From Marinifilaceae bacterium (lineage in GTDB: Bacteria; Bacteroidota; Bacteroidia; Bacteroidales; Marinifilaceae): a stretch of 64,000 nucleotides of DNA. The DNA lies in NCBI GenBank assembly GCA_016936255.1, contig JAFGYE010000107.1, positions 1 through 64,000 of the forward strand, given 5' to 3'. The notes beneath the pieces are model-generated. The model made no database searches, was not told where the DNA came from, and saw only the letters and a program-made list of their open reading frames with translations. This document shows positions 1 to 64,000 of the stretch, in pieces. The position numbers and the translations under genes are program-made. Numbering within the stretch: the stretch's first letter is position 1; the number at the start of each line of letters is the position of its first letter.

Positions 1-314
1 ATTAAATTTTGACAGAGCCTAAATCGCTCTATAAAAATGAAAATTAAAAAATAGAATAAAACTCTAGGATATCAGGGGTCAAAACACCTCTCTGCCACAC
101 AAATAATATTCCCAACAGTTTAATCCTTCCATATCAATATAAAATATTGATCAAAAATAGATTATAAACTGCTGGTAATCAAAATTTATAGAGCAAGAAC
201 TTTTGCTGTTTGGCAAACGAATTGTAATCAATGGTAAACATTGAAATTTCTTACCTTTAAACATGATTTGGATTCGTTATTTTGCCTGATTTATTATCAC
301 TTACGATCAGTTTT
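1..314. other. Intergenic region at window edge
   Basis: I find no open frame worth calling and no RNA gene here. The stretch is AT-rich. It holds one perfect 8-bp inverted repeat (ATCAATAT, 3-nt spacer, ATATTGAT, at 133-151). That repeat lacks a T-tract in either direction, so I do not call it a terminator. Confidence 0.5.
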
Positions 315-875
315 TCAGCCCTTATTCCAATGTTGAAGTATTTCAGTATCGGTCACACCTTCCATATTCAGTAATTGCTGATATGGATCTCCCTCTAATT
401 TTAATAATTTAGCAAATGCAGGTTCTGTTTTCAGACCTTCCTTTTTTAACTGAATTACTTTTTGTTTAAAATCTTCGCCAAGTAACTCCAGAATACGATG
501 CTCAATCAGCATATGACGATAGGAATTTTGATCTGTAGGAGGAAAAAGAGAACCAAATATTTCAAAAGGGAAATCCTGGTAAGTAAAGCTTGCCACTACA
601 ACCCAGTATCCGTTTTTTTCTTTTTGCTGTATTTTAAAATCTGTTTGATCTCTAAACAGATTTTCCATTTTCCGTTCAAATTTATCAGCATCCATAAATC
701 GGCAGGTAATATCCAAATCACTTGAATCAATTGAAATTCCAATAGGAATTGTACCGGTTAAAATAGGAGAATACTCTGCCAGAAGATTAAAAACCTGAAG
801 TTTATTTAAGCATTTAAATGCTCTTTTCTGAATTGCCGAACCCGAATTCAGGTATGAAATATCTTGCCAGTTCAT
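315..875 (-). CDS. DUF4269 family protein
   Basis: This 186-residue soluble protein matches my memory of the DUF4269 family, whose function is unknown. Near residues 41-55 it has a GTIPIG...SDLDI segment. This recalls the G-S...D-x-D signature of the nucleotidyltransferase superfamily, so a nucleotidyltransferase-like fold is plausible but inferred. There is no signal peptide or membrane segment. The ATG follows directly on the TAG stop of the upstream DNPH1-like gene with no gap, so the two are almost certainly co-transcribed and possibly translationally coupled. No terminator is visible downstream. Confidence 0.75.
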   Translation of the reverse strand: MNWQDISYLNSGSAIQKRAFKCLNKLQVFNLLAEYSPILTGTIPIGISIDSSDLDITCRFMDADKFERKMENLFRDQTDFKIQQKEKNGYWVVVASFTYQDFPFEIFGSLFPPTDQNSYRHMLIEHRILELLGEDFKQKVIQLKKEGLKTEPAFAKLLKLEGDPYQQLLNMEGVTDTEILQHWNKG

Positions 876-1280
876 CTATGTAGTTTTAAGTTGTTTCTTT
901 AAAATCTCCCTAGCTTCTGCTATATTTGAGTATTCAAAGCACTGCAAATCGGAACACCCGCGAATCATTGCAGAGGTCGTTTTGCCGTTTAATACTCTGT
1001 ACAAACATATTATGGGTTTATTCATGTCGATAGCCCGGCCAATTTCGTAGCCAACCCCAAGCGAAGGAACAGTTACTTCTGCTATCACTATATCCGATTC
1101 TTTTACCCATGCTACATCCCTATCATGTATTTCCTTATCGGTTATGGTAGTATCGATCGTTTTTGATCCAATGTGCTCGGTTAAAACGGTTCCATATTGT
1201 TTCAATTCCTGAATCAGTTCTGCATACAAATCTGTGTCTTGCTGTCCTCCACGAATCGATCCTGAAAAATATATTTTCAT
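876..1280 (-). CDS. DNPH1/Rcl-like 2'-deoxynucleoside 5'-phosphate N-hydrolase
   Basis: The protein (134 residues from the chosen start) closely resembles DNPH1/Rcl of the nucleoside 2-deoxyribosyltransferase superfamily. That family cleaves the N-glycosidic bond of deoxynucleoside monophosphates. Visible marks are the N-terminal KIYFSGSIRGG loop, a HDRD segment, the EVTVPSLGVGYEIGRA stretch carrying the expected acidic residue, and a SAMIRG segment. The frame opens 13 codons further upstream, but the family begins at MKIYFSG, so I set the start at 1280. A role in nucleotide-pool sanitation or salvage is inferred from the family. The gene shares an operon with the DUF4269 gene, with stop and start codons abutting. 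Confidence 0.82.
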   Translation of the reverse strand: MKIYFSGSIRGGQQDTDLYAELIQELKQYGTVLTEHIGSKTIDTTITDKEIHDRDVAWVKESDIVIAEVTVPSLGVGYEIGRAIDMNKPIICLYRVLNGKTTSAMIRGCSDLQCFEYSNIAEAREILKKQLKTT

Positions 1281-1444
1281 CTGTTTTTTAGTTGTTAAAT
1301 GGAATTTTCCATGAACCAATAATCATGTTCCTGTGCATTACAATTGTAAGTTATTGACGTTTCATGTTGTTTTTATTCTCTTTAAGGATTACAATACCTC
1401 GAGGCTTGCCCCGTTTTTACTTTTAAGCTTTTTAGAGGTGTAAG

Positions 1445-2014
1445 TTAGTTTAGTTGTTCCTGTACCTTATCAGGAATCAATCTTTTTAATCCTTTTGCCT
1501 GAGGTGAATTCACATCAACATACTTCCAGTTGTCTGATTTTATATCAGCAATTGCCACCATCGATCGGTGTGCCTGAATGGTAAATGAATTCGATGTTTC
1601 GTGATATTTTACATTTTCTTTGCCAAATTCCTGCTCAAATTGAGGTTGCATTAAAGAGCTGCCTTGCGACATCAATCCGGTAAGTTTAACTTTAATAATT
1701 CCGTAGTATTGAATTTTGCAATATTTCTCTTTCCCATAATCCACTACCTTCGATATTTTGTCGATAGAATGAAAGTCGGTTGTCATTTTAACACCCAAAT
1801 TATCCATCTGTTCCAAAACCATCAGCATGTTATCCTTGCTCATCATTTCAAACATGGGTGGATACATCATATCGGTAACCGTATTCCATTGTTTGTTATT
1901 AAATGCAGTTGTGTAATTCCGCAGATCTTTTTCGAAATGTTGTTTCAGTTGTGTTTGAGCAAATCCTGTTGTAATTACAAAGCCCAGCAAAAGTAATAGT
2001 GAAATCCTCTTCAT
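1445..2014 (-). CDS. Secreted protein of unknown function
   Basis: I do not recognise a named family. The protein starts with a clear Sec signal peptide (MKRISLLLLLGFVITTGFAQ), so export to the periplasm or surface is likely. About 165 residues of mixed alpha/beta mature protein follow, with no cysteines suggesting a lipobox. The frame could extend 16 codons upstream to a TTG, but that would bury the signal peptide, so the ATG at 2014 is preferred. The gene stands alone between the DNPH1-like gene and the repeat locus, and its promoter must lie next to or inside that locus. Confidence 0.7.
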   Translation of the reverse strand: MKRISLLLLLGFVITTGFAQTQLKQHFEKDLRNYTTAFNNKQWNTVTDMMYPPMFEMMSKDNMLMVLEQMDNLGVKMTTDFHSIDKISKVVDYGKEKYCKIQYYGIIKVKLTGLMSQGSSLMQPQFEQEFGKENVKYHETSNSFTIQAHRSMVAIADIKSDNWKYVDVNSPQAKGLKRLIPDKVQEQLN

Positions 2015-2202
2015 ATCATCCGTTTTAAAATTCTCAGGAAGATAATAAAAAGCTTTTAGCAAATGGAATTAAAAATTGTTAAAACAAGCAGCCTCAACAT
2101 CCTGCAGTCAACCTTTTGTTTCGTAAAGTTTATTATGCCTTTTTAAAATCAAAAGGAGTCGGTATTAGAAATAGGCTGGGTATTATTCAGGGACAACCGG
2201 GT

Positions 2203-2224
2203 AAAGTTTAGGGGCTTAAACTTT
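2203..2224. other. Small AT-rich hairpin at array edge
   Basis: AAAGTTTA at 2203-2210 is complementary to TAAACTTT at 2217-2224 across a GGGGCT loop. It sits just outside the left arm of the tandem-repeat locus. It could be a weak terminator or a boundary structure, and nothing in the sequence decides between these. Confidence 0.35.
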
Positions 2225-2283
2225 TTAATCAGTCGGTTTTTTCCATTCGTAGATATGCTGCAACTTAAGTAGGTAATCTTTTT

Positions 2284-2805
2284 TTTCCAAAAAATGGTCT
2301 TCTACCCAAGCAGAATGTCTTTTATTCATAGCTAAAGTATCTTCAACAAAAGCAGATGGTCTTTTATTCATAGCCAAAGTATCTTCAACAAAAGCGGATG
2401 GTCTTTTATCCATTAGCAAATGCACTTCTATTTATGCAGATGATACTTTGGTGATGAGTAAAGGTACTTCTTCGTAAGGCGATGGTCTTTTTTTTTCCGG
2501 AATATGAGCTTCACCCAAACGGATGGTACCTTTTTTATCAGTAAATGTGCTTCCTTTTTTGTTGAAGATACTTTGGCGATCAGTAAATGTGCTTCCGTTT
2601 TTGCTGAAGATACTTTGGTGATCAGTAAATATGTTTCCGTTTTTGTTGAAGATACTTTGGTGATCAGTAAATGTGTTTCCGTTTTTGTTGAAGATACTTT
2701 GGTGATCAGTAAATGTGTTTCCATTTTTGCTGATGATACTTTGGCGATCAGTAAATGTGTTTCCGCTTTCGCTGATGATACTTTGATGATCAGGAAATGG
2801 GTATT
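2284..2805. repeat. Inverted 42-bp tandem-repeat locus (array 1)
   Basis: A right arm carries a 42-bp unit whose core GATACTTTG begins at exactly 2567, 2609, 2651, 2693, 2735 and 2777. Degenerate units extend back toward 2442. A left arm carries the same unit in opposite orientation, with the complementary core TAAAGTATC/CAAAGTATC at 2333 and 2375. The two arms diverge from a centre near 2412. Because 42 is divisible by three, both arms stay open as 14-residue peptide repeats containing FVEDTL, read outward on opposite strands. No usable start, family match or flanking gene supports a protein. The locus lies between two divergent genes. Confidence 0.85.
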
Positions 2806-3110
2806 TACCCGTGCAAGCAGGGGGCAATTAGGAGGAAATCATCCGGTGATATTTTTAGGCTATGCTTATGGCAGTGTTAATATAGGATATAAAAGTTTTG
2901 TTTAACTTGGCTTACTCATAAAAGAGAATTATTTTAGAAGGGGAATATCGATTGCCTTATTGATTTGGTATCTTTAATAGGATGTAAAGAAACAAGTTAT
3001 TCTTGCACAATGTACGGTTTGGAAACAAATAAGGGGTTTTGGGTGACAAAGTAAAAAGGAATTATGTTTCATGTCATAGCTTTCGGGCTGCATACAATCA
3101 GAAAATTAAT

Positions 3111-3815
3111 ATGATCGAAAAAAAGGATGATTATTTAGACAATCATTACATACATAGAAGTAATTGGTTGAGAGCAGCAGTTCTTGGTGCAAATGATGGA
3201 ATTTTATCAACGGCGAGTCTTGCTATTGGTATTGCTGTAGCAACAGATATTCGAGAACCTATTGTGTTGGCAACTGTAGCGGGATTGGTTGCAGGGGCAT
3301 TGTCAATGGCGGCAGGAGAGTATGTTTCAGTAAGTTCTCAAACAGACGTGGAGGCATCGGATATTGAAAGAGAAATACAAGAGTTGGAAGAAATGCCTGA
3401 AATTGAGTTGCAGCGATTGGCAGAAATTTACGAAAAAAGAGGATTGAAAAAAGAAACAGCATTAACTGTTGCAATAGAATTAACCGAGCACGATGTATTG
3501 GGTGCACATATTAGAGATGAATTGGGAATTAATGAAATCAGTAAAGCCAAACCAATACAAGCCGCTTTTGCCTCAGGTGCCGCATTTAGTGTAGGAGGAG
3601 TACTACCCCTTTTGGTCACTCTTTTTTTACCCTTAAAAAATATGGAGTATTCTCTTTATTGTTTTGCGATCTTCTTTTTGATCCTTTTGGGTGCATTAGC
3701 GGCTAAAACAGGTGGTTCAAGCGTAAGCAGAGCAATTATTCGAATTACATTTTGGGGAACTATTGCAATGGGACTTACGGCGGTAGTTGGATATTTATTT
3801 GGAGTCGCTATTTAA
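3111..3815 (+). CDS. VIT1/CCC1-family Fe2+/Mn2+ transporter
   Basis: This integral membrane protein (234 residues from the chosen start) belongs to the VIT1/CCC1 family of vacuolar-type iron and manganese transporters. It shows the first-helix signature ANDGILSTASLAIG and the AGALSMAAGEYVSVSSQTD segment. A charged helical cytoplasmic region follows (EREIQELEEMPEIELQ...), which in this family binds metal, and then three C-terminal membrane segments. The likely role is removal of Fe2+ or Mn2+ from the cytosol. The frame opens at a TTG at 3039, but those 24 residues are atypical, so I choose the ATG at 3111. A bidirectional terminator follows. Confidence 0.88.
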   Translation: MIEKKDDYLDNHYIHRSNWLRAAVLGANDGILSTASLAIGIAVATDIREPIVLATVAGLVAGALSMAAGEYVSVSSQTDVEASDIEREIQELEEMPEIELQRLAEIYEKRGLKKETALTVAIELTEHDVLGAHIRDELGINEISKAKPIQAAFASGAAFSVGGVLPLLVTLFLPLKNMEYSLYCFAIFFLILLGALAAKTGGSSVSRAIIRITFWGTIAMGLTAVVGYLFGVAI

Positions 3816-3888
3816 TTAAATCCTAAAAAGAAACGGTGCACATTGGCATTTAGGTATAAATCATTTGCCAATATCTTAAATCTGAAAA

Positions 3889-3926
3889 AAAACAAAGACC
3901 AATTCCCTGGAATTGGTCTTTGTTTT
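3889..3926. terminator. Bidirectional terminator between convergent genes
   Basis: An A-tract and an 18-bp perfect stem (left arm 3889-3906, right arm 3909-3926, ending in TTTT) separate the plus-strand transporter from the minus-strand adhesin-like gene. It can serve both strands. Confidence 0.9.
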
Positions 3927-3968
3927 AGTCATTAAGAACTTCCTTAAGTAGGAGTTGCCGGCAGGGAA

Positions 3969-5015
3969 TTACTGCAATCTGATCTTGCAGTTATTTGCTC
4001 TGATATTCAGTTTAGAAAAGGCTTTTTTATCGCCGACACGACCTTTTGCCACAAAAGTCTTTTTATCAGCAGTTTCTTTATTCGATAAAATGAAGTCTTT
4101 CGAATTATCGAATTTTACTGACTTGTGATTGATTTCATAATCAATTTGAGCACCTTCCATAAAGCTAAGGCCAATATCTCCGTATTTCGAGTCTATTTTA
4201 ATAAATGAAAACATGTTGTTGATATTGAAGATATTGATGTGTCCAAATTTCTGATCGTAGTCAACTTCACCTCCCATTTGGCTGATTTCAATCTTACTAA
4301 AGTTTGATGATCCATATAGGTATTCTAATTCTTTAATGTCGAATTTATCCCTGGCAGATGTCATGCTAATGTTATCGGCCACGCCAATTGTAAATTCTGA
4401 ATCACGACTTTCTCCGGTTAGTTTGTTGGCATTTTCGATAGTCACGTTCGAGTTGGCCACATTTAATTTGGAATCTTTCAGTTGTTTCACTTTAAAAGTA
4501 CATCCAGTAATTGCAAAGCTGTTTTCGCCGTTTAAGCTCTCAGCAGTAAAGTTGCCATTGGTCAAATCAAGATTTATATTGCCATCATGACTGTCCATAA
4601 AAACATCTCCATCTTTTTGGATAATTTCTAATTTTACGTTGGAAGGCAGCTGAACGGTGTAATTTATCTTTATTTCCCCTTTGTTGAAAAGGGAATTGGT
4701 GAGTTTTTTTAGTGCGAAAAAACCTCCAAATACGGTTTCTGCAGATAGTTGAGCTTCTCCTTCCGTAAATTCGATATTGATATCGTCGGTCATCCTTTTT
4801 GTTTTCTCATCATCCGAACCCACAACACTAATCAGTACCTCGAATTTAATTTCAGGATTGTCCCAATGTTTAATCTGAATTTTACTGTATTTCGATTCAA
4901 TTTTAAGATTTTCTCCGGCTTTAAATGTCTTTTCAATTTTCTTGTGTTTGGTGATCGCATTTGCTGATCCAACACAAACGCAGATGCTAAAAAGTGCAAA
5001 TAGTAATCGTTTCAT
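3969..5015 (-). CDS. Secreted DUF4097-like putative adhesin
   Basis: This 348-residue protein has a Sec signal peptide (MKRLLFALFSICVCVGSANA). The rest is beta-rich, with many alternating hydrophobic/polar strands and repeated N/D-G turns, the look of the DUF4097/DUF2807 putative adhesin group that folds as a beta-solenoid. Proteins of this kind in Bacteroidota often accompany ECF sigma or anti-sigma genes, but none is present here. Periplasmic or surface location is likely. No lipobox, membrane anchor or C-terminal T9SS sorting domain is visible. The function is unknown. It has its own transcription unit ending at the bidirectional terminator. Confidence 0.65.
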   Translation of the reverse strand: MKRLLFALFSICVCVGSANAITKHKKIEKTFKAGENLKIESKYSKIQIKHWDNPEIKFEVLISVVGSDDEKTKRMTDDINIEFTEGEAQLSAETVFGGFFALKKLTNSLFNKGEIKINYTVQLPSNVKLEIIQKDGDVFMDSHDGNINLDLTNGNFTAESLNGENSFAITGCTFKVKQLKDSKLNVANSNVTIENANKLTGESRDSEFTIGVADNISMTSARDKFDIKELEYLYGSSNFSKIEISQMGGEVDYDQKFGHINIFNINNMFSFIKIDSKYGDIGLSFMEGAQIDYEINHKSVKFDNSKDFILSNKETADKKTFVAKGRVGDKKAFSKLNIRANNCKIRLQ

Positions 5016-5083
5016 AGTATTTGTATTTATTATTTTAGAATTATTTTTTCAGGAATATTAATCTAAGAGTAAATGTAAAACTT

Positions 5084-6607
5084 TTAACTCCTTGTTGTGG
5101 TATTAGATTGTGTTGCAATACGGATTTTAACAAAGATTAATAAAAGAATCGCCGTAAAAAGACACACCCGGCCAATGAAATCTCCATGTTGCGAATAAAA
5201 TGTCTTTTCTTTCATTAATTTGAACTTACCCGTTAATACCGATTTTTCCCACCACTTGGTTTTAGCAATAATCGTGCCTTTAGAATTGATGTAAGCTGAA
5301 ATTCCATTGTTGGCAACCCGAATATAGTCTCTGCGGGTTTCAATGGCTCTTAACCGGCTAAAATTGAAATGATGTTTGTAACCTGGAGTGGTTTTCCACC
5401 ATCCGTCATTGGTAATCATACAAAGAAAACCAGGAAGTTCAGGAACTCTTTGGGCGCAGTAATCACTAAAAATTGATTCGAAGCAGACCACAGGAACTAA
5501 TGCTGCAGAATCAGATATGAAATAGTCAATATCATTTCTACTGCTGTAGCTTCCCTGGTATCCTCCAATCTCAAGCGAATAATCTTTTAAAAAGCTCAGG
5601 TATTTATCGAACGGCACTCTCTCAAATAAAGGAACAAGCTTTGTTTTGTGGTAAAACTGAGGAGTTATTGTGTCGGTTAAAAATAATGCTGAATTGAATG
5701 ATTCTGATTCAATATTGCTGTGGGTTCCAATTAGTATTTTTGTTTTGGGATATTTCTTTCTTAAATCGAGCAATTGTGTATAGCTGGAAGATTTTTTGGG
5801 CTTATTTTCATCGATAGATGTTAAAATCACGGTTTCCGGTGCAAATAAAAAATCAGGACGCTGACTACTGCAAATAGAATCTGCTGTATTCATAAAACCG
5901 GCAAAGTGTTTTTCTTCGTTTTCGGGAACAAATTTTTCGGTGTACGGATCCAAATTTGGCTGGATCAGAGCAAAGCTTCGGGTTCCGGTTGCATTTTCCT
6001 TTTGGTGATACAGAGAAATAGAGTAGAGGAAAGGAATACCAATTAAAAGAAGCATTCCAATAGATCTCAACGCAATGTTCTTTCTTGGTTTTTTTATCAG
6101 AGAAAAGAATCTGATGTTGATTAAAATCACCCACAAACTTCCGCCACGTGTTCCTGTAATTTCGTACCACTGTATCCATTTGGGGGCAGTGGCAAAAGCA
6201 TTCCCCAAATTCAACCAGGGCCAGGCTAAATCCCACCAGGTGTCGAAATATTCAAAACCCAGCCAGATAAGCAGAAAGGGAAACAGGATCGCAATTTTCA
6301 GGGTCTTTCGGGTTCTGCTAATCAGCCAGAAAATCAGCGCCAGCAAAAGAGAATTAATTAGTAGGATGAGGATTACACCTGTAATTTGTGCTTTGCCCAC
6401 CCACCAATAGGCCAAAATGTTCCAGATTAAAAAACTCAGAAATGAATAGTTGAAAAGGACGTAGGGATTGTGGTGATCTATTGTTTTTTCTTCCAGCCAT
6501 AAAAGAGGTATCCATGCAAAAAAAATGAGCGGAAAAAGTTGTGGTATGCAAAAAGGCATGCCCAGCAAAAGACCCGATGCAATGGCGAAAAGAATGTTTT
6601 TATTCAC
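5084..6607 (-). CDS. lnt: Apolipoprotein N-acyltransferase
   Basis: Lnt transfers an acyl chain to the N-terminal cysteine of lipoproteins in the inner membrane. About six to seven hydrophobic segments fill residues 1-210. A nitrilase-like periplasmic domain follows, with the Glu-Lys-Cys triad: Glu in FAPET (about 258), Lys in KTKLVPLFERVPF (about 322) and Cys in VPVVCFESIF (about 376). A last membrane helix lies near residues 480-500. Length (507) is normal. The start codon is GTG, one base after the stop of the EamA transporter gene, so the pair is co-transcribed. Substrates would include the lipoproteins seen elsewhere in this window. Confidence 0.93.
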   Translation of the reverse strand: MNKNILFAIASGLLLGMPFCIPQLFPLIFFAWIPLLWLEEKTIDHHNPYVLFNYSFLSFLIWNILAYWWVGKAQITGVILILLINSLLLALIFWLISRTRKTLKIAILFPFLLIWLGFEYFDTWWDLAWPWLNLGNAFATAPKWIQWYEITGTRGGSLWVILINIRFFSLIKKPRKNIALRSIGMLLLIGIPFLYSISLYHQKENATGTRSFALIQPNLDPYTEKFVPENEEKHFAGFMNTADSICSSQRPDFLFAPETVILTSIDENKPKKSSSYTQLLDLRKKYPKTKILIGTHSNIESESFNSALFLTDTITPQFYHKTKLVPLFERVPFDKYLSFLKDYSLEIGGYQGSYSSRNDIDYFISDSAALVPVVCFESIFSDYCAQRVPELPGFLCMITNDGWWKTTPGYKHHFNFSRLRAIETRRDYIRVANNGISAYINSKGTIIAKTKWWEKSVLTGKFKLMKEKTFYSQHGDFIGRVCLFTAILLLIFVKIRIATQSNTTTRS

Positions 6608-6608
6608 T

Positions 6609-7475
6609 TTAGCGATGAGTTAGATGAACCCCAACCAAGATAATAAATATGGATGCAATTTGAGCAATAGAAATAGAATCGCCGCCAATTACGATGCCCA
6701 AAAATATGGCTATAATGGGAATAATATAGGCTATTGATGCTGCAAATACATGCGATGATTTTTTTATGAGCTGATTGTATAGAATAACGCCTACGAATGT
6801 TAAAACGGCCAGCAAACAAAGCATTAATGCACTTTTTGGTAAACTTTCTGATGCCAAAGGGGTGCTTAAATCAGTGATAGCCAGAAAACAACCTGCCATT
6901 GGGCCGACAAATAGAAATGCTAAAGAGGCAATTTCGGTGCCGCTAAGTTTAGGCAATGAAAAACTAACAATATTAATGCTGACAGCTATTGATAAAATAG
7001 CCATAAACACATAAAATACGCCCCAAAAATAAGATGACCCGAAAGAGTTTCCTGAAAAACTAATGACAACTGTTCCAGCAAATGCCAGTAAAATTCCCCC
7101 TATTACTTTTTTACTCGTACCTGCTTTGAAAAAAAGAATTGCAATCAGCAATGTAACCATAGGCAGCATGGCATTTAGCATGCCTGCTACCGAAGAGTTG
7201 ATTTGGGTTTGCGCTTTGGCGAAAAAGTAGGCCGGGCCAATATTTCCTGTGATTCCTGAAAGTAGTAACGGAAGTATGTTTTCTTTCGAAAGTTTTCTGA
7301 TGTTTTTAATAATCAGAGGAATAAATAGCAGGAATGAAAAAAACACCTGAAAAGCAGCCACTTGATTGTGGCTGAAACTTTCCAAAGCAATCTCCCGCAA
7401 AATATATGGACTTCCCCAAAGAAAAGAAACTAAAATCAGTAATATCCAATTGTTATATCTTGGGGGCAGTATCAT
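6609..7475 (-). CDS. EamA/DMT-family transporter
   Basis: This 288-residue polytopic protein has about ten hydrophobic segments arranged as two EamA repeats, the hallmark of the drug/metabolite transporter superfamily. Marks include the first-helix WGSPYILREIAL region and a second repeat from about residue 150. The substrate cannot be read from sequence; members export amino acids, nucleotides or other metabolites. It lies 20 bp after the DUF4924 gene and one base before lnt on the same strand, so it is part of a minus-strand operon that may run from pth to lnt. Confidence 0.85.
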   Translation of the reverse strand: MILPPRYNNWILLILVSFLWGSPYILREIALESFSHNQVAAFQVFFSFLLFIPLIIKNIRKLSKENILPLLLSGITGNIGPAYFFAKAQTQINSSVAGMLNAMLPMVTLLIAILFFKAGTSKKVIGGILLAFAGTVVISFSGNSFGSSYFWGVFYVFMAILSIAVSINIVSFSLPKLSGTEIASLAFLFVGPMAGCFLAITDLSTPLASESLPKSALMLCLLAVLTFVGVILYNQLIKKSSHVFAASIAYIIPIIAIFLGIVIGGDSISIAQIASIFIILVGVHLTHR

Positions 7476-7495
7476 TATCTTGGGGTGTTTTGTAA

Positions 7496-8035
7496 TTATT
7501 CGTTTTCTTCTTCGAAAGCCTTGTATTTCGCTGTTAATTCAGAAATCATCTGGCTGAAAGTAGTAATCGCCGAGAGGGTGTCTTTCGAGATTTCTTTTCC
7601 TTGAAGTTTAAGCATTAAAATACCATACAAAGCAGTAAGGCATACCTCAATGTCGTTGTTTTCCTGGGTTGCTTTCGATTTTTCGCGAAATTCGGTTATG
7701 TTGCCAAGAGCTTGCTGATAATGGCTGTTGTAGGCTGAATCTTTGCCTTTTGTTAGTAGATAAACATGAAAATCGTAAAGCTCGTTTACGTTGTTCTTAA
7801 GGATTTGAAGATGTCCTGTTTCTTCCACTTTTTCAATCTTCATCATTTCAATCAGATTTTCGTACCAGGCTCTAATTTCGTTTTGATTGGCTTCTGGTTG
7901 ATTGAATTGTTTGATGATGTTTTCGTTAATTTTATCAATATTAAATTGATAAGCTCTGATGATATCCTCAACTTGCCACATGTAAAGGATGTATTCTGCT
8001 AAATTTGTCTTCTTTTTATCCTGTGCTATTATCAT
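7496..8035 (-). CDS. DUF4924 family protein
   Basis: This roughly 179-residue cytoplasmic helical protein is of the DUF4924 type, found in Bacteroidota and of unknown function. The conserved N-terminus MIIAQDKKKTNLAEYILYMWQVEDIIRAY is the family hallmark. The frame extends 17 codons upstream, overlapping the S4-protein gene, but that part is not family-like, so I choose the ATG at 8035. This leaves a 28-bp gap to the upstream gene. The gene sits inside the operon between the Hsp15-like and EamA genes, and nothing visible defines its activity. Confidence 0.8.
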   Translation of the reverse strand: MIIAQDKKKTNLAEYILYMWQVEDIIRAYQFNIDKINENIIKQFNQPEANQNEIRAWYENLIEMMKIEKVEETGHLQILKNNVNELYDFHVYLLTKGKDSAYNSHYQQALGNITEFREKSKATQENNDIEVCLTALYGILMLKLQGKEISKDTLSAITTFSQMISELTAKYKAFEEENE

Positions 8036-8063
8036 ATCTTTTTTTTGTCGGTTCCTGATGTGT

Positions 8064-8441
8064 TTATTCCTGCTTAAGCTTATCAATTAATCTGCGATCT
8101 AATTTTGTTGGTCTTCCAACACCTCTGTCTCTGGATTCAAATCCACGGGTATTGGTTGCTTCCAATAAATCCAATTGATCCTGAGCAGTTATGTCTTTTA
8201 CAAAGTCAATGGCCAATTTTGCTCCCATCCGTTTGCCGGATATGGCTGTAACCAAATAACTGCGGGTAATAGGAGGAACACGTACATCAATTTGTTCGTT
8301 TAACCTTACTTCGCGCGATGGTTTCACGTGTACACCACCAATACTTACTTTTCCTTTTTTACAAGCTTCCGCTGCCATACTTCTGGTTTTGAAAATACGT
8401 ACAGCCCATAGCCATTTGTCTACTCTAACCTTATCATCCAT
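8064..8441 (-). CDS. S4-domain RNA-binding protein, Hsp15-like
   Basis: This 125-residue protein begins with an S4 RNA-binding domain (DKVRVDKWLWAVRIFKTRSMAAEACKKGKV...). A basic tail ending in GVGRPTKLDRRLIDKLKQE follows. This is the architecture of Hsp15 (HslR/YrfH), which in Escherichia coli binds free 50S subunits carrying a stalled nascent chain. Its place next to peptidyl-tRNA hydrolase, 12 bp downstream of pth, fits a shared role in rescuing stalled ribosomal complexes. The gene symbol is left blank because orthology is not certain. Confidence 0.85.
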   Translation of the reverse strand: MDDKVRVDKWLWAVRIFKTRSMAAEACKKGKVSIGGVHVKPSREVRLNEQIDVRVPPITRSYLVTAISGKRMGAKLAIDFVKDITAQDQLDLLEATNTRGFESRDRGVGRPTKLDRRLIDKLKQE

Positions 8442-8453
8442 GACTTCCTATTT

Positions 8454-9095
8454 TTAACTGCCTGATTTTTTTGTATTGTATGCTGTCATGGTTCTCTGGA
8501 TACCAATGGTACTCATTCCTTTTATCATGTTGATACAGATTTTAAATAGTTCAGGCAGTTTCTCCAGTTCTTCAGGCGACCATTCTCCTAAAACATAATC
8601 TACTTGCTGTCCCTTGCTAAAATCGGAACCAATTCCAAAACGCAGGCGGTTGTAGTTTTGATGTCCCAATATCTCGTTGATGTGTTTTAATCCATTATGA
8701 CCGGCATCACTTCCTTTCGGACGTAAGCGCAAAGTTTCAAATGGCAAGGCAAGGTCGTCAACCAAAACCATCATATTTTCAACGGGTATTTTTTCTTTCT
8801 GAAGCCAGTAGTTAACCGATTTTCCACTTAAATTCATGTAAGTGTTTGGTTTTACAAGAACAAAGATGCGGCCTTTAAACTTGTATTCAGCAACAGCTCC
8901 ATATCTGGCTTCTTTGAATTCTATATTAGCTGTCTCAGCAAGAGCATCTAAAATACGAAATCCTATATTGTGTCTTGTGTTTGCATATTCAGCACCAATG
9001 TTGCCAAGGCCGACAATCAGATATTTCATCTCGATATTATTTTCTTTAGGCTGATTTTTAGTCTGCCCAAATAGTTTTTTTAGAAATTGTATCAT
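8454..9095 (-). CDS. pth: Peptidyl-tRNA hydrolase
   Basis: Pth releases tRNA from peptidyl-tRNA dropped off the ribosome. The motif [22 protein letters not shown] contains the conserved Asn and the catalytic His, and the LVLVDD-like ([10 protein letters not shown]) and [11 protein letters not shown] segments supply the rest of the active site. The family usually begins at [10 protein letters not shown]. Here 22 extra residues ([20 protein letters not shown]...) precede it, so an internal ATG at 9029 is a real alternative. The ATG at 9095 is kept because the frame is open and has a proper start. A terminator separates this gene from rplY upstream, so pth probably begins a new transcription unit. 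Confidence 0.93.
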
Positions 9096-9182
9096 AACAA
9101 ATCCAAAGTTAGAATATTCATGGCATTTTCCATGAAAACTTTGTATTCATTCTATCCGTTATTTAATAGGAACGGGGGGTAT

Positions 9183-9218
9183 TAAAAAAACCTCCCATTC
9201 TTCAATAAATGGGAGGTT
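9183..9218 (-). terminator. Terminator after rplY
   Basis: An 11-bp stem (AACCTCCCATT at 9189-9199 with its complement at 9208-9218) is followed, in the minus direction, by a run of seven T. It closes the prs-rplY unit ahead of pth. Confidence 0.9.
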
Positions 9219-9261
9219 ATATTTATTTGCTTCATTGTGCTGAGCAAAATAGTGTTGAAAT

Positions 9262-9834
9262 CTATTTTGCAGCCATAGCAGCAGCACGAGCAGCTCTTGT
9301 AAGCTTAACTTGAACAACTACTGATTTCTTAGAATTAAGAAGTTCTAAGTTATCATAAGCAAGTTCTCCAACCTGAATACTTTTTCCAAGTCCAAGATGG
9401 CTAACTTTAACAAGAAGATTTTCTGGAAGATCAGCCATTAGACCTTTTACCTTAAGTTTTCTTGAGATAACTGCTAATTTACCACCAGACTGAACACCGA
9501 TAGCGAATCCTTCAACTCGAATTGGCAATTCTACTTCGAATGCTTTGTCTTCAAAGACCTGATAGAAATCAGCGTGTAAAGCTTTGTCATTAACCGGGTG
9601 ATACTGAACATCTCTCAGTACACAAGAGAATTTTTTTCCTTCAATATCTGCATTGATAACGTAAACATCCGGCGTAAAAAGTAATTTACCCAATACCTTT
9701 TCGTTAATAGCAAAGTGAATGTTTTCACCACCACCGTATACTTCACATGGTATCATTTCTTCTCTACGAAGAGCTTTGTTTGCTTTTTTTCCTAAATCTG
9801 TTCTTAAAGAACCTTTTAATTCAAAAACTTTCAT
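9262..9834 (-). CDS. rplY: 50S ribosomal protein L25 (Ctc form)
   Basis: L25 binds 5S rRNA in the large subunit. At 190 residues this is the long Ctc/TL5 form with an N-terminal L25 domain (about 1-90, ending near VLRDVQYHPVNDKALHADF) and a C-terminal beta domain. The tail is alanine-rich (AARAAAMAAK). It lies 119 bp downstream of prs on the same strand, and the prs-rplY-pth order is common across bacteria. A strong terminator follows. Confidence 0.95.
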   Translation of the reverse strand: MKVFELKGSLRTDLGKKANKALRREEMIPCEVYGGGENIHFAINEKVLGKLLFTPDVYVINADIEGKKFSCVLRDVQYHPVNDKALHADFYQVFEDKAFEVELPIRVEGFAIGVQSGGKLAVISRKLKVKGLMADLPENLLVKVSHLGLGKSIQVGELAYDNLELLNSKKSVVVQVKLTRAARAAAMAAK

Positions 9835-9952
9835 TTCCTTGAAATTATGTGCTACTCAAAATAAACGTCATCACTTGGTAAAAAAGTTCAGTTTATTTCC
9901 CATTACACGTTTATAAAATGTTTTACCAAAAAAATCTGCGCAAAGATATAAA

Positions 9953-10885
9953 TTATAATATGAAATTGGAACTGATTGATTCGCAATTGTAAACATTAAG
10001 AATTGTTTTTGCGAAAATTTCAGCAATTGTTAGCTCTTTAATTTTAGAAACTTCTTTTTTCAAAGGAATAGAGTCTGTGAAAACAACCTCTTCTAAAGCC
10101 GATTCTTGAATTCGTTCATAAGCCGGACCAGATAAAACCGCATGGGTTGCGATTGCACGAACGCTAAGAGCACCTTTATCCTTAAGCATATTAGCAGCTT
10201 TGGTAATTGTGCCGGCGGTATCAATCATGTCATCCACAATAACAACATGTCTGCCTTCAACATCACCAATTGCAGTCATTTCGCCAACAACATTCGCTTT
10301 TTCTCTTGATTTGTGACAAATAGCCAAACCTGCATTTAAATATTTTGCGTAAGTATTGGCTCTTTTACTACCACCCATATCTGGAGAAGCAACTACCAAA
10401 TTGTCCAATTTTAAATTCTCGATGTAAGGAAGAAGTACCGATGAACCATACAAGTGATCAACAGGAATGTCAAAGAATCCTTGAATTTGGTCAGCGTGAA
10501 GATCCATTGTCATTACACGGTCAACTCCTGCAGCCATAAGTAAATTGGCAACCAATTTGGCTCCAATCGCAACTCTGGGACGATCTTTTCGGTCCTGACG
10601 GGCGAATCCAAAATAAGGAATTACTGCAATAACTTTGTAAGCAGATGCTCTTTTGGCGGCATCAATCATTAGCAATAGCTCCATCAAATTATCAGTTGGG
10701 GGATAAGTTGACTGGATAATGAATACTTGAGCACCTCTTACTGTTTCTTCGTAACAGACTTCAAATTCACCATCACTAAATCTTGTAATGCTTGATTTTC
10801 CTAACTCCAATCCTGCTGCTTTTGCAATTTCACCTGCTAAATACTCACTGTTCGAACCAGAAAAGATTTTAATCGGGGCTTTCAT
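9953..10885 (-). CDS. prs: Ribose-phosphate pyrophosphokinase (PRPP synthetase)
   Basis: Prs makes PRPP from ribose 5-phosphate and ATP for purine, pyrimidine, NAD and His/Trp synthesis. The 310-residue protein has the class I layout. An N-terminal KIFSGSNSEYLAGEIAKAAG begins the first phosphoribosyltransferase-type domain. YFGFARQDRKDRPR is the ATP-binding flexible loop region, DRVMTMDLHADQIQGFFDIPVDHL is conserved, and the PRPP loop is VVIVDDMIDTAGTI. The start at 10885 gives the expected N-terminus. It heads the unit leading into rplY. Confidence 0.96.
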   Translation of the reverse strand: MKAPIKIFSGSNSEYLAGEIAKAAGLELGKSSITRFSDGEFEVCYEETVRGAQVFIIQSTYPPTDNLMELLLMIDAAKRASAYKVIAVIPYFGFARQDRKDRPRVAIGAKLVANLLMAAGVDRVMTMDLHADQIQGFFDIPVDHLYGSSVLLPYIENLKLDNLVVASPDMGGSKRANTYAKYLNAGLAICHKSREKANVVGEMTAIGDVEGRHVVIVDDMIDTAGTITKAANMLKDKGALSVRAIATHAVLSGPAYERIQESALEEVVFTDSIPLKKEVSKIKELTIAEIFAKTILNVYNCESISSNFIL

Positions 10886-11021
10886 TAAAATATTATTTGT
10901 TTATAAATCAGATAACTATTGTACTGTGCAAATTTATGAATTATTGCGCCAAAAAACTGATTTTAGTCAAGTTGCCGCAATTTATTTTATCCAATTAAAA
11001 GGATAATTTATTTTGTTTAAA

Positions 11022-11051
11022 TAAAAAAGAAGATGTCTTTACGAGATCTTC
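11022..11051 (-). terminator. Probable terminator after engB
   Basis: GAAGATGTC (11029-11037) and GAGATCTTC (11043-11051) pair with one mismatch. In the minus direction the stem is followed by a T-rich run (the A-tract at 11023-11028). It is moderate in strength and sits just past the engB stop. Confidence 0.6.
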
Positions 11052-11059
11052 CCTTATTT

Positions 11060-11674
11060 TTATTTTCGCTTTTGAAGCAAAACCGTTTTGTTGGTTTCAT
11101 CTATAGAATTTAATATTTCTTCTTTTCCCAAACCACTTGATGCCGAACTTATAAAGTAAGGAGGCATTTCTTCCCATGTATTCAATAATTCAGTTTCATA
11201 GGCTTTAATGTTCTCCGATAATTTTTGTTTGCCAAGTTTATCAGCTTTCGTAAAAATAATAGAGAAAGGAATTCCGTTTACACCTAACCATTCCATAAAA
11301 TCAACATCTTTGGCTTGAGGTTCGTGTCTGCAATCCACAAGTACAAATAAATTGATAAGATTGGGACGGCTTTCAATAAAACTGAAAATTAATTTTGAAA
11401 ACCGTTGTTTGGTATTCTTTGCTACTTTGGCGAAACCATAACCGGGTAAATCTACCAGATACCATTCATCATTAATTAAGAAATGATTGACCAATTGTGT
11501 TTTACCAGGCTTGGTAGAAATTTTCGCCAAACCTTTGTGATTGGTCAGCATGTTTATAAGTGATGACTTTCCAACATTTGAACGTCCGATAAAAGCATAT
11601 TCTGCCTTATTATCGGTCGGACATTTTTTAATATCCGAGTTGGACATCACAAATTTAGCACTAGTAATATTCAT
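11060..11674 (-). CDS. engB: Ribosome biogenesis GTP-binding protein EngB/YsxC
   Basis: EngB is a small TRAFAC-class GTPase needed for 50S subunit assembly. Motifs in order are G1 [10 protein letters not shown] (about 31-40), the G2 threonine in KPGKTQ, G3 DLPGYG (about 74-79), G4 TKAD (about 142) and G5 SSASS (about 175). The length of 204 is typical. The gene is monocistronic between prs and manA, with its own downstream terminator. Confidence 0.95.
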
Positions 11675-11770
11675 GGAGTATTTTTTTACGTTGCAAAGTT
11701 ATACAGATTCTTATCTTTTCCGAAAAATGATTCAACTTTATTGACTGATCATCTTATATTCTATGGGAAT

Positions 11771-11806
11771 AAAAAAATCCTCTTTTTTTTGTGTAAAAAA
11801 GAGGAT
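11771..11806 (-). terminator. Terminator after manA
   Basis: ATCCTC plus a T-run (from 11777) pairs with an A-run plus GAGGAT (to 11806). In the minus direction it ends in a run of seven T. Confidence 0.85.
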
Positions 11807-11825
11807 CGTATAATTTGTTGTTAGT

Positions 11826-12803
11826 CTATTTTATATAGACTTCAAGAATTTTTGTTTTTGTTTTCGGAGTAAGAGTCAAATTGTTAATAATTGCAGGAAT
11901 TAAAACGCTTTCTCCTTTCTCAACAGTTAAAGAATCCTCCCCGCAGGTAATAATCATCTCGCCTTCCAAACACATATAAATCACAAATGAATCTAATTCT
12001 ATGTAGTCCTTTTCCTGAGCTTTGTCAAATTCCAGAATGTTAGTTGTGAAATAAGGACAACGAACCAGTTCAGCTGTTTTATTAATTTCAGTTTGGTAGC
12101 TGGTTTCATATTTTTTCTCGAAACTATAGTCAATTGCATCAACAGCAAGTTCTGTATGCAGTTCTCTTGGGTTGCCGGCATCATCAGTTCTGTTAAAATC
12201 GTATATTCGATAAGTAACATCAGATGTCTGCTGAATTTCGGCCAACAGAATTCCTTTCCCAATTGCATGAACACGGCCGGCAGGAATAAAGAAACAACTT
12301 CCCTCTTTTACAGGGGCATTGTTTAAGATCTCTTCCAGCTTGCCTTCCTTCAGCTTCGCTAAATATTCTTCTTTGCTGATGTTTTGATTAAAACCAACGA
12401 TTAGTTCAGATCCTTTATCGGCTTCAATAACATACCACATTTCGGTTTTGCCGTAAGCATTGTGTCTTTCTTTCGAAAGTTCATCATCAGGATGTACTTG
12501 AATAGATAGGACATCATTGGCATCAATAAATTTTATCAGCAATGGAAATTCAATCCCAAAATTTTCATAAACATGATCTCCAACAAGGTCACCCATATAA
12601 ATTTCAATGAGTTCTTCCAGATTGTTTCCCGCTAAAAATCCATTGCTAACAACAGAAATATCTCCTTCAACACCCGAAATCTCCCAACTCTCACCTGCAT
12701 TAGGTAGTGGAGAAAAATCTTTATTCAATACTGTTTTTAATTTGTTTCCACCCCAAATTTTATCTTTTAGGATGGGCGTAAATTTCAATGGATACAAACT
12801 CAT
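11826..12803 (-). CDS. manA: Mannose-6-phosphate isomerase, class I
   Basis: The enzyme interconverts mannose 6-phosphate and fructose 6-phosphate, feeding GDP-mannose synthesis or mannose use. This 325-residue cupin-fold protein has the zinc-site segment LSIQVHPDDELSKERHN (His and Glu ligands), a YVIEADKGSELIVGF stretch, and FFIPAGRVHAIGKGILLAEIQQTSDVTYR carrying the later His ligand and the catalytic Arg. The short class I form is usual in Bacteroidota and Firmicutes. It follows the Dabb gene by 48 bp, so the two may be co-transcribed. Confidence 0.93.
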   Translation of the reverse strand: MSLYPLKFTPILKDKIWGGNKLKTVLNKDFSPLPNAGESWEISGVEGDISVVSNGFLAGNNLEELIEIYMGDLVGDHVYENFGIEFPLLIKFIDANDVLSIQVHPDDELSKERHNAYGKTEMWYVIEADKGSELIVGFNQNISKEEYLAKLKEGKLEEILNNAPVKEGSCFFIPAGRVHAIGKGILLAEIQQTSDVTYRIYDFNRTDDAGNPRELHTELAVDAIDYSFEKKYETSYQTEINKTAELVRCPYFTTNILEFDKAQEKDYIELDSFVIYMCLEGEMIITCGEDSLTVEKGESVLIPAIINNLTLTPKTKTKILEVYIK

Positions 12804-12851
12804 TTTTGTACAATTTATTAATTTGATTGCTATTTTGGCTTTTGGCTAATC

Positions 12852-13154
12852 TTAAAATTCGTAGTCAATTACTTTGCGTTCAGCAGCCATTTCCTTTACA
12901 ACCGATGCTGCTTTTAAATGTTCAGGATGGTTAGCGTATAAAGGCAAGGCGTCTATGTTTTCAATATCAACATTTACAATAAAATCAAATGAAGCATCCG
13001 AATGAAGTTGGTCAAAACCAATTTGTAAAAATTTGATTTCAGGAATTCTTTCATCCAATCCGTCAAATGCCTCTTTTAATCTGGTAAAGTAATTTTCTTT
13101 TTTTTCAGCCGATTCAAAAGCTTTAAACTTAAACATGGCAATGTGCTTGATCAT
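12852..13154 (-). CDS. Dabb (stress-responsive alpha/beta barrel) protein
   Basis: This 100-residue protein starts MIKHIAMFKFK and has the ferredoxin-like dimeric alpha/beta barrel pattern of the Dabb family, including FDFIVNVDIENIDALPLYANHPEHLKA with the characteristic Y-x-x-HPxH segment. Family members have varied or unknown functions, and no substrate can be assigned. It is divergent from uridine kinase and upstream of manA on the same strand. Confidence 0.88.
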   Translation of the reverse strand: MIKHIAMFKFKAFESAEKKENYFTRLKEAFDGLDERIPEIKFLQIGFDQLHSDASFDFIVNVDIENIDALPLYANHPEHLKAASVVKEMAAERKVIDYEF

Positions 13155-13244
13155 TTTAATTCTTTTTTAAATTATTACTAACTTTCCAGCCGAAGTTAAT
13201 GCAAAATTAGCATTTTTGAATCAAACATCTAAATATCATACAAC

Positions 13245-13862
13245 ATGTTGATTATTGGAATTGCGGGAGGAACAGGCTCTGGCAAAACTACAGTGGTTAG
13301 AAAAATAATTGAAAGATTAAATCAAGGGGACGTTGCCGTTTTGCCGCAGGATTCATATTACAGGTCGAATGAAGAGCTTACATTAGAAGAACGTCAGGAA
13401 ATAAATTTTGATCATCCAAGGTCAATCGAATTTGAATTATTAATTGATCATGTCAAGAAATTAAAGAGTGGCCTATCGATAGAGCAGCCAATATACTCTT
13501 ACCTTACTTGTCTTCGATCGGATGAAACGATTCGGGTGGAGCCCAAAGGCGTAGTTATCGTAGAAGGACTTTTGATTTTAACAGATCCAGTTCTTAGAAA
13601 TTTAATGGATTTAAAGGTGTTTGTTGATTGTGATGCCGATGATCGTTTAAATCGGGTAATTAAGAGAGATATTGTAGAGCGGGGCAGGTCGGTTGAAAAG
13701 GTATTGGATCGATACGATAAAACGGTTAAACCAATGCACCTTCAATTTATAGAACCAAGCAAGCGTTATGCTGATATTATTGTGCCGCAAGGAGGCAATA
13801 ATATTGTAGCTATAGATATTTTAACCCATTTTATTCAGAAAAACCTGATCGAACATCAGTAA
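13245..13862 (+). CDS. udk: Uridine kinase
   Basis: Udk phosphorylates uridine and cytidine in pyrimidine salvage. The 205-residue protein has the Walker A sequence GIAGGTGSGKTT at residues 5-16, the substrate segment PQDSYYRSNEELT, a DHPRSIEFELL stretch, and the acceptor-side RSDETIRVEPKGVVIVEGLLIL. The lid region RVIKRDIVERGRSVEKVLDRY is also present. The ATG at 13245 gives the normal N-terminus. A strong terminator follows, so the gene is monocistronic. Confidence 0.95.
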   Translation: MLIIGIAGGTGSGKTTVVRKIIERLNQGDVAVLPQDSYYRSNEELTLEERQEINFDHPRSIEFELLIDHVKKLKSGLSIEQPIYSYLTCLRSDETIRVEPKGVVIVEGLLILTDPVLRNLMDLKVFVDCDADDRLNRVIKRDIVERGRSVEKVLDRYDKTVKPMHLQFIEPSKRYADIIVPQGGNNIVAIDILTHFIQKNLIEHQ

Positions 13863-13899
13863 GTTGTTCATTTTTGTTTCTGGATAAGAAAATTAGAGT

Positions 13900-13927
13900 G
13901 GAGACTTTGTTACTGTCTCCTTTTTTT
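13900..13927 (+). terminator. Terminator after udk
   Basis: GGAGAC (13900-13905) and GTCTCC (13915-13920) form the stem, followed by seven T. Confidence 0.85.
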
Positions 13928-13964
13928 ATAACTTTTCGTTTTAATTTATGATAAGTCTTTTGTT

Positions 13965-14687
13965 ATGCTGAATCAAATTAAAGTTGAAAATTTACTTTTT
14001 GTAGATGTTGAGACCGTTTCTGGAAAAGCAACGTTCGAGGAATTGTCGCCCAAATTGCAGGAGCTGTGGGAGAAAAAATCTGAATATTTTCGAAAAGAGG
14101 AAGAATCGCCATCGGATGTATATGGAAGAGCTGGTATTTATGCCGAGTTTGGTAAAATTGTTTGTATTTCAACAGGCTTGGTCACAAAAAAGAATGGGGG
14201 AACAAAATTTGTTGCAAAATCATATTATGGCGACAATGAAAAGCAATTGTTGGAGGAATTTGCTTTGATGTTGGATCGTTTTTGCAGCAAACCGAATCGC
14301 AACCTGTGTGCTCACAATGGAAAGGAATTCGATTTTCCGTACATTGCCCGAAGAATGCTGATAAATGGTGTTGTATTACCCGAGGTACTCGATATTGCAG
14401 GCAAAAAACCTTGGGAAGTACAGTTTTTAGATACCATGGAGCTATGGAAATTCGGCGATTACAAGCATTACACTTCATTAGCCTTACTTTGTGAAATTTT
14501 TAATATACCAACACCAAAAGATGATATTGACGGATCGATGGTGGGTAAAGTATATTGGCAGGATAATGATTTGGAACGCATTGCTGTATATTGTGAGAAA
14601 GATATTCTGGCCACAGCGCAGGTGTTTTTGCGTTATCAGGGCGAGGATTTAATTCCGGAAACCAATTTTGAGCGGGTATTGTTATAA
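13965..14687 (+). CDS. PolB-like 3'-5' exonuclease
   Basis: This 240-residue protein has the three DEDD exonuclease motifs: Exo I LFVDVETVSG (about 11-20), Exo II CAHNGKEFDFPYIARR (about 114) and Exo III YCEKDILAT (Y-x3-D form, about 209). This is the predicted DNA-polymerase-B-like exonuclease group (DNA_pol_B_exo2). Without a polymerase domain it is a stand-alone nuclease acting on DNA or RNA; its substrate is not known. All catalytic acidic residues appear to be present, so activity is expected. It sits alone between udk and a lipoprotein gene. Confidence 0.87.
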   Translation: MLNQIKVENLLFVDVETVSGKATFEELSPKLQELWEKKSEYFRKEEESPSDVYGRAGIYAEFGKIVCISTGLVTKKNGGTKFVAKSYYGDNEKQLLEEFALMLDRFCSKPNRNLCAHNGKEFDFPYIARRMLINGVVLPEVLDIAGKKPWEVQFLDTMELWKFGDYKHYTSLALLCEIFNIPTPKDDIDGSMVGKVYWQDNDLERIAVYCEKDILATAQVFLRYQGEDLIPETNFERVLL

Positions 14688-14804
14688 TTGTCTTGCTATT
14701 GTACAATAGTTTTCTTTTTTTCGTGTTTGTTAAATATGATTTTGATTAAATAAAATAATCTCTTCTTTTGGGAGGGGAAATATAAATTTAAAGAGACTAA
14801 ACTG

Positions 14805-15920
14805 ATGAATAATTCATTTTTTAAAAAGCTGTTTTTTGCTTTTTCGATACTAGGCGGCATGTTTTTAACTTCTTGCGGAAGCAGTAGTGGAGGTGGAGAA
14901 GAGGACGTTTTCGAGTTTAAATCTTCCGACCTAACCAACAAGTATTGGTATGCAAATCCTTTTTTATCATCTGATTATAATCGTAATGATGCTTTGATCG
15001 TGTATCGTTTTGAAGGGGGAGGAGTGTTGAAAAAGCAAGAATTTAGTGGTCGGAGAGATGAAGTTGTTGGAGAATGGAGTTTAATAGATAATCAATTGGT
15101 GATTAAAGATGAATCTATTTCTGCGGATAATAGGCAAGAATGGTTTATTCAGGATAAATCAACTAATTCCTATTTGAAGCTTAATAGTTCGACAGGAACC
15201 AGGGAGTTTTATACAGATATAGATGGAATAAATGATGTGAAAGCAGATGCTTATGTTGTGAATGAGTTACGTTTGGTTAATAATGTTTATGAGTCAGCTT
15301 ACCGATTGGAATATATTGTTCGTGGTAATAGTCTTTCTAATGTAACTGTTTTGCCTGACGCTTCAAGTTCTTATCAGTTAGAAGAATTTACCGATTTTAA
15401 AGGGGAGAAGGCATTTCAGTTATCAGCTAATGATCGGTTTAAGTATGTTAATGATTTTGCGGGATCTCAAACGATCAAGTTTTATATCAAACTGGCTAAT
15501 AAAGAGCAGTATAAATTGGAGGAACAACTTTACGCTTCAGATATTAAAGCGTTAAGTAATTTTGATATTACAGCATCACATGCAAGTGGTAGTTCACAAG
15601 TTACTGTAAAGTGGAAGGCGGTAGATGAGGATAATATTTACTACTATGTTGAGATTTTGGATAAGAATGCGAATGAAAATGCTCCTAAATTCAGAAGCGC
15701 AAGACAATCTGCTGTGGCAGGAGAGGAAAAAGAAATTGTAATTAGCCCTTCTACTGCTAATGAATTGGATTTGTTGTCTGAATTAACAGTAGGTGAAGAC
15801 TATTTTGTGAAGATTATTGGTTTCAAATACGAAGACGGCATTCATGCAGATAATAGTTCAAACAAGGAAGAAAACATACAAGCTATGACACGCTTTGTTT
15901 TAAAAGGTGGTCAGTGGTAG
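14805..15920 (+). CDS. Lipoprotein of unknown function
   Basis: This 371-residue protein has a lipoprotein signal peptide ending in FLTSC (lipobox Cys near residue 24), followed by a Ser/Gly linker (GSSSGGGEE). In Bacteroidota such acidic linkers often favour surface display. Residues 50-120 carry a lipocalin-like pattern (YWYANPF...GEWSLIDNQLVIKDE). Residues 250-370 resemble a fibronectin-III-type beta domain (VTVKWKAVDEDNIYYYVEILDKN). I recognise no enzyme motif. It is monocistronic with its own terminator, and its 3' end faces the second repeat locus. Confidence 0.72.
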   Translation: MNNSFFKKLFFAFSILGGMFLTSCGSSSGGGEEDVFEFKSSDLTNKYWYANPFLSSDYNRNDALIVYRFEGGGVLKKQEFSGRRDEVVGEWSLIDNQLVIKDESISADNRQEWFIQDKSTNSYLKLNSSTGTREFYTDIDGINDVKADAYVVNELRLVNNVYESAYRLEYIVRGNSLSNVTVLPDASSSYQLEEFTDFKGEKAFQLSANDRFKYVNDFAGSQTIKFYIKLANKEQYKLEEQLYASDIKALSNFDITASHASGSSQVTVKWKAVDEDNIYYYVEILDKNANENAPKFRSARQSAVAGEEKEIVISPSTANELDLLSELTVGEDYFVKIIGFKYEDGIHADNSSNKEENIQAMTRFVLKGGQW

Positions 15921-15943
15921 TATGAAAATAATTGAATTTTAGC

Positions 15944-15972
15944 CCCGAGACGAATTCGTTTCGGGTTTTTTA
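15944..15972 (+). terminator. Terminator after the lipoprotein gene
   Basis: CCCGAGACG (15944-15952), an AATT loop and CGTTTCGGG (15957-15965) form the stem, followed by six T. It ends immediately before the decayed hydrolase gene-end copy. Confidence 0.88.
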
Positions 15973-15975
15973 TTG

Positions 15976-16037
15976 AATCCAAAACAAAATACTTCACTGT
16001 TATAATCAATAGTTTTGCTTGCTCTGCCTGTCCTCAA
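15976..16037 (-). pseudogene. Decayed copy of the neighbouring hydrolase gene's 3' end
   Basis: Positions 15976-16021 align without gaps to 16337-16382, the end of the alpha/beta hydrolase gene, with 36 of 46 bases identical. Weaker identity runs on to 16037/16398. In the matching minus frame it reads AEQAKLLIITVKYFVLD against the intact AEQPKLLVKTVEYFALD. The equivalent of the Trp codon just upstream has become TGA, and the terminal TAA is now TCA. It is therefore a non-functional remnant of about 20 codons, in the same orientation as the intact gene and separated from it by array 2. Confidence 0.82.
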
Positions 16038-16069
16038 GCAAATGTAGCCTGTCCCCACAATTTGTTTCG

Positions 16070-16320
16070 CTTCCGGATTCTTTCCGTTGCCTGGAAATAA
16101 TTCTCCGTACGTGAAGGCGAGTGTTCCGTTCGTACTTTCACTTGTTCCGTTCGCGAACGGAAGGGTATTCACTCTGAACGGAGTATTTCAACCTGCGCAC
16201 GGAAGCACAAAACTGCCGAACGGAAAGGGTTCCAACGCGCACGGAAGTCCATCCATGCCAAACGGAAGACCTCAGTCGGCGCACAGAGATGGTCAATTTA
16301 CGAACGGGAGTGTCTTCTCC
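16070..16320. repeat. Inverted 21-bp periodic array (array 2)
   Basis: The core ACGG(AAG) occurs at exact 21-bp steps on the right: 16157, 16178, 16199, 16220, 16241, 16262, 16283 (as ACAG) and 16304. Its complement CCGT occurs at 16084, 16105, 16126 and 16147 on the left, also 21 bp apart. The arms meet in the perfect palindrome TTCCGTTCGCGAACGGAA (16145-16162). Bases between cores are poorly conserved. The 7-codon period leaves both strands open as NG/HG-containing heptads, but no credible start or family supports coding. The GC content is clearly higher than in the flanks. Confidence 0.88.
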
Positions 16321-16334
16321 TGAAATAGCACATT

Positions 16335-17144
16335 TTAATCCAAAGCAAAATATTCAACAGTTTTAACCAGTAGTTTTGGCTGTTCGGCATGCACCCAATG
16401 TCCGGCATTGGGAATGGTTGTTATTTCTGCTTTTGGAAATATTGTTCGTATTAAATTGTGGTCGTTATCGCTTATGTAATTCGATTTTTCGCCACGGATA
16501 AATAGAACAGGAAATGCTGTGATTCCTTTGCCTTCTGCAAAACGATCACCATCAATTCCATCCATTATCTGGGGTAAGTAATCGTTAATGGTTTTAATAT
16601 TTAGTTTCCAGATAAACTGTTTGTTCTCGTCTCTTTTCAAATTTTTAAGAAGAAATTGTCTGACACGTTTACTGGTTATACTTTCTGTTAATTTTGCATC
16701 AATTTCGGTTCTGTTTTTGTAAAGCGATAAATCCAAATTAAGCATTGCTTTAACGATGCAGGAGTGATCGATTGTTTGTGGGGCGTAATCGGAAATTTTG
16801 CTGTAGTTTTTGGGAGCAATATCCACAACAAGTAAACTGCTGACTCTTTCGGGGTAATCAGCAGCAAAAAACATGACTGTTTTTCCGCCCATCGAGTGCC
16901 CAAGCAGAGTGGCTTTCTCAATTTTGTGATCATCCATAAATTCCAGAAGATCTTCTTTTAAATCCTGATAGGTATGTGAATTGGAATGCGGAGAATCTCC
17001 GTGGTTTCTTTGATCTATGATATAAACTTCAAAATTGTTTGACAGCTCTTTGGCAATCGTCAGCCAATTGTCTGATGCACCATAAAGACCATGAAGAATT
17101 AGTAAAGGGTGGCCTTTGCCAAGTTTTTTGTAATTGAGTTTCAT
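16335..17144 (-). CDS. Alpha/beta hydrolase, YbfF-like esterase
   Basis: This 269-residue cytosolic protein has the alpha/beta hydrolase fold: oxyanion segment LILHGLYGASDNW (about 14-26), the nucleophile elbow GHSMGGKT (about 83-90) and the catalytic His in NAGHWVHAEQP near the C-terminus. The cap region around SITSKRVRQFLLKNL and the DQRNHGDSPHS segment recall the YbfF esterase group. The natural substrate is unknown. Its 3' end is duplicated as a decayed fragment on the far side of array 2. It lies downstream of pdxJ, separated by a strong terminator. Confidence 0.87.
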   Translation of the reverse strand: MKLNYKKLGKGHPLLILHGLYGASDNWLTIAKELSNNFEVYIIDQRNHGDSPHSNSHTYQDLKEDLLEFMDDHKIEKATLLGHSMGGKTVMFFAADYPERVSSLLVVDIAPKNYSKISDYAPQTIDHSCIVKAMLNLDLSLYKNRTEIDAKLTESITSKRVRQFLLKNLKRDENKQFIWKLNIKTINDYLPQIMDGIDGDRFAEGKGITAFPVLFIRGEKSNYISDNDHNLIRTIFPKAEITTIPNAGHWVHAEQPKLLVKTVEYFALD

Positions 17145-17233
17145 TTGCCTGAGATTAATTATCAGAAATAAAGATAAGAACCAAATTGATAAGGTGATTG
17201 CTTAAGTTGAGTTTTTTAATAAAACCCGCAAAT

Positions 17234-17264
17234 ACAAAAGGATGCCTTGCTGGCATCCTTTTGT
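17234..17264 (-). terminator. Terminator after pdxJ
   Basis: A 13-bp perfect stem (ACAAAAGGATGCC at 17234-17246, complement at 17252-17264) with a 5-nt loop lies between the pdxJ stop and the hydrolase start. Confidence 0.85.
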
Positions 17265-17284
17265 AATATATAATAAGTTTCGAC

Positions 17285-17998
17285 TTATTTCAAACACCTA
17301 AGATACATCTGAATGGTATTTTCCAAACCATAGTACAATGAATCAGAAATAAGAGCATGTCCAATTGATACCTCTGCTAAATTCGGAATGTTATCATTAA
17401 AATATTTAAGATTTTCCAAACTCAAATCGTGTCCGGCATTAATTTCCAAGCCTAATTCGTGAGCTTTTTTTGCTGCAGTCACAAAAGGACGAATTGCTTC
17501 CTCCTTATTCTCAGGATAATTTGTTGCATAAGGTTCTGTGTATAGTTCTATGCGATCTGTTCCTGTAGAAACAGCACCTTCGATATTAGCCAGGTCTGTA
17601 TCAACAAAAATAGAGGTTCTGATTCCTGCGGCTTTAAATTCCTTTATTATTTCGATTAAAATATCACGGTTTTTAACTGTATCCCATCCCGCATTAGAGG
17701 TTAATGCCTCTGGAGGATCAGGAACAAGAGTAACCTGCGCCGGTTTTGCTTTTACAACCAAATCAATAAAATCCCGGGTTGGATACCCTTCAATATTAAA
17801 TTCGGTTGTAACTAAAGATTTTAAATCCCTAACATCCTGATAACGGATATGTCTTTCGTCAGGACGAGGATGTACTGTAATGCCTTCAGCTCCAAATCTT
17901 TCACAATCCAAAGCTACCTTGCAAACATTAGGAGTATTCCCTCCGCGGGCATTTCTAATTGTCGCAATTTTGTTTATATTTACACTAAGTCTGGTCAT
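17285..17998 (-). CDS. pdxJ: Pyridoxine 5'-phosphate synthase
   Basis: PdxJ condenses 1-deoxyxylulose 5-phosphate with 3-amino-2-oxopropyl phosphate in the DXP-dependent vitamin B6 pathway. The 237-residue TIM-barrel protein has the diagnostic N-terminus [18 protein letters not shown], the [17 protein letters not shown] loop with the active-site His and Arg, VTLVPD, the [13 protein letters not shown] segment and the C-terminal [16 protein letters not shown]. It is divergent from the CBS-protein gene. Confidence 0.96.
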
Positions 17999-18112
17999 TT
18001 TATAAAACTTTATAGGACGAATAATTAGGTGAAAAAAAGATACAAACTTACTTTGTATAATTAAATTCCCCTTAAGGCAAAATTAAAAGTAATTCCTAGA
18101 AAACAGGTATGT

Positions 18113-18778
18113 ATGATAGCAAAAGATTTAATTTCTGATGTTGTTCCGGTATTACGGGAAACCGATACCGGGATTCAAGCTCTTAACTGGATGGAGATTT
18201 TCAGAGTTTCTCATTTGCCAATAGTTAAGGGCGATGAGTTTCTGGGCTTAATTTCAGACAATGATATTTACGATTTAAACAAAGCAGAAGAACCTATTGG
18301 CGATCAAAAGTTATCCTTGTTTAGTCCTTATGTAAACGAAAATCATCATATCTACGAAGTAATAGAGATTATTTCAAGGCTTAAATTGACTGTGATACCA
18401 GTTTTGGAAGATGAGAAAACCTATGTTGGTCTTATAACATTAAACGATTTGATGCAATACATTGAAAGAATTTTTTCCGTTCGTGAACCTGGAGGAATAG
18501 TCGTGTTGGAACTTAATTCAGTTGATTATTCTTTAAGTGAAATATCAAGAATTGTAGAGAGTAATGATGCAAAAATTCTCAGTCTGTATGTGACATCATC
18601 TACGGATTCAAGAAAAATTGAATTAACAATTAAAATAAACCGAACCAATATCACTTCAATAATACAAACTTTTTTGCGTTACGATTACACCATTAAAACT
18701 ACCTATGTTCGTGAAGATGACATGAAAGATATGATGGAGGATCGATACAATTCGTTCATGAGGTTTCTAAATATCTAA
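18113..18778 (+). CDS. CBS-domain protein with C-terminal ACT-like region
   Basis: The 221-residue protein has two CBS motifs. The first is near residues 8-60 (VVPVLRETDTGIQALNWMEIFRVSHLPIV...FLGLISDNDIY) and the second near 75-125 (HHIYEVIEIISRLKLTVIPVLED...YVGLITLNDLM). An ACT-like beta-alpha region of about 80 residues follows (GGIVVLELNSVDYSLSEISRIVE). Such AcuB-like proteins sense adenine nucleotides; the target is unknown here. The gene leads into nadK on the same strand, a neighbourhood that suggests, but does not prove, a link to nucleotide or NAD(P) status. Confidence 0.82.
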   Translation: MIAKDLISDVVPVLRETDTGIQALNWMEIFRVSHLPIVKGDEFLGLISDNDIYDLNKAEEPIGDQKLSLFSPYVNENHHIYEVIEIISRLKLTVIPVLEDEKTYVGLITLNDLMQYIERIFSVREPGGIVVLELNSVDYSLSEISRIVESNDAKILSLYVTSSTDSRKIELTIKINRTNITSIIQTFLRYDYTIKTTYVREDDMKDMMEDRYNSFMRFLNI

Positions 18779-18818
18779 AAAGCTTAAGTTTTAGGCTTCT
18801 TTTTCTGCATAGAATTCT

Positions 18819-18847
18819 TGCCACTAATCAGATTACTCTATATTTGT
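18819..18847 (+). promoter_or_regulatory. Candidate Bacteroidota promoter upstream of nadK
   Basis: A TTG (18819-18821) and a perfect TAnnTTTG element (TATATTTG, 18840-18847) lie 18 bp apart. This is close to the Bacteroidota -33/-7 layout. The implied leader to nadK would be about 130 nt. Confidence 0.4.
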
Positions 18848-18986
18848 GCTAAACATTACTTAAACAGACATACCAAGCCAATCTTAAGGTTTTATTGGAT
18901 TTTAAGTGAGTGTAAATTTAAAAAGGTTTTAGAATTTTTTGGATTCTGTTGCCCGGGCAAATAAACAAAACGCAAATTTGTGAAGT

Positions 18987-19871
18987 ATGAAAATTGCACT
19001 TTTTGGCAAATCATTTAACGAAAGCTTTACCGAAAGCTTTATTATGATGTTTGATGTTTTTGTCAGGCATAAAATAGAAGTAATAATTTATGAGCCTTTT
19101 TATGATTTTCTAATCAGGGAAATTAATTTTAAACCTCCTGTTCAGACTTGTTTTCATAGCAATAAGGATTTAGACAAGGAAGTGGATTTCTTCTTTAGTA
19201 TTGGCGGCGATGGTACTTTTTTGGACGCAGTGACATTCGTGCGTGATTCGGGAATTCCATTGGTTGGTATTAATAGTGGTAGGCTAGGTTTTATGGCCGA
19301 TATTGCTCAGGATGAAATACCTCAGGCTTTAGCCGATATTGTAGCCGGAGACTATAGTTTTGAGGAGCGGAACTTACTGCGGTTGGAAACATCCCGGAAT
19401 GGCTTGTTTGAAGAATTTAATTATGCTTTAAACGAATTTACTGTTCATAAAACAGATTCAGCTTCGATGATTACCATTCACACCTATCTGAATAATGAGT
19501 ATTTAAATTCTTATTGGGCAGATGGTTTAATTATCGCGACACCAACCGGATCAACAGCATATTCGTTAAGTGTTGGTGGACCTATATTAATTCCGAACAC
19601 TCAAAATTTTATTATTTCACCTATTTCTCCGCACAATCTTACCGTTCGACCGATTGTTGTGCCTAATCATCATGAAATAACACTTCGGGTTGAAGGACGA
19701 AGTGATAGTTATTTGGCTTCGCTTGATTCTCGCTCCTGTACTTTTGAATCATCAATCGAGCTTAAAATCAGGAGGGCCGATTTTCGGATTAAGGTCTTAA
19801 AACTAAAAACTCACAGCTTTTACGGAACCTTGAGAAATAAGCTCATGTGGGGTGCTGATAAACGTAATTAG
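18987..19871 (+). CDS. nadK: NAD kinase
   Basis: NadK phosphorylates NAD to NADP. Motifs in the 294-residue protein are GGDGTFLDAV (about 74-83), the NEFTVHKTDSASMITI substrate segment (about 149-164) and the glycine-rich GLIIATPTGSTAYSLSVGGPI (about 183). The IVVPNHHEITLRVEGR strand follows near the C-terminus. The start at 18987 gives a normal N-terminus. It lies upstream of the porG-like gene in the order seen in other Bacteroidota envelope clusters. Confidence 0.95.
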   Translation: MKIALFGKSFNESFTESFIMMFDVFVRHKIEVIIYEPFYDFLIREINFKPPVQTCFHSNKDLDKEVDFFFSIGGDGTFLDAVTFVRDSGIPLVGINSGRLGFMADIAQDEIPQALADIVAGDYSFEERNLLRLETSRNGLFEEFNYALNEFTVHKTDSASMITIHTYLNNEYLNSYWADGLIIATPTGSTAYSLSVGGPILIPNTQNFIISPISPHNLTVRPIVVPNHHEITLRVEGRSDSYLASLDSRSCTFESSIELKIRRADFRIKVLKLKTHSFYGTLRNKLMWGADKRN

Positions 19872-19909
19872 AGAGTAATTTTATTTGGTTTTCTGTTTTA
19901 ACAAAATTT

Positions 19910-19935
19910 AACGCCGGGTTGGCGTTATTTTTTTT
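19910..19935 (+). terminator. Terminator after nadK
   Basis: AACGCC and GGCGTT form a short stem around a 5-nt loop, followed by a long T-run. Confidence 0.75.
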
Positions 19936-19964
19936 CATTGATAAGGTTTTTTAAGATTATATGT

Positions 19965-19972
19965 TACTTTTG
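19965..19972 (+). promoter_or_regulatory. Candidate -7 element before the porG-like gene
   Basis: TACTTTTG at 19965-19972 fits TAnnTTTG. The nearest upstream TTG is 24 bp away, longer than ideal. It would start the envelope operon beyond the nadK terminator. Confidence 0.4.
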
Positions 19973-20082
19973 TAGCTTGTGAATAAATTAAGATGGAATA
20001 GACCCTCTTCAAACCAACGTTTTTAGGAGCTTAAGCATCAACTTTTGTTTATTTGCAAGAAGGAAAACACAAACTTGATTTC

Positions 20083-20748
20083 ATGTATAAACTGATATTA
20101 GGAATACTGTTTTTTGCGATTGGAAATTCAGCTTTTTCGCAGACAAAAGCAGAGTTGGGCTTCTTTGGAGGAGTCTCCTATTATATGGGTGATATTAATC
20201 CTCAAAAGCAGTTTTATTCAAATTCAGTTGCCTTGGGAGGAATTTATCGATATAATTTTAATTCAAGGTACTCTTTAAGAGCAGGCATGCTGTTTTCAGG
20301 TTTAAAAGCAGAGGATAAGGATTTTAATAATTCATATCAACAGGCAAGAGGTGCATCATTCAAAACAGATTTAGTTGATCTATCCTTACAGGTAGAATTT
20401 AATTTTCAGTCTTTTTGGTCACCTAAAAAAACGAAGAGCCAGACTCTGGTTCCTTACCTTACCGGAGGGATTGGATACATTGCTCCAAGTAGTACAAGCT
20501 CTTCATTCACAATTCCAATGGGAGTTGGTGTGAAAACGAACTTAACGGGCAGATGGACGGCCGCTTTGGAATGGAGTTTTAGAAAAAGTTTTACCGATGA
20601 TCTGGATCATCTCGATGATCCAAATGATCTTAATAAAAGTAGTTTAGTACACAATAACGATTGGGCATCTTTTTTTGGAGTAATAATAAGTTATAAATTG
20701 TTCCCCGATAATGAAGAATGTCATTCATACGATCGCTTTGTAAAATAA
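20083..20748 (+). CDS. DUF6089 / PorG-like outer membrane protein
   Basis: This 221-residue protein (from the ATG at 20083) has a Sec signal peptide (MYKLILGILFFAIGNSAFSQ). An outer-membrane beta-barrel pattern follows: AELGFFGGVSYYMGDINPQKQF, SLRAGMLFSG, PYLTGGIGYIA and WTAALEWSFRKSFTDDLDHLDD. In Porphyromonas gingivalis the type IX secretion protein PorG (PG0189) is encoded just before uppS, Omp85/BamA and two OmpH genes. The same order here supports PorG orthology. The frame opens at a TTG at 20053, but those ten residues would precede the signal peptide. The gap to uppS is 3 bp. Confidence 0.82.
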   Translation: MYKLILGILFFAIGNSAFSQTKAELGFFGGVSYYMGDINPQKQFYSNSVALGGIYRYNFNSRYSLRAGMLFSGLKAEDKDFNNSYQQARGASFKTDLVDLSLQVEFNFQSFWSPKKTKSQTLVPYLTGGIGYIAPSSTSSSFTIPMGVGVKTNLTGRWTAALEWSFRKSFTDDLDHLDDPNDLNKSSLVHNNDWASFFGVIISYKLFPDNEECHSYDRFVK

Positions 20749-20751
20749 AAT

Positions 20752-21498
20752 ATGTCATTTAAAGATAAAATAGTAAAGGAAAAGCTGCCTATTCATCTTG
20801 CCATTATTATGGATGGGAATGGGAGATGGGCAAAAATGCGGGGAGAACATCGTATTGTTGGTCATCAGAACGGCGTTGAAGCAGTAAGGCAAACTGTTGA
20901 AGCAGCCGGTGAGCTTGGAATTTCTTATTTAACCCTGTATGCATTTTCTACCGAGAATTGGAACCGGCCTCAGGATGAGGTTTTAGGATTAATGTCCTTG
21001 TTGGTTGAAGCAATAGAAAATGAGACTCCTACTTTAATGAAGAACAATGTTCGCCTGCAGGCAATTGGCGATTTGGCAAGTTTACCAATTGAAGTAAGGG
21101 AGAAATTACAGGGAACAATTTCCAATACATCTGGGAATTCTGGTTTGACTTTGGTTTTAGCCTTAAGTTATAGCTCGAGATGGGAAATTGTGAATGCAGT
21201 TAAAAATATTGCAAGTCTGGTTCAAAATGGAGAGATATCTCTGGATGAAATTAATTCGGACTTGTTCTCCAATCAACTTACAACAAAAGGTATTCCTGAT
21301 CCGGAACTTTTGATAAGGACGAGTGGAGAAAGCAGAATCAGCAATTTTCTTTTATGGCAAATAGCTTATTCTGAATTGTATTTTACTGAATTATTCTGGC
21401 CTGATTTTAATAAAGAAGAGCTTTATAAAGCACTTTTTGATTATCAGAACAGAGAGCGTCGGTTTGGTAAGATTAGTGAACAAATTAAAGATAAATAA
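20752..21498 (+). CDS. uppS: Isoprenyl transferase (undecaprenyl diphosphate synthase)
   Basis: UppS builds the C55 lipid carrier for peptidoglycan and other glycans by cis-prenyl transfer. The 248-residue protein contains [16 protein letters not shown] with the catalytic Asp, [21 protein letters not shown], and the C-terminal [24 protein letters not shown] with the diphosphate-binding Arg residues and conserved Glu. It sits between the porG-like gene and bamA with very short gaps, so it is part of one operon. Confidence 0.96.
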
Positions 21499-21522
21499 GC
21501 ATTAACCATTATAATTCAAGTA

Positions 21523-24045
21523 ATGATTAAAAGATTAACTTTCATTTTTACTCTATTTTTAAGTTTTAGTGCATTAGCACAGGAAACCGATACAATCTAC
21601 AATCCGGTAACTCATTATTCTTCTCCAAAAAGTTATGAATTGGGTGGCGTTACAGTAACAGGGGTAAAACATTTGGAAAATAATGTTTTGGTGCAAATTT
21701 CAGGTCTTCGCGTTGGTTCTATGATTGAAGTTCCTGGTGAAAAGGTGACAAATGCAATTAATAAATTGTATAAACAAGGTCTCTTCTCAGACATTCAAAT
21801 TACAGCAACTAAGGAAATAGGGAATAAAATTTACCTTAACATTCAACTTCAGGAACGCCCTCGATTGTCTTTGGTAAATTATAATGGAACATCAAAAAGT
21901 GAAACAACAAAGCTGAAAGAAAGATTAAAGCTGATGAAAGGAACTCAGGTTACCGATTATCTGGTTACAAACACAAAAACCATAGTTGAAGGATACTTTA
22001 AAGAAAAAGGCTTTTACAATACGATTGTTTCTGTTATTCAAAGGGACGATTCAGCAGAGGAAAATAGTGTGATACTTGATGTTAATATTGATAGAAACAA
22101 CAAAATTAAGATTAAGAATATTTTTGTTGAGGGAAATACAGCGTTTACCGATAAAAAGGTGAAAAAAGCAATCAAGGATTCAAAAGAGAAAACATTAAGA
22201 AATTTCTTGAAATCTTCAAAATATATTGAAGAAAAGTGGAATGAAGATAAATTGACTTTAATCGAGAAGTACAACGAAAAAGGTTATCGTGATGCCCTTG
22301 TTTTATCGGATAGTATTGAACAGGTATCTGAGGATAGAGTGAATATTCATGTGAAAGTGAAAGAAGGAAATCAGTATTTCTTCAATAATATTGACTGGGT
22401 GGGTAACACAGTGTATACAGGTTACTGGTTGCAAAGGGTTTTGCAGATAAAAAAAGGTGATGTTTACAATCAAACTTTGCTTGATGAAAGATTAACCAGT
22501 GATGATGATGCTGTTAGTAATCAATATCTGGACAAAGGATATTTGTTCTTTAACGTGAATCCAGTAGAGACAGTTATTGGAAAGGATTCGATTAATCTAG
22601 AGATGAGAATCGTTGAAGGAAAGCAGGCAACTATAGATAGAGTAAATATTATTGGAAATACAAAAACTCATGAGCATGTTGCTCGTCGGGAGTTGTATAC
22701 ATATCCTGGCGAATTGTTTAGTAAGTCGGATATTATCCGAAGTGTCCGGGAATTGGCTCAGTTAGGTCACTTTGATCCGGAGGCAATAAGTCCGGATGTA
22801 AAACCTCACCCAGAAAGTGGAACTGTTGATATTAATTACAAGTTAGAGGAAAAAGCGAATGACCAGATTGAACTTTCCGGAGGATGGGGAGCTGGAATGA
22901 TTATTGGTACTGTTGGTTTGAAGTTTTCTAATTTTTCAATCAGAAATATTTTCAATAAAGAAGCCTGGAGTCCTCTGCCTACAGGAGACGGACAAACATT
23001 GAGTATACGTGCTCAGACAAATGGTTCATACTACAATTCTTATAGTATGTCATTTACGGAGCCTTGGTTAGGTGGTAAAAAACCAACTTCATTAAGCACT
23101 TCAATTTATTATTCTCAGCAAACCGGATATAGTCGTTCTTATAGCAGAAACTATAGTTATGGTGGAATGGGTGGCAATTCTGATCAAAGTCAGAAGGTAT
23201 TTGGAGCAAGTGTAGGTTTGGCACGTCGTTTAAAGTGGCCTGATAATTATTTCTCTTTGTATAATGAAGTTAGCTATCAAAACTATAGATTAAAGGATTG
23301 GCAATATTATTTAATCTCTGACGGAACATCCAATAATTTCAGTTTTACAACTACTCTATCAAGGAGTTCTATCGATAATCCGTTATATACCAGAAGAGGT
23401 TCTTCATTTTCTTTAAGCGTTAAATTGACACCGCCATTTTCATTTTTCGATAATGTAAATTATGGGAGTGGCAATACCAGCGATCAGGAAAGATACAAAT
23501 GGATTGAATATCACAAATGGGTATTTAAAGGGAAAATGTATTCTTCGTTGTTGAATAGTACAGATAAATTGGTTTTGTATACCGGCACAGAGTTTGGATA
23601 TTTGGGGTATTATAATAAAGATAAAAGATCACCTTTTGAAGGATTTGAAGTTGGTGGTGATGGTATGTCCGGATACAGTATGTACGGTAGTGACAACATT
23701 GGATTAAGAGGATATGAGAATGGATCTTTAACTCCCGTAAGTGCAACCGGCAGACGATTGGGTGGAAATATTTATTCTAAATTTACTGCAGAGGTTCGGT
23801 ACCCATTATCTTTAAGTCAGTCTGCAACCATTTATGCCTTGGCATTTGCTGAAGCTGGAAACGCATGGTATGATTTTGAAGATTTTCAACCATTCAATTT
23901 GAAGCGTTCTGCTGGTGTTGGCCTTAGAATATTCCTTCCTATGTTTGGATTATTAGGAATTGATTATGGATACGGTTTTGATGAAGCGAATCAGACAGGA
24001 CAAAACGGTGGTCAATTCCATTTTGTAATTGGTCAACAATTTTAA
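21523..24045 (+). CDS. bamA: Outer membrane assembly factor BamA
   Basis: BamA inserts beta-barrel proteins into the outer membrane. The 840-residue protein has a signal peptide (to about LSFSALAQ), then five POTRA-like repeats over about residues 35-440; repeats are visible as VTVTGVKHLEN, LVNYNGTSKSETTKL, KNIFVEGNTAFTDKKVKKAI, FNNIDWVGNTVYTG and RVNIIGNTKTHEHVARREL. A 16-strand barrel domain then runs to residue 840. It contains a conserved GLRGYENGSLTP segment, the VRGF-like lid motif (as LRGY), and ends in an aromatic residue (HFVIGQQF). It lies downstream of uppS and upstream of two Skp-like chaperones, its functional partners. Confidence 0.94.
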   Translation: MIKRLTFIFTLFLSFSALAQETDTIYNPVTHYSSPKSYELGGVTVTGVKHLENNVLVQISGLRVGSMIEVPGEKVTNAINKLYKQGLFSDIQITATKEIGNKIYLNIQLQERPRLSLVNYNGTSKSETTKLKERLKLMKGTQVTDYLVTNTKTIVEGYFKEKGFYNTIVSVIQRDDSAEENSVILDVNIDRNNKIKIKNIFVEGNTAFTDKKVKKAIKDSKEKTLRNFLKSSKYIEEKWNEDKLTLIEKYNEKGYRDALVLSDSIEQVSEDRVNIHVKVKEGNQYFFNNIDWVGNTVYTGYWLQRVLQIKKGDVYNQTLLDERLTSDDDAVSNQYLDKGYLFFNVNPVETVIGKDSINLEMRIVEGKQATIDRVNIIGNTKTHEHVARRELYTYPGELFSKSDIIRSVRELAQLGHFDPEAISPDVKPHPESGTVDINYKLEEKANDQIELSGGWGAGMIIGTVGLKFSNFSIRNIFNKEAWSPLPTGDGQTLSIRAQTNGSYYNSYSMSFTEPWLGGKKPTSLSTSIYYSQQTGYSRSYSRNYSYGGMGGNSDQSQKVFGASVGLARRLKWPDNYFSLYNEVSYQNYRLKDWQYYLISDGTSNNFSFTTTLSRSSIDNPLYTRRGSSFSLSVKLTPPFSFFDNVNYGSGNTSDQERYKWIEYHKWVFKGKMYSSLLNSTDKLVLYTGTEFGYLGYYNKDKRSPFEGFEVGGDGMSGYSMYGSDNIGLRGYENGSLTPVSATGRRLGGNIYSKFTAEVRYPLSLSQSATIYALAFAEAGNAWYDFEDFQPFNLKRSAGVGLRIFLPMFGLLGIDYGYGFDEANQTGQNGGQFHFVIGQQF

Positions 24046-24121
24046 CATATTTTATGTAACTGGTCTTTGGCGCTATTATAATTTAAGTTATTTTAGACTT
24101 TAATTCTAAATTAAGAATCAA

Positions 24122-24643
24122 ATGAAGCGTTTAGTATTAATAATTGGATGTGTATGTGTATTGATAGGGAATTTGTATTCTCAACAACGTTACGGATTCG
24201 TTGATACAGAATATATTCTCGATAAAATGCCGGATTATAAAAATGCTCAGGAACAACTTGATCAGATTTCAAGTAATTGGCAAATAGAAATTGAGAAAAT
24301 AGCTTCTGAAATAAAAGATTTACAAGCAAAGTTTAGGGCTGATGAGGTGTTCTTATCTTCAGAAATGAGAGAGAAAAGGGAAAAAGAGATTTTTAGTATG
24401 GAAATTTCTGCTCAAAAGCTCCAGCAAAAGTATTTTGGAATAAACGGAGATCTTTATAAAAAACGTCAGGAATTAATAAAGCCAATTCAGGATGATATTT
24501 ATGAAGCAATAAAAGAAATTGCAAAAGACGGAACTTATGGTATGATTATTGACCGTGCTAACGGGCCAACAATTATATACAGTAACCAAAAGTTTGATTT
24601 AAGTGATAAGGTGCTGTATAAGTTAGGTATTCGAACTAATTAA
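24122..24643 (+). CDS. OmpH/Skp-family periplasmic chaperone
   Basis: This 173-residue protein has a signal peptide (MKRLVLIIGCVCVLIGNLYSQ). The OmpH start RYGFVDTEYILDKMPDYKNAQEQL follows, then a long charged coiled coil (about 45-120). The closing segment DGTYGMIIDRANGPTIIY is characteristic of Skp/OmpH. It holds unfolded outer membrane proteins in the periplasm for BamA. A second paralogue follows 30 bp later; tandem ompH genes after bamA are typical of Bacteroidota. Confidence 0.92.
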   Translation: MKRLVLIIGCVCVLIGNLYSQQRYGFVDTEYILDKMPDYKNAQEQLDQISSNWQIEIEKIASEIKDLQAKFRADEVFLSSEMREKREKEIFSMEISAQKLQQKYFGINGDLYKKRQELIKPIQDDIYEAIKEIAKDGTYGMIIDRANGPTIIYSNQKFDLSDKVLYKLGIRTN

Positions 24644-24673
24644 AATTAAAATAAAAACTAACTGAGTGATATT

Positions 24674-25189
24674 ATGAGACATTTTTTAAAAGTAACTTTA
24701 TTAGCCATTATCCTATCTGCAGGTTCAAGTACATTTGCGCAAACCTTAAAATTTGGCCATATCGACTCGAATAAATTACTGTCGATTATGCCTGAAAAAG
24801 AGCAGGCACAAAAACAAATTCAAGCTGCGGCAGCAGAGTATGATGCTCAAATTAAAGCCATGAGAGAAGAGTATCAAACTTTGGTAAATGCTTATGTAGA
24901 AAAAAGAGAAACTCTTTCAGAGGCTGTTAGAGCAAATAAAGAGAAAGAAATCCAGGATTTGCAAAATCGTATGCAGACATTTGATGGATTTGCTCAGCAA
25001 GAACTTCAAAAAAAGCAAAATGAATTATTAAAGCCAATTTTCGATAAAGCTTCAGCTGCAATAAAGGCTGTGGGTGCTGAGAATGGATTCATTTATGTTT
25101 TTGATATTAGTACTGGTGTTATCTTGTTCAACTCAAATAACAGTGTTGATATTATGCCATTGGTAAAAACAAAATTAGGAATACTGTAA
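24674..25189 (+). CDS. OmpH/Skp-family periplasmic chaperone, second copy
   Basis: This 171-residue paralogue of the preceding gene has its own signal peptide (ending STFAQ). It has the LKFGHIDSNKLLSIMPEKEQAQKQI start, a coiled-coil tentacle region (about 45-125), and a C-terminal AAIKAVGAENGFIYVFDISTG body segment. It is the last gene before the operon terminator. Residues differ considerably from the first copy, so it may serve different clients or form mixed trimers, which is inference. Confidence 0.92.
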   Translation: MRHFLKVTLLAIILSAGSSTFAQTLKFGHIDSNKLLSIMPEKEQAQKQIQAAAAEYDAQIKAMREEYQTLVNAYVEKRETLSEAVRANKEKEIQDLQNRMQTFDGFAQQELQKKQNELLKPIFDKASAAIKAVGAENGFIYVFDISTGVILFNSNNSVDIMPLVKTKLGIL

Positions 25190-25209
25190 ATATTTTTCAG
25201 GATATTGTG

Positions 25210-25238
25210 AAAAGGTGGTATTTTTAATACCACCTTTT
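25210..25238 (+). terminator. Terminator after the bamA-ompH operon
   Basis: AAAAGGTGGTATT (25210-25222) pairs perfectly with AATACCACCTTTT (25226-25238) across a TTT loop. The racemase ATG lies just beyond at 25254, so murI must read through it or use its own promoter. Confidence 0.85.
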
Positions 25239-25253
25239 CTTATTTTTACCAGA

Positions 25254-26081
25254 ATGATAAAAAATAGTCAGCCCATTGGTGTTTTCGATTCAGGATATGG
25301 AGGTTTAACCGTATTAAATGAACTGCTTAAGAGCTTACCTGAATATGATTTTATTTATCTGGGAGATAATGCCAGAAGTCCGTATGGTACCCGTTCATTT
25401 GATGTTGTATATGACTATACTTTAGAGGCGGTTGAACAACTTTTTTCAATGGGCTGTGAGTTGGTTATACTTGCATGTAATACCGCTTCGGCTAAAGCAC
25501 TTCGTACCATACAGCAACGCGATTTGCCTAAAATAAATTCCAACAGAAGGGTTTTAGGGGTTATTCGTCCTAGTGTTGAAGAGGTTTCTAAAATAACCAA
25601 GTCCAAACATATTGGTGTAATGGGAACCGTAGGCACAATTCGTTCCAATTCTTATCCAATGGAGATTGCTAAATTGTTCCCGGATGTTGTTGTTGTTCAG
25701 GAGGCTTGTCCAATGTGGGTTCCCTTGGTTGAAAATAATGAGATTGAAACGGCTGGAGGCAGGTATTTCATCAAAAAGAACATTGATAGTTTATTGGCTA
25801 AAGACCCTCTTATCGATTCGATAATATTAGGTTGTACTCATTATCCTTTGATGAAATCAGAGATTCAGAAAATGCTTCCTGATCATATACAGTTGGTTTC
25901 TCAGGGAGAGATTGTTGCCCGAAGTTTAAAAGATTACCTTTTTAGGCATCCGGAAATGGATGTGAGATGTAGTAAAAATTCAATTTGTGAATTCTTTACA
26001 ACAGAATTTGTAGATAGTTTTGAGGAAAAGGCCGGTCGATTTCTTAATATTACTTTAAAGGCTCAGCATATCAGCTATTAA
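25254..26081 (+). CDS. murI: Glutamate racemase
   Basis: MurI makes D-glutamate for peptidoglycan. Both catalytic cysteines are present, in ILACNTASAKAL and IILGCTHYPLM. The N-terminal QPIGVFDSGYGGLTVL and YLGDNARSPYG segments are also present. The frame opens at 25215, but the first 13 residues there would read through the terminator hairpin. The ATG at 25254 (275 residues) is the family-like start. The short distance from the terminator leaves little room for a separate promoter. Confidence 0.95.
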   Translation: MIKNSQPIGVFDSGYGGLTVLNELLKSLPEYDFIYLGDNARSPYGTRSFDVVYDYTLEAVEQLFSMGCELVILACNTASAKALRTIQQRDLPKINSNRRVLGVIRPSVEEVSKITKSKHIGVMGTVGTIRSNSYPMEIAKLFPDVVVVQEACPMWVPLVENNEIETAGGRYFIKKNIDSLLAKDPLIDSIILGCTHYPLMKSEIQKMLPDHIQLVSQGEIVARSLKDYLFRHPEMDVRCSKNSICEFFTTEFVDSFEEKAGRFLNITLKAQHISY

Positions 26082-26105
26082 CTGTTACAAGAGCTTTAGT
26101 ATAAC

Positions 26106-26146
26106 AAAACAGAGCCTTTCAATATAAAATTGAAAGGCTCTGTTTT
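26106..26146. terminator. Strong bidirectional terminator
   Basis: An 18-bp perfect stem (26106-26123 with 26129-26146) with flanking A- and T-tracts separates convergent murI and the gamma-carbonic-anhydrase-like gene. Confidence 0.92.
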
Positions 26147-26160
26147 TGTTTTAAGCTGAA

Positions 26161-26697
26161 TTACTTTTTGATGCTTTCTTCATCTTCTTTGTACCAGCTT
26201 GCATACATCGCATAGCTGTTGGCAATACGATTTATTTCGCCTTCTAATAATTCCGGACTTAGTTCCTTTATTTTTTTTGCCGGAGAACCCGCATATACAC
26301 TTCCAGATTCTACATGAGTTCCTTTTGTTACAACGGAACCAGCAGCAATAATCGCATTGCTTTCAATAATTGCATCATCAAGAACTACAGCGGCCATGCC
26401 AATAAGCACGTTATCTTTAATTGTGCAACCATGCACCACTGCATTGTGGGCGATAGATACGTTATTCCCAATTGTGGTTGGTGATTTTTTATAAGTTGCG
26501 TGTATGGTCGCATTATCTTGAACATTCACGTTGTTTCCAAGACGAATAGAATGAACATCTCCACGTAAAACGGCACTGTACCAGATACTGCAATCATTTC
26601 CCATCTCAACATCACCAATAATGGCGGCGGTTTCTGCTAAAAAGCAATTGTCTCCAAATACCGGAGTATTTCCATTTAATTTTCTAATAAATGCCAT
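26161..26697 (-). CDS. Gamma-carbonic-anhydrase-like hexapeptide-repeat protein
   Basis: The 178-residue protein is a left-handed beta-helix built of hexapeptide repeats (VEMGNDCSIWYSAVLRGDVHSIRLGNNVNVQDNATIH...). The putative metal ligands are histidines in NATIHAT, VSIAHNAVVHG and the following turns. It belongs to the YrdA/PaaY gamma carbonic anhydrase-like family; carbonic anhydrase activity varies among members, so only family assignment is secure. It is monocistronic, with a TAnnTTTG-like element (complement of 26722-26729) just upstream of the ATG. Confidence 0.9.
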   Translation of the reverse strand: MAFIRKLNGNTPVFGDNCFLAETAAIIGDVEMGNDCSIWYSAVLRGDVHSIRLGNNVNVQDNATIHATYKKSPTTIGNNVSIAHNAVVHGCTIKDNVLIGMAAVVLDDAIIESNAIIAAGSVVTKGTHVESGSVYAGSPAKKIKELSPELLEGEINRIANSYAMYASWYKEDEESIKK

Positions 26698-27142
26698 TCT
26701 TATTTGGTTTGATTATAAATACAAAGATAATTAAAAAAATAATTTGAATATCTTTTCTAAATATGTTATAAAAAAAGTTATGCAAACGTTAACGTGAATG
26801 AAATTGAAAATGAGAGTGATAGCTCAGCGTTAAATTGTAAGTAAATTGTATTGAATGTCGGTAATTTATTAGTTTGGATGTTTGTTTCAACTTTAATTTA
26901 AAAGGTTTACGATAAAAAAGATTTGAAAATTTAAGTTTTTTTCACACTTTTGATGGCGCAGATATAAATAGGGGTATTTTGAAATCTGCGGTTTGGGAAG
27001 AGGTTTTTTAGTGATAAAACTAAATTTTCTTTCTGAAAACAATTCTAAAGGGTGCATTTTATTGCTTTCATCTCATTTTATGGGATGAATGGATTTATAT
27101 ATAAATGTGTATTAATGTTAATTAACCACTAACTAAAGGTTT
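26698..27142. other. Long regulatory intergenic region before the susC-like gene
   Basis: This 445-bp gap holds no credible gene. It should contain the divergent promoters of the gamma-CA-like and SusC-like genes. A perfect 10-bp palindrome ACGTTAACGT lies at 26786-26795, inside TGCAAACGTTAACG, which resembles LacI-type operators. No good plus-strand TTTG/TAnnTTTG pair is evident, so the SusC promoter remains unplaced. Confidence 0.5.
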
Positions 27143-30100
27143 ATGAAAAAAAGTTTGTTTTCGATGTTAATCCTATTCGTTATAGGATTACAGAGCGTTC
27201 TAGCTCAAAGTCGAGAAGTTTCAGGGGTGGTTACTTCAGCCGATGATGGGCTGTCTATCCCGGGAGTTTCCGTAATTGTTAAAGGTACAACCATCGGTAC
27301 CACTACAGATTTCGATGGTAATTACTCCTTAAATGTTCCTGCTGATGGAAAGATTTTGGTCTTTTCTTTTGTTGGAATGACTATGCAGGAGCGTGAAATT
27401 ACTTCTGCTACAATTAATGTTGTGATGGAAACCGAATCTATTGGTGTGGATGAGGTTATTGTTACTGCAATGGGTGTTACTAGAGAGAAGAAAGCATTAG
27501 GATATGCAGCAACTTCAATTGGTGGAGAAGAGATTGGAAAATCTCAGGCAGTTAATCCAATGAATGCACTGCAAGGAAAAGTTGCAGGTGTTGATATCTC
27601 AACAGCTCCAGGACCAGGTGCTACTCAAAATGTAATGATACGTGGTGCTTCTTCTTTTGGAAATAATCAACCTCTTTATATTGTTGATGGTGTGCCATTA
27701 ACTAATGAACAAAATCAGTCGGGAAGTGCATTGAACGCACAGGTTGATTTCGGTTCAGGTATAAATGCATTGAATCCTGATGACATAGCGGATATGACTG
27801 TGTTAAAAGGAGCTGCTGCGACTGCTCTTTATGGTTCTCGTGCTGCGAATGGTGTAATCATGATTACTACCAAATCCGGTAAGAATAGCGATGGAAAATT
27901 TAAAGTATCTTATACTGGTGGTTATACTATTTCTCGTGTTGGTCGTTTGCCAGATGTTCAGAAACAATTTGGTCAAGGTTGGTCAGGAGATAGAGCTCTG
28001 GATGAGAATGGAAACTGGGGGCCAGCTTACGATGGAAAAGATCGTGTTTGGGGTAATATAGTTGATAACAGTCAGCAAATTAAACCTTATGTTTTCTTAG
28101 AGGATCGAGTTCGTGATTTCTATGAGACCGGAAAAAACATGAAGAATTCGGTATCTTTGAGTGGTGGAAACTCAACAACAAATTTCCTTTTATCTCTTTC
28201 TCAAAATTCTGTTGATGGTGTAATTCCAACGGATAGTGACTCATATAAGAGATATACTATCTCAACTAAAGGTTCTCATACAGCTGGAAAATTGACTGTT
28301 AGTGCTAATGTTAATTTTAGTACAGAGAAAACAAAAGCGGTAGCATCAGGGCAGGGAACTTCTATGTTCAGATCACTATATGAGTCGGCAAATGATATTT
28401 CGATTGTTGATATGAAAGATTATAACAGTAAGTTCAATAATTTGGATAACTATTTCACTCCCTATGGAGTAAATCCATATTATGTCTTGAATGAAAATAG
28501 TGCGATTCAGAAGAAAAAGAAGATTTTTGGTAAATTTCAAATGGATTATGAAGTTAATGATAATATTAACTTGAGCTATCGTTTTGGTGGTGACTTTGAA
28601 ACTTCAAATGCTGAAACTCATACTGCAGTGATTGCTTTTAACCCTGGGACTCCAAATTTTGGAAAGGGACCTGTTGATCCAGGATCTTATAGAGAAACAC
28701 GAAGAGAGAGATCTCAGATTAATCAGGATTTTATGGCTACTTACAACAAAGCTTTAAATGATGATTTTACTGTTAATGCAATTGCTGGTGTTAATGTAAA
28801 TGAGAGAAGATATAGTTGGGTTTATGGTAATATAAATTCAATTGATATACCTGGTTTCTATAATCTTGGTAATAGTTTAGCACCTTCAACTTCTGATCAG
28901 TATTCAGAAAGACGTAGATTAGTTGGATTATATGCTAATGTTGATTTTAGCTTCAGGAATTATGCTTACTTAACTTACACAGCAAGAAATGACTGGTCTT
29001 CAACTCTACCTACTAATAATAATGATTTCTTTTATTCTGGTGTAACTGGTAGCTTCCTTATTACTGATTTTTTAAGCTCAAATGATATTGATACTGGTAT
29101 TATTAGTTTTGCTAAGGTAAGAGCAGCTTACGGTACTACAGGTTCTGATACGGAGCCATATATGGTATATGATCGTTACGTTTCAGCTTTTTCTAACAAT
29201 CCAGGTTATCCAAATATTGACGATTTACAGTTTCCTTTAGGAGGAGTGAATTCTTATATGGCTTCTAATCGTTTAGGTAATCCTGATTTAGAAAATGAAC
29301 TTACTAAAGAATTTGAGTTAGGTGCTGAGATTCGTTTCTTTAATAATCGATTAGGTTTTGATTTCTCTTATTATAATAGATTAACTGAAGGACTAATTGC
29401 AAATTTACCTAAAGATCCTTCTACTGGTTATGACCAGCAAAGGGCTAATTTAGGTGATGTAAGAAATACAGGTTTTGAATTCTCTCTCGACGCAACTCCT
29501 ATTAAGACAGGTAATTTTTCTTGGGATATTTCTTTTAATTTTTCGACTAATGATAATAAGGTTGAGAGTTTAAATGGTGTAGAAGAAGTATTCCTTGGAG
29601 GTTTTGGAGGTTCTGGTATTTATGCAGTCGAAGGTAAGTCTATGGGACAATTCAAGATGACCAGACATAAGAAAGTTGATTACAATGGAACTATGGCTAC
29701 AGTTGTTGATGGTAGTGGTATTCCATTGCCTACAACAGAAGCAGAATATATTGGAAAAGATGTAAATGAAGATTATAGTATGGGATTGACGAATACCTTT
29801 ACATGGAAAGGTATTTCATTAGGGGCAACTCTTGATTACCGTTCGGGTGGTTATATGTACTCTTATACTAAGGATTACTTGCATTGGACTGGAGCAAATC
29901 CTGAATCAGTTAATAATGATAGAAAAACTTTCTTAGTACCTAATTCTGTTGTTTCTGATGGGCTTGGAGGCTATGTTGAAAATTCAACTCCAGTTGACCC
30001 TACTTTACTACATAAATTCTATGGTGATGGTGGTGGATTTTTCGGTGACGAAGATGCTGTTATCGATCGTTCTTACTTAAAGCTTAGAAATGTGAGTTTG

Positions 30101-30319
30101 GCTTATGAATTACCAAAAAGTTTGTGTGAAAAGTTACATGTAAATGACTTGCGGTTGTCTATAAGTGCTAGTAATTTATTATTGTGGACTCCTGATGAGA
30201 ATGTTTATATCGATCCTGAAACAACGACTTTCGGTAATAATATGGAAGCTAAGTTTGGAGAATATGGTGCAGGACCGAGTAATGAGTTCTATACATTTGG
30301 TTTAAGTTTTAGCTTGTAG
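27143..30319 (+). CDS. SusC/RagA-family TonB-linked outer membrane transporter
   Basis: This 1058-residue protein has a signal peptide (to about LQSVLAQ). Next comes a carboxypeptidase-D-regulatory-like domain (about 25-100: SGVVTSADDGLSIPGVSVIVKGT...DFDGNYSL), and then a plug domain (about 110-230) with the Sus signature GKVAGVDISTAPGPG...MIRGASSFGNNQPLYIVDGVPL. A 22-strand barrel ends in FGLSFSL. There is no N-terminal STN signalling domain, so it is not an anti-sigma-coupled transducer. It is the import barrel of a SusCD pair. Together with the next three genes it matches the Bacteroides thetaiotaomicron BT2264-BT2261 arrangement. Confidence 0.95.
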   Translation: MKKSLFSMLILFVIGLQSVLAQSREVSGVVTSADDGLSIPGVSVIVKGTTIGTTTDFDGNYSLNVPADGKILVFSFVGMTMQEREITSATINVVMETESIGVDEVIVTAMGVTREKKALGYAATSIGGEEIGKSQAVNPMNALQGKVAGVDISTAPGPGATQNVMIRGASSFGNNQPLYIVDGVPLTNEQNQSGSALNAQVDFGSGINALNPDDIADMTVLKGAAATALYGSRAANGVIMITTKSGKNSDGKFKVSYTGGYTISRVGRLPDVQKQFGQGWSGDRALDENGNWGPAYDGKDRVWGNIVDNSQQIKPYVFLEDRVRDFYETGKNMKNSVSLSGGNSTTNFLLSLSQNSVDGVIPTDSDSYKRYTISTKGSHTAGKLTVSANVNFSTEKTKAVASGQGTSMFRSLYESANDISIVDMKDYNSKFNNLDNYFTPYGVNPYYVLNENSAIQKKKKIFGKFQMDYEVNDNINLSYRFGGDFETSNAETHTAVIAFNPGTPNFGKGPVDPGSYRETRRERSQINQDFMATYNKALNDDFTVNAIAGVNVNERRYSWVYGNINSIDIPGFYNLGNSLAPSTSDQYSERRRLVGLYANVDFSFRNYAYLTYTARNDWSSTLPTNNNDFFYSGVTGSFLITDFLSSNDIDTGIISFAKVRAAYGTTGSDTEPYMVYDRYVSAFSNNPGYPNIDDLQFPLGGVNSYMASNRLGNPDLENELTKEFELGAEIRFFNNRLGFDFSYYNRLTEGLIANLPKDPSTGYDQQRANLGDVRNTGFEFSLDATPIKTGNFSWDISFNFSTNDNKVESLNGVEEVFLGGFGGSGIYAVEGKSMGQFKMTRHKKVDYNGTMATVVDGSGIPLPTTEAEYIGKDVNEDYSMGLTNTFTWKGISLGATLDYRSGGYMYSYTKDYLHWTGANPESVNNDRKTFLVPNSVVSDGLGGYVENSTPVDPTLLHKFYGDGGGFFGDEDAVIDRSYLKLRNVSLAYELPKSLCEKLHVNDLRLSISASNLLLWTPDENVYIDPETTTFGNNMEAKFGEYGAGPSNEFYTFGLSFSL

Positions 30320-30340
30320 TATATTATAAAAAAGGATATT

Positions 30341-31861
30341 ATGAAAAAAAATATAATTGCAATCTCACTTGCCCTATTGTCAGTTTTTGCATGGAGCTGT
30401 GATGATTTTTTAGATATTAATCAGGATCCTAATGTTTTAGGCGATATTCCTGATGCTAAAGTGGTATTACCCGCTGCAGAGATAGGACTAGCCAATCAAT
30501 TAATGGGATGGGATTTTGGATTTGGAGGAGGATACTGGGCTCAGTATTGGACTCAGGCATATGCTGCTTCTCAGTTTAAGTTTTTGTGTGAATATACAGA
30601 AACTGATTTTGAGGATGCTTATGAAGAATTAACTTCAGGAGTACTAAACGATTTGAAAAGAATTGAGACAGTTTCAGCTGAATCTACTAATAAAGGTAAT
30701 TATTATGTAGCTGAGGCTCTATCTATCTTTACTTGGCAAATTATGACAGATGTTTGGGGAGATATTCCATATTTTGAAGCCTTAAAAGGTGACGAAGGAT
30801 TATACTCACCAAAATTTGACGCAGGAGCTGATATCTATGCTGATTTATTTGCTAGAATCGATGCTTTATTAGCAATTGATTTATCAGGATCTAGCTTAGA
30901 TAAGAACTATGATATGATTTTTGGTGGGGATCTTGCTAAATGGGAAACATTTGCAAAATCTGTGAAACTAAAATTGATGATGCGTTTATCAGAAACAGCA
31001 GGTTATGATAATGCTGCAGTAATTACTTTTATTGAAGCTAATAACTTAATCTCAGAAAGTGCGAAAATATCAGGTTCTACTTGGTCAGATAATCAGGAAG
31101 GTAAGCGCCATCCAATGAGAGAGTTCGAGGCAGGCGGAGCGGAATATTTGTCAAAGAATGTAATTGCATCTAAAACATTCTTGGATTATTTAATTAATAA
31201 TAACGATCCACGTCTTGATGTTTTGTTTTCTAAAACAGGTTCTAACCATGAGGGAGCCTTCTTTGGTGATTTCAACTCTAAGTCAGATACTGATGGAGAT
31301 GGTGTTGCAGATGATAAAGAAGATTACAGTACTCCTCTTTTTGCTGCAGATATGGATTTGGTTATCATGTCTACTTGGGAAGTTAACTTCTTTATTGCAG
31401 AGGCATATGCACGTGCAGGGAATAATAGTAAAGCTAAAGAGTATTATGATTTAGGAGTTCAAGCTTCATTAAGTCAGAATGGCATCTCGAGTAATGATAT
31501 TATTGAGACTGGATACGCTACTTGGATTGATGGGACGATTGAAGAAGGTATTAAGCAAATTGCAATGCAAAAATGGGTTGCGAATGCTAATTACCAGCAT
31601 ATTGAATCGTTCTTGGAAAGAAACAGAACAAAATATCCTGCTGTAAATTCTATGGATATTAGTTTCGATCGTGAGAATGCTTTTCAAACTTTTCCAATTG
31701 GATTTCTTTCTGTTTCAGTAACAGGAAAAGCTAAAACGAATGGTAGATTACCATCTTCTCCAACTTATCCTGAAAGTGTTATGGTAAGAAATGAAAACAA
31801 ACCTTCTCAGAAAGCTGATTTATTGGAAAAAGTTTGGTGGGATAAAAAAGCGGGTTTATAA
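30341..31861 (+). CDS. SusD/RagB-family lipoprotein
   Basis: This 506-residue surface lipoprotein (signal peptide ending FAWSC, Cys about 20, then DDFLDINQDPN) forms the lid on the SusC barrel and binds the nutrient. TPR-like helices are evident in segments such as YYVAEALSIFTWQIMTDVWGDIPYFEAL and WEVNFFIAEAYARAGNNSKAKEYYDLGV, a standard SusD pattern. The C-terminal region ends with RLPSSPTYPESVMVRNENKP. It lies 22 bp after the susC-like gene. The ligand cannot be read from sequence. Confidence 0.94.
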   Translation: MKKNIIAISLALLSVFAWSCDDFLDINQDPNVLGDIPDAKVVLPAAEIGLANQLMGWDFGFGGGYWAQYWTQAYAASQFKFLCEYTETDFEDAYEELTSGVLNDLKRIETVSAESTNKGNYYVAEALSIFTWQIMTDVWGDIPYFEALKGDEGLYSPKFDAGADIYADLFARIDALLAIDLSGSSLDKNYDMIFGGDLAKWETFAKSVKLKLMMRLSETAGYDNAAVITFIEANNLISESAKISGSTWSDNQEGKRHPMREFEAGGAEYLSKNVIASKTFLDYLINNNDPRLDVLFSKTGSNHEGAFFGDFNSKSDTDGDGVADDKEDYSTPLFAADMDLVIMSTWEVNFFIAEAYARAGNNSKAKEYYDLGVQASLSQNGISSNDIIETGYATWIDGTIEEGIKQIAMQKWVANANYQHIESFLERNRTKYPAVNSMDISFDRENAFQTFPIGFLSVSVTGKAKTNGRLPSSPTYPESVMVRNENKPSQKADLLEKVWWDKKAGL

Positions 31862-31908
31862 CAGTCTTGAGTAGAATTTTTTTTATTCAAATCATTAAAA
31901 AAACTAAA

Positions 31909-32559
31909 ATGAAGAAAATATTATATTTATCACTGTTATCTATTGTTGCTTTACTTTGGTCTTGCGACGATAAAGAAACAGAAGGTATTTCCAGAATTAC
32001 GGAATATCCTATTATCACTGTAATAGGAGATGAGCTTATCTTTGTTGAGAAAGGAACCAACTTTGTTGATCCAGGTGCTACTTCATCAGGTGGTGAAGAG
32101 GTTATGTTTGATGCTGTTGATACAAACAAACCGGGAATCTATACAGTTGAATATGCTGCGATAAATCCTGATGGAATACCTGGAATTGCTACACGTATGG
32201 TTGTAGTATATGAAGAAGATGACGTTTTGGCTGGCGTTTACGATGGAATCAGAGTTAGCAGAGGTTATGGTGGCTTAGTTCTGATTTACACAAATGGTGA
32301 TGGTACTTATTCTTGTACAGATCTTCTTGGTGGTTACTATGAATATGGAGCTGGTTATGGTCGTAAATATTCATCAGCAACATCAAAAATGGTGTTAACA
32401 GGTAATGTCATTACTGCTGATCCTGGAGCATCGACTCCATGGGGACCATGGGATTTATCAGGAGGAGTTAAAAATGGTGATGTTTTAACTTGGAAAACAA
32501 CTTTACTTGATGGTAGTGGGTTTGGTTTTGATGTCCAGTTAACTAAAAAAACAATCTAA
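31909..32559 (+). CDS. BT_2262-like lipoprotein with DUF5011/DUF5012 Ig-like domain
   Basis: From the ATG at 31909 this is a 216-residue lipoprotein with signal peptide MKKILYLSLLSIVALLWSC. The frame also opens at a TTG 14 codons earlier, but that would displace the signal. An Ig-like DUF5011-type domain occupies about 25-100 (ITVIGDELIFVEKGTNFVDPGATSSGGEE...NKPGIYTVEYAAINPDG). A beta-rich C-terminal half follows, rich in Gly/Tyr. It corresponds to the BT_2262-type accessory lipoprotein of SusCD complexes. It lies in the same operon, 47 bp after the SusD-like gene. Confidence 0.85.
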   Translation: MKKILYLSLLSIVALLWSCDDKETEGISRITEYPIITVIGDELIFVEKGTNFVDPGATSSGGEEVMFDAVDTNKPGIYTVEYAAINPDGIPGIATRMVVVYEEDDVLAGVYDGIRVSRGYGGLVLIYTNGDGTYSCTDLLGGYYEYGAGYGRKYSSATSKMVLTGNVITADPGASTPWGPWDLSGGVKNGDVLTWKTTLLDGSGFGFDVQLTKKTI

Positions 32560-32572
32560 TAAATTAAGAAAC

Positions 32573-33247
32573 ATGAAAAAAATATTAGCAAGTTTATTAG
32601 GAGCTGGATTATTGTTCTCGATGAGCTCTTGTAATGACGATATAGAAATTTGGGATAGCGCGGTTCTTGATTATTCAGGTTCTTACGTGGTTCAAGTTCA
32701 GGAGGAAGATGGAACTGTTTTGTCGGATTATAAAGATGATAATAAAATTGACATCTATAATACGTCGGATGATGTTCCAAATGAATTTTGGATTACGGAT
32801 TATGGGAAATATTTAGAAATAACTTCGAAATTTTTTCTAACTGGAGATGCGTCTAATTTTGCATCAAAGTCTCTTGAATTTGACGATCTACCTCTTAATA
32901 TTTCAGTGGTAATAGAGGATTTCACTCCTAAACCAACGGTAGCAGGTGAGACTGTAACCAAAAATATTTGGGGAGCTAAAACCGCTCTTGTAGAAGGTAA
33001 GATTTTACCTAAGGCTATGACTACAATTGGTGGCAATGTAGCTGATAGTATCTATATGAAAATTAAATTCATGTACGGAGATGTTACTTTTAAATCAGTG
33101 GAGGTTCCTGTAGAGTATAGAGCGGATCCTGAAGTAGCGGAATTTAAGTGGAAGATTGAATCTTCTGCATACGATGCAGCATCGGGTGATGAGACATATG
33201 TTTATTCAGGTTACCGTTATACCGGTTTCCCTGAAGATCAACACTAG
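32573..33247 (+). CDS. Lipid-binding-fold (PF12888-like) surface lipoprotein
   Basis: This 224-residue lipoprotein has a signal peptide ending FSMSSC (Cys about 20, then NDDIEIWD). It has the beta-barrel-like pattern of the 'lipid-binding putative hydrolase' family: YSGSYVVQVQEEDGT, EFWITDYGKY and VPVEYRADPEVAEFKWKIESS. By position and family it is the counterpart of BT2261, an accessory lipoprotein found in the BT2261-2264 complex. Neither hydrolase activity nor lipid binding can be inferred from sequence. It is the last gene of the four-gene operon, followed by a terminator. Confidence 0.83.
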   Translation: MKKILASLLGAGLLFSMSSCNDDIEIWDSAVLDYSGSYVVQVQEEDGTVLSDYKDDNKIDIYNTSDDVPNEFWITDYGKYLEITSKFFLTGDASNFASKSLEFDDLPLNISVVIEDFTPKPTVAGETVTKNIWGAKTALVEGKILPKAMTTIGGNVADSIYMKIKFMYGDVTFKSVEVPVEYRADPEVAEFKWKIESSAYDAASGDETYVYSGYRYTGFPEDQH

Positions 33248-33275
33248 AATATTACATTAGTTTAATGATTAGTAA

Positions 33276-33310
33276 AGGTGTCTCATTTATTTGAGACACC
33301 TATTTTTGTA
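33276..33310 (+). terminator. Terminator after the SusCD operon
   Basis: AGGTGTCTCA (33276-33285) pairs with TGAGACACCT (33292-33301), followed by ATTTTTG. Confidence 0.87.
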
Positions 33311-33633
33311 TATTTAAACACCGCATAGGTTCTTTATTTGTTAGATGGATTAAAATTCAATAAATTTTCCATTTCTCTTCCTTTTCTTCCCCTTATTAAG
33401 ACTTAATCAACTCTTAATCAGTGCTGTTTTTAAGCGTAACTAATCTGTAACTTTTTAGGACACAAACGTTTGCAAAAAGTCTGTATTTTTTTTAATCTTT
33501 GCTTGTCTAAAAACTGGGAAACGCTACCTTTACCATGCTATATAACATGATTTTAGCTTCGTGTTATGTAGAATGAAAATTAAAAACAACTAACTAAACA
33601 AGGAATTAATTTCAAGCTTAATTCAAAATAGTC
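33311..33633. other. Regulatory intergenic region before korA
   Basis: No gene is visible in these 323 bases. A perfect palindrome CAAACGTTTG at 33463-33472 overlaps a candidate promoter -33 box. The leader from the predicted start site to the korA ATG would be about 125 nt, and I see no recognised riboswitch. Confidence 0.5.
33469..33501 (+). promoter_or_regulatory. Candidate korAB promoter overlapping a palindrome
   Basis: TTTG at 33469-33472 is followed 21 bp later by AATCTTTG (33494-33501), one mismatch from TAnnTTTG. The -33 box is half of the palindrome CAAACGTTTG, so a regulator binding there would block the promoter. This is inferred from motif layout only. Confidence 0.38.
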
Positions 33634-35478
33634 ATGAGTCAAAAGACAAAAGTCATTGAAAAGGAAGAAGTTGTTATAAGATTCTCCGGCGATTCCGGAG
33701 ATGGGATGCAGCTAACAGGAACACAATTTTCGGATACTTCCGCATTGTTTGGGAATGATGTTGCTACTTTTCCTGATTATCCAGCTGAGATCAGGGCTCC
33801 ACAGGGAACGGTAGGTGGAGTATCAGGTTTTCAATTGCATTTCGGGCAGATGGAGGTAAATACTCCAGGAGATTTTGCTGATGTGCTTGTAGCAATGAAT
33901 CCGGCAGCATTAAAAGCAAATTTAAAATGGGTTAAACCTAGTGGAACGATTATTGTAAATGAGGATAGTTTTACGGATAAGAATCTTGAAAAAGCAGGTT
34001 ATGATTCCAACCCATTAGAAGATGAGAACCTTTCTGATTACAATCTGATTAAAGCAAGGGTAACATCGCTGACAAAAGAATGTTTGAAGGATACAGGATT
34101 GGATCAAAAAAGTATCCTTCGAAGTAAAAACATGTTTACTTTGGGGATGGTTTATTGGATGTTCGATCGTCCATTGGTATATACGGAGCAGTTTATCGAG
34201 AATAAATTTAAAAAATACCCATTAGTTGTTGAAGGTAACAAGATGGTGTTGCGGGCCGGTTATAATTTTGCAAGAACCATTGAAGCGTTGCCATATAATT
34301 TTAGTGTGGCACCAGCTAAGATCAAGAAAGGAACCTACCGTAATATTACAGGAAACAAAGCTACAGCATGGGGATTAATTGCAGCTGCAGAAAAGGCTGG
34401 TTTGGAATTGTTTTGTGGATCGTATCCAATTACGCCGGCAACGGAAATTCTGCAGGAACTGGCAGCACGTAAGGATCTTGGTGTAAAAACGTTTCAGGCA
34501 GAAGATGAGATTGCAGGAATCTGCACATCAATTGGAGCAAGTTTTGCAGGGAATTTTGCTGTAACAACAACGTCAGGACCGGGCTTGGCTCTTAAAACAG
34601 AGGCTGCAGGTTTGGCTGTAATGACGGAGCTACCTCTGGTAATTGTGAATGTTCAACGTGGTGGACCATCAACAGGTCTTCCAACCAAAACAGAGCAATC
34701 CGATTTAATGCAGGCAATTCACGGACGTAGTGGAGAATGTCCAATGCCGGTAATCGCTGCAAGTACACCTTCAAATTGTTTTGAATACGCCTATAGCGCA
34801 GGTAAAATTGCATTAGAGCATATGACTCCTGTTATCTTGCTTACTGATGGTTTTATTGCAAATGGAGCCGAACCTTGGCGAATTCCTAAAATGGCCGATC
34901 TATCACCTATAGAGGTACCATTTGCTAAGGAGGGAGATAACTATCAACCATATGCCAGAGATACTGAGAAACTGGCTAGAAAGTGGGCTGTTCCCGGCAC
35001 AAAAGGTTTGGAACATCGAATAGGAGGTTTAGAAAAGATGGATATTACGGGTACCGTGTCGTATGTACCGGAAAATCATCAGGTAATGACAGATATCCGA
35101 TCTGAAAGAATTAGACGGGTTGCTAATTTCATTCCTGATGTTCCTGTAAAGGGAAATGATGACGCTGAAGTTTTGGTTGTAGGTTGGGGGGGTACATATG
35201 GTCACTTAACTACAGCAGTTCGTGAACTTCAGGCTGAAGGAAAGAGCATCGCTTTGGCACATTTTCATTATATTTTTCCGTTGCCAAAGAATACAAAAGA
35301 AGTTTTAAAACGTCATAAAAAAGTAATTGTTTGTGAGTTGAATGAAGGGCAATTTGCCGAGTATTTAAGGGCTGGTTTCCAGGATATTAAATTCAATCAA
35401 TATAATAAATTACAAGGATTGCCTTTTACTGTGTTGGAATTAAAAGAGAGGTTTAACCAATTATTGGAGGAGAAATAA
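33634..35478 (+). CDS. korA: 2-oxoacid (2-oxoglutarate):ferredoxin oxidoreductase, alpha subunit
   Basis: This 614-residue protein fuses the gamma domain (about 10-200; IRFSGDSGDGMQLTGTQFSDT...FPDYPAEIRAPQGTVGGVSGFQ) to the alpha pyrimidine-binding domain (about 230-470; GSYPITPATEILQELA, FQAEDEIAGICTSIGASFAGNFAVTTTSGPGLALKTE). A C-terminal transketolase-like domain (EVLVVGWGGTYGHL) follows. With KorB it oxidatively decarboxylates 2-oxoglutarate to succinyl-CoA, reducing ferredoxin, or runs in reverse. Other 2-oxoacids cannot be excluded. The gap to korB is 2 bp. Confidence 0.93.
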   Translation: MSQKTKVIEKEEVVIRFSGDSGDGMQLTGTQFSDTSALFGNDVATFPDYPAEIRAPQGTVGGVSGFQLHFGQMEVNTPGDFADVLVAMNPAALKANLKWVKPSGTIIVNEDSFTDKNLEKAGYDSNPLEDENLSDYNLIKARVTSLTKECLKDTGLDQKSILRSKNMFTLGMVYWMFDRPLVYTEQFIENKFKKYPLVVEGNKMVLRAGYNFARTIEALPYNFSVAPAKIKKGTYRNITGNKATAWGLIAAAEKAGLELFCGSYPITPATEILQELAARKDLGVKTFQAEDEIAGICTSIGASFAGNFAVTTTSGPGLALKTEAAGLAVMTELPLVIVNVQRGGPSTGLPTKTEQSDLMQAIHGRSGECPMPVIAASTPSNCFEYAYSAGKIALEHMTPVILLTDGFIANGAEPWRIPKMADLSPIEVPFAKEGDNYQPYARDTEKLARKWAVPGTKGLEHRIGGLEKMDITGTVSYVPENHQVMTDIRSERIRRVANFIPDVPVKGNDDAEVLVVGWGGTYGHLTTAVRELQAEGKSIALAHFHYIFPLPKNTKEVLKRHKKVIVCELNEGQFAEYLRAGFQDIKFNQYNKLQGLPFTVLELKERFNQLLEEK

Positions 35479-35480
35479 TC

Positions 35481-36521
35481 ATGACAGATACAATTCTTAA
35501 ATCACATAGTCCTGTGAAATTAACTCCAAAAGATTTTAAAAGTGATCAGGAAGTAAGATGGTGTCCAGGGTGTGGAGATCATGGAGTGTTGAATTCGGTT
35601 CAAAAAGCAATGGCTGCCATGGACATTCCCAAGGAGAAGTTCGCGGTAATATCGGGAATTGGATGTTCATCCCGTTTTCCGTATTATATGAATACCTATG
35701 GTTTTCATACAATTCATGGAAGAGCTGCTGCGGTTGCTTCGGGTGTAAAATCAGCGAATCCGGATCTTGAAATATTACAAGTTTCAGGAGATGGGGATGC
35801 TTTGGCAATTGGGGGGAATCATTTCATTCATGCTATTCGCCGTAATATTGACATGACAATTCTTCTTTTTAATAATGAGATTTATGGTCTTACAAAGGGT
35901 CAGTATTCACCCACTTCGAAGCAAGGAATGATCACCAAGACCTCTCCATTCGGAACAATTGAACAACCATTTCATCCTGCCGAATTAGCTTTGGGCGCTC
36001 AATCTAAGTTTTATGCAAGATCTATTGACACCAATATTAAACTGACCACAGAATTGATTTTGGCAGGATCAAAACACAAAGGAACATCTATTATTGAAGT
36101 CCTTCAAAATTGTGTGATTTATAACGATGGAGCACATGCTTTGATTACTGATAAGGAAACAAAGGATGATTTTCAGTTGATTTTGCATCACGGAGAGAGA
36201 ATGGTTTTCGGAAAGGATAGAAACAAGGGATTAGTTTTGGGAGGTAATGGCAAACTAATTGTTGTTACAATTGGTGAATTTGGCATTACTGAGCAGGACA
36301 TTTTAATTCATGATGCTCACAATCCTGATCCTCATATGGCTTGGCTATTATCAAATATGTCAGCTCCGGAGTATCCTGTTGCACTTGGCGTAATTAGAGA
36401 TGTTGCAGCGCTTTCTTATGAAGAAAAAATGGTGCGGCAAATTAAAGATGTACAAGCGGTATCATCAATTAAGTGTATGGATGACCTGCTTAATAGCGGA
36501 GATACTTGGGAAGTTAAATAA
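35481..36521 (+). CDS. korB: 2-oxoacid (2-oxoglutarate):ferredoxin oxidoreductase, beta subunit
   Basis: The 346-residue TPP-binding subunit has the cluster cysteines in VRWCPGCGDHGVL and GIGCSSRFPYYM. The thiamine pyrophosphate motif is GDGDALAIGGNHFIHAIRRN...LFNNEIYGLTKGQYSPTS. GTSIIEVLQNCVIYNDGAHA carries a further cysteine. No separate ferredoxin-domain subunit is encoded nearby, so the complex is the two-subunit KorAB type, using external ferredoxin. It is followed by a strong terminator. Confidence 0.94.
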   Translation: MTDTILKSHSPVKLTPKDFKSDQEVRWCPGCGDHGVLNSVQKAMAAMDIPKEKFAVISGIGCSSRFPYYMNTYGFHTIHGRAAAVASGVKSANPDLEILQVSGDGDALAIGGNHFIHAIRRNIDMTILLFNNEIYGLTKGQYSPTSKQGMITKTSPFGTIEQPFHPAELALGAQSKFYARSIDTNIKLTTELILAGSKHKGTSIIEVLQNCVIYNDGAHALITDKETKDDFQLILHHGERMVFGKDRNKGLVLGGNGKLIVVTIGEFGITEQDILIHDAHNPDPHMAWLLSNMSAPEYPVALGVIRDVAALSYEEKMVRQIKDVQAVSSIKCMDDLLNSGDTWEVK

Positions 36522-36554
36522 TTAGACTGGAATATTTAATTTATCAATACATAG

Positions 36555-36588
36555 AAAGAGGAAACCATAAGTTTCCTCTTTGTTTTTT
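36555..36588 (+). terminator. Terminator after korAB
   Basis: AAAGAGGAAAC (36555-36565) pairs with GTTTCCTCTTT (36571-36581) across CATAA, followed by GTTTTTT. Confidence 0.9.
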
Positions 36589-36778
36589 ATTCCTGTTTTT
36601 TAGTATTTTCGGCATCATTTTCTTAGCGAATAATGAATAAAAAAGATAATTTTCCTTTTCATTAATTGATTTTAAGTGAAATCAGTACTTGTTGGGAAAA
36701 GGTAGAATTCAAAACCGGAAAATTATATTATTTTGTATTTTTACAATACAAACAACAAAAACATAAATACCAATTTGC

Positions 36779-39754
36779 ATGGAAGAAGTTTCGATTTCCA
36801 AGATATATAAACGGAAAAAGAGTGATAGAGATATTTTTCAGGAATTGATGCCTTTTAAAGTGAAGGAGATTCTTTTGATCGCAACCTATTATGATGCTTA
36901 TACAATTGTTAGGGAAGGCCAGTTTTCTGATAAAATTGTTGGGGAATATCTGCAATTAAATTTATATGCGGCACCACGTTTTACGAGTGTAGCCACTAAT
37001 GATGAAGCTTTGGATGCCTTAAAAAACAGAAATTATGATGTGGTCATCTTAATGGCTGGTTTGGACAAGCAATCCCCTTTGGAATTAAGTCAGGAAATAA
37101 AAAGGGTTCAGCCCGAAATTCCTGTTTTGGTTTTGGTAAATAACAATAGCGACCTGGCTTATTTTGACAGAGCTGCAGATAAGATTAAGAACAATATTGA
37201 TCGGGTTTTTGTTTGGAATGGTTCCACCAAGATTTTTATGGCCATGACCAAGTATATTGAGGATAGAATGAATCTGGAACCCGATACAAAGAGTGGAGAT
37301 GTAAGAGTCATTTTATTGGTTGAAGATTCAGTAAAGTATTATTCCAGATATCTGCCATTGCTGTACACATCAGTAATGACTCAAACCCAAAAAGTGATAT
37401 CGGATGAAGGGGATATTGACGAAATGCATAAGATTTTAAAAATGCGCGCCAGACCTAAAGTCATTTTGGTGAGTACTTATGAAGATGCAGTTGAAGTTAT
37501 CGATAATTATTTGGAAAACTTGCTTTGTGTAATTTCTGATGTTCGTTTTGCGAGGAATGGGAAATTGGATGATGATTCTGGTGTGGATCTGATTAAATAC
37601 GTGCAGGAAAAAAACATGAAAATTCCATGTTTAATGCAATCGCATGATACTGATAATGCAATTCGTGCCATGCAGGTTGATGCAGATTTTATTAACAAGA
37701 ACAGTGATACTTTGGCTTTGGATATCTATAACTTTATCTACACGAAACTTGGTTTTGGTGATTTTGTCTTTAGAAATCAAAGTGGAACTAAAGTGGCTAT
37801 CGCAAAGTCTATGGAAGAGTTTGAAGAAAAGTTAAAATACGTTCCGGATGAATCACTTCTTTTCCATTCAAAAAGAAATGGAATTTCGACATGGTTAATG
37901 GCCAGAGGAGAAATTAATATTGCTAAAAAGTTAAGAAGATATCAGATTGAGGATTTTAAATCGGTAAAAGATTTACGCAAATTTTGTTTGGATGTATTTG
38001 AAGCCTCACGCATAAAACAGTTACGGGGCCGGATTATTAAATTCAGACCTAATATCGTTAATTCAAATCATTATGTTGTTCGTTTGGGACGTGGATCTTT
38101 GGGAGGGAAAGGGCGGGGCCTGGCTTTTCTGAGTAATTTTATAGAGAATATTTATTTTGCGAAATTAATTAAGGATATTAATATATCGATTCCTAAAACT
38201 GCTATTATTGGAGTTGATGAATATGATAACTTTATTGAGAAGAATAATCTTTACAACAAGATTTATCTCGATAAAAACTATAAAAAGGTACGTGATTTAT
38301 TTGCGAAAGGTGAGTTGTCTGATAAATTAAGAGAAAGGCTTCTAAATTATCTTGAAGAAATGACTTGTCCATTAGCTGTGCGTTCATCTGGTTTGTTTGA
38401 GGATTCTTTAATGCAGCCATTTGCAGGGGTTTATGCTACTTATTTGCTTCCAAATAATCATCCTGACATAGGGGAGCGGTTTCGTCAATTAGTAACGGCA
38501 ATCAAGCTTATTTACGCTTCTATTTTTTCGCCCGAGGCTCAATCCTATTTTAGTGCGGTTGATTATAAAATTGAAGAGGAAAAAATGGCTGTAATTATTC
38601 AGGAAGTGGTAGGGCAGGAATCCAATGGCAGATATTATCCAAATATCAGTGGGGTAGCACAATCATACAACTACTATCCTTTTTCTTACATGAAACCGGA
38701 GGATGGTTTTGCAGTGATAGCTGTTGGGTTGGGTAAATATGTTGTAGGAGGGGAAAAAACGCATCGTTTTTGCCCGGAACACCCAAAATTGCAATTGGCT
38801 TCAATTGAAGATCAAATGAAAGATTCGCAGAAATATTTTTATGCGATCGATATGGAAAAAGATGATGTTAATCTTTTAAAAGACGGTGAAGATGCTGTTA
38901 CGATAAAATATGAACTTGCAGATGCTGAAAAGGATGGGAATCTGTTACATTGCGCTTCAGTTTACGATTACCAGAACGATAGATTGGAACCGGATTTGAA
39001 TTTGCGGGGCCCACGGGTTGTAAATTTTGCAAATATTTTGAAATACAATCAGGTTCCTGTTGCTCATGCTTTGAGTGTACTTCTGAATATTTTTAAACAA
39101 GCAATGGGAGCTCCTGTTGAAATTGAGTTTGCCGTTGATCTTTCAAAAGGGAAAAATGACTTGCCTACTTTCCAGCTTTTACAGATCAAACCTTTGATTC
39201 GTCAGGAGATGAGTATTGATATAGATATGACCTTAGTTGATAAGGATAAGCTTGTATTACTCGCAAGTAAAGGCATGGGTAACGGAAAAATAGATCATGT
39301 TCGTGATGTAATTTACATGGATATTGAAAAATTTGATCGTACCAAAACTGAAGAGATGGCTCTTGAGATTGAGAAATTAAATCAGAAAATGAGAGAGATG
39401 GATCGTCAATATGTGTTGATCGGTCCTGGCCGTTGGGGAACAAGAGATAAGTTTACCGGTATTCCTGTGCTTTGGTCTCAAATATCCAATGCAAAGGTAA
39501 TTGTAGAGCAAGGGTTGGAAGATTTTCCTTTAGATGCTTCCTTAGGGTCTCATTTCTTTCACAATGTAACTTCTATGAATGTTGGATATTTTTCGGTAAG
39601 AAGTAATACCGAACAAAATTTTGTGAATACTGAAATTTTAGACACGCAAAAACTTGTTGAGCAGATCCATTATTTTAAACATGTTCGGTTTAAAGAACCT
39701 CTGGAAATTTTAATGGATGGTAAAAAACAAACCAGTGTTATAAGTTATAAATAG
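36779..39754 (+). CDS. Receiver-like / PEP-synthase-type ATP-grasp fusion protein
   Basis: This 991-residue cytosolic protein has no signal or membrane segment. A first receiver-like domain (about 28-165) lacks the usual phospho-Asp (reads DVVILMAGLDKQ). A second (about 175-330) keeps acidic residues early (LLVEDS) and Asp 254 in VISDVRFARNG. A PEP-synthase/PPDK N-terminal ATP-grasp region spans about 440-830 (RLGRGSLGGKGRGLAFL, CPLAVRSSGLFEDSLMQPFAGVYATYLLP, FQLLQIKPL). A conserved tail contains VLIGPGRWGTRDKFTGIPVLW. The swivelling phospho-His and PEP/pyruvate barrel domains of true PEP synthase are absent. Similar Bacteroidota proteins are annotated only as PEP/pyruvate-binding. Function is unknown. 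Confidence 0.78.
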   Translation: MEEVSISKIYKRKKSDRDIFQELMPFKVKEILLIATYYDAYTIVREGQFSDKIVGEYLQLNLYAAPRFTSVATNDEALDALKNRNYDVVILMAGLDKQSPLELSQEIKRVQPEIPVLVLVNNNSDLAYFDRAADKIKNNIDRVFVWNGSTKIFMAMTKYIEDRMNLEPDTKSGDVRVILLVEDSVKYYSRYLPLLYTSVMTQTQKVISDEGDIDEMHKILKMRARPKVILVSTYEDAVEVIDNYLENLLCVISDVRFARNGKLDDDSGVDLIKYVQEKNMKIPCLMQSHDTDNAIRAMQVDADFINKNSDTLALDIYNFIYTKLGFGDFVFRNQSGTKVAIAKSMEEFEEKLKYVPDESLLFHSKRNGISTWLMARGEINIAKKLRRYQIEDFKSVKDLRKFCLDVFEASRIKQLRGRIIKFRPNIVNSNHYVVRLGRGSLGGKGRGLAFLSNFIENIYFAKLIKDINISIPKTAIIGVDEYDNFIEKNNLYNKIYLDKNYKKVRDLFAKGELSDKLRERLLNYLEEMTCPLAVRSSGLFEDSLMQPFAGVYATYLLPNNHPDIGERFRQLVTAIKLIYASIFSPEAQSYFSAVDYKIEEEKMAVIIQEVVGQESNGRYYPNISGVAQSYNYYPFSYMKPEDGFAVIAVGLGKYVVGGEKTHRFCPEHPKLQLASIEDQMKDSQKYFYAIDMEKDDVNLLKDGEDAVTIKYELADAEKDGNLLHCASVYDYQNDRLEPDLNLRGPRVVNFANILKYNQVPVAHALSVLLNIFKQAMGAPVEIEFAVDLSKGKNDLPTFQLLQIKPLIRQEMSIDIDMTLVDKDKLVLLASKGMGNGKIDHVRDVIYMDIEKFDRTKTEEMALEIEKLNQKMREMDRQYVLIGPGRWGTRDKFTGIPVLWSQISNAKVIVEQGLEDFPLDASLGSHFFHNVTSMNVGYFSVRSNTEQNFVNTEILDTQKLVEQIHYFKHVRFKEPLEILMDGKKQTSVISYK

Positions 39755-39755
39755 C

Positions 39756-39793
39756 AAAAAGCCGTTTCAATAAGTTTTGAAACGGCTTTTTTT
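39756..39793. terminator. Bidirectional terminator
   Basis: AAAAAGCCGTTTCAA (39756-39770) pairs with TTGAAACGGCTTTTT (39777-39791). It lies between the convergent fusion-protein gene and fabD, with T-runs on both strands. Confidence 0.92.
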
Positions 39794-39807
39794 ATCAGTT
39801 GTAATTT

Positions 39808-40698
39808 TTATCCTTGAAATGAATCTACTCCAGCAGTTTCCATTTTGCGGTCAACTTTTTTCACCAATCCCTGAATTACTTTTCCAGGACCAACTTCGGT
39901 GAACAATGTTGCACCATCAGCAATCATATTAAGCATGGTTTGTGTAAAACGTACCGGAGCAGTTAGCTGTGAAACCAAATTTTTCTTAATCTCATCAGGA
40001 TTGGATACTGGCAAGGCATTTACGTTTTGATATACAGGACAAATTGGAGTTGAGAAAGTTGTGTTCTCAATAGCTTCTTCCAACTCGACACGTGCAGGTT
40101 CCATTAATGGAGAGTGAAATGCACCACCAACTTTTAACGGAAGCGCTCTTTTAGCTCCAGCTTCCAGTAATTTTTCACAAGCAATTTCGATCCCTTTCAT
40201 ACTGCCCGAAATAACCAATTGACCAGGACAGTTGAAATTAGCAGGAACAACAATTTCATTAATTTCCTCACATATTTTCACTACAGTTTCATCATCTAAT
40301 CCAATGATTGCAGCCATAGTTGAAGGCTCAATTTCGCAAGCTTTTTGCATTGCTGAAGCACGTTGAGAAACCAATCTAAGACCATCTTCGAACGATAATG
40401 ATCCGTTAGCAACCAAAGCAGAAAATTCTCCTAAAGAGTGACCTGCTACCATTTCTGGTTTAAAATCATCGCCAAGAGTTTTGGCTAAGATTACTGAGTG
40501 CAGAAAGATTGCTGGTTGTGTAACATTTGTTTGTCTTAAATCTTCGTCAGTTCCTTCGAACATTAGATCGGTAATTCTAAAACCTAAAATATCGTTGGCT
40601 TTTTCAAAAAGCTCTTTAGCAAGGTCTGAATTTTCGTACAGGTCTTTTCCCATACCAACAAATTGGGCTCCTTGCCCTGGAAATACATATGCTTTCAT
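39808..40698 (-). CDS. fabD: Malonyl-CoA:ACP transacylase
   Basis: FabD loads malonyl groups onto acyl carrier protein to start fatty-acid elongation. The roughly 296-residue protein has AYVFPGQGAQFVGMG at the N-terminus, the nucleophile motif GHSLGEFSAL (about 85-94), the QRASAMQKAC Arg region, and the catalytic His in GGAFHSPLM (about 195). The frame opens four codons earlier at a TTG, but the ATG at 40698 gives the usual MKAYVFPGQG start and has a purine-rich stretch just upstream. It stands alone, away from other fab genes. Confidence 0.95.
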   Translation of the reverse strand: MKAYVFPGQGAQFVGMGKDLYENSDLAKELFEKANDILGFRITDLMFEGTDEDLRQTNVTQPAIFLHSVILAKTLGDDFKPEMVAGHSLGEFSALVANGSLSFEDGLRLVSQRASAMQKACEIEPSTMAAIIGLDDETVVKICEEINEIVVPANFNCPGQLVISGSMKGIEIACEKLLEAGAKRALPLKVGGAFHSPLMEPARVELEEAIENTTFSTPICPVYQNVNALPVSNPDEIKKNLVSQLTAPVRFTQTMLNMIADGATLFTEVGPGKVIQGLVKKVDRKMETAGVDSFQG

Positions 40699-40879
40699 AT
40701 TCTTCTTCAATTAATAAATTTCAATTCATTCGTATTTTTTTAATAGCAATGAATTGATTATCATGGTAAGATTTAAAAATATTCCGGGCACAAAGATATC
40801 TATTCAATTTACAATGTGCAATTTTCATAAGTACAATGTAAATTGGTAATTCTTTGATTCCTATGAATCAATTAACTAA

Positions 40880-41509
40880 TTAGTAGTTTGATTTGTTAGC
40901 AATTAAACGAATAAACTCTTCTCTTGTAGCTACTTTTTCAAAAGCACCGGTAAAATCAGAGGTCGTAGTAATTGCATTTTGTTTTTGAACTCCACGCATC
41001 GACATGCACATGTGCTGAGCTTCGATAACTACAGCAACACCTAGTGGATTCAGGGTGTTTTGTATGCAGTCTTTAATTTGAGTGGTTAAACGTTCCTGAA
41101 CTTGTAAACGGCGGGCAAAAGCATCTACAACCCGGGCAATTTTACTTAATCCGGTAATGGTACCATTGGGAATGTAAGCAACATGTGCTCTGCCTACAAA
41201 TGGTAACATATGATGCTCGCACATAGAATAAACTTCAATGTCCTTAACAATTACCATTTGACGATAGTCTTCCTGAAACATGGCAGATCTTAATATATCC
41301 TCAGGATTGTTGTGATATCCCTGCGTTAAAAACTGCATTGCTTTGGCAACCCGTAAGGGTGTTTTTAAAAGACCTTCGCGTTCGGCATCTTCTCCTAATA
41401 ATTCAAGTACTTTTTTATAGTGAAACATTAACTGTTCAGTAGTATCCTGATTGTATTTTTCTATTTTTGTAAAACCTTTATTAGTGTCTCCGTTGGTTGA
41501 AAATTCCAT
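40880..41509 (-). CDS. folE: GTP cyclohydrolase I
   Basis: FolE converts GTP to dihydroneopterin triphosphate, the first step of folate synthesis. The 209-residue protein has the zinc ligands in [21 protein letters not shown] and [12 protein letters not shown], the [10 protein letters not shown] segment, and [26 protein letters not shown]. It is the type IA enzyme. It is divergent from the futalosine-hydrolase-like gene, with about 110 bp between the starts. Confidence 0.96.
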
Positions 41510-41620
41510 CTGTATTTAGTGTTTTAATTTAAGTCACATTTTTGACTTGCAAAATAAGTATAAATTTCACCTATATAACAAACTTTTCGAAGCTTTTGTT
41601 TAGGCTAAGTTCTTGCATCA

Positions 41621-42310
41621 ATGGAGATTTTGATAATTGCTGGCGCATTTTCGGCCATGCAAAATTTTATTAGTCAACTGGTTTTGGTTGAAAATTTAGG
41701 GAAAAACTATGCTCGTTTTAAGTATCAGGATAAAGACCTGGATATACTTATTTCGGGTACGGGAGGGAGTGTTATCTCCTATTATTTGTGTAAAGCTTTA
41801 AATTTCAGGAAATATGATGTTGTTATTCATTTGGGAAGGTGTTTTTCATTAAAAGATCAGCTTGAATCGGGCATTGTAATCAATTTAATTGATGATTACT
41901 TTGGTGATTTGGGCTTTGAAACTGAAGAAGCATTTTCTTCTGTATTCGATTTGGGGATACGAAATAAGAATGAATATCCGTTTACAAATGAAATTCTGGA
42001 AAACAATCTGCGGCTACCTGAATTTCATATTGAATATAGGAAAGTGAGTGGTATCAGCTGCAATTCAATTCCTAACAACCTGTTTTCAATATCGCGTATG
42101 TATCAAAAAAATCAGCCCGATGTAATGAGTCGGGATGGAGCGAGTGTATTGTATGTTTGTTTGGAAGAGAAAGTGAAATTAATTCAGCTTTTCTACGTGG
42201 TCGACCGTCTTGAAAAGGCAAGTGAAAAATATAAAATAGAGGAAGATGAGGTTTTAAAATTAACTGAAGCTTTGCAAAGTACTTTAGCCGGGGTTTTGAA
42301 TGCAGATTAA
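41621..42310 (+). CDS. Futalosine hydrolase-like (MTA/SAH nucleosidase fold) protein, diverged
   Basis: This 229-residue protein follows the futalosine hydrolase (MqnB) pattern along its length: an N-terminal MEILIIAG strand, LDILISGTGGSVISYYLCKAL, YDVVIHLGRCFSL, and INLIDDYFGDLGFETEEAFSSVFDLGI, then EYPFTNEIL. However, the catalytic ESMEGA region reads VMSRDGASVLYVC, so the key Glu is missing. The later segment expected to carry the catalytic Asp or Asn near 'RAISN' reads QLFYVVD. It may be a pseudoenzyme or have a changed substrate. Its stop overlaps the convergent MATE gene's stop by 4 bp. No other menaquinone gene is in the window. Confidence 0.65.
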   Translation: MEILIIAGAFSAMQNFISQLVLVENLGKNYARFKYQDKDLDILISGTGGSVISYYLCKALNFRKYDVVIHLGRCFSLKDQLESGIVINLIDDYFGDLGFETEEAFSSVFDLGIRNKNEYPFTNEILENNLRLPEFHIEYRKVSGISCNSIPNNLFSISRMYQKNQPDVMSRDGASVLYVCLEEKVKLIQLFYVVDRLEKASEKYKIEEDEVLKLTEALQSTLAGVLNAD

Positions 42311-43608
42311 TTAAATTTAAGAAGGATTGCTTTTTTGTAATATAGTGTTTGAAATACTCCCCGGGCCAGCATAAATCCGAGCATGGCGATCCATAATCCG
42401 TGATTTTGAAAAGTTTCACTCAGAAAATAGTAACAAGGTATAAATACAAATAGAGTTGCGGCCATCATTGTCTTTCTCATATACTTAGAGGCTGTGGCAC
42501 CAATAAAAATTCCATCGAGTAAAAATGAGCCGAAGCTTAGTAATGGTAATAATACAATCCATTTTATGTAGGCTTGTGCTTCTAATATTGTCGATTTATT
42601 ATTTGTTAATGCAGATAATATCCAATTACTGCTTGTAGCATAAAAAAATGTGAAGGCAAGGCTGATTCCAATTCCCCAAATAAAAAGAAGACGAATTACA
42701 CTTCTCAATCCGGTTTGATTTTTAGCTCCAATAAATTTTCCCACTAATGCCTCAGCGGCAAAGGCAAAGCCATCCATAAAGTAGGAAAATATGAATAAAA
42801 ATTGAAGCAGTAGTGAATTTACTGCCAATATGTTCTTGTTGGTATTTGCCGATTCTGTTGTAAAAAATGTGAAAACGAATATAATGCAGAGTGTTCGAAT
42901 GAAAATGTCTTTATTAATGGCAATGAAGTTCTTCAATTCTTTAATTTTCATCATTCCTTGAATGCTCCAGTAACGAAACAGCCGGCGGTAAAAACGAAAG
43001 ATAAAAAACAAAGCCAGAAATAAACCGCAATATTGGGCAATAACAGTTCCTAATGCAACTCCCCGGGCATCTAAATTCATTCCGTAAACAAAGAATGACG
43101 ACAAAGCAATATTGATAACATTACTGATAATGGCAATCACCATTGGAATTTTAGAATTCTGCATTCCAATAAACCATCCTGTTAAGGCGTACAAGCCAAT
43201 AGTTGCCGGAGCGGCCCAAACTCTAACGTAATAGTATGATTTTGCGATTGTTTCAACCGATTCTTCCGAGTCAATTACATAAAAACTTAAATCGGCAATT
43301 GGTTTTTGGAGAATTAATATGAAAATACTGCCAATTAATGCTACAAGAAGAGCTCTCGATAAGGATAGAATGGTTTCACTTAGATTTCTTGCACCATATG
43401 CTTGCGCCGTAATTCCTGAAGTTCCCATTCGTAAAAAAGCAAATCCCCAATAAAGAAAATTAAATATGGTTCCACCAAGGGCTATTGCACCTATGAAATC
43501 GACTTTTCCCAAATGTCCCATTAGGGCCAGGTCAACAATGCCAAGCAGAGGAATAGTAATATTACTGACAATATTTGGAAGCGCTATTTTTAGAATCCGT
43601 TTGTTCAC
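42307..43608 (-). CDS. MATE-family efflux transporter
   Basis: The 433-residue protein has about 12 membrane segments in two six-helix halves. The MATE opening (RILKIALPNIVSNITIPLLGIVDLALMGHLG) and the GTSGITAQAYGARN segment are present. The C-half repeats the pattern (MDGFAFAAEALVGKFIGAKN). It is of the DinF/NorM type and exports cations or drugs by Na+ or H+ antiport; substrate unknown. Its stop overlaps the stop of the convergent futalosine-hydrolase-like gene, so the two mRNAs have complementary 3' ends. Confidence 0.92.
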   Translation of the reverse strand: MNKRILKIALPNIVSNITIPLLGIVDLALMGHLGKVDFIGAIALGGTIFNFLYWGFAFLRMGTSGITAQAYGARNLSETILSLSRALLVALIGSIFILILQKPIADLSFYVIDSEESVETIAKSYYYVRVWAAPATIGLYALTGWFIGMQNSKIPMVIAIISNVINIALSSFFVYGMNLDARGVALGTVIAQYCGLFLALFFIFRFYRRLFRYWSIQGMMKIKELKNFIAINKDIFIRTLCIIFVFTFFTTESANTNKNILAVNSLLLQFLFIFSYFMDGFAFAAEALVGKFIGAKNQTGLRSVIRLLFIWGIGISLAFTFFYATSSNWILSALTNNKSTILEAQAYIKWIVLLPLLSFGSFLLDGIFIGATASKYMRKTMMAATLFVFIPCYYFLSETFQNHGLWIAMLGFMLARGVFQTLYYKKAILLKFN

Positions 43609-43712
43609 GAAAGAATTTTGAGAATAGTTAAGACACGAAAGTAACTAAAAATCTTTTATCTGACAGGCTTTGGTGAGTGTTGAAAATAAAAGACAAAAAA
43701 GTCCTTAATTTA

Positions 43713-43744
43713 TTTGGATCTAATCCAGATAAAAATTAGCTTTG
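43713..43744 (+). promoter_or_regulatory. Bacteroidota-type promoter for sodA
   Basis: TTTG at 43713-43716, a 20-bp spacer and TAGCTTTG at 43737-43744 match the Bacteroidota -33/-7 consensus exactly. The predicted start site is near 43751, about 45 nt before the sodA ATG. It is the cleanest promoter I see in the window. Confidence 0.72.
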
Positions 43745-43795
43745 TTTTAGTGTTAAAAAAACAGATAGTAATTACATTTAAAATAAATACGAAAT

Positions 43796-44398
43796 ATGGC
43801 ATTTGAATTACCAAAGTTACCATATGCTTACGATGCTCTTGAGCCACACATTGATGCAAGAACAATGGAGATCCATCATTCGAAACATCATGCAGGATAT
43901 ACAAATAACTTGAATGCTGCTATTGCTGGAACAGATATTGAAGAGCAAAGTATAGAGAATATATTAGCGAACATTTCAAAGCAATCAGTTGCTGTACGAA
44001 ATAATGGAGGCGGGTTTTTTAACCACGATTTATTTTGGCAGGTAATGTCTCCTAAGGGAGGAGGAAAACCTTCAGGTTCATTATTAGCTGCAATTGAAAA
44101 AGATTTTGGATCTTTTGATTCGTTTAAAGAAGAATTTTCCAAAGCTGCTGCTACTCGTTTTGGTTCAGGTTGGGCTTGGTTGGTGAAACAATCTAACGGC
44201 AAACTTGTTGTGAGTTCAACTCCAAATCAGGATAATCCGTTAATGGATGTAGCAGAAGTAAAAGGAACACCAATTTTAGGATTGGATGTTTGGGAACACG
44301 CATATTATCTGAAGTTTCAGAATAAACGACCTGATTACATTTCGGAGTTCTGGAATGTAATTAATTGGGAGGAAGTGGCTAAACGCTTTCAGGATTAG
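43796..44398 (+). CDS. sodA: Superoxide dismutase, Mn-type
   Basis: The 200-residue enzyme dismutates superoxide to peroxide and oxygen. Metal ligands are His27 (EIHHSKHH), His77 ([11 protein letters not shown]), Asp164 and His168 ([11 protein letters not shown]). The position next to the metal-bound solvent is filled from the C-terminal domain by Gln145 (TPNQDNPL), with a GGG stretch before His77. This is the arrangement of Mn enzymes such as E. coli SodA. No signal peptide is present, so it is cytosolic. A second, Fe-type gene follows, separated by a terminator. Confidence 0.93.
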
Positions 44399-44425
44399 TT
44401 TTGTTTATTGTTTTTTTGATTTTGG

Positions 44426-44455
44426 GACCGGCTTTCTTTTGAAAGCCGGTCTTTT
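44426..44455 (+). terminator. Terminator between the two sod genes
   Basis: GACCGGCTTTC (44426-44436) pairs with GAAAGCCGGTC (44441-44451), followed by TTTT. It makes the two sod genes separate transcription units. Confidence 0.9.
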
Positions 44456-44529
44456 AGTTTAGTATTGTTAATTATTGGTTTTGTGAAGAATTATTGTGAA
44501 ATTGTATACTAAATCAAAAAAACGAAATT

Positions 44530-45114
44530 ATGATACACGAACTGCCCGAATTACCTTATGCTTTAAATGAGCTTGAACCTTCAATTAGTCAAAAAACATT
44601 AGAGTTTCATTACGGAAAGCATCATCAGGCCTACGTTACCAATTTGAACAATTTAATTAAAGGAACTGCTTTTGAGAAAGCTAGCCTGGAGGAAATTGTT
44701 CGCCATTCCGAAGGTGGGATTTTCAATAATGGAGCACAGGTATACAATCACACCTTTTACTTTATGGCTTTAAGTCCAAACGGAGGAGGAGAACCTAAAG
44801 GTGAACTTGCTAATGCGATTACTGATACATTTGTATCGTTTGCTGCATTTAAAGAAGAATTTTCGAAAGCCGGAGCAACTTTGTTTGGTTCAGGATGGGT
44901 ATGGCTGGCCGCTGATTCTCATAATAAGCTAAGAATCATGAAGAAAAATAATGCAGGCAACCCTATTACCGATGGAATGACACCGATATTAACAATGGAT
45001 GTTTGGGAACATGCTTATTATTTGGATACACAAAATGCACGTCCGAAATATATTGAGAACTTCTGGAATTTGGTAAATTGGGAAGTGATTGAAAAACGAT
45101 ATAATGATTTGTAA
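44530..45114 (+). CDS. sodB: Superoxide dismutase, Fe-type
   Basis: This 194-residue enzyme has ligands His27 (EFHYGKHH), His74 (NGAQVYNHTFY), Asp157 and His161 ([10 protein letters not shown]). The key glutamine is in the N-terminal domain (Gln70, in NNGAQVYNH). The equivalent of the Mn-type C-terminal Gln is absent (NAGNPITDGMTP). This is the Fe-enzyme layout. It lies tandem to sodA but is distinctly diverged, so it is not a recent duplication. Separate terminators imply separate regulation, for example by iron supply, which is inference. Confidence 0.93.
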   Translation: MIHELPELPYALNELEPSISQKTLEFHYGKHHQAYVTNLNNLIKGTAFEKASLEEIVRHSEGGIFNNGAQVYNHTFYFMALSPNGGGEPKGELANAITDTFVSFAAFKEEFSKAGATLFGSGWVWLAADSHNKLRIMKKNNAGNPITDGMTPILTMDVWEHAYYLDTQNARPKYIENFWNLVNWEVIEKRYNDL

Positions 45115-45440
45115 AGTAAGTAAATGATAAATAAAGCGGTGATCTGCATAGTAGATATCACCGCTTTTTTTATTGCATAATATGACCGGTTGTGATTTCG
45201 GTAATAATTCAAATAAGGATTGACTCAAATTTTCAAGAGGAACCTCCTTTCTTTTCATTATTAGGTAGTTGCCTGTTAAATTAATTTTGTTTTAAAAATT
45301 ATGTAGTTTTGAGTATTCCTTTACATCCTAAAATGATTTGAGTTTTCCTTGATCGATAGGGAAAATTCTCTTAATTTAAGGAACAGGGAAGTTATTAATT
45401 GACGAATAAAAATCAACTGAATCATAGTTACAATTATCAA
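45115..45440. other. Intergenic region between sodB and the nitroreductase gene
   Basis: The sodB terminator lies at the left end. Two elements fit TAnnTTTG (TAATTTTG at 45282-45289 and TAGTTTTG at 45304-45311), but neither has a well-spaced upstream TTTG. No gene is evident. Confidence 0.45.
45133..45172 (+). terminator. Terminator after sodB
   Basis: AAAGCGGTGAT (45133-45143) pairs with ATCACCGCTTT (45157-45167), followed by a T-run. Confidence 0.88.
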
Positions 45441-46013
45441 ATGTTAAAAGAACTTATTTTACGAAACAGAAGTTACCGACGGTTTTATGAGGAAGAGCAA
45501 ATATCTTTAGAAAATATTCGGCAATGGATTGATTTGGCAAGGATGGGTGCATCCGGCCGAAACGGACAAACACTTAAATATCAGATTGTGCTGAGTGCTG
45601 AGAAACGTAAGCAAGTATTTGAAACTTTGGCATGGGCTGGTTATCTGTCGGATTGGGATGGCCCTGCAGAAGGGGAAAGACCGGTGGCTTATGTGATCAT
45701 GTTGAACGATGAAGAGTTAGGAAAGAATTATTTTAGCGATGATGGAATTGCAGTTCAGAACTTACTGCTTGGAGCTGTAGAGATGGGGTTTGGCGGTTGT
45801 ATCATTCGTGCTTTTAAAGAAAAGGAATTACGGAAAGTGCTGCAGATTCCTTCGAATTATAAAATTATACAAGTAGTTGCTTTAGGGAAACCTAAGGAGG
45901 TGGTTGTAATTGATGAGATGAAGAATGAAGATATAAAATATTGGCGGGATGAAAATCAGGTTCATCATGTTCCAAAGCGAAAATTAGAGGATCTGATAAT
46001 AGGAAACCTATAG
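45441..46013 (+). CDS. Nitroreductase-family FMN protein
   Basis: The protein (190 residues from the ATG at 45441) has the nitroreductase signature start ELILRNRSYRRFYEEEQIS with the FMN-binding Arg residues. It continues with LARMGASGRNGQTLKYQIV, DGIAVQNLLLGAVEMGFGGCIIRAF and VVALGKPKE. It would be a flavin NAD(P)H-dependent oxidoreductase with unknown substrate. The frame continues upstream to a TTG at 45399, but the added residues are not family-like. It is followed 18 bp later by a secreted protein gene. Confidence 0.88.
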   Translation: MLKELILRNRSYRRFYEEEQISLENIRQWIDLARMGASGRNGQTLKYQIVLSAEKRKQVFETLAWAGYLSDWDGPAEGERPVAYVIMLNDEELGKNYFSDDGIAVQNLLLGAVEMGFGGCIIRAFKEKELRKVLQIPSNYKIIQVVALGKPKEVVVIDEMKNEDIKYWRDENQVHHVPKRKLEDLIIGNL

Positions 46014-46031
46014 TAAGTAAAAATTTTAGAG

Positions 46032-46745
46032 ATGAAAAAAACGTTTGTAAGTTGTTTGGTTGTGCTCGTATTTCTGCTGATGGCAGAGAATATTAGAGCA
46101 CAAAAAGTTAGGAGTGATTCCATCTTTTTTACCGGCGCTGTAATGGATCAGGAAGAATTATCACCTTTACCTTATTCTCATTTTCGGGTAAATGATAAAA
46201 GAGCAGGAACTACCAATTCTTTTGGAAGGTTTTCCTTTTGGGTAAACTCCGGCGATACCATTCAATATACCTATGTAGGATATCATGATGTAAAGATTAT
46301 TGTGAGTGATAGTCTGAAACAAGATTCTTATTTGTTTGGCGTGTTTATGGCAAAGGATACAATTGCTCTGCAAGAAGTTCTTATTTTGCCTCGATTTGGT
46401 GACTTTAGAGAAGCATTTATCAATGCAAAGGTGAATACACCGGAATATGTTCGGGCTAAAAACAATATCAATTCAGCCACCTACGAAGCACTTACCAAAC
46501 AACCCGAAAAAATGGATGCAAAGGCCAATACGGACATGTTGGTGAAAAATCATATTATTATGAATGAGCATCATGTAATGGTGCCTCCGGATATGATGGT
46601 AGGTGTTAGTGTGGCAAGAACTTTGCCTGAGGTTCAGCGGATGAAGAGAAAAAGAGAATTGAAGATTCCCGATAACTTAATAACAGATAAGGAGATAACA
46701 ACCTTAAAGCAAATGTATAAGTACGGTGTAAAGAAAAAAGAATAA
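46032..46745 (+). CDS. Secreted CarboxypepD_reg-like domain protein
   Basis: This 237-residue protein has a signal peptide (MKKTFVSCLVVLVFLLMAENIRAQ). A carboxypeptidase-regulatory-like beta-sandwich domain follows (about 30-115: FTGAVMDQEELSPLPYSHFRVNDKRAGTTNSFGRFSFWVNSGDTIQYTYVGYHDVKI). The C-terminal 120 residues are charged and helical with no family I know. Such domains are common in Bacteroidota cell-surface proteins. It is probably co-transcribed with the nitroreductase gene, an unexpected pairing. A strong terminator follows. Confidence 0.8.
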   Translation: MKKTFVSCLVVLVFLLMAENIRAQKVRSDSIFFTGAVMDQEELSPLPYSHFRVNDKRAGTTNSFGRFSFWVNSGDTIQYTYVGYHDVKIIVSDSLKQDSYLFGVFMAKDTIALQEVLILPRFGDFREAFINAKVNTPEYVRAKNNINSATYEALTKQPEKMDAKANTDMLVKNHIIMNEHHVMVPPDMMVGVSVARTLPEVQRMKRKRELKIPDNLITDKEITTLKQMYKYGVKKKE

Positions 46746-46747
46746 AA

Positions 46748-46776
46748 AAAAGCGGTGATATTTCACCGCTTTTTTA
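46748..46776. terminator. Bidirectional terminator
   Basis: AAAAGCGGTGA (46748-46758) pairs with TCACCGCTTTT (46763-46773) between convergent genes, with A- and T-runs on either side. The core stem is nearly the same as the sodB terminator. Confidence 0.9.
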
Positions 46777-46796
46777 TTGCCAAAACCAGAGTGTTA

Positions 46797-47708
46797 TTAC
46801 CCTCTGTTAAATAAAGCTTTTATAATTAACATAGCCATTTTAGGATTTTCCTTCAGTCTTCTGGTAGAATATCCGAACCAATCTTTTCCGAAAGGAACGT
46901 AAACCCTCATGGTGTGGCCTTTGTCTGTAATCATTTTTCTAAGTTCAGGAGTAACTCCATAAAGCATTTGGAATTCATATTTATCCTTAGGAACATTGTA
47001 TTTTTCAATCAATTCAAAAGCGGGTTCAACTACATTTTTATCGTGAGTAGCAATTCCAGGATAAACATCGTTTTGGAACATGAATTCCAACCCCTTAATA
47101 AAGTTTTCATTTACCTTTTCGTACTTTTTGTAGGCTATTTCTGCCGGCTCCACATAAATTCCTTTGCAAAGACGATAATTCAATTTTGAACTGCCGTTTT
47201 GCATGTCCATCATATTACTTAAATCATCTAAAGTTCTTTTTAGATAAGCTTGAACTACTAAGCCAACATTGTTCGGGAATTCTGCTTTTAATCTTCTGAA
47301 AAGTTTAATTTCTTTATCCACACAATGAGAATCTTCCATATCTACACGTACAAAGTTGTCATATTCTGCAGCTTTAGCTACAACAGTACGGATGTTTTGA
47401 TAGCAAACTTCTTCATCAATTAACAAACCAAAAAAGGTAGGTTTTACTGAATAGTTACCATCAATTTTATTTTCCTGAAAAGCCTCAATAATATTGATGT
47501 AAGCCTCTTTGTTTTCAGTTGCCTGACTTAAATCTTCGATAAATTCACCCAAAAGGTCTACGGTAACTTTAATACCTTCTTTATTTAGTTCTTTTGAAGC
47601 ATTAATGGCTTCTTCGATGGTTTCGCCGGCAATGTATCTTTTAGAAAAGATCCAAACCAGCTTTTTAGGCATATATGGCAGGGTAGCTGCGATTAATTTA
47701 TTAAACAT
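46797..47708 (-). CDS. Proline dehydrogenase
   Basis: The FAD-dependent enzyme oxidises proline to 1-pyrroline-5-carboxylate. The 303-residue TIM barrel has FVRVDMEDSHCVD, NVGLVVQAYLKRTLDDL, LNYRLCKGIYVEP, GIATHDKNVVEPA, KYEFQMLYGV and the C-terminal MRVYVPFGKDWFGYSTRRLKENP with the substrate-binding Arg pair. This is the stand-alone monofunctional form. P5C dehydrogenase is encoded separately about 3 kb away on the same strand and would complete conversion of proline to glutamate. Confidence 0.93.
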   Translation of the reverse strand: MFNKLIAATLPYMPKKLVWIFSKRYIAGETIEEAINASKELNKEGIKVTVDLLGEFIEDLSQATENKEAYINIIEAFQENKIDGNYSVKPTFFGLLIDEEVCYQNIRTVVAKAAEYDNFVRVDMEDSHCVDKEIKLFRRLKAEFPNNVGLVVQAYLKRTLDDLSNMMDMQNGSSKLNYRLCKGIYVEPAEIAYKKYEKVNENFIKGLEFMFQNDVYPGIATHDKNVVEPAFELIEKYNVPKDKYEFQMLYGVTPELRKMITDKGHTMRVYVPFGKDWFGYSTRRLKENPKMAMLIIKALFNRG

Positions 47709-48031
47709 TGGGATGGTTTTTAAATTGTTTATTCGGGTTAATTTATGGGATCAATGTAAATAGTATTCCAAAATAAAAGAATGATGTTTATCAGCAATTA
47801 TTATTTCAATATTTTAAGTTTGTCAAGGATTCCCGAATGTGAATTTTGATGTCACAGTATTTTTTAGTCTCCTTTTTAAGCTTATATTTGTTAGGCAAAA
47901 TCAAAAAAAAATAAATACTACCGACAATGACTTTTGTATTTCAGATGCTCATAAAGATGAAATCTTTATTCTGATTCCAAAATTTCAACTGATCGGAAAA
48001 TAATCTTGAATAATTAAATCTTAAAATACCT
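47709..48031. other. Divergent intergenic region
   Basis: The 323-bp gap between divergent proline dehydrogenase and OmpH-like genes contains no credible gene. A perfect TAnnTTTG element (TATATTTG, 47883-47890) faces the OmpH-like gene, but no TTTG lies at the expected distance upstream. Confidence 0.45.
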
Positions 48032-48622
48032 ATGAAAAATTTATCTATTGTTTTAAATGCGGTACTAATTGTAGCAGTTGGTATTCTTTATGTACTTCAT
48101 TTTTCTAATTCGTCAGCAGATTCTAAAAAAGTAAAATCGGTGGCAGGTGAAGGTGCAGTTGTTTATATTAACACCGATTCATTGCTAACTAATTATAATT
48201 TTTCTCGTGATTTGAATGAGGAATTTCTTAAAAAGCAGGAAGATTCAAGAACTGATTTTAACTTCAAGGCTCAGAAATTGGAGAAAGAAGCAGGTGAGTT
48301 TCAACGTAAAGTTCAAAATGGTGGATTCCTAAGCCGCGAGAGAGCTGAAGAAGCTCAGCGTGTATTGATTGGAAAACAACAGAATTTACAGCAATTGGAT
48401 CGTGAGCTTTCAAACCAATTAATGGGTGAACAACAGGCAAACAGCAAAAGATTATTCGATAGTGTTACCAACTATTTGAAAGAATACAATGCTGCTCATA
48501 ATTACAGCTTAATTTTAAGTACAACAAAAGGAGGAAATGTTCTTCTTTCTCAGGATGGATTAGATATTACAGCGGAAATAATTACTGGTTTAAACAGCAG
48601 ATACAAACCTGCAGCTAAGTAA
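48032..48622 (+). CDS. OmpH/Skp-like coiled-coil protein
   Basis: This 196-residue protein has an N-terminal hydrophobic segment (NLSIVLNAVLIVAVGILYVLHF). It looks like a signal anchor rather than a cleaved peptide, so the protein may stay attached to the inner membrane. An OmpH-like body follows: VVYINTDSLLTNYNFSRDLNEEF, a charged coiled coil (about 60-150), and NYSLILSTTKGGNVLLSQDGLDIT. It is a third OmpH-type protein in the window, away from bamA and probably with its own clients. It is monocistronic with a terminator. Confidence 0.83.
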   Translation: MKNLSIVLNAVLIVAVGILYVLHFSNSSADSKKVKSVAGEGAVVYINTDSLLTNYNFSRDLNEEFLKKQEDSRTDFNFKAQKLEKEAGEFQRKVQNGGFLSRERAEEAQRVLIGKQQNLQQLDRELSNQLMGEQQANSKRLFDSVTNYLKEYNAAHNYSLILSTTKGGNVLLSQDGLDITAEIITGLNSRYKPAAK

Positions 48623-48643
48623 ATTTCAACAACAAAATATTTT

Positions 48644-48682
48644 AAGGGCAGATCAGCTACACAAGCTATCTGCCCTTTTTTA
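48644..48682 (+). terminator. Terminator after the OmpH-like gene
   Basis: AAGGGCAGAT (48644-48653) pairs with ATCTGCCCTT (48668-48677), with a second short AGCT pairing inside the loop, followed by six T. Confidence 0.9.
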
Positions 48683-48813
48683 TATCTTTGTTTTTTTTAA
48701 GATGTAAGATTTTAAATGACATCTTAAGAACTGAAATTTAAATTGCTGTTTATTGAGAAATGAAGATTAGTTTCCATGGAGAAACTATCAATTCTCAACT
48801 CTAAAATAAAACT

Positions 48814-50085
48814 ATGGCTTTTGCTGATAACTATCTGAAAAAACAACGTCTGTATCCCGATTATATTAAAGATATAGCTTCGGAACAACTAAATATCATT
48901 GTTACTATTCCGTGCTTTAATGAGCCTGATTTGATTCCAGGTTTAGAGGCTTTGTGGAATTGCGAACGTCCGGATTGCAATGCAGAAGTAATCGTAATTG
49001 TGAATTCAGGAGAGTTGGCCGACAAAGAAATACTTGCACAAAATGAGAAAACCATTGCCGATGCAACGAACTGGATGGCTGATCATCAGGATGAGAAGTT
49101 GAAATTTTATTTAATTCATCAGCCAAATTTGCCTAAGAAATTTGCAGGAGTTGGTTTGGCGCGAAAAATTGCGATGGATGAGGCGGTAAGCCGTTTCAAT
49201 AAAATTGACAAACCAAATGGAATTATTACTGGTTTTGATGCCGATTCGGGATGTGATGCCAATTATTTTGTTGAGATTGAGAAGATGTTCAAAAAGCATC
49301 CAAAGGCGAATGGAGCTAACATATTTTACGAACATCCTTTGGAGGGAACAGAATTCGATCAGCCAATTTATGATGCCATTGCTCAGTACGAACTTTACCT
49401 GCGGTATTACATGTTGGCCATGCGGTATGCCGGTCATCCGCACGCCTTTCATACGGTAGGTTCCAGTTTTGCTGTTACGGCGAAAGCTTATATCATGCAA
49501 GGTGGAATGAATCGCCGGCAGGCAGGTGAAGATTTTTATTTTCTGCAGAAAATTATTGCTTTGGGTAAGTTCTATGAGATTAAAACCACCCGGGTAATTC
49601 CTTCACCAAGAGAGTCAGATCGGGTTCCATTTGGAACAGGCAAAGCCATTTCCACCTTTATGGAAAAAGGAATTATCGATTACAAAACCTACAATTACTC
49701 TGCTTTTAAGGATGTGAAAAAGTTTTTTGATCGTGCTGATGATTTTTTTGGTGTTGATTACGATACTTATTTAAATAAATTGATTGTTGATCTTCCAGGT
49801 CCCGTACGTTCCTATTTAAAAGAGGATAATTTCTTTGAAGCTTTGGAGGAAATTAACCGAAACTGTTCCAGTGTTGAATCATTTCGAAAGAAATTCTTTG
49901 GGGCTTTTAATGCTTTTAAAGTACTGAAATACCTGAATAATGTTCACGAACAATTTATTGATGAGGAGAGCATTGTTGTTTGTGCCAAACAACTACTCAT
50001 CGATCTTGGTATCGAAACCAAAGGGATTTATTCAGCGAAAGAATTGTTGGAGATTTACAGAGAATACGAGAAAAATCATGAATAA
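48814..50085 (+). CDS. Family-2-like glycosyltransferase
   Basis: The 423-residue soluble protein begins its GT-A domain at about 25 (LNIIVTIPCFNEPDLIPGLEALWNCE). It has the metal-binding DxD-like GIITGFDADSGCDANYF (about 145), a HAFHTVGSSFAVTAKAYIMQGGMNRRQAGEDFYFLQK acceptor-side segment with an ED motif, and RVIPSPRESDRVPFGTG. The C-terminal 130 residues are helical. There are no membrane helices, unlike synthase-type GT2 enzymes. Donor and acceptor are unknown. No other glycan genes are near. Confidence 0.82.
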   Translation: MAFADNYLKKQRLYPDYIKDIASEQLNIIVTIPCFNEPDLIPGLEALWNCERPDCNAEVIVIVNSGELADKEILAQNEKTIADATNWMADHQDEKLKFYLIHQPNLPKKFAGVGLARKIAMDEAVSRFNKIDKPNGIITGFDADSGCDANYFVEIEKMFKKHPKANGANIFYEHPLEGTEFDQPIYDAIAQYELYLRYYMLAMRYAGHPHAFHTVGSSFAVTAKAYIMQGGMNRRQAGEDFYFLQKIIALGKFYEIKTTRVIPSPRESDRVPFGTGKAISTFMEKGIIDYKTYNYSAFKDVKKFFDRADDFFGVDYDTYLNKLIVDLPGPVRSYLKEDNFFEALEEINRNCSSVESFRKKFFGAFNAFKVLKYLNNVHEQFIDEESIVVCAKQLLIDLGIETKGIYSAKELLEIYREYEKNHE

Positions 50086-50119
50086 AAGAAAAGACGTTGC
50101 CTGCAACGTCTTTTCTTTT
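50084..50119. terminator. Bidirectional terminator
   Basis: A 17-bp perfect stem (50084-50100 with 50103-50119) separates the glycosyltransferase gene from the convergent divIC-like gene. It overlaps the latter's stop codon. Confidence 0.9.
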
Positions 50120-50426
50120 ATTCTTCTTCTATCATGATAAATATATCTTCGCCTTTTTTCTTCATTAAATATTGTTCGCGGGCGAATTTTTCAAGATTTT
50201 TACGATTGGTTTTCAGCTCGTGAATCCGATTCTTGTCTGTTTCAATTTTCTCAATAAAGTAAGCCTTTTCTTTTTCAAGGGATTCAATAGTATCTTCATT
50301 TCCTTTTCGTTCCCAAACAGAGTGTTGATCGAAAAAGAAAAGCCAAAAATAAAAGATCAGAAAAGTGATTACGTATTTGTTACGTACAATTCTGAGAATT
50401 ATAATTTGTGCTTTCTTCTGATTCAT
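50118..50426 (-). CDS. Septum formation initiator family (FtsB/DivIC-like) protein
   Basis: This 102-residue bitopic protein has a short cytoplasmic N-terminus, one membrane segment (about 17-34: KYVITFLIFYFWLFFFDQHS) and a periplasmic coiled coil (about 43-80: NEDTIESLEKEKAYFIEKIETDKNRIHELKTN). It closes with the FAREQYLMKKKGEDIFIM segment typical of DivIC/FtsB. It should take part in the FtsQLB-type divisome complex. The gene is monocistronic. Confidence 0.9.
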   Translation of the reverse strand: MNQKKAQIIILRIVRNKYVITFLIFYFWLFFFDQHSVWERKGNEDTIESLEKEKAYFIEKIETDKNRIHELKTNRKNLEKFAREQYLMKKKGEDIFIMIEEE

Positions 50427-50536
50427 TTTGTTTCTATTTGCATGCTAAATTACAAAGAATATGTGAAAGTCTGAAAGTAGGAGGGGTGAAATGTAAAAGA
50501 GTAAGAAGTTTGATTCGATGAAAGCTAAGTAAATGA

Positions 50537-50566
50537 AAAACGACCGAAGAGAACTCCGGTCGTTTT
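50537..50566 (-). terminator. Probable terminator after pruA
   Basis: AAAACGACCG (50537-50546) pairs with CGGTCGTTTT (50557-50566). The T-run continues in the minus direction. It lies about 80 bp past the pruA stop. Confidence 0.75.
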
Positions 50567-50643
50567 ACTCAATTCAATTTTGGTATCAAAAGATTGATTT
50601 TCTTATTCTCAAATCTCACATTTGATATATCAGATCTTTAAGA

Positions 50644-52275
50644 TTAATCCTCTAAAAAGTTAGGATACATATAATCTGTAGCTGAAACAAATGTTTCTTT
50701 AATTGTACGAGGAGAAACCCAACGCAATAGGTTGATCATAGAGCCTGCTTTATCGTTGGTTCCGGAACCTCTGCCGCCACCAAATGGTTGTTGTCCAACA
50801 ACAGCACCGGTTGGTTTGTCGTTAATATAGAAGTTACCTGCTGTATGAGTCAAACGTTTCACTAATTTTTCAATAGCGTAACGACAATCAGCAAAGATAG
50901 CACCTGTAAGGGCATACATTGAACCTTTATCAAGGATATCCAAAGTCTCATCTACCTTGTCATCTTCGTATACAAAAATGGTAAGGATAGGGCCAAACAG
51001 CTCTTCTTCCATAGTTATATAATCGTGTTTTAAAGCTCTGATAATAGTTGGAGCAATAAAATAACCTACCGACTTGTCGTAAGTACCACCTGCCACGATT
51101 TCTGCATCAGGAGAAGCTTTTGCCGCGTCGATAGCTGAAGATAATTTGTTGAAAGAAGCTTCGTCAATTACTGCATTCACAAAATTGGTGAAGTCTTCAG
51201 TTCCACCCATTTTAATTTTTTTCAAATCTTCTTTTACAAACGCCATTACTTCCTCATACTTGCTTGCAGGAATGTAAGCGCGGGATGCAGCAGAACATTT
51301 TTGTCCTTGATATTCGAATGCTCCACGGGTGATTGCAGTCGCTACTTCTTTAGCAGGAGCAGTCGGGTGCATGAAAATATAATCTTTACCACCGGTTTCA
51401 CCTACGATACGTGGATAAGACTTGAATTTATGGATGTTTTCACCAATATTTTTCCAAATGTCCTGGAATACACCTGTTGATCCAGTGAAGTGAATACCTG
51501 CAAAATCCGGAGAATTAAATAATACTTCAGAAGCAGCAGGACCAGATACATATACCAAGTTGATAACACCGGCAGGAACACCGGCTTTCATAAAGATTTC
51601 CATTAAAACCTTAGCCGAATAAACAGCAGTTTTAGATGGTTTCCAAACAATACAGTTACCCATCATAGCAGGAGCTGTTGGCAGGTTACCGGCAATAGCT
51701 GTAAAGTTGAAAGGAGTCAAAGCAAATACAAATCCTTCCAGCGGACGTTGCTCTACGCGATTCCAAATTCCTTTTGAAGATATCGGTTGTTGTTTGTAAA
51801 TATCAGTCATGTACTGAACGTTGAAACGAAGGAAATCAGCAATTTCACAGGCAGAATCAATCTCAGCCTGAAATGCATTTTTCGATTGTCCCAACATAGT
51901 AGCAGCATTTAATTTCTGACGGTAAGGACCGGAAATTAACTCAGCTGCTTTTAAGAAAATAGAAGCGCGATGCTCCCAGGCCATAGCTTCCCAAGCTGGC
52001 TTTGCTGCTAAAGCAGCATCAATAGCCATTTGGATATGTTTTTTCTCACCTTGGTGATAATGCCCCAACACATGCTGATGATCATGAGGAGGAGTCATTG
52101 CAAATAAATTGCCCGTACGAACCTCTTCGCCACCAATGTACATAGGCACATCGATCACTTCGGAACGCATTTTTTTAATTGTAGCTTGTAATTCAGCTCT
52201 TTCTGGAGATCCAGGAGCGTAGGATAAAATTGGCTCGTTAGTTACGGCAGGAACGTTGTATATACCTTTGGGCAT
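50644..52275 (-). CDS. pruA: L-glutamate gamma-semialdehyde (P5C) dehydrogenase
   Basis: The 543-residue aldehyde dehydrogenase oxidises glutamate semialdehyde to glutamate using NAD+, the second step of proline catabolism. Marks are the ALTPFNFTAIAGNLPTAPAMMGNCIVWKPS cofactor segment, FTGSTGVFQDIW, IVGETGGKDYIFMHPTA with the general-base Glu, and the catalytic Cys in EYQGQKCSAASRAYIP (about 320). GPILTIFVYED and the C-terminal PFGGGRGSGTNDKAGS follow. It is the monofunctional P5CDH type, in partnership with the separately encoded proline dehydrogenase. Confidence 0.95.
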   Translation of the reverse strand: MPKGIYNVPAVTNEPILSYAPGSPERAELQATIKKMRSEVIDVPMYIGGEEVRTGNLFAMTPPHDHQHVLGHYHQGEKKHIQMAIDAALAAKPAWEAMAWEHRASIFLKAAELISGPYRQKLNAATMLGQSKNAFQAEIDSACEIADFLRFNVQYMTDIYKQQPISSKGIWNRVEQRPLEGFVFALTPFNFTAIAGNLPTAPAMMGNCIVWKPSKTAVYSAKVLMEIFMKAGVPAGVINLVYVSGPAASEVLFNSPDFAGIHFTGSTGVFQDIWKNIGENIHKFKSYPRIVGETGGKDYIFMHPTAPAKEVATAITRGAFEYQGQKCSAASRAYIPASKYEEVMAFVKEDLKKIKMGGTEDFTNFVNAVIDEASFNKLSSAIDAAKASPDAEIVAGGTYDKSVGYFIAPTIIRALKHDYITMEEELFGPILTIFVYEDDKVDETLDILDKGSMYALTGAIFADCRYAIEKLVKRLTHTAGNFYINDKPTGAVVGQQPFGGGRGSGTNDKAGSMINLLRWVSPRTIKETFVSATDYMYPNFLED

Positions 52276-52429
52276 AATGATGTGGTTTTAAGGGTTATTT
52301 ATTATTTTCTTTCTTTGCAAATTTAAAGAAAACACAAAGCATCAGTAATGAGTATTGTCATACTTTTAAAAAAGAAAAGAAACTTTTTTAGGGTAAGAAT
52401 TTCACAAGTTTTTAAAGCTGTGATTAAAT

Positions 52430-53890
52430 TTATATTTGTGCTGATTCTACAGCAGGATCAGTTGTTTTTCTAATCTTAATATTTAGGTAAGCAACAGCAA
52501 TGGTCATTATAGGACTAATGATGTTGAAAAAACAAAAAGGGGCGAAGGCAACAGTAGCTACACCCAATGCACCAGCCTGTGCTGCACCGCAGGTATTCCA
52601 TGGAACAAGAACTGATGTCACTGTTCCTGCATCTTCAAGAGTTCGGCTCAAAACTTCAGGTTTTAAATGCTGATCTTTGTACGATTCCGAAAACATTCGT
52701 CCTGTAACTACAATAGAAATGTATTGATCTGAAGCAGTCAGGTTCAGAAATCCACAACTGGCCACTGTAGTTGTTACCAGCGATCCGGTGGAACTAACTG
52801 CTTTCAGCATGGTTTCGGTGATTTTGTGCAATATGCCTGCTGTTTCCAGAACACCGCTAAAAACCATAGCGGTTAAAATCAGCCAAATGGTATTGAGCAT
52901 ACCGGCCATTCCACCCGTCGATAATAAATCCTGAATATTTTTATTTTGCACAGGAATACTAATATCCGTAAAGATGGATTGCATTACCGTATGATAACAA
53001 GCTTGTATATAGGAGCTGCTTCCTGAAATTTGCTGAATAATCTGTGGCTGAAAAATGATGGCAAATACGCCTCCTATTAATGTGCCGGTAAAAATTGCAG
53101 GCAGGGCAGGCACTTTTTTGCTGATAATCACAAAGAGCAATATAGGGACCAAAAACAGCCATGGTGTAATAGTGAATGTTTCTTTAATTGCAATCTGAAC
53201 TTCGCGGATACTTTCTGGATTTATTTCTCCTTGCTTATTGAAACCGATCGCCAAAAAAATCAAAAGAGTAATAATGATGGAAGGGATCGTTGTATACATC
53301 ATGTAACGGATGTGTACAAACAAATCAACTTCAGCCATTGCCGAAGCCAGATTGGTTGTATCCGATAAAGGCGAAATTTTATCACCAAAATAAGCTCCGG
53401 AAATAATTGCTCCGGCTACAATGGCGTTATTGTATTCCATTGCATTGCCAACACCCAAAAGTGCAACTCCAATGGTTGCAATGGTCGACCATGAACTTCC
53501 GGTTACGACCGAAACGATGGCACAAATCACAACCGAGAGCATTAAAAACAATTTCGGATTTAAGAATTCCAATCCATAGTAGATCATTGCAGGCACTACA
53601 CCACTTATCATCCATGTGCCGGCTAAAGAACCAATTAACAGCAATATCAACATCGAAGGCATTGCGGTACTAATGCTTTCTACAATTCCTTTCTGAAGGT
53701 CATCCCAGTTTTTACCATGTCGCAGAGCAATTAGTCCACCAACAGCAGCTACCATTAAAAGGGAAAACTGATTGGCTCCTTCAATGGCTCCATCACCAAA
53801 AACAATTGCATTTACACTTAGCAGAATAATTAGTAAAATAATAGGAATAAGGGACTCCCAAAGGGATATGGTTTTGTTTTTTTCGTTCAT
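52430..53890 (-). CDS. NhaC-family Na+/H+ antiporter
   Basis: This 486-residue protein has about 11-12 membrane segments with the NhaC pattern: LLMVAAVGGLIALRHGKNWDD, GSLAGTWMISGVVPAMIYYG, VVTGSSWSTIATIGVALLG and GAYFGDKISPLSDTTNLAS, where the acidic residues likely bind the ion. The second half includes SDQYISIVVTGRMFSESY and WNTCGAAQAGALGV. It would exchange Na+ (or an organic substrate, as in some relatives) for H+. It is preceded by a 368-bp leader with a strong hairpin structure and array 3. It complements Na+ export by the NQR operon. Confidence 0.9.
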   Translation of the reverse strand: MNEKNKTISLWESLIPIILLIILLSVNAIVFGDGAIEGANQFSLLMVAAVGGLIALRHGKNWDDLQKGIVESISTAMPSMLILLLIGSLAGTWMISGVVPAMIYYGLEFLNPKLFLMLSVVICAIVSVVTGSSWSTIATIGVALLGVGNAMEYNNAIVAGAIISGAYFGDKISPLSDTTNLASAMAEVDLFVHIRYMMYTTIPSIIITLLIFLAIGFNKQGEINPESIREVQIAIKETFTITPWLFLVPILLFVIISKKVPALPAIFTGTLIGGVFAIIFQPQIIQQISGSSSYIQACYHTVMQSIFTDISIPVQNKNIQDLLSTGGMAGMLNTIWLILTAMVFSGVLETAGILHKITETMLKAVSSTGSLVTTTVASCGFLNLTASDQYISIVVTGRMFSESYKDQHLKPEVLSRTLEDAGTVTSVLVPWNTCGAAQAGALGVATVAFAPFCFFNIISPIMTIAVAYLNIKIRKTTDPAVESAQI

Positions 53891-54028
53891 TTGTGGTTTG
53901 TGGTCGGTTAATATAGGGGGTGAACTTACGAAAAAACAATTGGAAAAGAAATGTCATGTTTTAATTATTGCTTTCTTACTATTGAGCTTGATTATTTTTC
54001 AAACCATTTTTCCTTTGATCGTTTTTTA

Positions 54029-54083
54029 GACCGGTAATAAGTTTTTTTATTACCCATTGGGCTTTCCACAAAGCCCAATGGTC
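54029..54083. promoter_or_regulatory. Composite two-hairpin structure upstream of the nhaC-like gene
   Basis: GGTAATAA/TTATTACC (54033-54040 with 54047-54054) and CATTGGGCTTT/AAAGCCCAATG (54055-54065 with 54070-54080) are back to back. They are enclosed by GAC (54029-54031) and GTC (54081-54083), which could close a three-way junction. No T-run follows the structure on the minus strand, so it does not look like a simple terminator. It lies about 140 bp before the antiporter start and could be a leader element. Confidence 0.5.
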
Positions 54084-54096
54084 GTAATTGTAATTA

Positions 54097-54264
54097 CTAT
54101 TGTAGATTTTGATATGTCTATTGTTAATTTTAGAAGCCTATTGGAACAATTACTATTCCTATTGGAATAAGTTGATCTCTATTGCTATATTACATTATCA
54201 TATTGGAGAATAATGAGTGCTATTGGTGGATTGATTACCCTATTGTAAAATTAGTCAACTATTG
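54097..54264. repeat. CTATTG periodic array (array 3)
   Basis: TATTG begins at 54098, 54119, 54139, 54160, 54180, 54201, 54221, 54241 and 54260, so the steps are 21, 20, 21, 20, 21, 20, 20 and 19 bp. Eight of the nine copies are preceded by C. The bases between are not conserved. The non-triplet spacing rules out a coding repeat. It fills the space between the nhaC-leader hairpins and the stop of the 253-residue gene, and the last copy overlaps that stop codon. Confidence 0.8.
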
Positions 54265-55020
54265 TGGGGCTTTAGTTTGTTTTTTTGTCGCTTTTTCTTG
54301 TGCGTATTTTTCGTAAAATTTTCTTTGATATTCGCTCGAATACCTCTTCAGTTTTTCTTCATTGTTCCAATAGGTATATTTTCCGTAGGTGCGAATTTCG
54401 TCGACCAATTGTTTAAGGTAGGTATAGGCTCTGTCGCGCAACTGTTTTTCTGGTCTGTTTTTACTGTTTTTCACACCATCTACTTTATTCAGCAAATCGA
54501 GAAGTTCTTGAGAAAGTTGACTGGCACGGTCAATTTTAGCGGTGTTAAAATTAATGGCTTTTAATGGATCAGGATATTGTTTTGCAAAAGCAGGGTAGTC
54601 GCTCATGTCCTGAATCAAATCCATATTGCCATTGCCACCGAGTATGTTTTTTAGCGTCTTTAAAATTTCAGGATGGTTTCTGAAGGCAAACTGAAAATCG
54701 TGTTTTAATTCTCGCTGCAACTGGCTGGCTTCATTTATTTTCACACTCCATTCCTTAGTGTTGGTTAAAGCCTTTTGATAAACCGCAGTCCATTCCGATT
54801 GTTTGTCTTGCAGAAATTTAGCTCTTGGTGTAAGATCATTAATTAAATCTTCGCTTAATCCTTTTGCTAAGAGCTCTTCTTTATCTTCCATTGCATATTG
54901 ATGAAGTTTTCCAGCCTCGCCAATACAAATTGCGGCTGGAATTGTTGGCAAAACAATTTTGTCTTCAGGAATTTCAAGAACCAATTCATCAATCGTTTTT
55001 GTGGCTGTTATATTCGTCAT
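54259..55020 (-). CDS. Helical protein of unknown function
   Basis: I do not recognise this 253-residue protein. It has no signal peptide or membrane segment. The N-terminus carries a short hydrophobic, proline-containing segment (ELVLEIPEDKIVLPTIPAAICIGEAGKLHQYA). The rest is predicted mainly helical and highly charged, with heptad-like stretches around 95-120 and 165-245 and a lysine-rich tail (EKATKKQTKAPQ). Composition matches its neighbours. It is upstream of the nhaC-like gene on the same strand but separated by 368 bp containing array 3. The stop codon TAG lies within the last CTATTG copy. Confidence 0.65.
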   Translation of the reverse strand: MTNITATKTIDELVLEIPEDKIVLPTIPAAICIGEAGKLHQYAMEDKEELLAKGLSEDLINDLTPRAKFLQDKQSEWTAVYQKALTNTKEWSVKINEASQLQRELKHDFQFAFRNHPEILKTLKNILGGNGNMDLIQDMSDYPAFAKQYPDPLKAINFNTAKIDRASQLSQELLDLLNKVDGVKNSKNRPEKQLRDRAYTYLKQLVDEIRTYGKYTYWNNEEKLKRYSSEYQRKFYEKYAQEKATKKQTKAPQ

Positions 55021-55137
55021 TTTTGCTGATTTTTTTGATGGATTTAATAATCGGATTCATCGTTTTATCTCATTTTGGCAATTAAATTATAAAACATATG
55101 TTAAAGTAAGGAGCAATTTTAAGAGAAAATTTAGAAT

Positions 55138-55174
55138 AAAAAAAAACAGGGACATACTTGTAGCAGGTCCCTGT
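55138..55174 (-). terminator. Terminator after bioB
   Basis: ACAGGGAC (55146-55153) pairs with GTCCCTGT (55167-55174). In the minus direction a run of T follows directly. Confidence 0.9.
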
Positions 55175-55202
55175 TGTAAATATAATTGTGTAGAATGTAT
55201 TT

Positions 55203-56177
55203 CTATTCTTCCAAAGTAGTCAGCTCCTGATAACGGGTCGGTATCATTCCAATGGTATCCAGCAAATGCTGATCTTCGTTAACCGTCATGTTTTTTACGG
55301 TAAGCAATTTATCTCCGAAAAAGATGGAGTTTGCTCCGGCAAGGAAACAAAGCGCTTGCCCTTCCTGACTGTAATGGGTCCGGCCTGCAGCAAAAGCGAT
55401 TACTGCTTTTGGCATCAGAATACGGGCAGTTGCAACGGCACGTACCATTTCAAAAATACCAATGGTTTCTTTTCCGAAAAACGGAGTTCCCTCAACCGGC
55501 ACCAATGAATTCAACGGTACGTTGTAAGGGTGATTTTCCTGATTGGATAGCGTGCGAAGCATTTCTATACGGTCTTCGTCGGTTTCGCCCATCCCTAAAA
55601 TACCGCCGGAACAGTAAGAGATACCCGCTTCCTGCAAATTGGCAAGAGTTTCGAGTCTTTCACTGTATGTACGTGTGGTGGTGATGTTAGGGTAGTGACG
55701 CTCCGAAGTATCAATGTTGTGATTTACGGCAGTAATTCCCAAATCAGCTAATTTTGCAGCCTTTTCTTTGTTGATCATTCCCATGGTGCAACAAACCTCC
55801 AGTCCAAGCTTTTTTACTTCGGTAATCATCTCAGCCATTTCGTTGAAACGGTCATCACGATTCCCATCTCTGCCGGCAGAACTCAGGCAAACACGTTTTA
55901 CACCATTCTCTTTGGCAATTTTGGCTTCTTCCAAAACCTGCTCCAAGCTTAATTTTACTGGTTTTACATGTGTGTTGTAACGGGCAGATTGGGCACAATA
56001 TCTGCAATCTTGTGAACATGCTCCGGTACGAACCGAAATTAAGGTGTTCATGTTCATTTTTGTAGAATCGTGGTACTTGCGGTGAAGGTTAGCTGCTTTG
56101 TTCACCAAATCCAGTAATGGCAGGTCGTAAATTTCTTTAACTTCTTCGTGTGTCCAGTTGTTTCTGATATCACTCAT
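55203..56177 (-). CDS. bioB: Biotin synthase
   Basis: BioB is a radical-SAM enzyme that inserts sulfur into dethiobiotin. The 324-residue TIM barrel has the [4Fe-4S] cysteines Cys54, Cys58 and Cys61 (TGACSQDCRYCAQS). It also has cysteines and Arg for the [2Fe-2S] cluster in KRVCLSSAGRDGNRD, VCCTMGMI and further on, YCSGGILGMGET, VPLNSLVPVEGTPF and FAAGRTHYSQEGQALCFLAGANSIFFGDKLLT. It is 15 bp downstream of a small unknown gene and probably co-transcribed with it. No other bio gene is in the window. Confidence 0.96.
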   Translation of the reverse strand: MSDIRNNWTHEEVKEIYDLPLLDLVNKAANLHRKYHDSTKMNMNTLISVRTGACSQDCRYCAQSARYNTHVKPVKLSLEQVLEEAKIAKENGVKRVCLSSAGRDGNRDDRFNEMAEMITEVKKLGLEVCCTMGMINKEKAAKLADLGITAVNHNIDTSERHYPNITTTRTYSERLETLANLQEAGISYCSGGILGMGETDEDRIEMLRTLSNQENHPYNVPLNSLVPVEGTPFFGKETIGIFEMVRAVATARILMPKAVIAFAAGRTHYSQEGQALCFLAGANSIFFGDKLLTVKNMTVNEDQHLLDTIGMIPTRYQELTTLEE

Positions 56178-56192
56178 AACTTAGGTTCTTTT

Positions 56193-56552
56193 TTAGTTTC
56201 TAAAATTGCGGGAATAGGAATTAGTAGAAAGAACCTTTTTCGTTTGTTGATGAGGTTCAGTCTGACTGGTTTTGGTTGTGCTCTGGTTTTGCAGTACCAT
56301 AACTTGCATGAGTTCGAAGCGCAAGGCTTCCAATTCATCAGTCTCATTCTTATCCCTGCTGTTTAATGGTACATAGCAAAATCCGGAAAAGCCGCACTCA
56401 GTTGATGGAACCAGTAAATTATAACTGGTGTTGATACAGGAAATTGTAATTTCCTTGTTCATGCTGGCAAAAGCCGCATAGCCTTTTCGGCTCCATCGTC
56501 TGAATACCTGCGAGTCCGATTTGTATCGACCTTTGTTAAAAACAGGATTCAT
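56193..56552 (-). CDS. Small conserved-motif protein upstream of bioB
   Basis: This 119-residue ORF begins MNPVFNKGRYKSDSQVFRRW, followed by SRKGYAAFASMNKEITIS. The F-R-R-W-S-R-K-x-Y-A-x-F-x-S segment recalls short hypothetical proteins I have seen near vitamin and TonB-receptor genes in Bacteroidota, though I cannot name a family. The middle has two cysteines (ECGFSGFCYVPL), and the C-terminal third is polar and low in complexity (QNQSTTKTSQTEPHQQTKK). It lies 15 bp before bioB on the same strand. It may be a translated leader or a small protein; its function is unknown. Confidence 0.6.
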   Translation of the reverse strand: MNPVFNKGRYKSDSQVFRRWSRKGYAAFASMNKEITISCINTSYNLLVPSTECGFSGFCYVPLNSRDKNETDELEALRFELMQVMVLQNQSTTKTSQTEPHQQTKKVLSTNSYSRNFRN

Positions 56553-56711
56553 ATGTGTTTAAATTTAAATTAAGAAAAAGCAAGATAATGATTCTCTCTA
56601 TTTCGGAGTCAAAAGTATTCTTTTTTTTTAAGAAGGAAATACTTTTACAACATATAGGAATCTGTCGGGTAATGACTTTGCATACAAGGTCCTTGTGCTT
56701 TGATCTTTGGT

Positions 56712-58001
56712 CTAAAATTTAGACGTTGAATTAATGGTTTTGTAACCAATCAGCATATCGTAATTTAAAGCTATATCATGATAGTAAACGTAAATCATGT
56801 AGTTGTTTTCCGTTTCCCAATGACTGCCTTCAATATAGCTCAGGTCAGGAGTGTTTTTTCCATTTTCGAGTAAGGCGTATTGATAATTGTAGTATCCTTG
56901 TTTTAAGAAAATTGTTTTGCGGTAGCTGCCTGTATCAAAATCGTATTCCATTTTGTTTTTATCAGAACAAGTCCAATTACAGAAGCCGCCGTAAACATAA
57001 AGATTCCCATGCTTAATTTCATTGTCGAACGGCAAGCAAAATGTAACATAGCAATAGTCAGCTTCGGTAGATGGTTCGTCTCTTTCCTGAACATCAATTA
57101 AAAAACGGCCATTTAAATCCTGCTCGTAAATGTATGGTTTAAAATGGCGGATGTTTCCGTCTGTCAACAGAACATGTGTCTGTTCATTCTCTTTGGTGAT
57201 TTCTTTGATATAGCGGCTTTGGTACCTCAGGCTTTTTAAATCGAAATTTCGAAATTCGTTTCCTCCCTGAAAAACATTTTCCATTTCGTAATCAAAAACC
57301 AATTCATTTTTACGGATAAAAACAGGCTTTAGGTTTTTCTCACTACCATCTAATCTGCTGTTTTGGGTCAGTACAACCTGCAAATCAGAGTGCGGATTAT
57401 CAATAGTAAAACCTGGATGAAGAATACTGAAATCGACTTCCTGATGTGTTTCTCTTAAATCAATTGCAATAGGATGTTTTACATCTCCTTTGATTTCAAC
57501 TTTTGAATCCAAAAGCATAAACCGTTGGCGGATAATTACTTTTTCAGGATCGAAATCTTCATAGATTTCAAGGATGTAATTGCCTGATAGTTTTAATTGT
57601 ATGTCGTTGTTAGGAATTTTCAGGGAATAATGTACAAAACCAACATTGGTAGTAAAGGAATGTTCGTAATCTTGAATCTGATTTTGGGTAAAACCATCAA
57701 TGAAATCGAATTCACTTAAGCCGGAATTGTGCCAATCTGATGTGCAATGGATAATTTTGTAGGAGTAATCCTGAATATTTTCAGCAATGTCATCAAAGGA
57801 AAAAAGGAGTTGATTATCTCCATTAAGTTCTATGATTGGTTCTGTTAGTTCCCAGTTCGCCGGATGCATCTGAACAGTATGGATGCTTTTTTTCTTTATT
57901 TCGTTGAAATATACGGTTTCAGGTTCAGAATTGTAAGCAAACAATCCCTTTGGAATGATAAGGAATACAATACTTATAGAAATAACGAAATTTTTAGGCA
58001 T
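56712..58001 (-). CDS. DUF5103 protein, type IX secretion system Plug-like
   Basis: The 429-residue secreted protein has a hydrophobic signal region (FVISISIVFLIIPKGLFAYN). The DUF5103 layout follows: an N-terminal beta-sandwich (YSYKIIHCTSDWHNSGLSEFDFIDGFTQNQIQDYEHSF is diagnostic), a middle domain, and a C-terminal domain with GNLYVYGGFCNWTCSDKNKMEYD and KQGYYNYQYALLENG. In Flavobacterium the T9SS Plug protein of this family closes the SprA channel. Its presence here, with the PorG-like protein, supports a type IX secretion system. It is divergent from nqrA. Confidence 0.87.
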   Translation of the reverse strand: MPKNFVISISIVFLIIPKGLFAYNSEPETVYFNEIKKKSIHTVQMHPANWELTEPIIELNGDNQLLFSFDDIAENIQDYSYKIIHCTSDWHNSGLSEFDFIDGFTQNQIQDYEHSFTTNVGFVHYSLKIPNNDIQLKLSGNYILEIYEDFDPEKVIIRQRFMLLDSKVEIKGDVKHPIAIDLRETHQEVDFSILHPGFTIDNPHSDLQVVLTQNSRLDGSEKNLKPVFIRKNELVFDYEMENVFQGGNEFRNFDLKSLRYQSRYIKEITKENEQTHVLLTDGNIRHFKPYIYEQDLNGRFLIDVQERDEPSTEADYCYVTFCLPFDNEIKHGNLYVYGGFCNWTCSDKNKMEYDFDTGSYRKTIFLKQGYYNYQYALLENGKNTPDLSYIEGSHWETENNYMIYVYYHDIALNYDMLIGYKTINSTSKF

Positions 58002-58146
58002 ATGAATATGTATATATACTGGTTAAAAATAGACCAAAGCGCTTCAAAAATACAAAATTGCTTTATATATTTGTGTTCGAATTTTTTACAAGGTCTTAGA
58101 TTAGATAAATATAACGTTGAGAAACATGTATTGTATCGGAGCAAAG

Positions 58147-58179
58147 ATTGTGAATTAGAGATTAAATTAGTTATTTTTG
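58147..58179 (+). promoter_or_regulatory. Candidate nqr operon promoter
   Basis: TTG at 58148-58150, a 21-bp spacer and TATTTTTG at 58172-58179 fit the Bacteroidota -33/-7 pattern. The predicted start is about 25 nt before the nqrA ATG. Another TAnnTTTG (58066-58073) lies further upstream without a good partner. Confidence 0.48.
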
Positions 58180-58209
58180 ATGCAAATTAATAAATTCAAA
58201 TAGTTTAAC

Positions 58210-59565
58210 ATGTCTGAAGTTAAAAAGATCAAAAAAGGCTTAGATATTAAGCTGGCAGGAAAGGCTGAAAAGGTACTTGAAAAAGCTGATCGTTCTGAGA
58301 CATACGCCATTAAACCATCCAATTTCCCCGGATTAACACCTAAATTAAAAGTTAAGGTAGATGCTGAAATAAAAGCAGGAGATTCTCTGTTTTTCGATAA
58401 GTACTGTCCTGAAATTAATTTTGCTTCTCCGGTTAGTGGTAAGGTTATTGCCGTAAATCGTGGAGAACGAAGAAAGATTTTAGAGGTAGTAATTCAAGCA
58501 GATGCTGAGATTCAATACCAGGAGTTTAAAAAGGCTGATCCTAACGTACTTTCCCGTGAGGAGATAAAGGAAGAGTTGTTGAAAAGTGGCCTTTGGGCAT
58601 TTATTCGTCAACGTCCTTACGACGTTATTGCGAAACCTGAAGATACTCCGAAAGCAATTTTTGTTTCAGCTTTCGATACTGCACCATTGGCGGCGGATAT
58701 TGATTTCCTTTTGGGAAATGAGGCAGAAGCATTTCAGGCTGGTCTTGATGCTTTGGTAAAATTGACTGATGGAAAGTTATATTTAAATACGAATCCTGAT
58801 TTGAATCAAAGCAAAACTTTTTCGGAAGCTAAAAATGTAGAAGTGCGTCAATTTACAGGTGTTCATCCTGCAGGAAATGTTGGTGTTCAAATTCACCACA
58901 TTAGCCCGATGAATAAAGGAGAAGTAGCTTGGGTAATTCGTCCTCAGGAAGTTGTTTTCATTGGAAGATTGTTTTTAAAAGGCATTTATGATGTTAGTCG
59001 TAAAATTGCACTTTGCGGATCTGAAGTGAAAACCCCATGTTATTTTGAAACAATTTTAGGAACATCAGTACGAAATATCTTAAAAGGTAAATTGAAAGAT
59101 GATGAGAAGATTCGGGTTATTTCAGGTAATGTTTTAACCGGATCTCAAATTTCGGAAGATGGATTTCTTGATTTCTACGATTCACAAATTACCGTTATTC
59201 CTGAAGGAGATAAGTTCGAGTTTTTAGGTTGGGCATTACCTGGATTACAGAAATTCTCAATGTCGAAAACATTCTTCTCTTGGTTAACGCCAAATAAAGA
59301 ATACCGTTTGGATGCTAATCTTCATGGGGAGCATCGGGCTTTCGTAATGACTGGTGAGTACGATAAGGTATTGCCTATGGACGTGCTTCCACAACAATTG
59401 GTTAAATCTATTATGATTGAGGATATCGATCAAATGGAGCAGTTGGGAATATACGAAGTAGCTCCGGAGGATCTTGCTTTATGCGAATTCGTTTGTACAT
59501 CGAAAATTAATGTACAGGATTTGGTTCGTAAAGGAATTGATCTGATGATTAAAGAAATGAGCTAA
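58210..59565 (+). CDS. nqrA: Na+-translocating NADH:quinone reductase subunit A
   Basis: NqrA is the cytoplasmic quinone-associated subunit of Na+-NQR. The 451-residue protein starts with the family pattern KKGLDIKLAGKAEKVLEKAD...YAIKPSNFPGLTPKLKVKVDAEIKAGDSLFFDK. Other matches are ASPVSGKVIAVNRGERRKILEVVI, RPYDVIAKPEDTPKAIFVSAFDTAPLAADIDF and GVHPAGNVGVQIHHISPMNKGEVAWVI. There are no membrane segments. It is first of the nqrABCDEF operon, with 23 bp to nqrB. Confidence 0.96.
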   Translation: MSEVKKIKKGLDIKLAGKAEKVLEKADRSETYAIKPSNFPGLTPKLKVKVDAEIKAGDSLFFDKYCPEINFASPVSGKVIAVNRGERRKILEVVIQADAEIQYQEFKKADPNVLSREEIKEELLKSGLWAFIRQRPYDVIAKPEDTPKAIFVSAFDTAPLAADIDFLLGNEAEAFQAGLDALVKLTDGKLYLNTNPDLNQSKTFSEAKNVEVRQFTGVHPAGNVGVQIHHISPMNKGEVAWVIRPQEVVFIGRLFLKGIYDVSRKIALCGSEVKTPCYFETILGTSVRNILKGKLKDDEKIRVISGNVLTGSQISEDGFLDFYDSQITVIPEGDKFEFLGWALPGLQKFSMSKTFFSWLTPNKEYRLDANLHGEHRAFVMTGEYDKVLPMDVLPQQLVKSIMIEDIDQMEQLGIYEVAPEDLALCEFVCTSKINVQDLVRKGIDLMIKEMS

Positions 59566-59588
59566 GAAAAAACGGATAATATTATATA

Positions 59589-60767
59589 ATGAAAGCACTA
59601 AGAAAATTTCTTGATAAAAAGAAACCCTTATTTCAAAAGGGTGGGAAGTTTGCAAAGTTGCAGTCGTCTTTCGAGGCATTTGAAACTTTTCTATTCGTTC
59701 CCGATATTACATCCCATACCGGTACACACATAAAAGATGCTATTGATTTAAAGCGTACAATGTCGATCGTTGTTATGGCTTTAATTCCAGCATTGTTATT
59801 TGGGATTTACAATACAGGATACCAGCATTTTCTATCTCTTGGTCAATCGGCCGATTTGATGGAAATCTGCATTTATGGTCTGATTAAAATTCTGCCGATT
59901 ATCGTTGTTTCATACGTGGTTGGTTTGGGTATTGAATTTGCTTTTGCACAAATGCGTGGACATCAGGTAAACGAGGGTTTCCTTGTTTCAGGTATGCTTA
60001 TTCCTTTGATAATGCCGGTTGGAGCACCTCTTTGGATGGTAGCTGTATCCACTGCATTCGCTGTGGTTATTGGTAAAGAAGTATTTGGTGGAACAGGAAT
60101 GAATATTTGGAATCCTGCACTGGTTGCCCGGGCATTTTTCTTCTTTGCCTATCCTTCAAAAATGTCTGGTGAAGCAGTTTGGATCGCAGAAAAAGCAGAT
60201 AGCTTTTCTGGAGCAACACCATTGGCTCATGCAGCCAATTTAGTTGATGTTAAAGGTGAAGCGGCTGTTACTTTTTATCAACAACATCTCGCTAACGTGT
60301 GGGATATGTTTGTTGGTTTAATTCCGGGATCAATAGGGGAAACATCCACGATCGCTATACTAATTGGGGCAGTAATTTTAATTGCAACAGGAATTGGCAG
60401 TTGGAAAATTATCGTTTCGGTGTTTGCCGGAGGATATGTAATGGGAATATTTTTCAACCTAATTGGTGGGAATGCTTATATGGAATTAATTCCAGCATGG
60501 CAGCATCTAATTATGGGTGGTTTTGCTTTTGGTGCTGTATTTATGGCTACTGATCCGGTATCGGGAGCGCAAACAGCCAGAGGTAAATATATTTATGGTT
60601 TCCTAATTGGTTTCCTTGCTGTTTTGATTCGCGTATTGAATGCAGGTTTCCCAGAAGCTATGATGTTATCGATTCTACTGATGAATACTTTTGCACCACT
60701 AATTGATCATTATGTGGTACAGGGAAATATCAAAAGAAGATTGAAACGAGTTAAGGTGAGTGCTTAA
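59589..60767 (+). CDS. nqrB: Na+-translocating NADH:quinone reductase subunit B
   Basis: NqrB is a polytopic subunit with about ten membrane helices that carries covalently bound FMN and riboflavin. The 392-residue protein contains SFSGATPLAHA with the flavinylated Thr of the SGAT motif at residue 210. It also has GMLIPLIMPVGAPLWMVAVSTAFAVVIGKEVFGGTGMNIWNPALVARAF, and GAVFMATDPVSGAQTARGKYIYG in the C-terminal half. An apbE-type flavin transferase would be needed but is not in the window. It lies 23 bp after nqrA. Confidence 0.96.
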   Translation: MKALRKFLDKKKPLFQKGGKFAKLQSSFEAFETFLFVPDITSHTGTHIKDAIDLKRTMSIVVMALIPALLFGIYNTGYQHFLSLGQSADLMEICIYGLIKILPIIVVSYVVGLGIEFAFAQMRGHQVNEGFLVSGMLIPLIMPVGAPLWMVAVSTAFAVVIGKEVFGGTGMNIWNPALVARAFFFFAYPSKMSGEAVWIAEKADSFSGATPLAHAANLVDVKGEAAVTFYQQHLANVWDMFVGLIPGSIGETSTIAILIGAVILIATGIGSWKIIVSVFAGGYVMGIFFNLIGGNAYMELIPAWQHLIMGGFAFGAVFMATDPVSGAQTARGKYIYGFLIGFLAVLIRVLNAGFPEAMMLSILLMNTFAPLIDHYVVQGNIKRRLKRVKVSA

Positions 60768-60786
60768 ACAAATAATCAACTAGAAA

Positions 60787-61497
60787 ATGAATACTCAAAG
60801 CAATACATATACATTTCTTTATGCCTCTGTTATGGTGGTGTTAGTTGCGGCGGTTCTTTCTTTTGCTGCTTTGCAACTTAAGCCACGCCAAACGAGGAAT
60901 ATAGAAATAGAGAAAAAGCAAGACATCTTAAAAGCTGTGAACGTTGCTTCTACTCCCGAAAATGCTGAAGAGCTTTACAGTAAATACATTGTAAAAGCTT
61001 TAATTGTAAACTCCGAAGGAGTTGTTACTTCAGAAGATAAGAATGAAACTTTTGGAGTTGACCTGAAAATTGAGAATAATAAAAAAAATGTGGTAGAAAG
61101 AAAACTACCTGTTTTCGTGTTTAGTAAAGAAGGAATAGGCGAGAAAATGATTATTCCAATTCTGGGTAAAGGAATGTGGGGACCTATTTGGGGCTTTGTT
61201 TCTTTGGAACCTGATGGAAAAACTATTTATGGTGCTACATTCGGAAACAAAGGTGAAACTCCCGGTTTAGGTGCTGAAATTTCAAAATCTGAATTTCAGG
61301 AACCATTTACAGGAAAGCAAATTTTTGATGAGACAGGAAAGTTTACCTCTTTAACCTTGGTTAAAGGAGGTGGTGCTGTTGGCCATCCTCACGAATTTGA
61401 TGCAGTATCTGGTGGTACTGTTACCTCAAAAGGTTTGGAAGCTATGCTTCAAGATAACCTAAGTAGTTATGAAAAGTTTTTAAAATCTTCTAAATAA
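60787..61497 (+). CDS. nqrC: Na+-translocating NADH:quinone reductase subunit C
   Basis: NqrC is a membrane-anchored periplasmic subunit with covalent FMN. The 236-residue protein has one N-terminal membrane helix (about 8-27: TFLYASVMVVLVAAVLSFAAL) and a periplasmic FMN domain. The flavinylation motif is DAVSGGTVTSKG (Thr211), a Gly-for-Ala variant of SGAT. Other conserved segments are GKGMWGPIWGFVSLEPDG and TPGLGAEISKSEFQEPF. It lies 19 bp after nqrB. Confidence 0.95.
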   Translation: MNTQSNTYTFLYASVMVVLVAAVLSFAALQLKPRQTRNIEIEKKQDILKAVNVASTPENAEELYSKYIVKALIVNSEGVVTSEDKNETFGVDLKIENNKKNVVERKLPVFVFSKEGIGEKMIIPILGKGMWGPIWGFVSLEPDGKTIYGATFGNKGETPGLGAEISKSEFQEPFTGKQIFDETGKFTSLTLVKGGGAVGHPHEFDAVSGGTVTSKGLEAMLQDNLSSYEKFLKSSK

Positions 61498-61504
61498 GCA
61501 CGAT

Positions 61505-62149
61505 ATGAGCGATAAAGAACCTTTATTCTCCGCTAAAAATCGGAAATTGCTGAAAAACCCATTGGGAAGCGACAACCCGATTACCGTTCAGGTATTAGGA
61601 ATTTGTTCGGCTTTAGCGGTTACAGCAAAATTGGAACCGGCAGTGGTGATGAGCCTTTCGGTTATGGCCGTATTGGCACTTGCTAATGTAATTATTTCAT
61701 TAATTCGAAATACTATCCCTTCACGTATTCGTATCATTGTTCAACTTGTAATTGTTGCAGCTTTGGTAATTGTTGTGGATCAAATATTAAAAGCTTTTGC
61801 TTACGAGGTAAGTAAACAACTATCTGTATTTGTTGGTCTGATTATTACCAACTGTATCATCATGGGACGCCTGGAAGCTTTTGCGCTTGGAAATCGTCCA
61901 TGGCCGGCTTTTCTGGACGGTATTGGCAATGCTGCCGGATATGGCTTGATCTTAATTATTGTTGCATTTTTCCGTGAATTGTTAGGATCCGGATCAGTCT
62001 ATGGTTTCAAAGTTATTCCTCAGGCATTTTATGATATGGGATATCAAAACAACGGTTTAATGATTCTTCCACCAATGGCATTAATTACAGTAGGAATTAT
62101 TATTTGGGTTCAAAGATCTAGAGATAAATCTTTAATTGAGTCGAACTAA
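61505..62149 (+). CDS. nqrD: Na+-translocating NADH:quinone reductase subunit D
   Basis: This 214-residue integral membrane subunit of about six helices, homologous to RnfE, starts [34 protein letters not shown]. It contains [35 protein letters not shown] with the conserved Cys that, with NqrE, holds an intramembrane iron centre in Vibrio cholerae. Also present is [13 protein letters not shown]. It lies 7 bp after nqrC in the operon. Confidence 0.95.
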
Positions 62150-62169
62150 TTGTAAAGAAAAATCGAAAC

Positions 62170-62787
62170 ATGGAAAATCTGATTAATATATTTATCAAGT
62201 CGGTTTTTATCGACAACATGGTGTTCGCATTCTTCTTAGGAATGTGTTCGTATCTGGCTGTTTCCAAAACAGTAAAAACATCAGTTGGCCTTGGCATAGC
62301 TGTAATATTTGTTTTGGGAATAACCGTTCCTTTAAATTACCTGTTAAACAAATACATTTTGGTAAGTGGAGCTCTTACATGGGTAGATCCTTCATTCGCT
62401 GATGTAGATTTAAGCTTTTTAAGCTTTATCATGTTTATTGCAGTAATTGCTTCTTTGGTACAGTTGGTTGAAATGATTGTAGAAAAATTTGCTCCGGCTC
62501 TTTATTCTTCTTTGGGTATCTTTCTTCCCTTAATTGCTGTTAACTGTGCAATTTTAGGAGGATCTCTTTTCATGCAGGAAAGAGACTATGGTACTTTGGC
62601 AGAGGCAACCTCATTTGGTCTTGGATCAGGTCTGGGTTGGTTTCTTGCTATTATTGGTATCGCTGCAATTCGTGAAAAAATCCGTTACTCAAATATTCCT
62701 GCTCCATTACGTGGACTTGGAATTACATTTATTGTAACAGGATTAATGGGGATTGCTTTTATGAGCTTTATGGGGATCAAACTCTAA
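62170..62787 (+). CDS. nqrE: Na+-translocating NADH:quinone reductase subunit E
   Basis: This 205-residue membrane subunit of about six helices, homologous to RnfA and the inverted-topology partner of NqrD, contains [26 protein letters not shown] with the intramembrane Cys. It also has [37 protein letters not shown] with a second conserved Cys, and [34 protein letters not shown] at the C-terminus. It lies 20 bp after nqrD. Confidence 0.96.
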
Positions 62788-62842
62788 GCTGAAAGAAGAA
62801 TAAAGTAAAATTGAATTTTTAAAAAATTTAATCGGAATAGAG

Positions 62843-64000
62843 ATGATATTATTAACAACACAGGGAACAGTTATTGCCACAAGTATTGTGATCTTTCTAC
62901 TTGTGATCCTGGTACTGGTTTCTATCCTTTTGTATGCAAAAAAGAAACTTACTCCATCAGGAGAGGTGACTATTGATATTAATGAAGGAAACCTAAAATT
63001 GGTTGTAGAGCCGGGCAATACCCTATTGGGAACTTTAGGAGCTCAAAAAATATTCTTGCCATCAGCTTGTGGTGGTGGTGGAACCTGCGCAATGTGTAAG
63101 TGTCAGGTGCATGACGGAGCAGGAAGTATACTACCAACAGAAACAGGCTATTTTACTCGTAAAGAAGCACAGAATGATTGGCGTCTGGCTTGTCAGGTAA
63201 AAGTAAAAGAAGACTTAAGCATGTCGATTCCTCAGGAAATTATGGGAATCAAGAAATGGGAGTGTGAAGTTGTTTCCAATAAAAACGTAGCTACTTTTAT
63301 TAAGGAGTTTGTGGTTAGATTACCGGAAGGTGAAATTCTTGATTTCAAATCGGGAGGATACATACAAATTGATGTTCCTAAAATCGATGTAGACTTTAAG
63401 GATATGATTATTGAAGACAAATATCGGGGAGAATGGGAACAGTTTAAGATGTTTGATCTTAAAATGAAAAACCCGGAACCTACATATCGTGCCTATTCAA
63501 TGGCTAACCATCCTGCCGAAGGAAATATTGTAATGTTGAACATTCGTATTGCAACTCCTCCATTCGATCGTGTAAACGGTGGTTGGATGAATGTGAATCC
63601 AGGTATTTGTTCTTCTTTTATTTTCTCTCGGAAACCGGGTGATAAAGTTACCGTTTCTGGACCTTACGGTGAATTCTTTATTAAAGAAACCAATAACGAG
63701 ATGATGTTTATTGGTGGTGGTGCTGGTATGGCTCCAATGCGTTCTCATATCTTTCACTTGTTCCATACTGTGAAAACCGGTCGTAAGGCTACTTTCTGGT
63801 ATGGTGCACGTTCATTAAAAGAGGTGTTTTATGCAGAGCAGTTCGATGCTATCGCTGCTGATTTCCCTAATTTCGAGTGGCACTTAGCTCTATCTGAGCC
63901 TCAGCCGGAAGATAATTGGGAAGGACCAACTGGATTTATTCACCAGGTGATTTACGACAACTACCTAAGCAAACATGAGGAGCCGGAAGATGTTGAGTAT
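62843..64000 (+). CDS. nqrF: Na+-translocating NADH:quinone reductase subunit F (3' truncated by window)
   Basis: NqrF is the NADH-oxidising entry subunit. From the ATG at 62843 the frame stays open for 386 codons to the window edge, so perhaps 30-40 residues are missing. An N-terminal membrane helix (about 10-31) is followed by a [2Fe-2S] domain with Cys76, Cys82, Cys85 (ACGGGGTCAMCKC) and Cys117 (WRLACQV). The FAD motif RAYSMAN and the NADH-binding FIGGGAGMAPMRSH come next. It lies 55 bp after nqrE. No stop codon is visible before 64000. Confidence 0.95.
   Translation, partial: MILLTTQGTVIATSIVIFLLVILVLVSILLYAKKKLTPSGEVTIDINEGNLKLVVEPGNTLLGTLGAQKIFLPSACGGGGTCAMCKCQVHDGAGSILPTETGYFTRKEAQNDWRLACQVKVKEDLSMSIPQEIMGIKKWECEVVSNKNVATFIKEFVVRLPEGEILDFKSGGYIQIDVPKIDVDFKDMIIEDKYRGEWEQFKMFDLKMKNPEPTYRAYSMANHPAEGNIVMLNIRIATPPFDRVNGGWMNVNPGICSSFIFSRKPGDKVTVSGPYGEFFIKETNNEMMFIGGGAGMAPMRSHIFHLFHTVKTGRKATFWYGARSLKEVFYAEQFDAIAADFPNFEWHLALSEPQPEDNWEGPTGFIHQVIYDNYLSKHEEPEDVEY

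Follow-up and report, generated by a model that had tools for sequence, protein, structure and literature searches.

Array 2 is a repeat array in the window, the 64,000-nucleotide stretch of a Marinifilaceae bacterium analyzed here (contig JAFGYE010000107.1, positions 1 to 64,000). It sits between the convergent ends of an open reading frame at 14805-15920, which by eye we take to be lipoprotein-like and for which a protein family scan gave no match, and an alpha/beta hydrolase gene at 16335-17144 (minus strand), whose product is 98% identical to its counterpart in L. euxinus, which places the window in a species of Labilibaculum. The features of the locus, together with a further array of the window, are as follows.

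15973-16037, plus strand: direct copy, 65 bp long and 74% identical, of the 3' end of the hydrolase gene (16334-16398), on the far side of array 2
16061-16150, plus strand: left arm of array 2, with TTCCGT-type cores and a decayed unit near 16061
16145-16162, unstranded: 18-bp palindrome TTCCGTTCGCGAACGGAA linking the inverted arms
16157-16310, minus strand: right arm of array 2, eight cores, TTCCG-type when read on the minus strand
16311-16326, plus strand: end motif TGTCTTCTCCTGAAAT of array 2
16335-17144, minus strand: alpha/beta hydrolase gene, the 3' end of which borders array 2; a neighbor, outside the module proposed below
2245-2845, unstranded: array 1, with a period of 21/42 bp and an identity at lag 42 that reaches 0.98

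The right arm contains eight cores, starting at 16157, 16178, 16199, 16220, 16241, 16262, 16283 and 16304, all steps being exactly 21 bp. The left arm contains four opposite-strand cores, starting at 16082, 16103, 16124 and 16145, again at steps of exactly 21 bp, and the arms are joined at 16145-16162 by TTCCGTTCGCGAACGGAA, a perfect palindrome of 18 bp. A preliminary description had reported this layout, and it is borne out by the core positions and by shuffled controls: the longest run of ACGGAAG-like words (at most two mismatches) on a 21-bp lattice was seven in array 2, as opposed to two in each of 20 dinucleotide shuffles and two to three at steps of 19, 20, 22 and 23 bp. Read in order, the right-arm cores are ACGGAAG, ACGGAGT, ACGGAAG, ACGGAAA, ACGGAAG, ACGGAAG, ACAGAGA and ACGGGAG; the word ACGGAAG, which the same description had given for the cores, is thus exact in only four of the eight, and the other four deviate from it. 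The units pair up as 42 bp. The GC content of the array region is 51.5%, compared with 36.0% for the window. Array 2 is confirmed as a real DNA array of short cores exactly two DNA turns apart.

By eye, the same array is present at the same locus in L. euxinus (L053) and Labilibaculum K2S (L055), and a related array, 42 bp longer, is present in the OB13 MAG (L056). At this locus L. manganireducens (L054) carries an array of 21/42-bp period that differs from array 2, with a copy of the 3' end of the hydrolase gene after it (by eye); this copy measures 68 bp and resembles the 65-bp copy of the window. Marinifilum (L058, L060, L062) has other, GCTGGCGGAA-like repeats there (by eye), which the lag-21 detector did not flag, and no array was seen by eye at the locus in L. 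filiforme (L059), MAG11 (L057) or G004 (L027).

Regarding the wider population, a search of nine genus genomes for three TTCCG words at exact 21-bp steps, with one mismatch, gave 160 matches, against 14 for the reversed control; the matches overlap within arrays, and each of the nine genomes has some. Such a search of the genome and its relatives had been proposed along with the preliminary description. A looser pattern was present in 71 of 96 relatives, with counts at or below the control level in many of the distant ones. A systematic 400-kb sample of G004 contained nine lag-21 segments, against zero to five at the other lags tested; lag-21 detection also picks up 7-bp repeats, which account for several of these nine. 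Separate arrays with a 7-bp period, visible at lag 21 too, were observed in G004 at L373, L376 and L386. The end motif TGTCTTCTCCTGAAAT was found in seven of the nine genus genomes and, by eye, at the array end in about 21 of 30 genus loci. It also occurs away from arrays, one copy lying beside a transposase-like end; its presence both beside arrays and elsewhere led us to set aside its interpretation as the end of an insertion sequence. Array 2 belongs to a seemingly undescribed class of arrays.

Among the open reading frames around the arrays, two recurrent proteins were found, neither with a Pfam match over the cut-off. Both match the NCBIfam model NF052641 ('PQLLE family protein'), with best E-values of 5e-11 and 3e-8, below its cut-off; five proteins scanned against the model scored 17-43 bits, the curated cut-off being 80 bits. 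At E≤0.01 it matches 17 of the 24 members of alignment A1; P0001 gave no match. Matches over the 80-bit cut-off number seven, in four of 396 genomes, and include C47, C78 and C16 of the window's own genome. With the best seven candidates per genome scored, matches of any strength occur in at least 11 of the 396 genomes of the class, across which the superfamily is patchy. The PQLLE-type partner proteins have about 210-330 aa, are predicted to be mostly helical and form a superfamily around NF052641. Alignment comparison with hhalign yielded 99.7% for A3-A4, 84.7% for A2-A4, 67.1% for A2-A5 and 1.2% for A2-A3; classes i and ii of these proteins are therefore not joined directly (1.2%) and are connected only via A4 and NF052641. 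The PQLLE-like proteins scanned gave no DNA-binding domain over curated cut-offs and no recombinase or nuclease family match, and the single-sequence fold of a PQLLE-type protein was poor (pLDDT 42). In seven of eight PQLLE-type gene pairs dN/dS was 0.06-0.23, and in the eighth dN was 0, a comparison that shows purifying selection on these genes.

Three further observations concern proteins of this kind. Distant PQLLE-like proteins at L398 and L400 have a C-terminal CarboxypepD_reg-like (carboxypeptidase-regulatory-like) beta-sandwich, which would be odd in a DNA binder. The class ii protein at L323 (1501-2259) weakly matches the Cascade large subunit (PADLOC Cas8e, E 3.7e-5; Pfam Cse1, E 0.003, below the cut-off). 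Two members of A1 weakly match PF01133 (best E 3.8e-5). The window itself contains one such gene, with an array beside it.

54259-55020, minus strand: the window's own PQLLE-like gene (class ii), 253 aa, found by homology and itself without an NF052641 match
54090-54250, minus strand: array 3, just 3' of gene 54259-55020, core CAATAG/CTATTG, 20-22 bp steps, weak (0.54 at lag 21)

Array 3 is AT-rich, in contrast to array 2. Apart from 54259-55020, no PQLLE-like open reading frame of at least 80 aa was found in the window, and none lies beside array 1.

A lag-21 array was detected within 500 bp of 67 of the 81 PQLLE-type proteins (32 of 42 clusters at 70% identity), compared with at most eight of the 81 at other lags; under a stricter threshold the figures are 46 and at most three. 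This pooled set of 81 takes in L364-L368, L385 and L361. Other open reading frames, taken from the G004 sample, had a lag-21 array nearby in 21 of 196 cases (10 of 196 under the stricter threshold). Within 700 bp, an array accompanies 50 of 57 PQLLE-like open reading frames, one of the 50 lying inside its frame. The side of the gene is characteristic of each class: class ii arrays are on the 3' side in 28 of 31 cases (loci from 30 of 108 matches), class i arrays on the 5' side in 21 of 26 (28 loci, 26 of them with an open reading frame of at least 100 aa). In a lag control on 56 open reading frames under the stricter threshold, lag 21 gave 17+18 matches, and the other lags from 12 to 33 gave none on the 5' side and zero to two on the 3' side. 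The first two PQLLE queries had been picked for lying beside arrays; NF052641 was not picked in this way, but was reached through matching them. A search of the 396 genomes with this model returned 22 loci, four of which were already known from the window's own genome. All 22 hold a lag-21 segment, that of L395 more than 1 kb from the gene, and under the stricter threshold 18 do so at lag 21, against at most three at other lags. On these comparisons, the linkage between gene and array is very likely real. That the array class usually lies beside PQLLE-type genes suggests that protein and array work together.

In a gene-linked array, a core of about 8-10 bp that is particular to that array recurs roughly 5-14 times, spaced on a 21-bp (20-22) lattice. 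Position weight matrices were scored for 56 arrays, and the 43 with at least four phased pairs (24 class ii, 19 class i) were kept for the similarity and step tests; training favored partners at 20-22 and 42 bp, and the scan was free, counting distances of 15-27 bp only. In these tests 248 of the 286 scored steps are 21 bp, most others being 20 or 22 (class ii: 137 at 21, 20 at 22, 12 at 20 and 3 at 15 bp; class i: 111 at 21 and 3 at 20 bp). Steps that may vary by one base agree better with helical phase than with codons, since such shifts break reading frames. By eye, about 13 of the 24 class ii arrays kept have cores of the form YTCC-NNNN-CA, e.g., TTCCGTAACA, TTCCGTATCA, TTCCGCTACA and CTCCAAGACA; others are close to it (TTCCGTTCGC, TTCCGCAC, TCAGTTCGC), and the remaining ones are different. 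Among the class ii arrays, protein identity and similarity of the matrices are correlated with rho 0.63 for pairs below 80% identity and 0.38 for pairs below 60%, values reached in 0 of 2000 permutations each. The correlation is weaker among the 19 class i arrays (rho 0.25 and 0.26 at the same two limits; 15 and 14 of 2000 permutations). Judged from these comparisons, the core is shown to be gene-specific and to track protein similarity; co-inheritance of neighboring DNA may explain part of the tracking.

Array 2 has the core of L330/L345. Arrays with a core of its type were found in three other genomes: in G007 (L. euxinus; L362) the array, the closest gene-linked one, follows a PQLLE-like gene at a distance of 116 bp on the 3' side, in G002 (L363) this distance is 59 bp, and in G006 (L361) the PQLLE-like gene beside the array is broken. 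The array-2-type PQLLE protein (L330/L362) has 248 aa. The Ancylomarina-like genome G064 has a related array (L193) whose neighbors, by their printed starts, resemble those of L362, and no PQLLE-like open reading frame of at least 80 aa was found at L193. The palindrome reads TTCCGTTTGCAAACGGAA in L361, being altered on both sides, and is imperfect in L193, L362 and L363. At L362 (4324-6953) and L193 (4177-6833) the arrays border a gene pair, with a weak HNH match in L193; we assume an ATPase label for this pair, which may be a Septu-like defense pair. Between loci of the array-2 family the 8-bp core is 75-94% identical and the spacer 59-74%, the core being better kept than the spacer in nine of nine comparisons, and array 2 keeps its 21-bp steps in its relatives. 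The earlier view that only the core is conserved while the spacers vary freely holds for the better-kept core, but not for the spacers, given their residual identity. Its reading of array 2 as an element of the DNA itself, in phase with two turns of the helix, has good support in the constant steps, in the step lengths of the gene-linked arrays and in the advantage of core over spacer.

These comparisons bear on whether the arrays are plain minisatellites, that is, functionless slippage products lying near genes by chance or by hitch-hiking. Gain of 42-bp units, such as the one extra pair seen by eye in L056, and the presence of other periods in the genome, such as 7 bp, are what slippage would produce. 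A period of 21 that is constant across different cores, the linkage to 67 of 81 proteins, a side of the gene that is fixed per class and the nine of nine comparisons in favor of the core make this origin very improbable.

It was also considered that the 21-bp period, which preserves reading frames, is maintained by a seven-residue protein repeat, a frame of seven codons having been described as open on each strand of array 2. One plus-strand frame is indeed without a stop across the 228 bp of the array in the window, L053, L055 and G096, a length of 75 codons, and open reading frames of 77-78 codons overlap the array; the minus-strand part of the statement fails, as all three frames of that strand contain one to three stops. 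The frame open in array 2 contains 3, 2, 2 and 1 stops in the related arrays of G006, G064, G007:C7 and G002:C16, respectively, three of which have another frame open. Within the open frame, pN is 0.249 and pS 0.232 between the window and G064, and 0.035 and 0.037 between the window and L055. The check for protein-level conservation of the heptads therefore came out negative, with pN about equal to pS and the frame interrupted in four related arrays at other loci, and array 2 shows no conserved open frame under protein-level constraint of the kind expected of a heptad-repeat gene. As 32 of the 169 class ii steps of 20-22 bp are 20 or 22 bp as well, heptad coding was rejected for array 2, and we regard it as extremely improbable.

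Folding of array 2 as RNA was no better than that of shuffles on either strand (z -0.19 and -0.64), by which the reading as an RNA hairpin was rejected, and no Rfam family matched in the window. This result bears on a protein-RNA pair resembling type III toxin-antitoxin systems, in which the array would be transcribed and the repeat RNA bound by the neighboring protein. In type III systems (ToxIN) a gene is adjacent to tandem repeats, and this adjacency is common to the gene-linked arrays described here; class i arrays, moreover, lie 5' of the gene and have cores that are mostly on one strand (16 of 19). The present arrays differ from ToxIN in their 21-bp period, in their divergent spacers and in class ii cores that are often on both strands, with at least two cores per strand in 18 of 24 class ii arrays (an upper bound, since cores such as those of L323 and L364 are near-palindromic). 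Class ii arrays also lie 3' of the gene, and array 2 lacks the RNA-fold signal. A pair of this type is very unlikely.

Several arrays occur away from a partner gene. Within one and the same genome, family-B arrays (TTCCGGCATAAGTCTGAAGTG type) accompany the class i gene and recur at several loci elsewhere. One orphan array in G003, at a locus common to five genus genomes, is 0.91 similar to the linked array of its own genome, compared with 0.81-0.85 to the arrays of that locus in three other species. Of the 30 arrays checked, three have duplicated flanks (68, 237 and 122 bp), besides the 65 bp of the window. At L359, a 237-bp direct duplication (87%) surrounds an array (2869-3105 and 3418-3652), and the duplication of 122 bp is at L275 (91%). 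The likeness within G003 and the flank duplications point to copying or conversion of arrays, as far as can be judged from comparison.

Such dispersal is also what would be expected if the arrays were non-autonomous mobile DNA of a REP- or MITE-like kind, mobilized by the PQLLE-type protein or by a nearby transposase. Besides the orphans at several loci, the direct flank copies and the G003 orphan's greater likeness to its own genome's linked array, the common end motif TGTCTTCTCCTGAAAT and a Y1/RAYT-like gene near two family-B arrays speak for this explanation. Against it, the PQLLE-like proteins scanned lack any recombinase or nuclease family match, 26 of the 30 loci checked are without a flank duplication, and the orphan locus of G003 is common to five genus genomes, so that movement would be slow. 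The queries tried gave no match in plasmid, phage or viral collections either, and a plasmid, phage or viral home for the arrays was rejected on this ground. We consider mobile DNA of this kind unlikely, yet the most serious of the alternatives. Two candidates for a general partner other than the PQLLE-type protein were likewise rejected: the Y1/RAYT gene is near only two of the family-B arrays looked at, and a Vsr endonuclease is seen only by family B. In six genomes (L279-L284) the class i array is bordered on its other side by a gene for a Vsr-type mismatch endonuclease, and in four of the six an HNH-type protein comes next (one scanned, the rest by printed start). A gene of 644 aa has different neighbors in different genomes (L353, L355, L358, L202): in three species a family-B orphan array is near it, and in the window's genome a PQLLE gene that is accompanied by another array.

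We propose a two-part module consisting of a PQLLE-type gene and an adjacent phased array of its own core. The cognate protein would bind the cores side by side on one face of the helix, forming a multi-site nucleoprotein platform, and orphan arrays would be further sites or decaying copies; nucleoid organization, regulation and spread of the arrays are candidate roles at the level of the cell. Comparison between genomes shows the linkage, the gene-specific core, the phasing, the purifying selection, the orphan copies and the likeness of one orphan to a linked array within its genome, and binding of the array by its cognate protein on one helix face is the best explanation of these, one that we hold with moderate confidence. 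Some results count against this proposal, among them the absence of DNA-binding domain matches, the poor fold, the patchy distribution and the indirect link between classes i and ii noted above. An array went undetected at 14 of the 81 PQLLE-type proteins (35 of 81 under the stricter threshold). The misses include C48, C82 and C70, three of the 13 copies in the window's genome, and the sole copy in the unbiased G004 sample; L392, where a long open reading frame overlaps the array, was scored as a miss, and counts as linked when the HMM match defines the gene (10 of the 13 copies in the window's genome). G004 keeps family-B arrays, and the class i gene was not found there. Array 2 itself persists even though ten PQLLE-like copies of the window's genome (C47, C78 and C16 left out) are at most 53% identical to the array-2-type gene. 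From that low identity array 2 looks like an orphan in this genome (the same-species G096 left out), and it is somewhat probable that it represents a copy of the module's DNA half, present without its gene.

If binding of the arrays by PQLLE-type proteins holds, the pairs would be naturally occurring, orthogonal combinations of protein and DNA in which specificity resides in a short word, and the arrays would be chromosomal multi-site platforms of a new kind. A bolder extension, which we offer tentatively and rather doubt, is that some Bacteroidota, notably Labilibaculum and its relatives, maintain many private pairs of helical PQLLE protein and array, distinguished by words of 3-5 bp inside a shared TTCC....CA-like frame, so that about ten orthogonal addressing systems would coexist per chromosome with the orphans as remote addresses. 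The pairing of gene and array explains the presence of many GC-rich arrays of 21-bp period in Labilibaculum genomes. In several genera it also supplies a DNA partner for a protein superfamily whose function is unknown, and the linkage makes the role of that superfamily directly testable.

Regarding known systems, RAYT genes encode an IS200/IS605-like transposase with cognate palindromic repeats (REP/BIME); according to the part of the source available, the gene lies beside its own repeat, copies are dispersed, repeat and gene evolve together, and clusters are in alternating orientation (PMC2817692). To this extent the PQLLE modules resemble RAYT/REP/BIME in a gene with its own repeat, dispersed copies, co-evolution and alternating clusters. 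They differ in that the PQLLE protein is not a Y1/HuH transposase, no match to Y1_Tnp (PF01797) having been found in the PQLLE-like proteins scanned, in a 21-bp lattice rather than single palindromes, and in that PQLLE genes usually have one array on one side instead of two flanking repeats. BrickBuilt, a 23-bp minisatellite within a MITE of Porphyromonas gingivalis, shares the short tandem units, the location in intergenic DNA of a member of the Bacteroidota and the several copies per genome; its 23-nt units are without spacers and are accompanied by IS-like terminal inverted repeats, a leader and a tail, and the portion of the account available notes no paired gene family (PMC4596501). The arrays described here have instead a period of 21, with a core of about 8-10 bp and a divergent spacer. 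The word PQLLE led to no paper in the open-access literature searched, and among the best literature matches no title or abstract describes such phased arrays, which may still be in print. The class is regarded as new, since none of the known families tested matches it in both gene and array. In plasmid iterons (with Rep) and in F sopC (43-bp repeats, with SopB), direct repeats are spaced near whole helical turns. The PQLLE modules resemble them in a repeat array beside the gene of its (here putative) binding protein, and differ in that one chromosome holds several arrays whose cores are not alike; among the array-neighbor proteins put to Pfam, none matched a Rep, ParA or ParB family, and two queries gave no match in the plasmid collection. 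On the proposed model, the PQLLE modules would share their working principle with iterons and other binding-site arrays.
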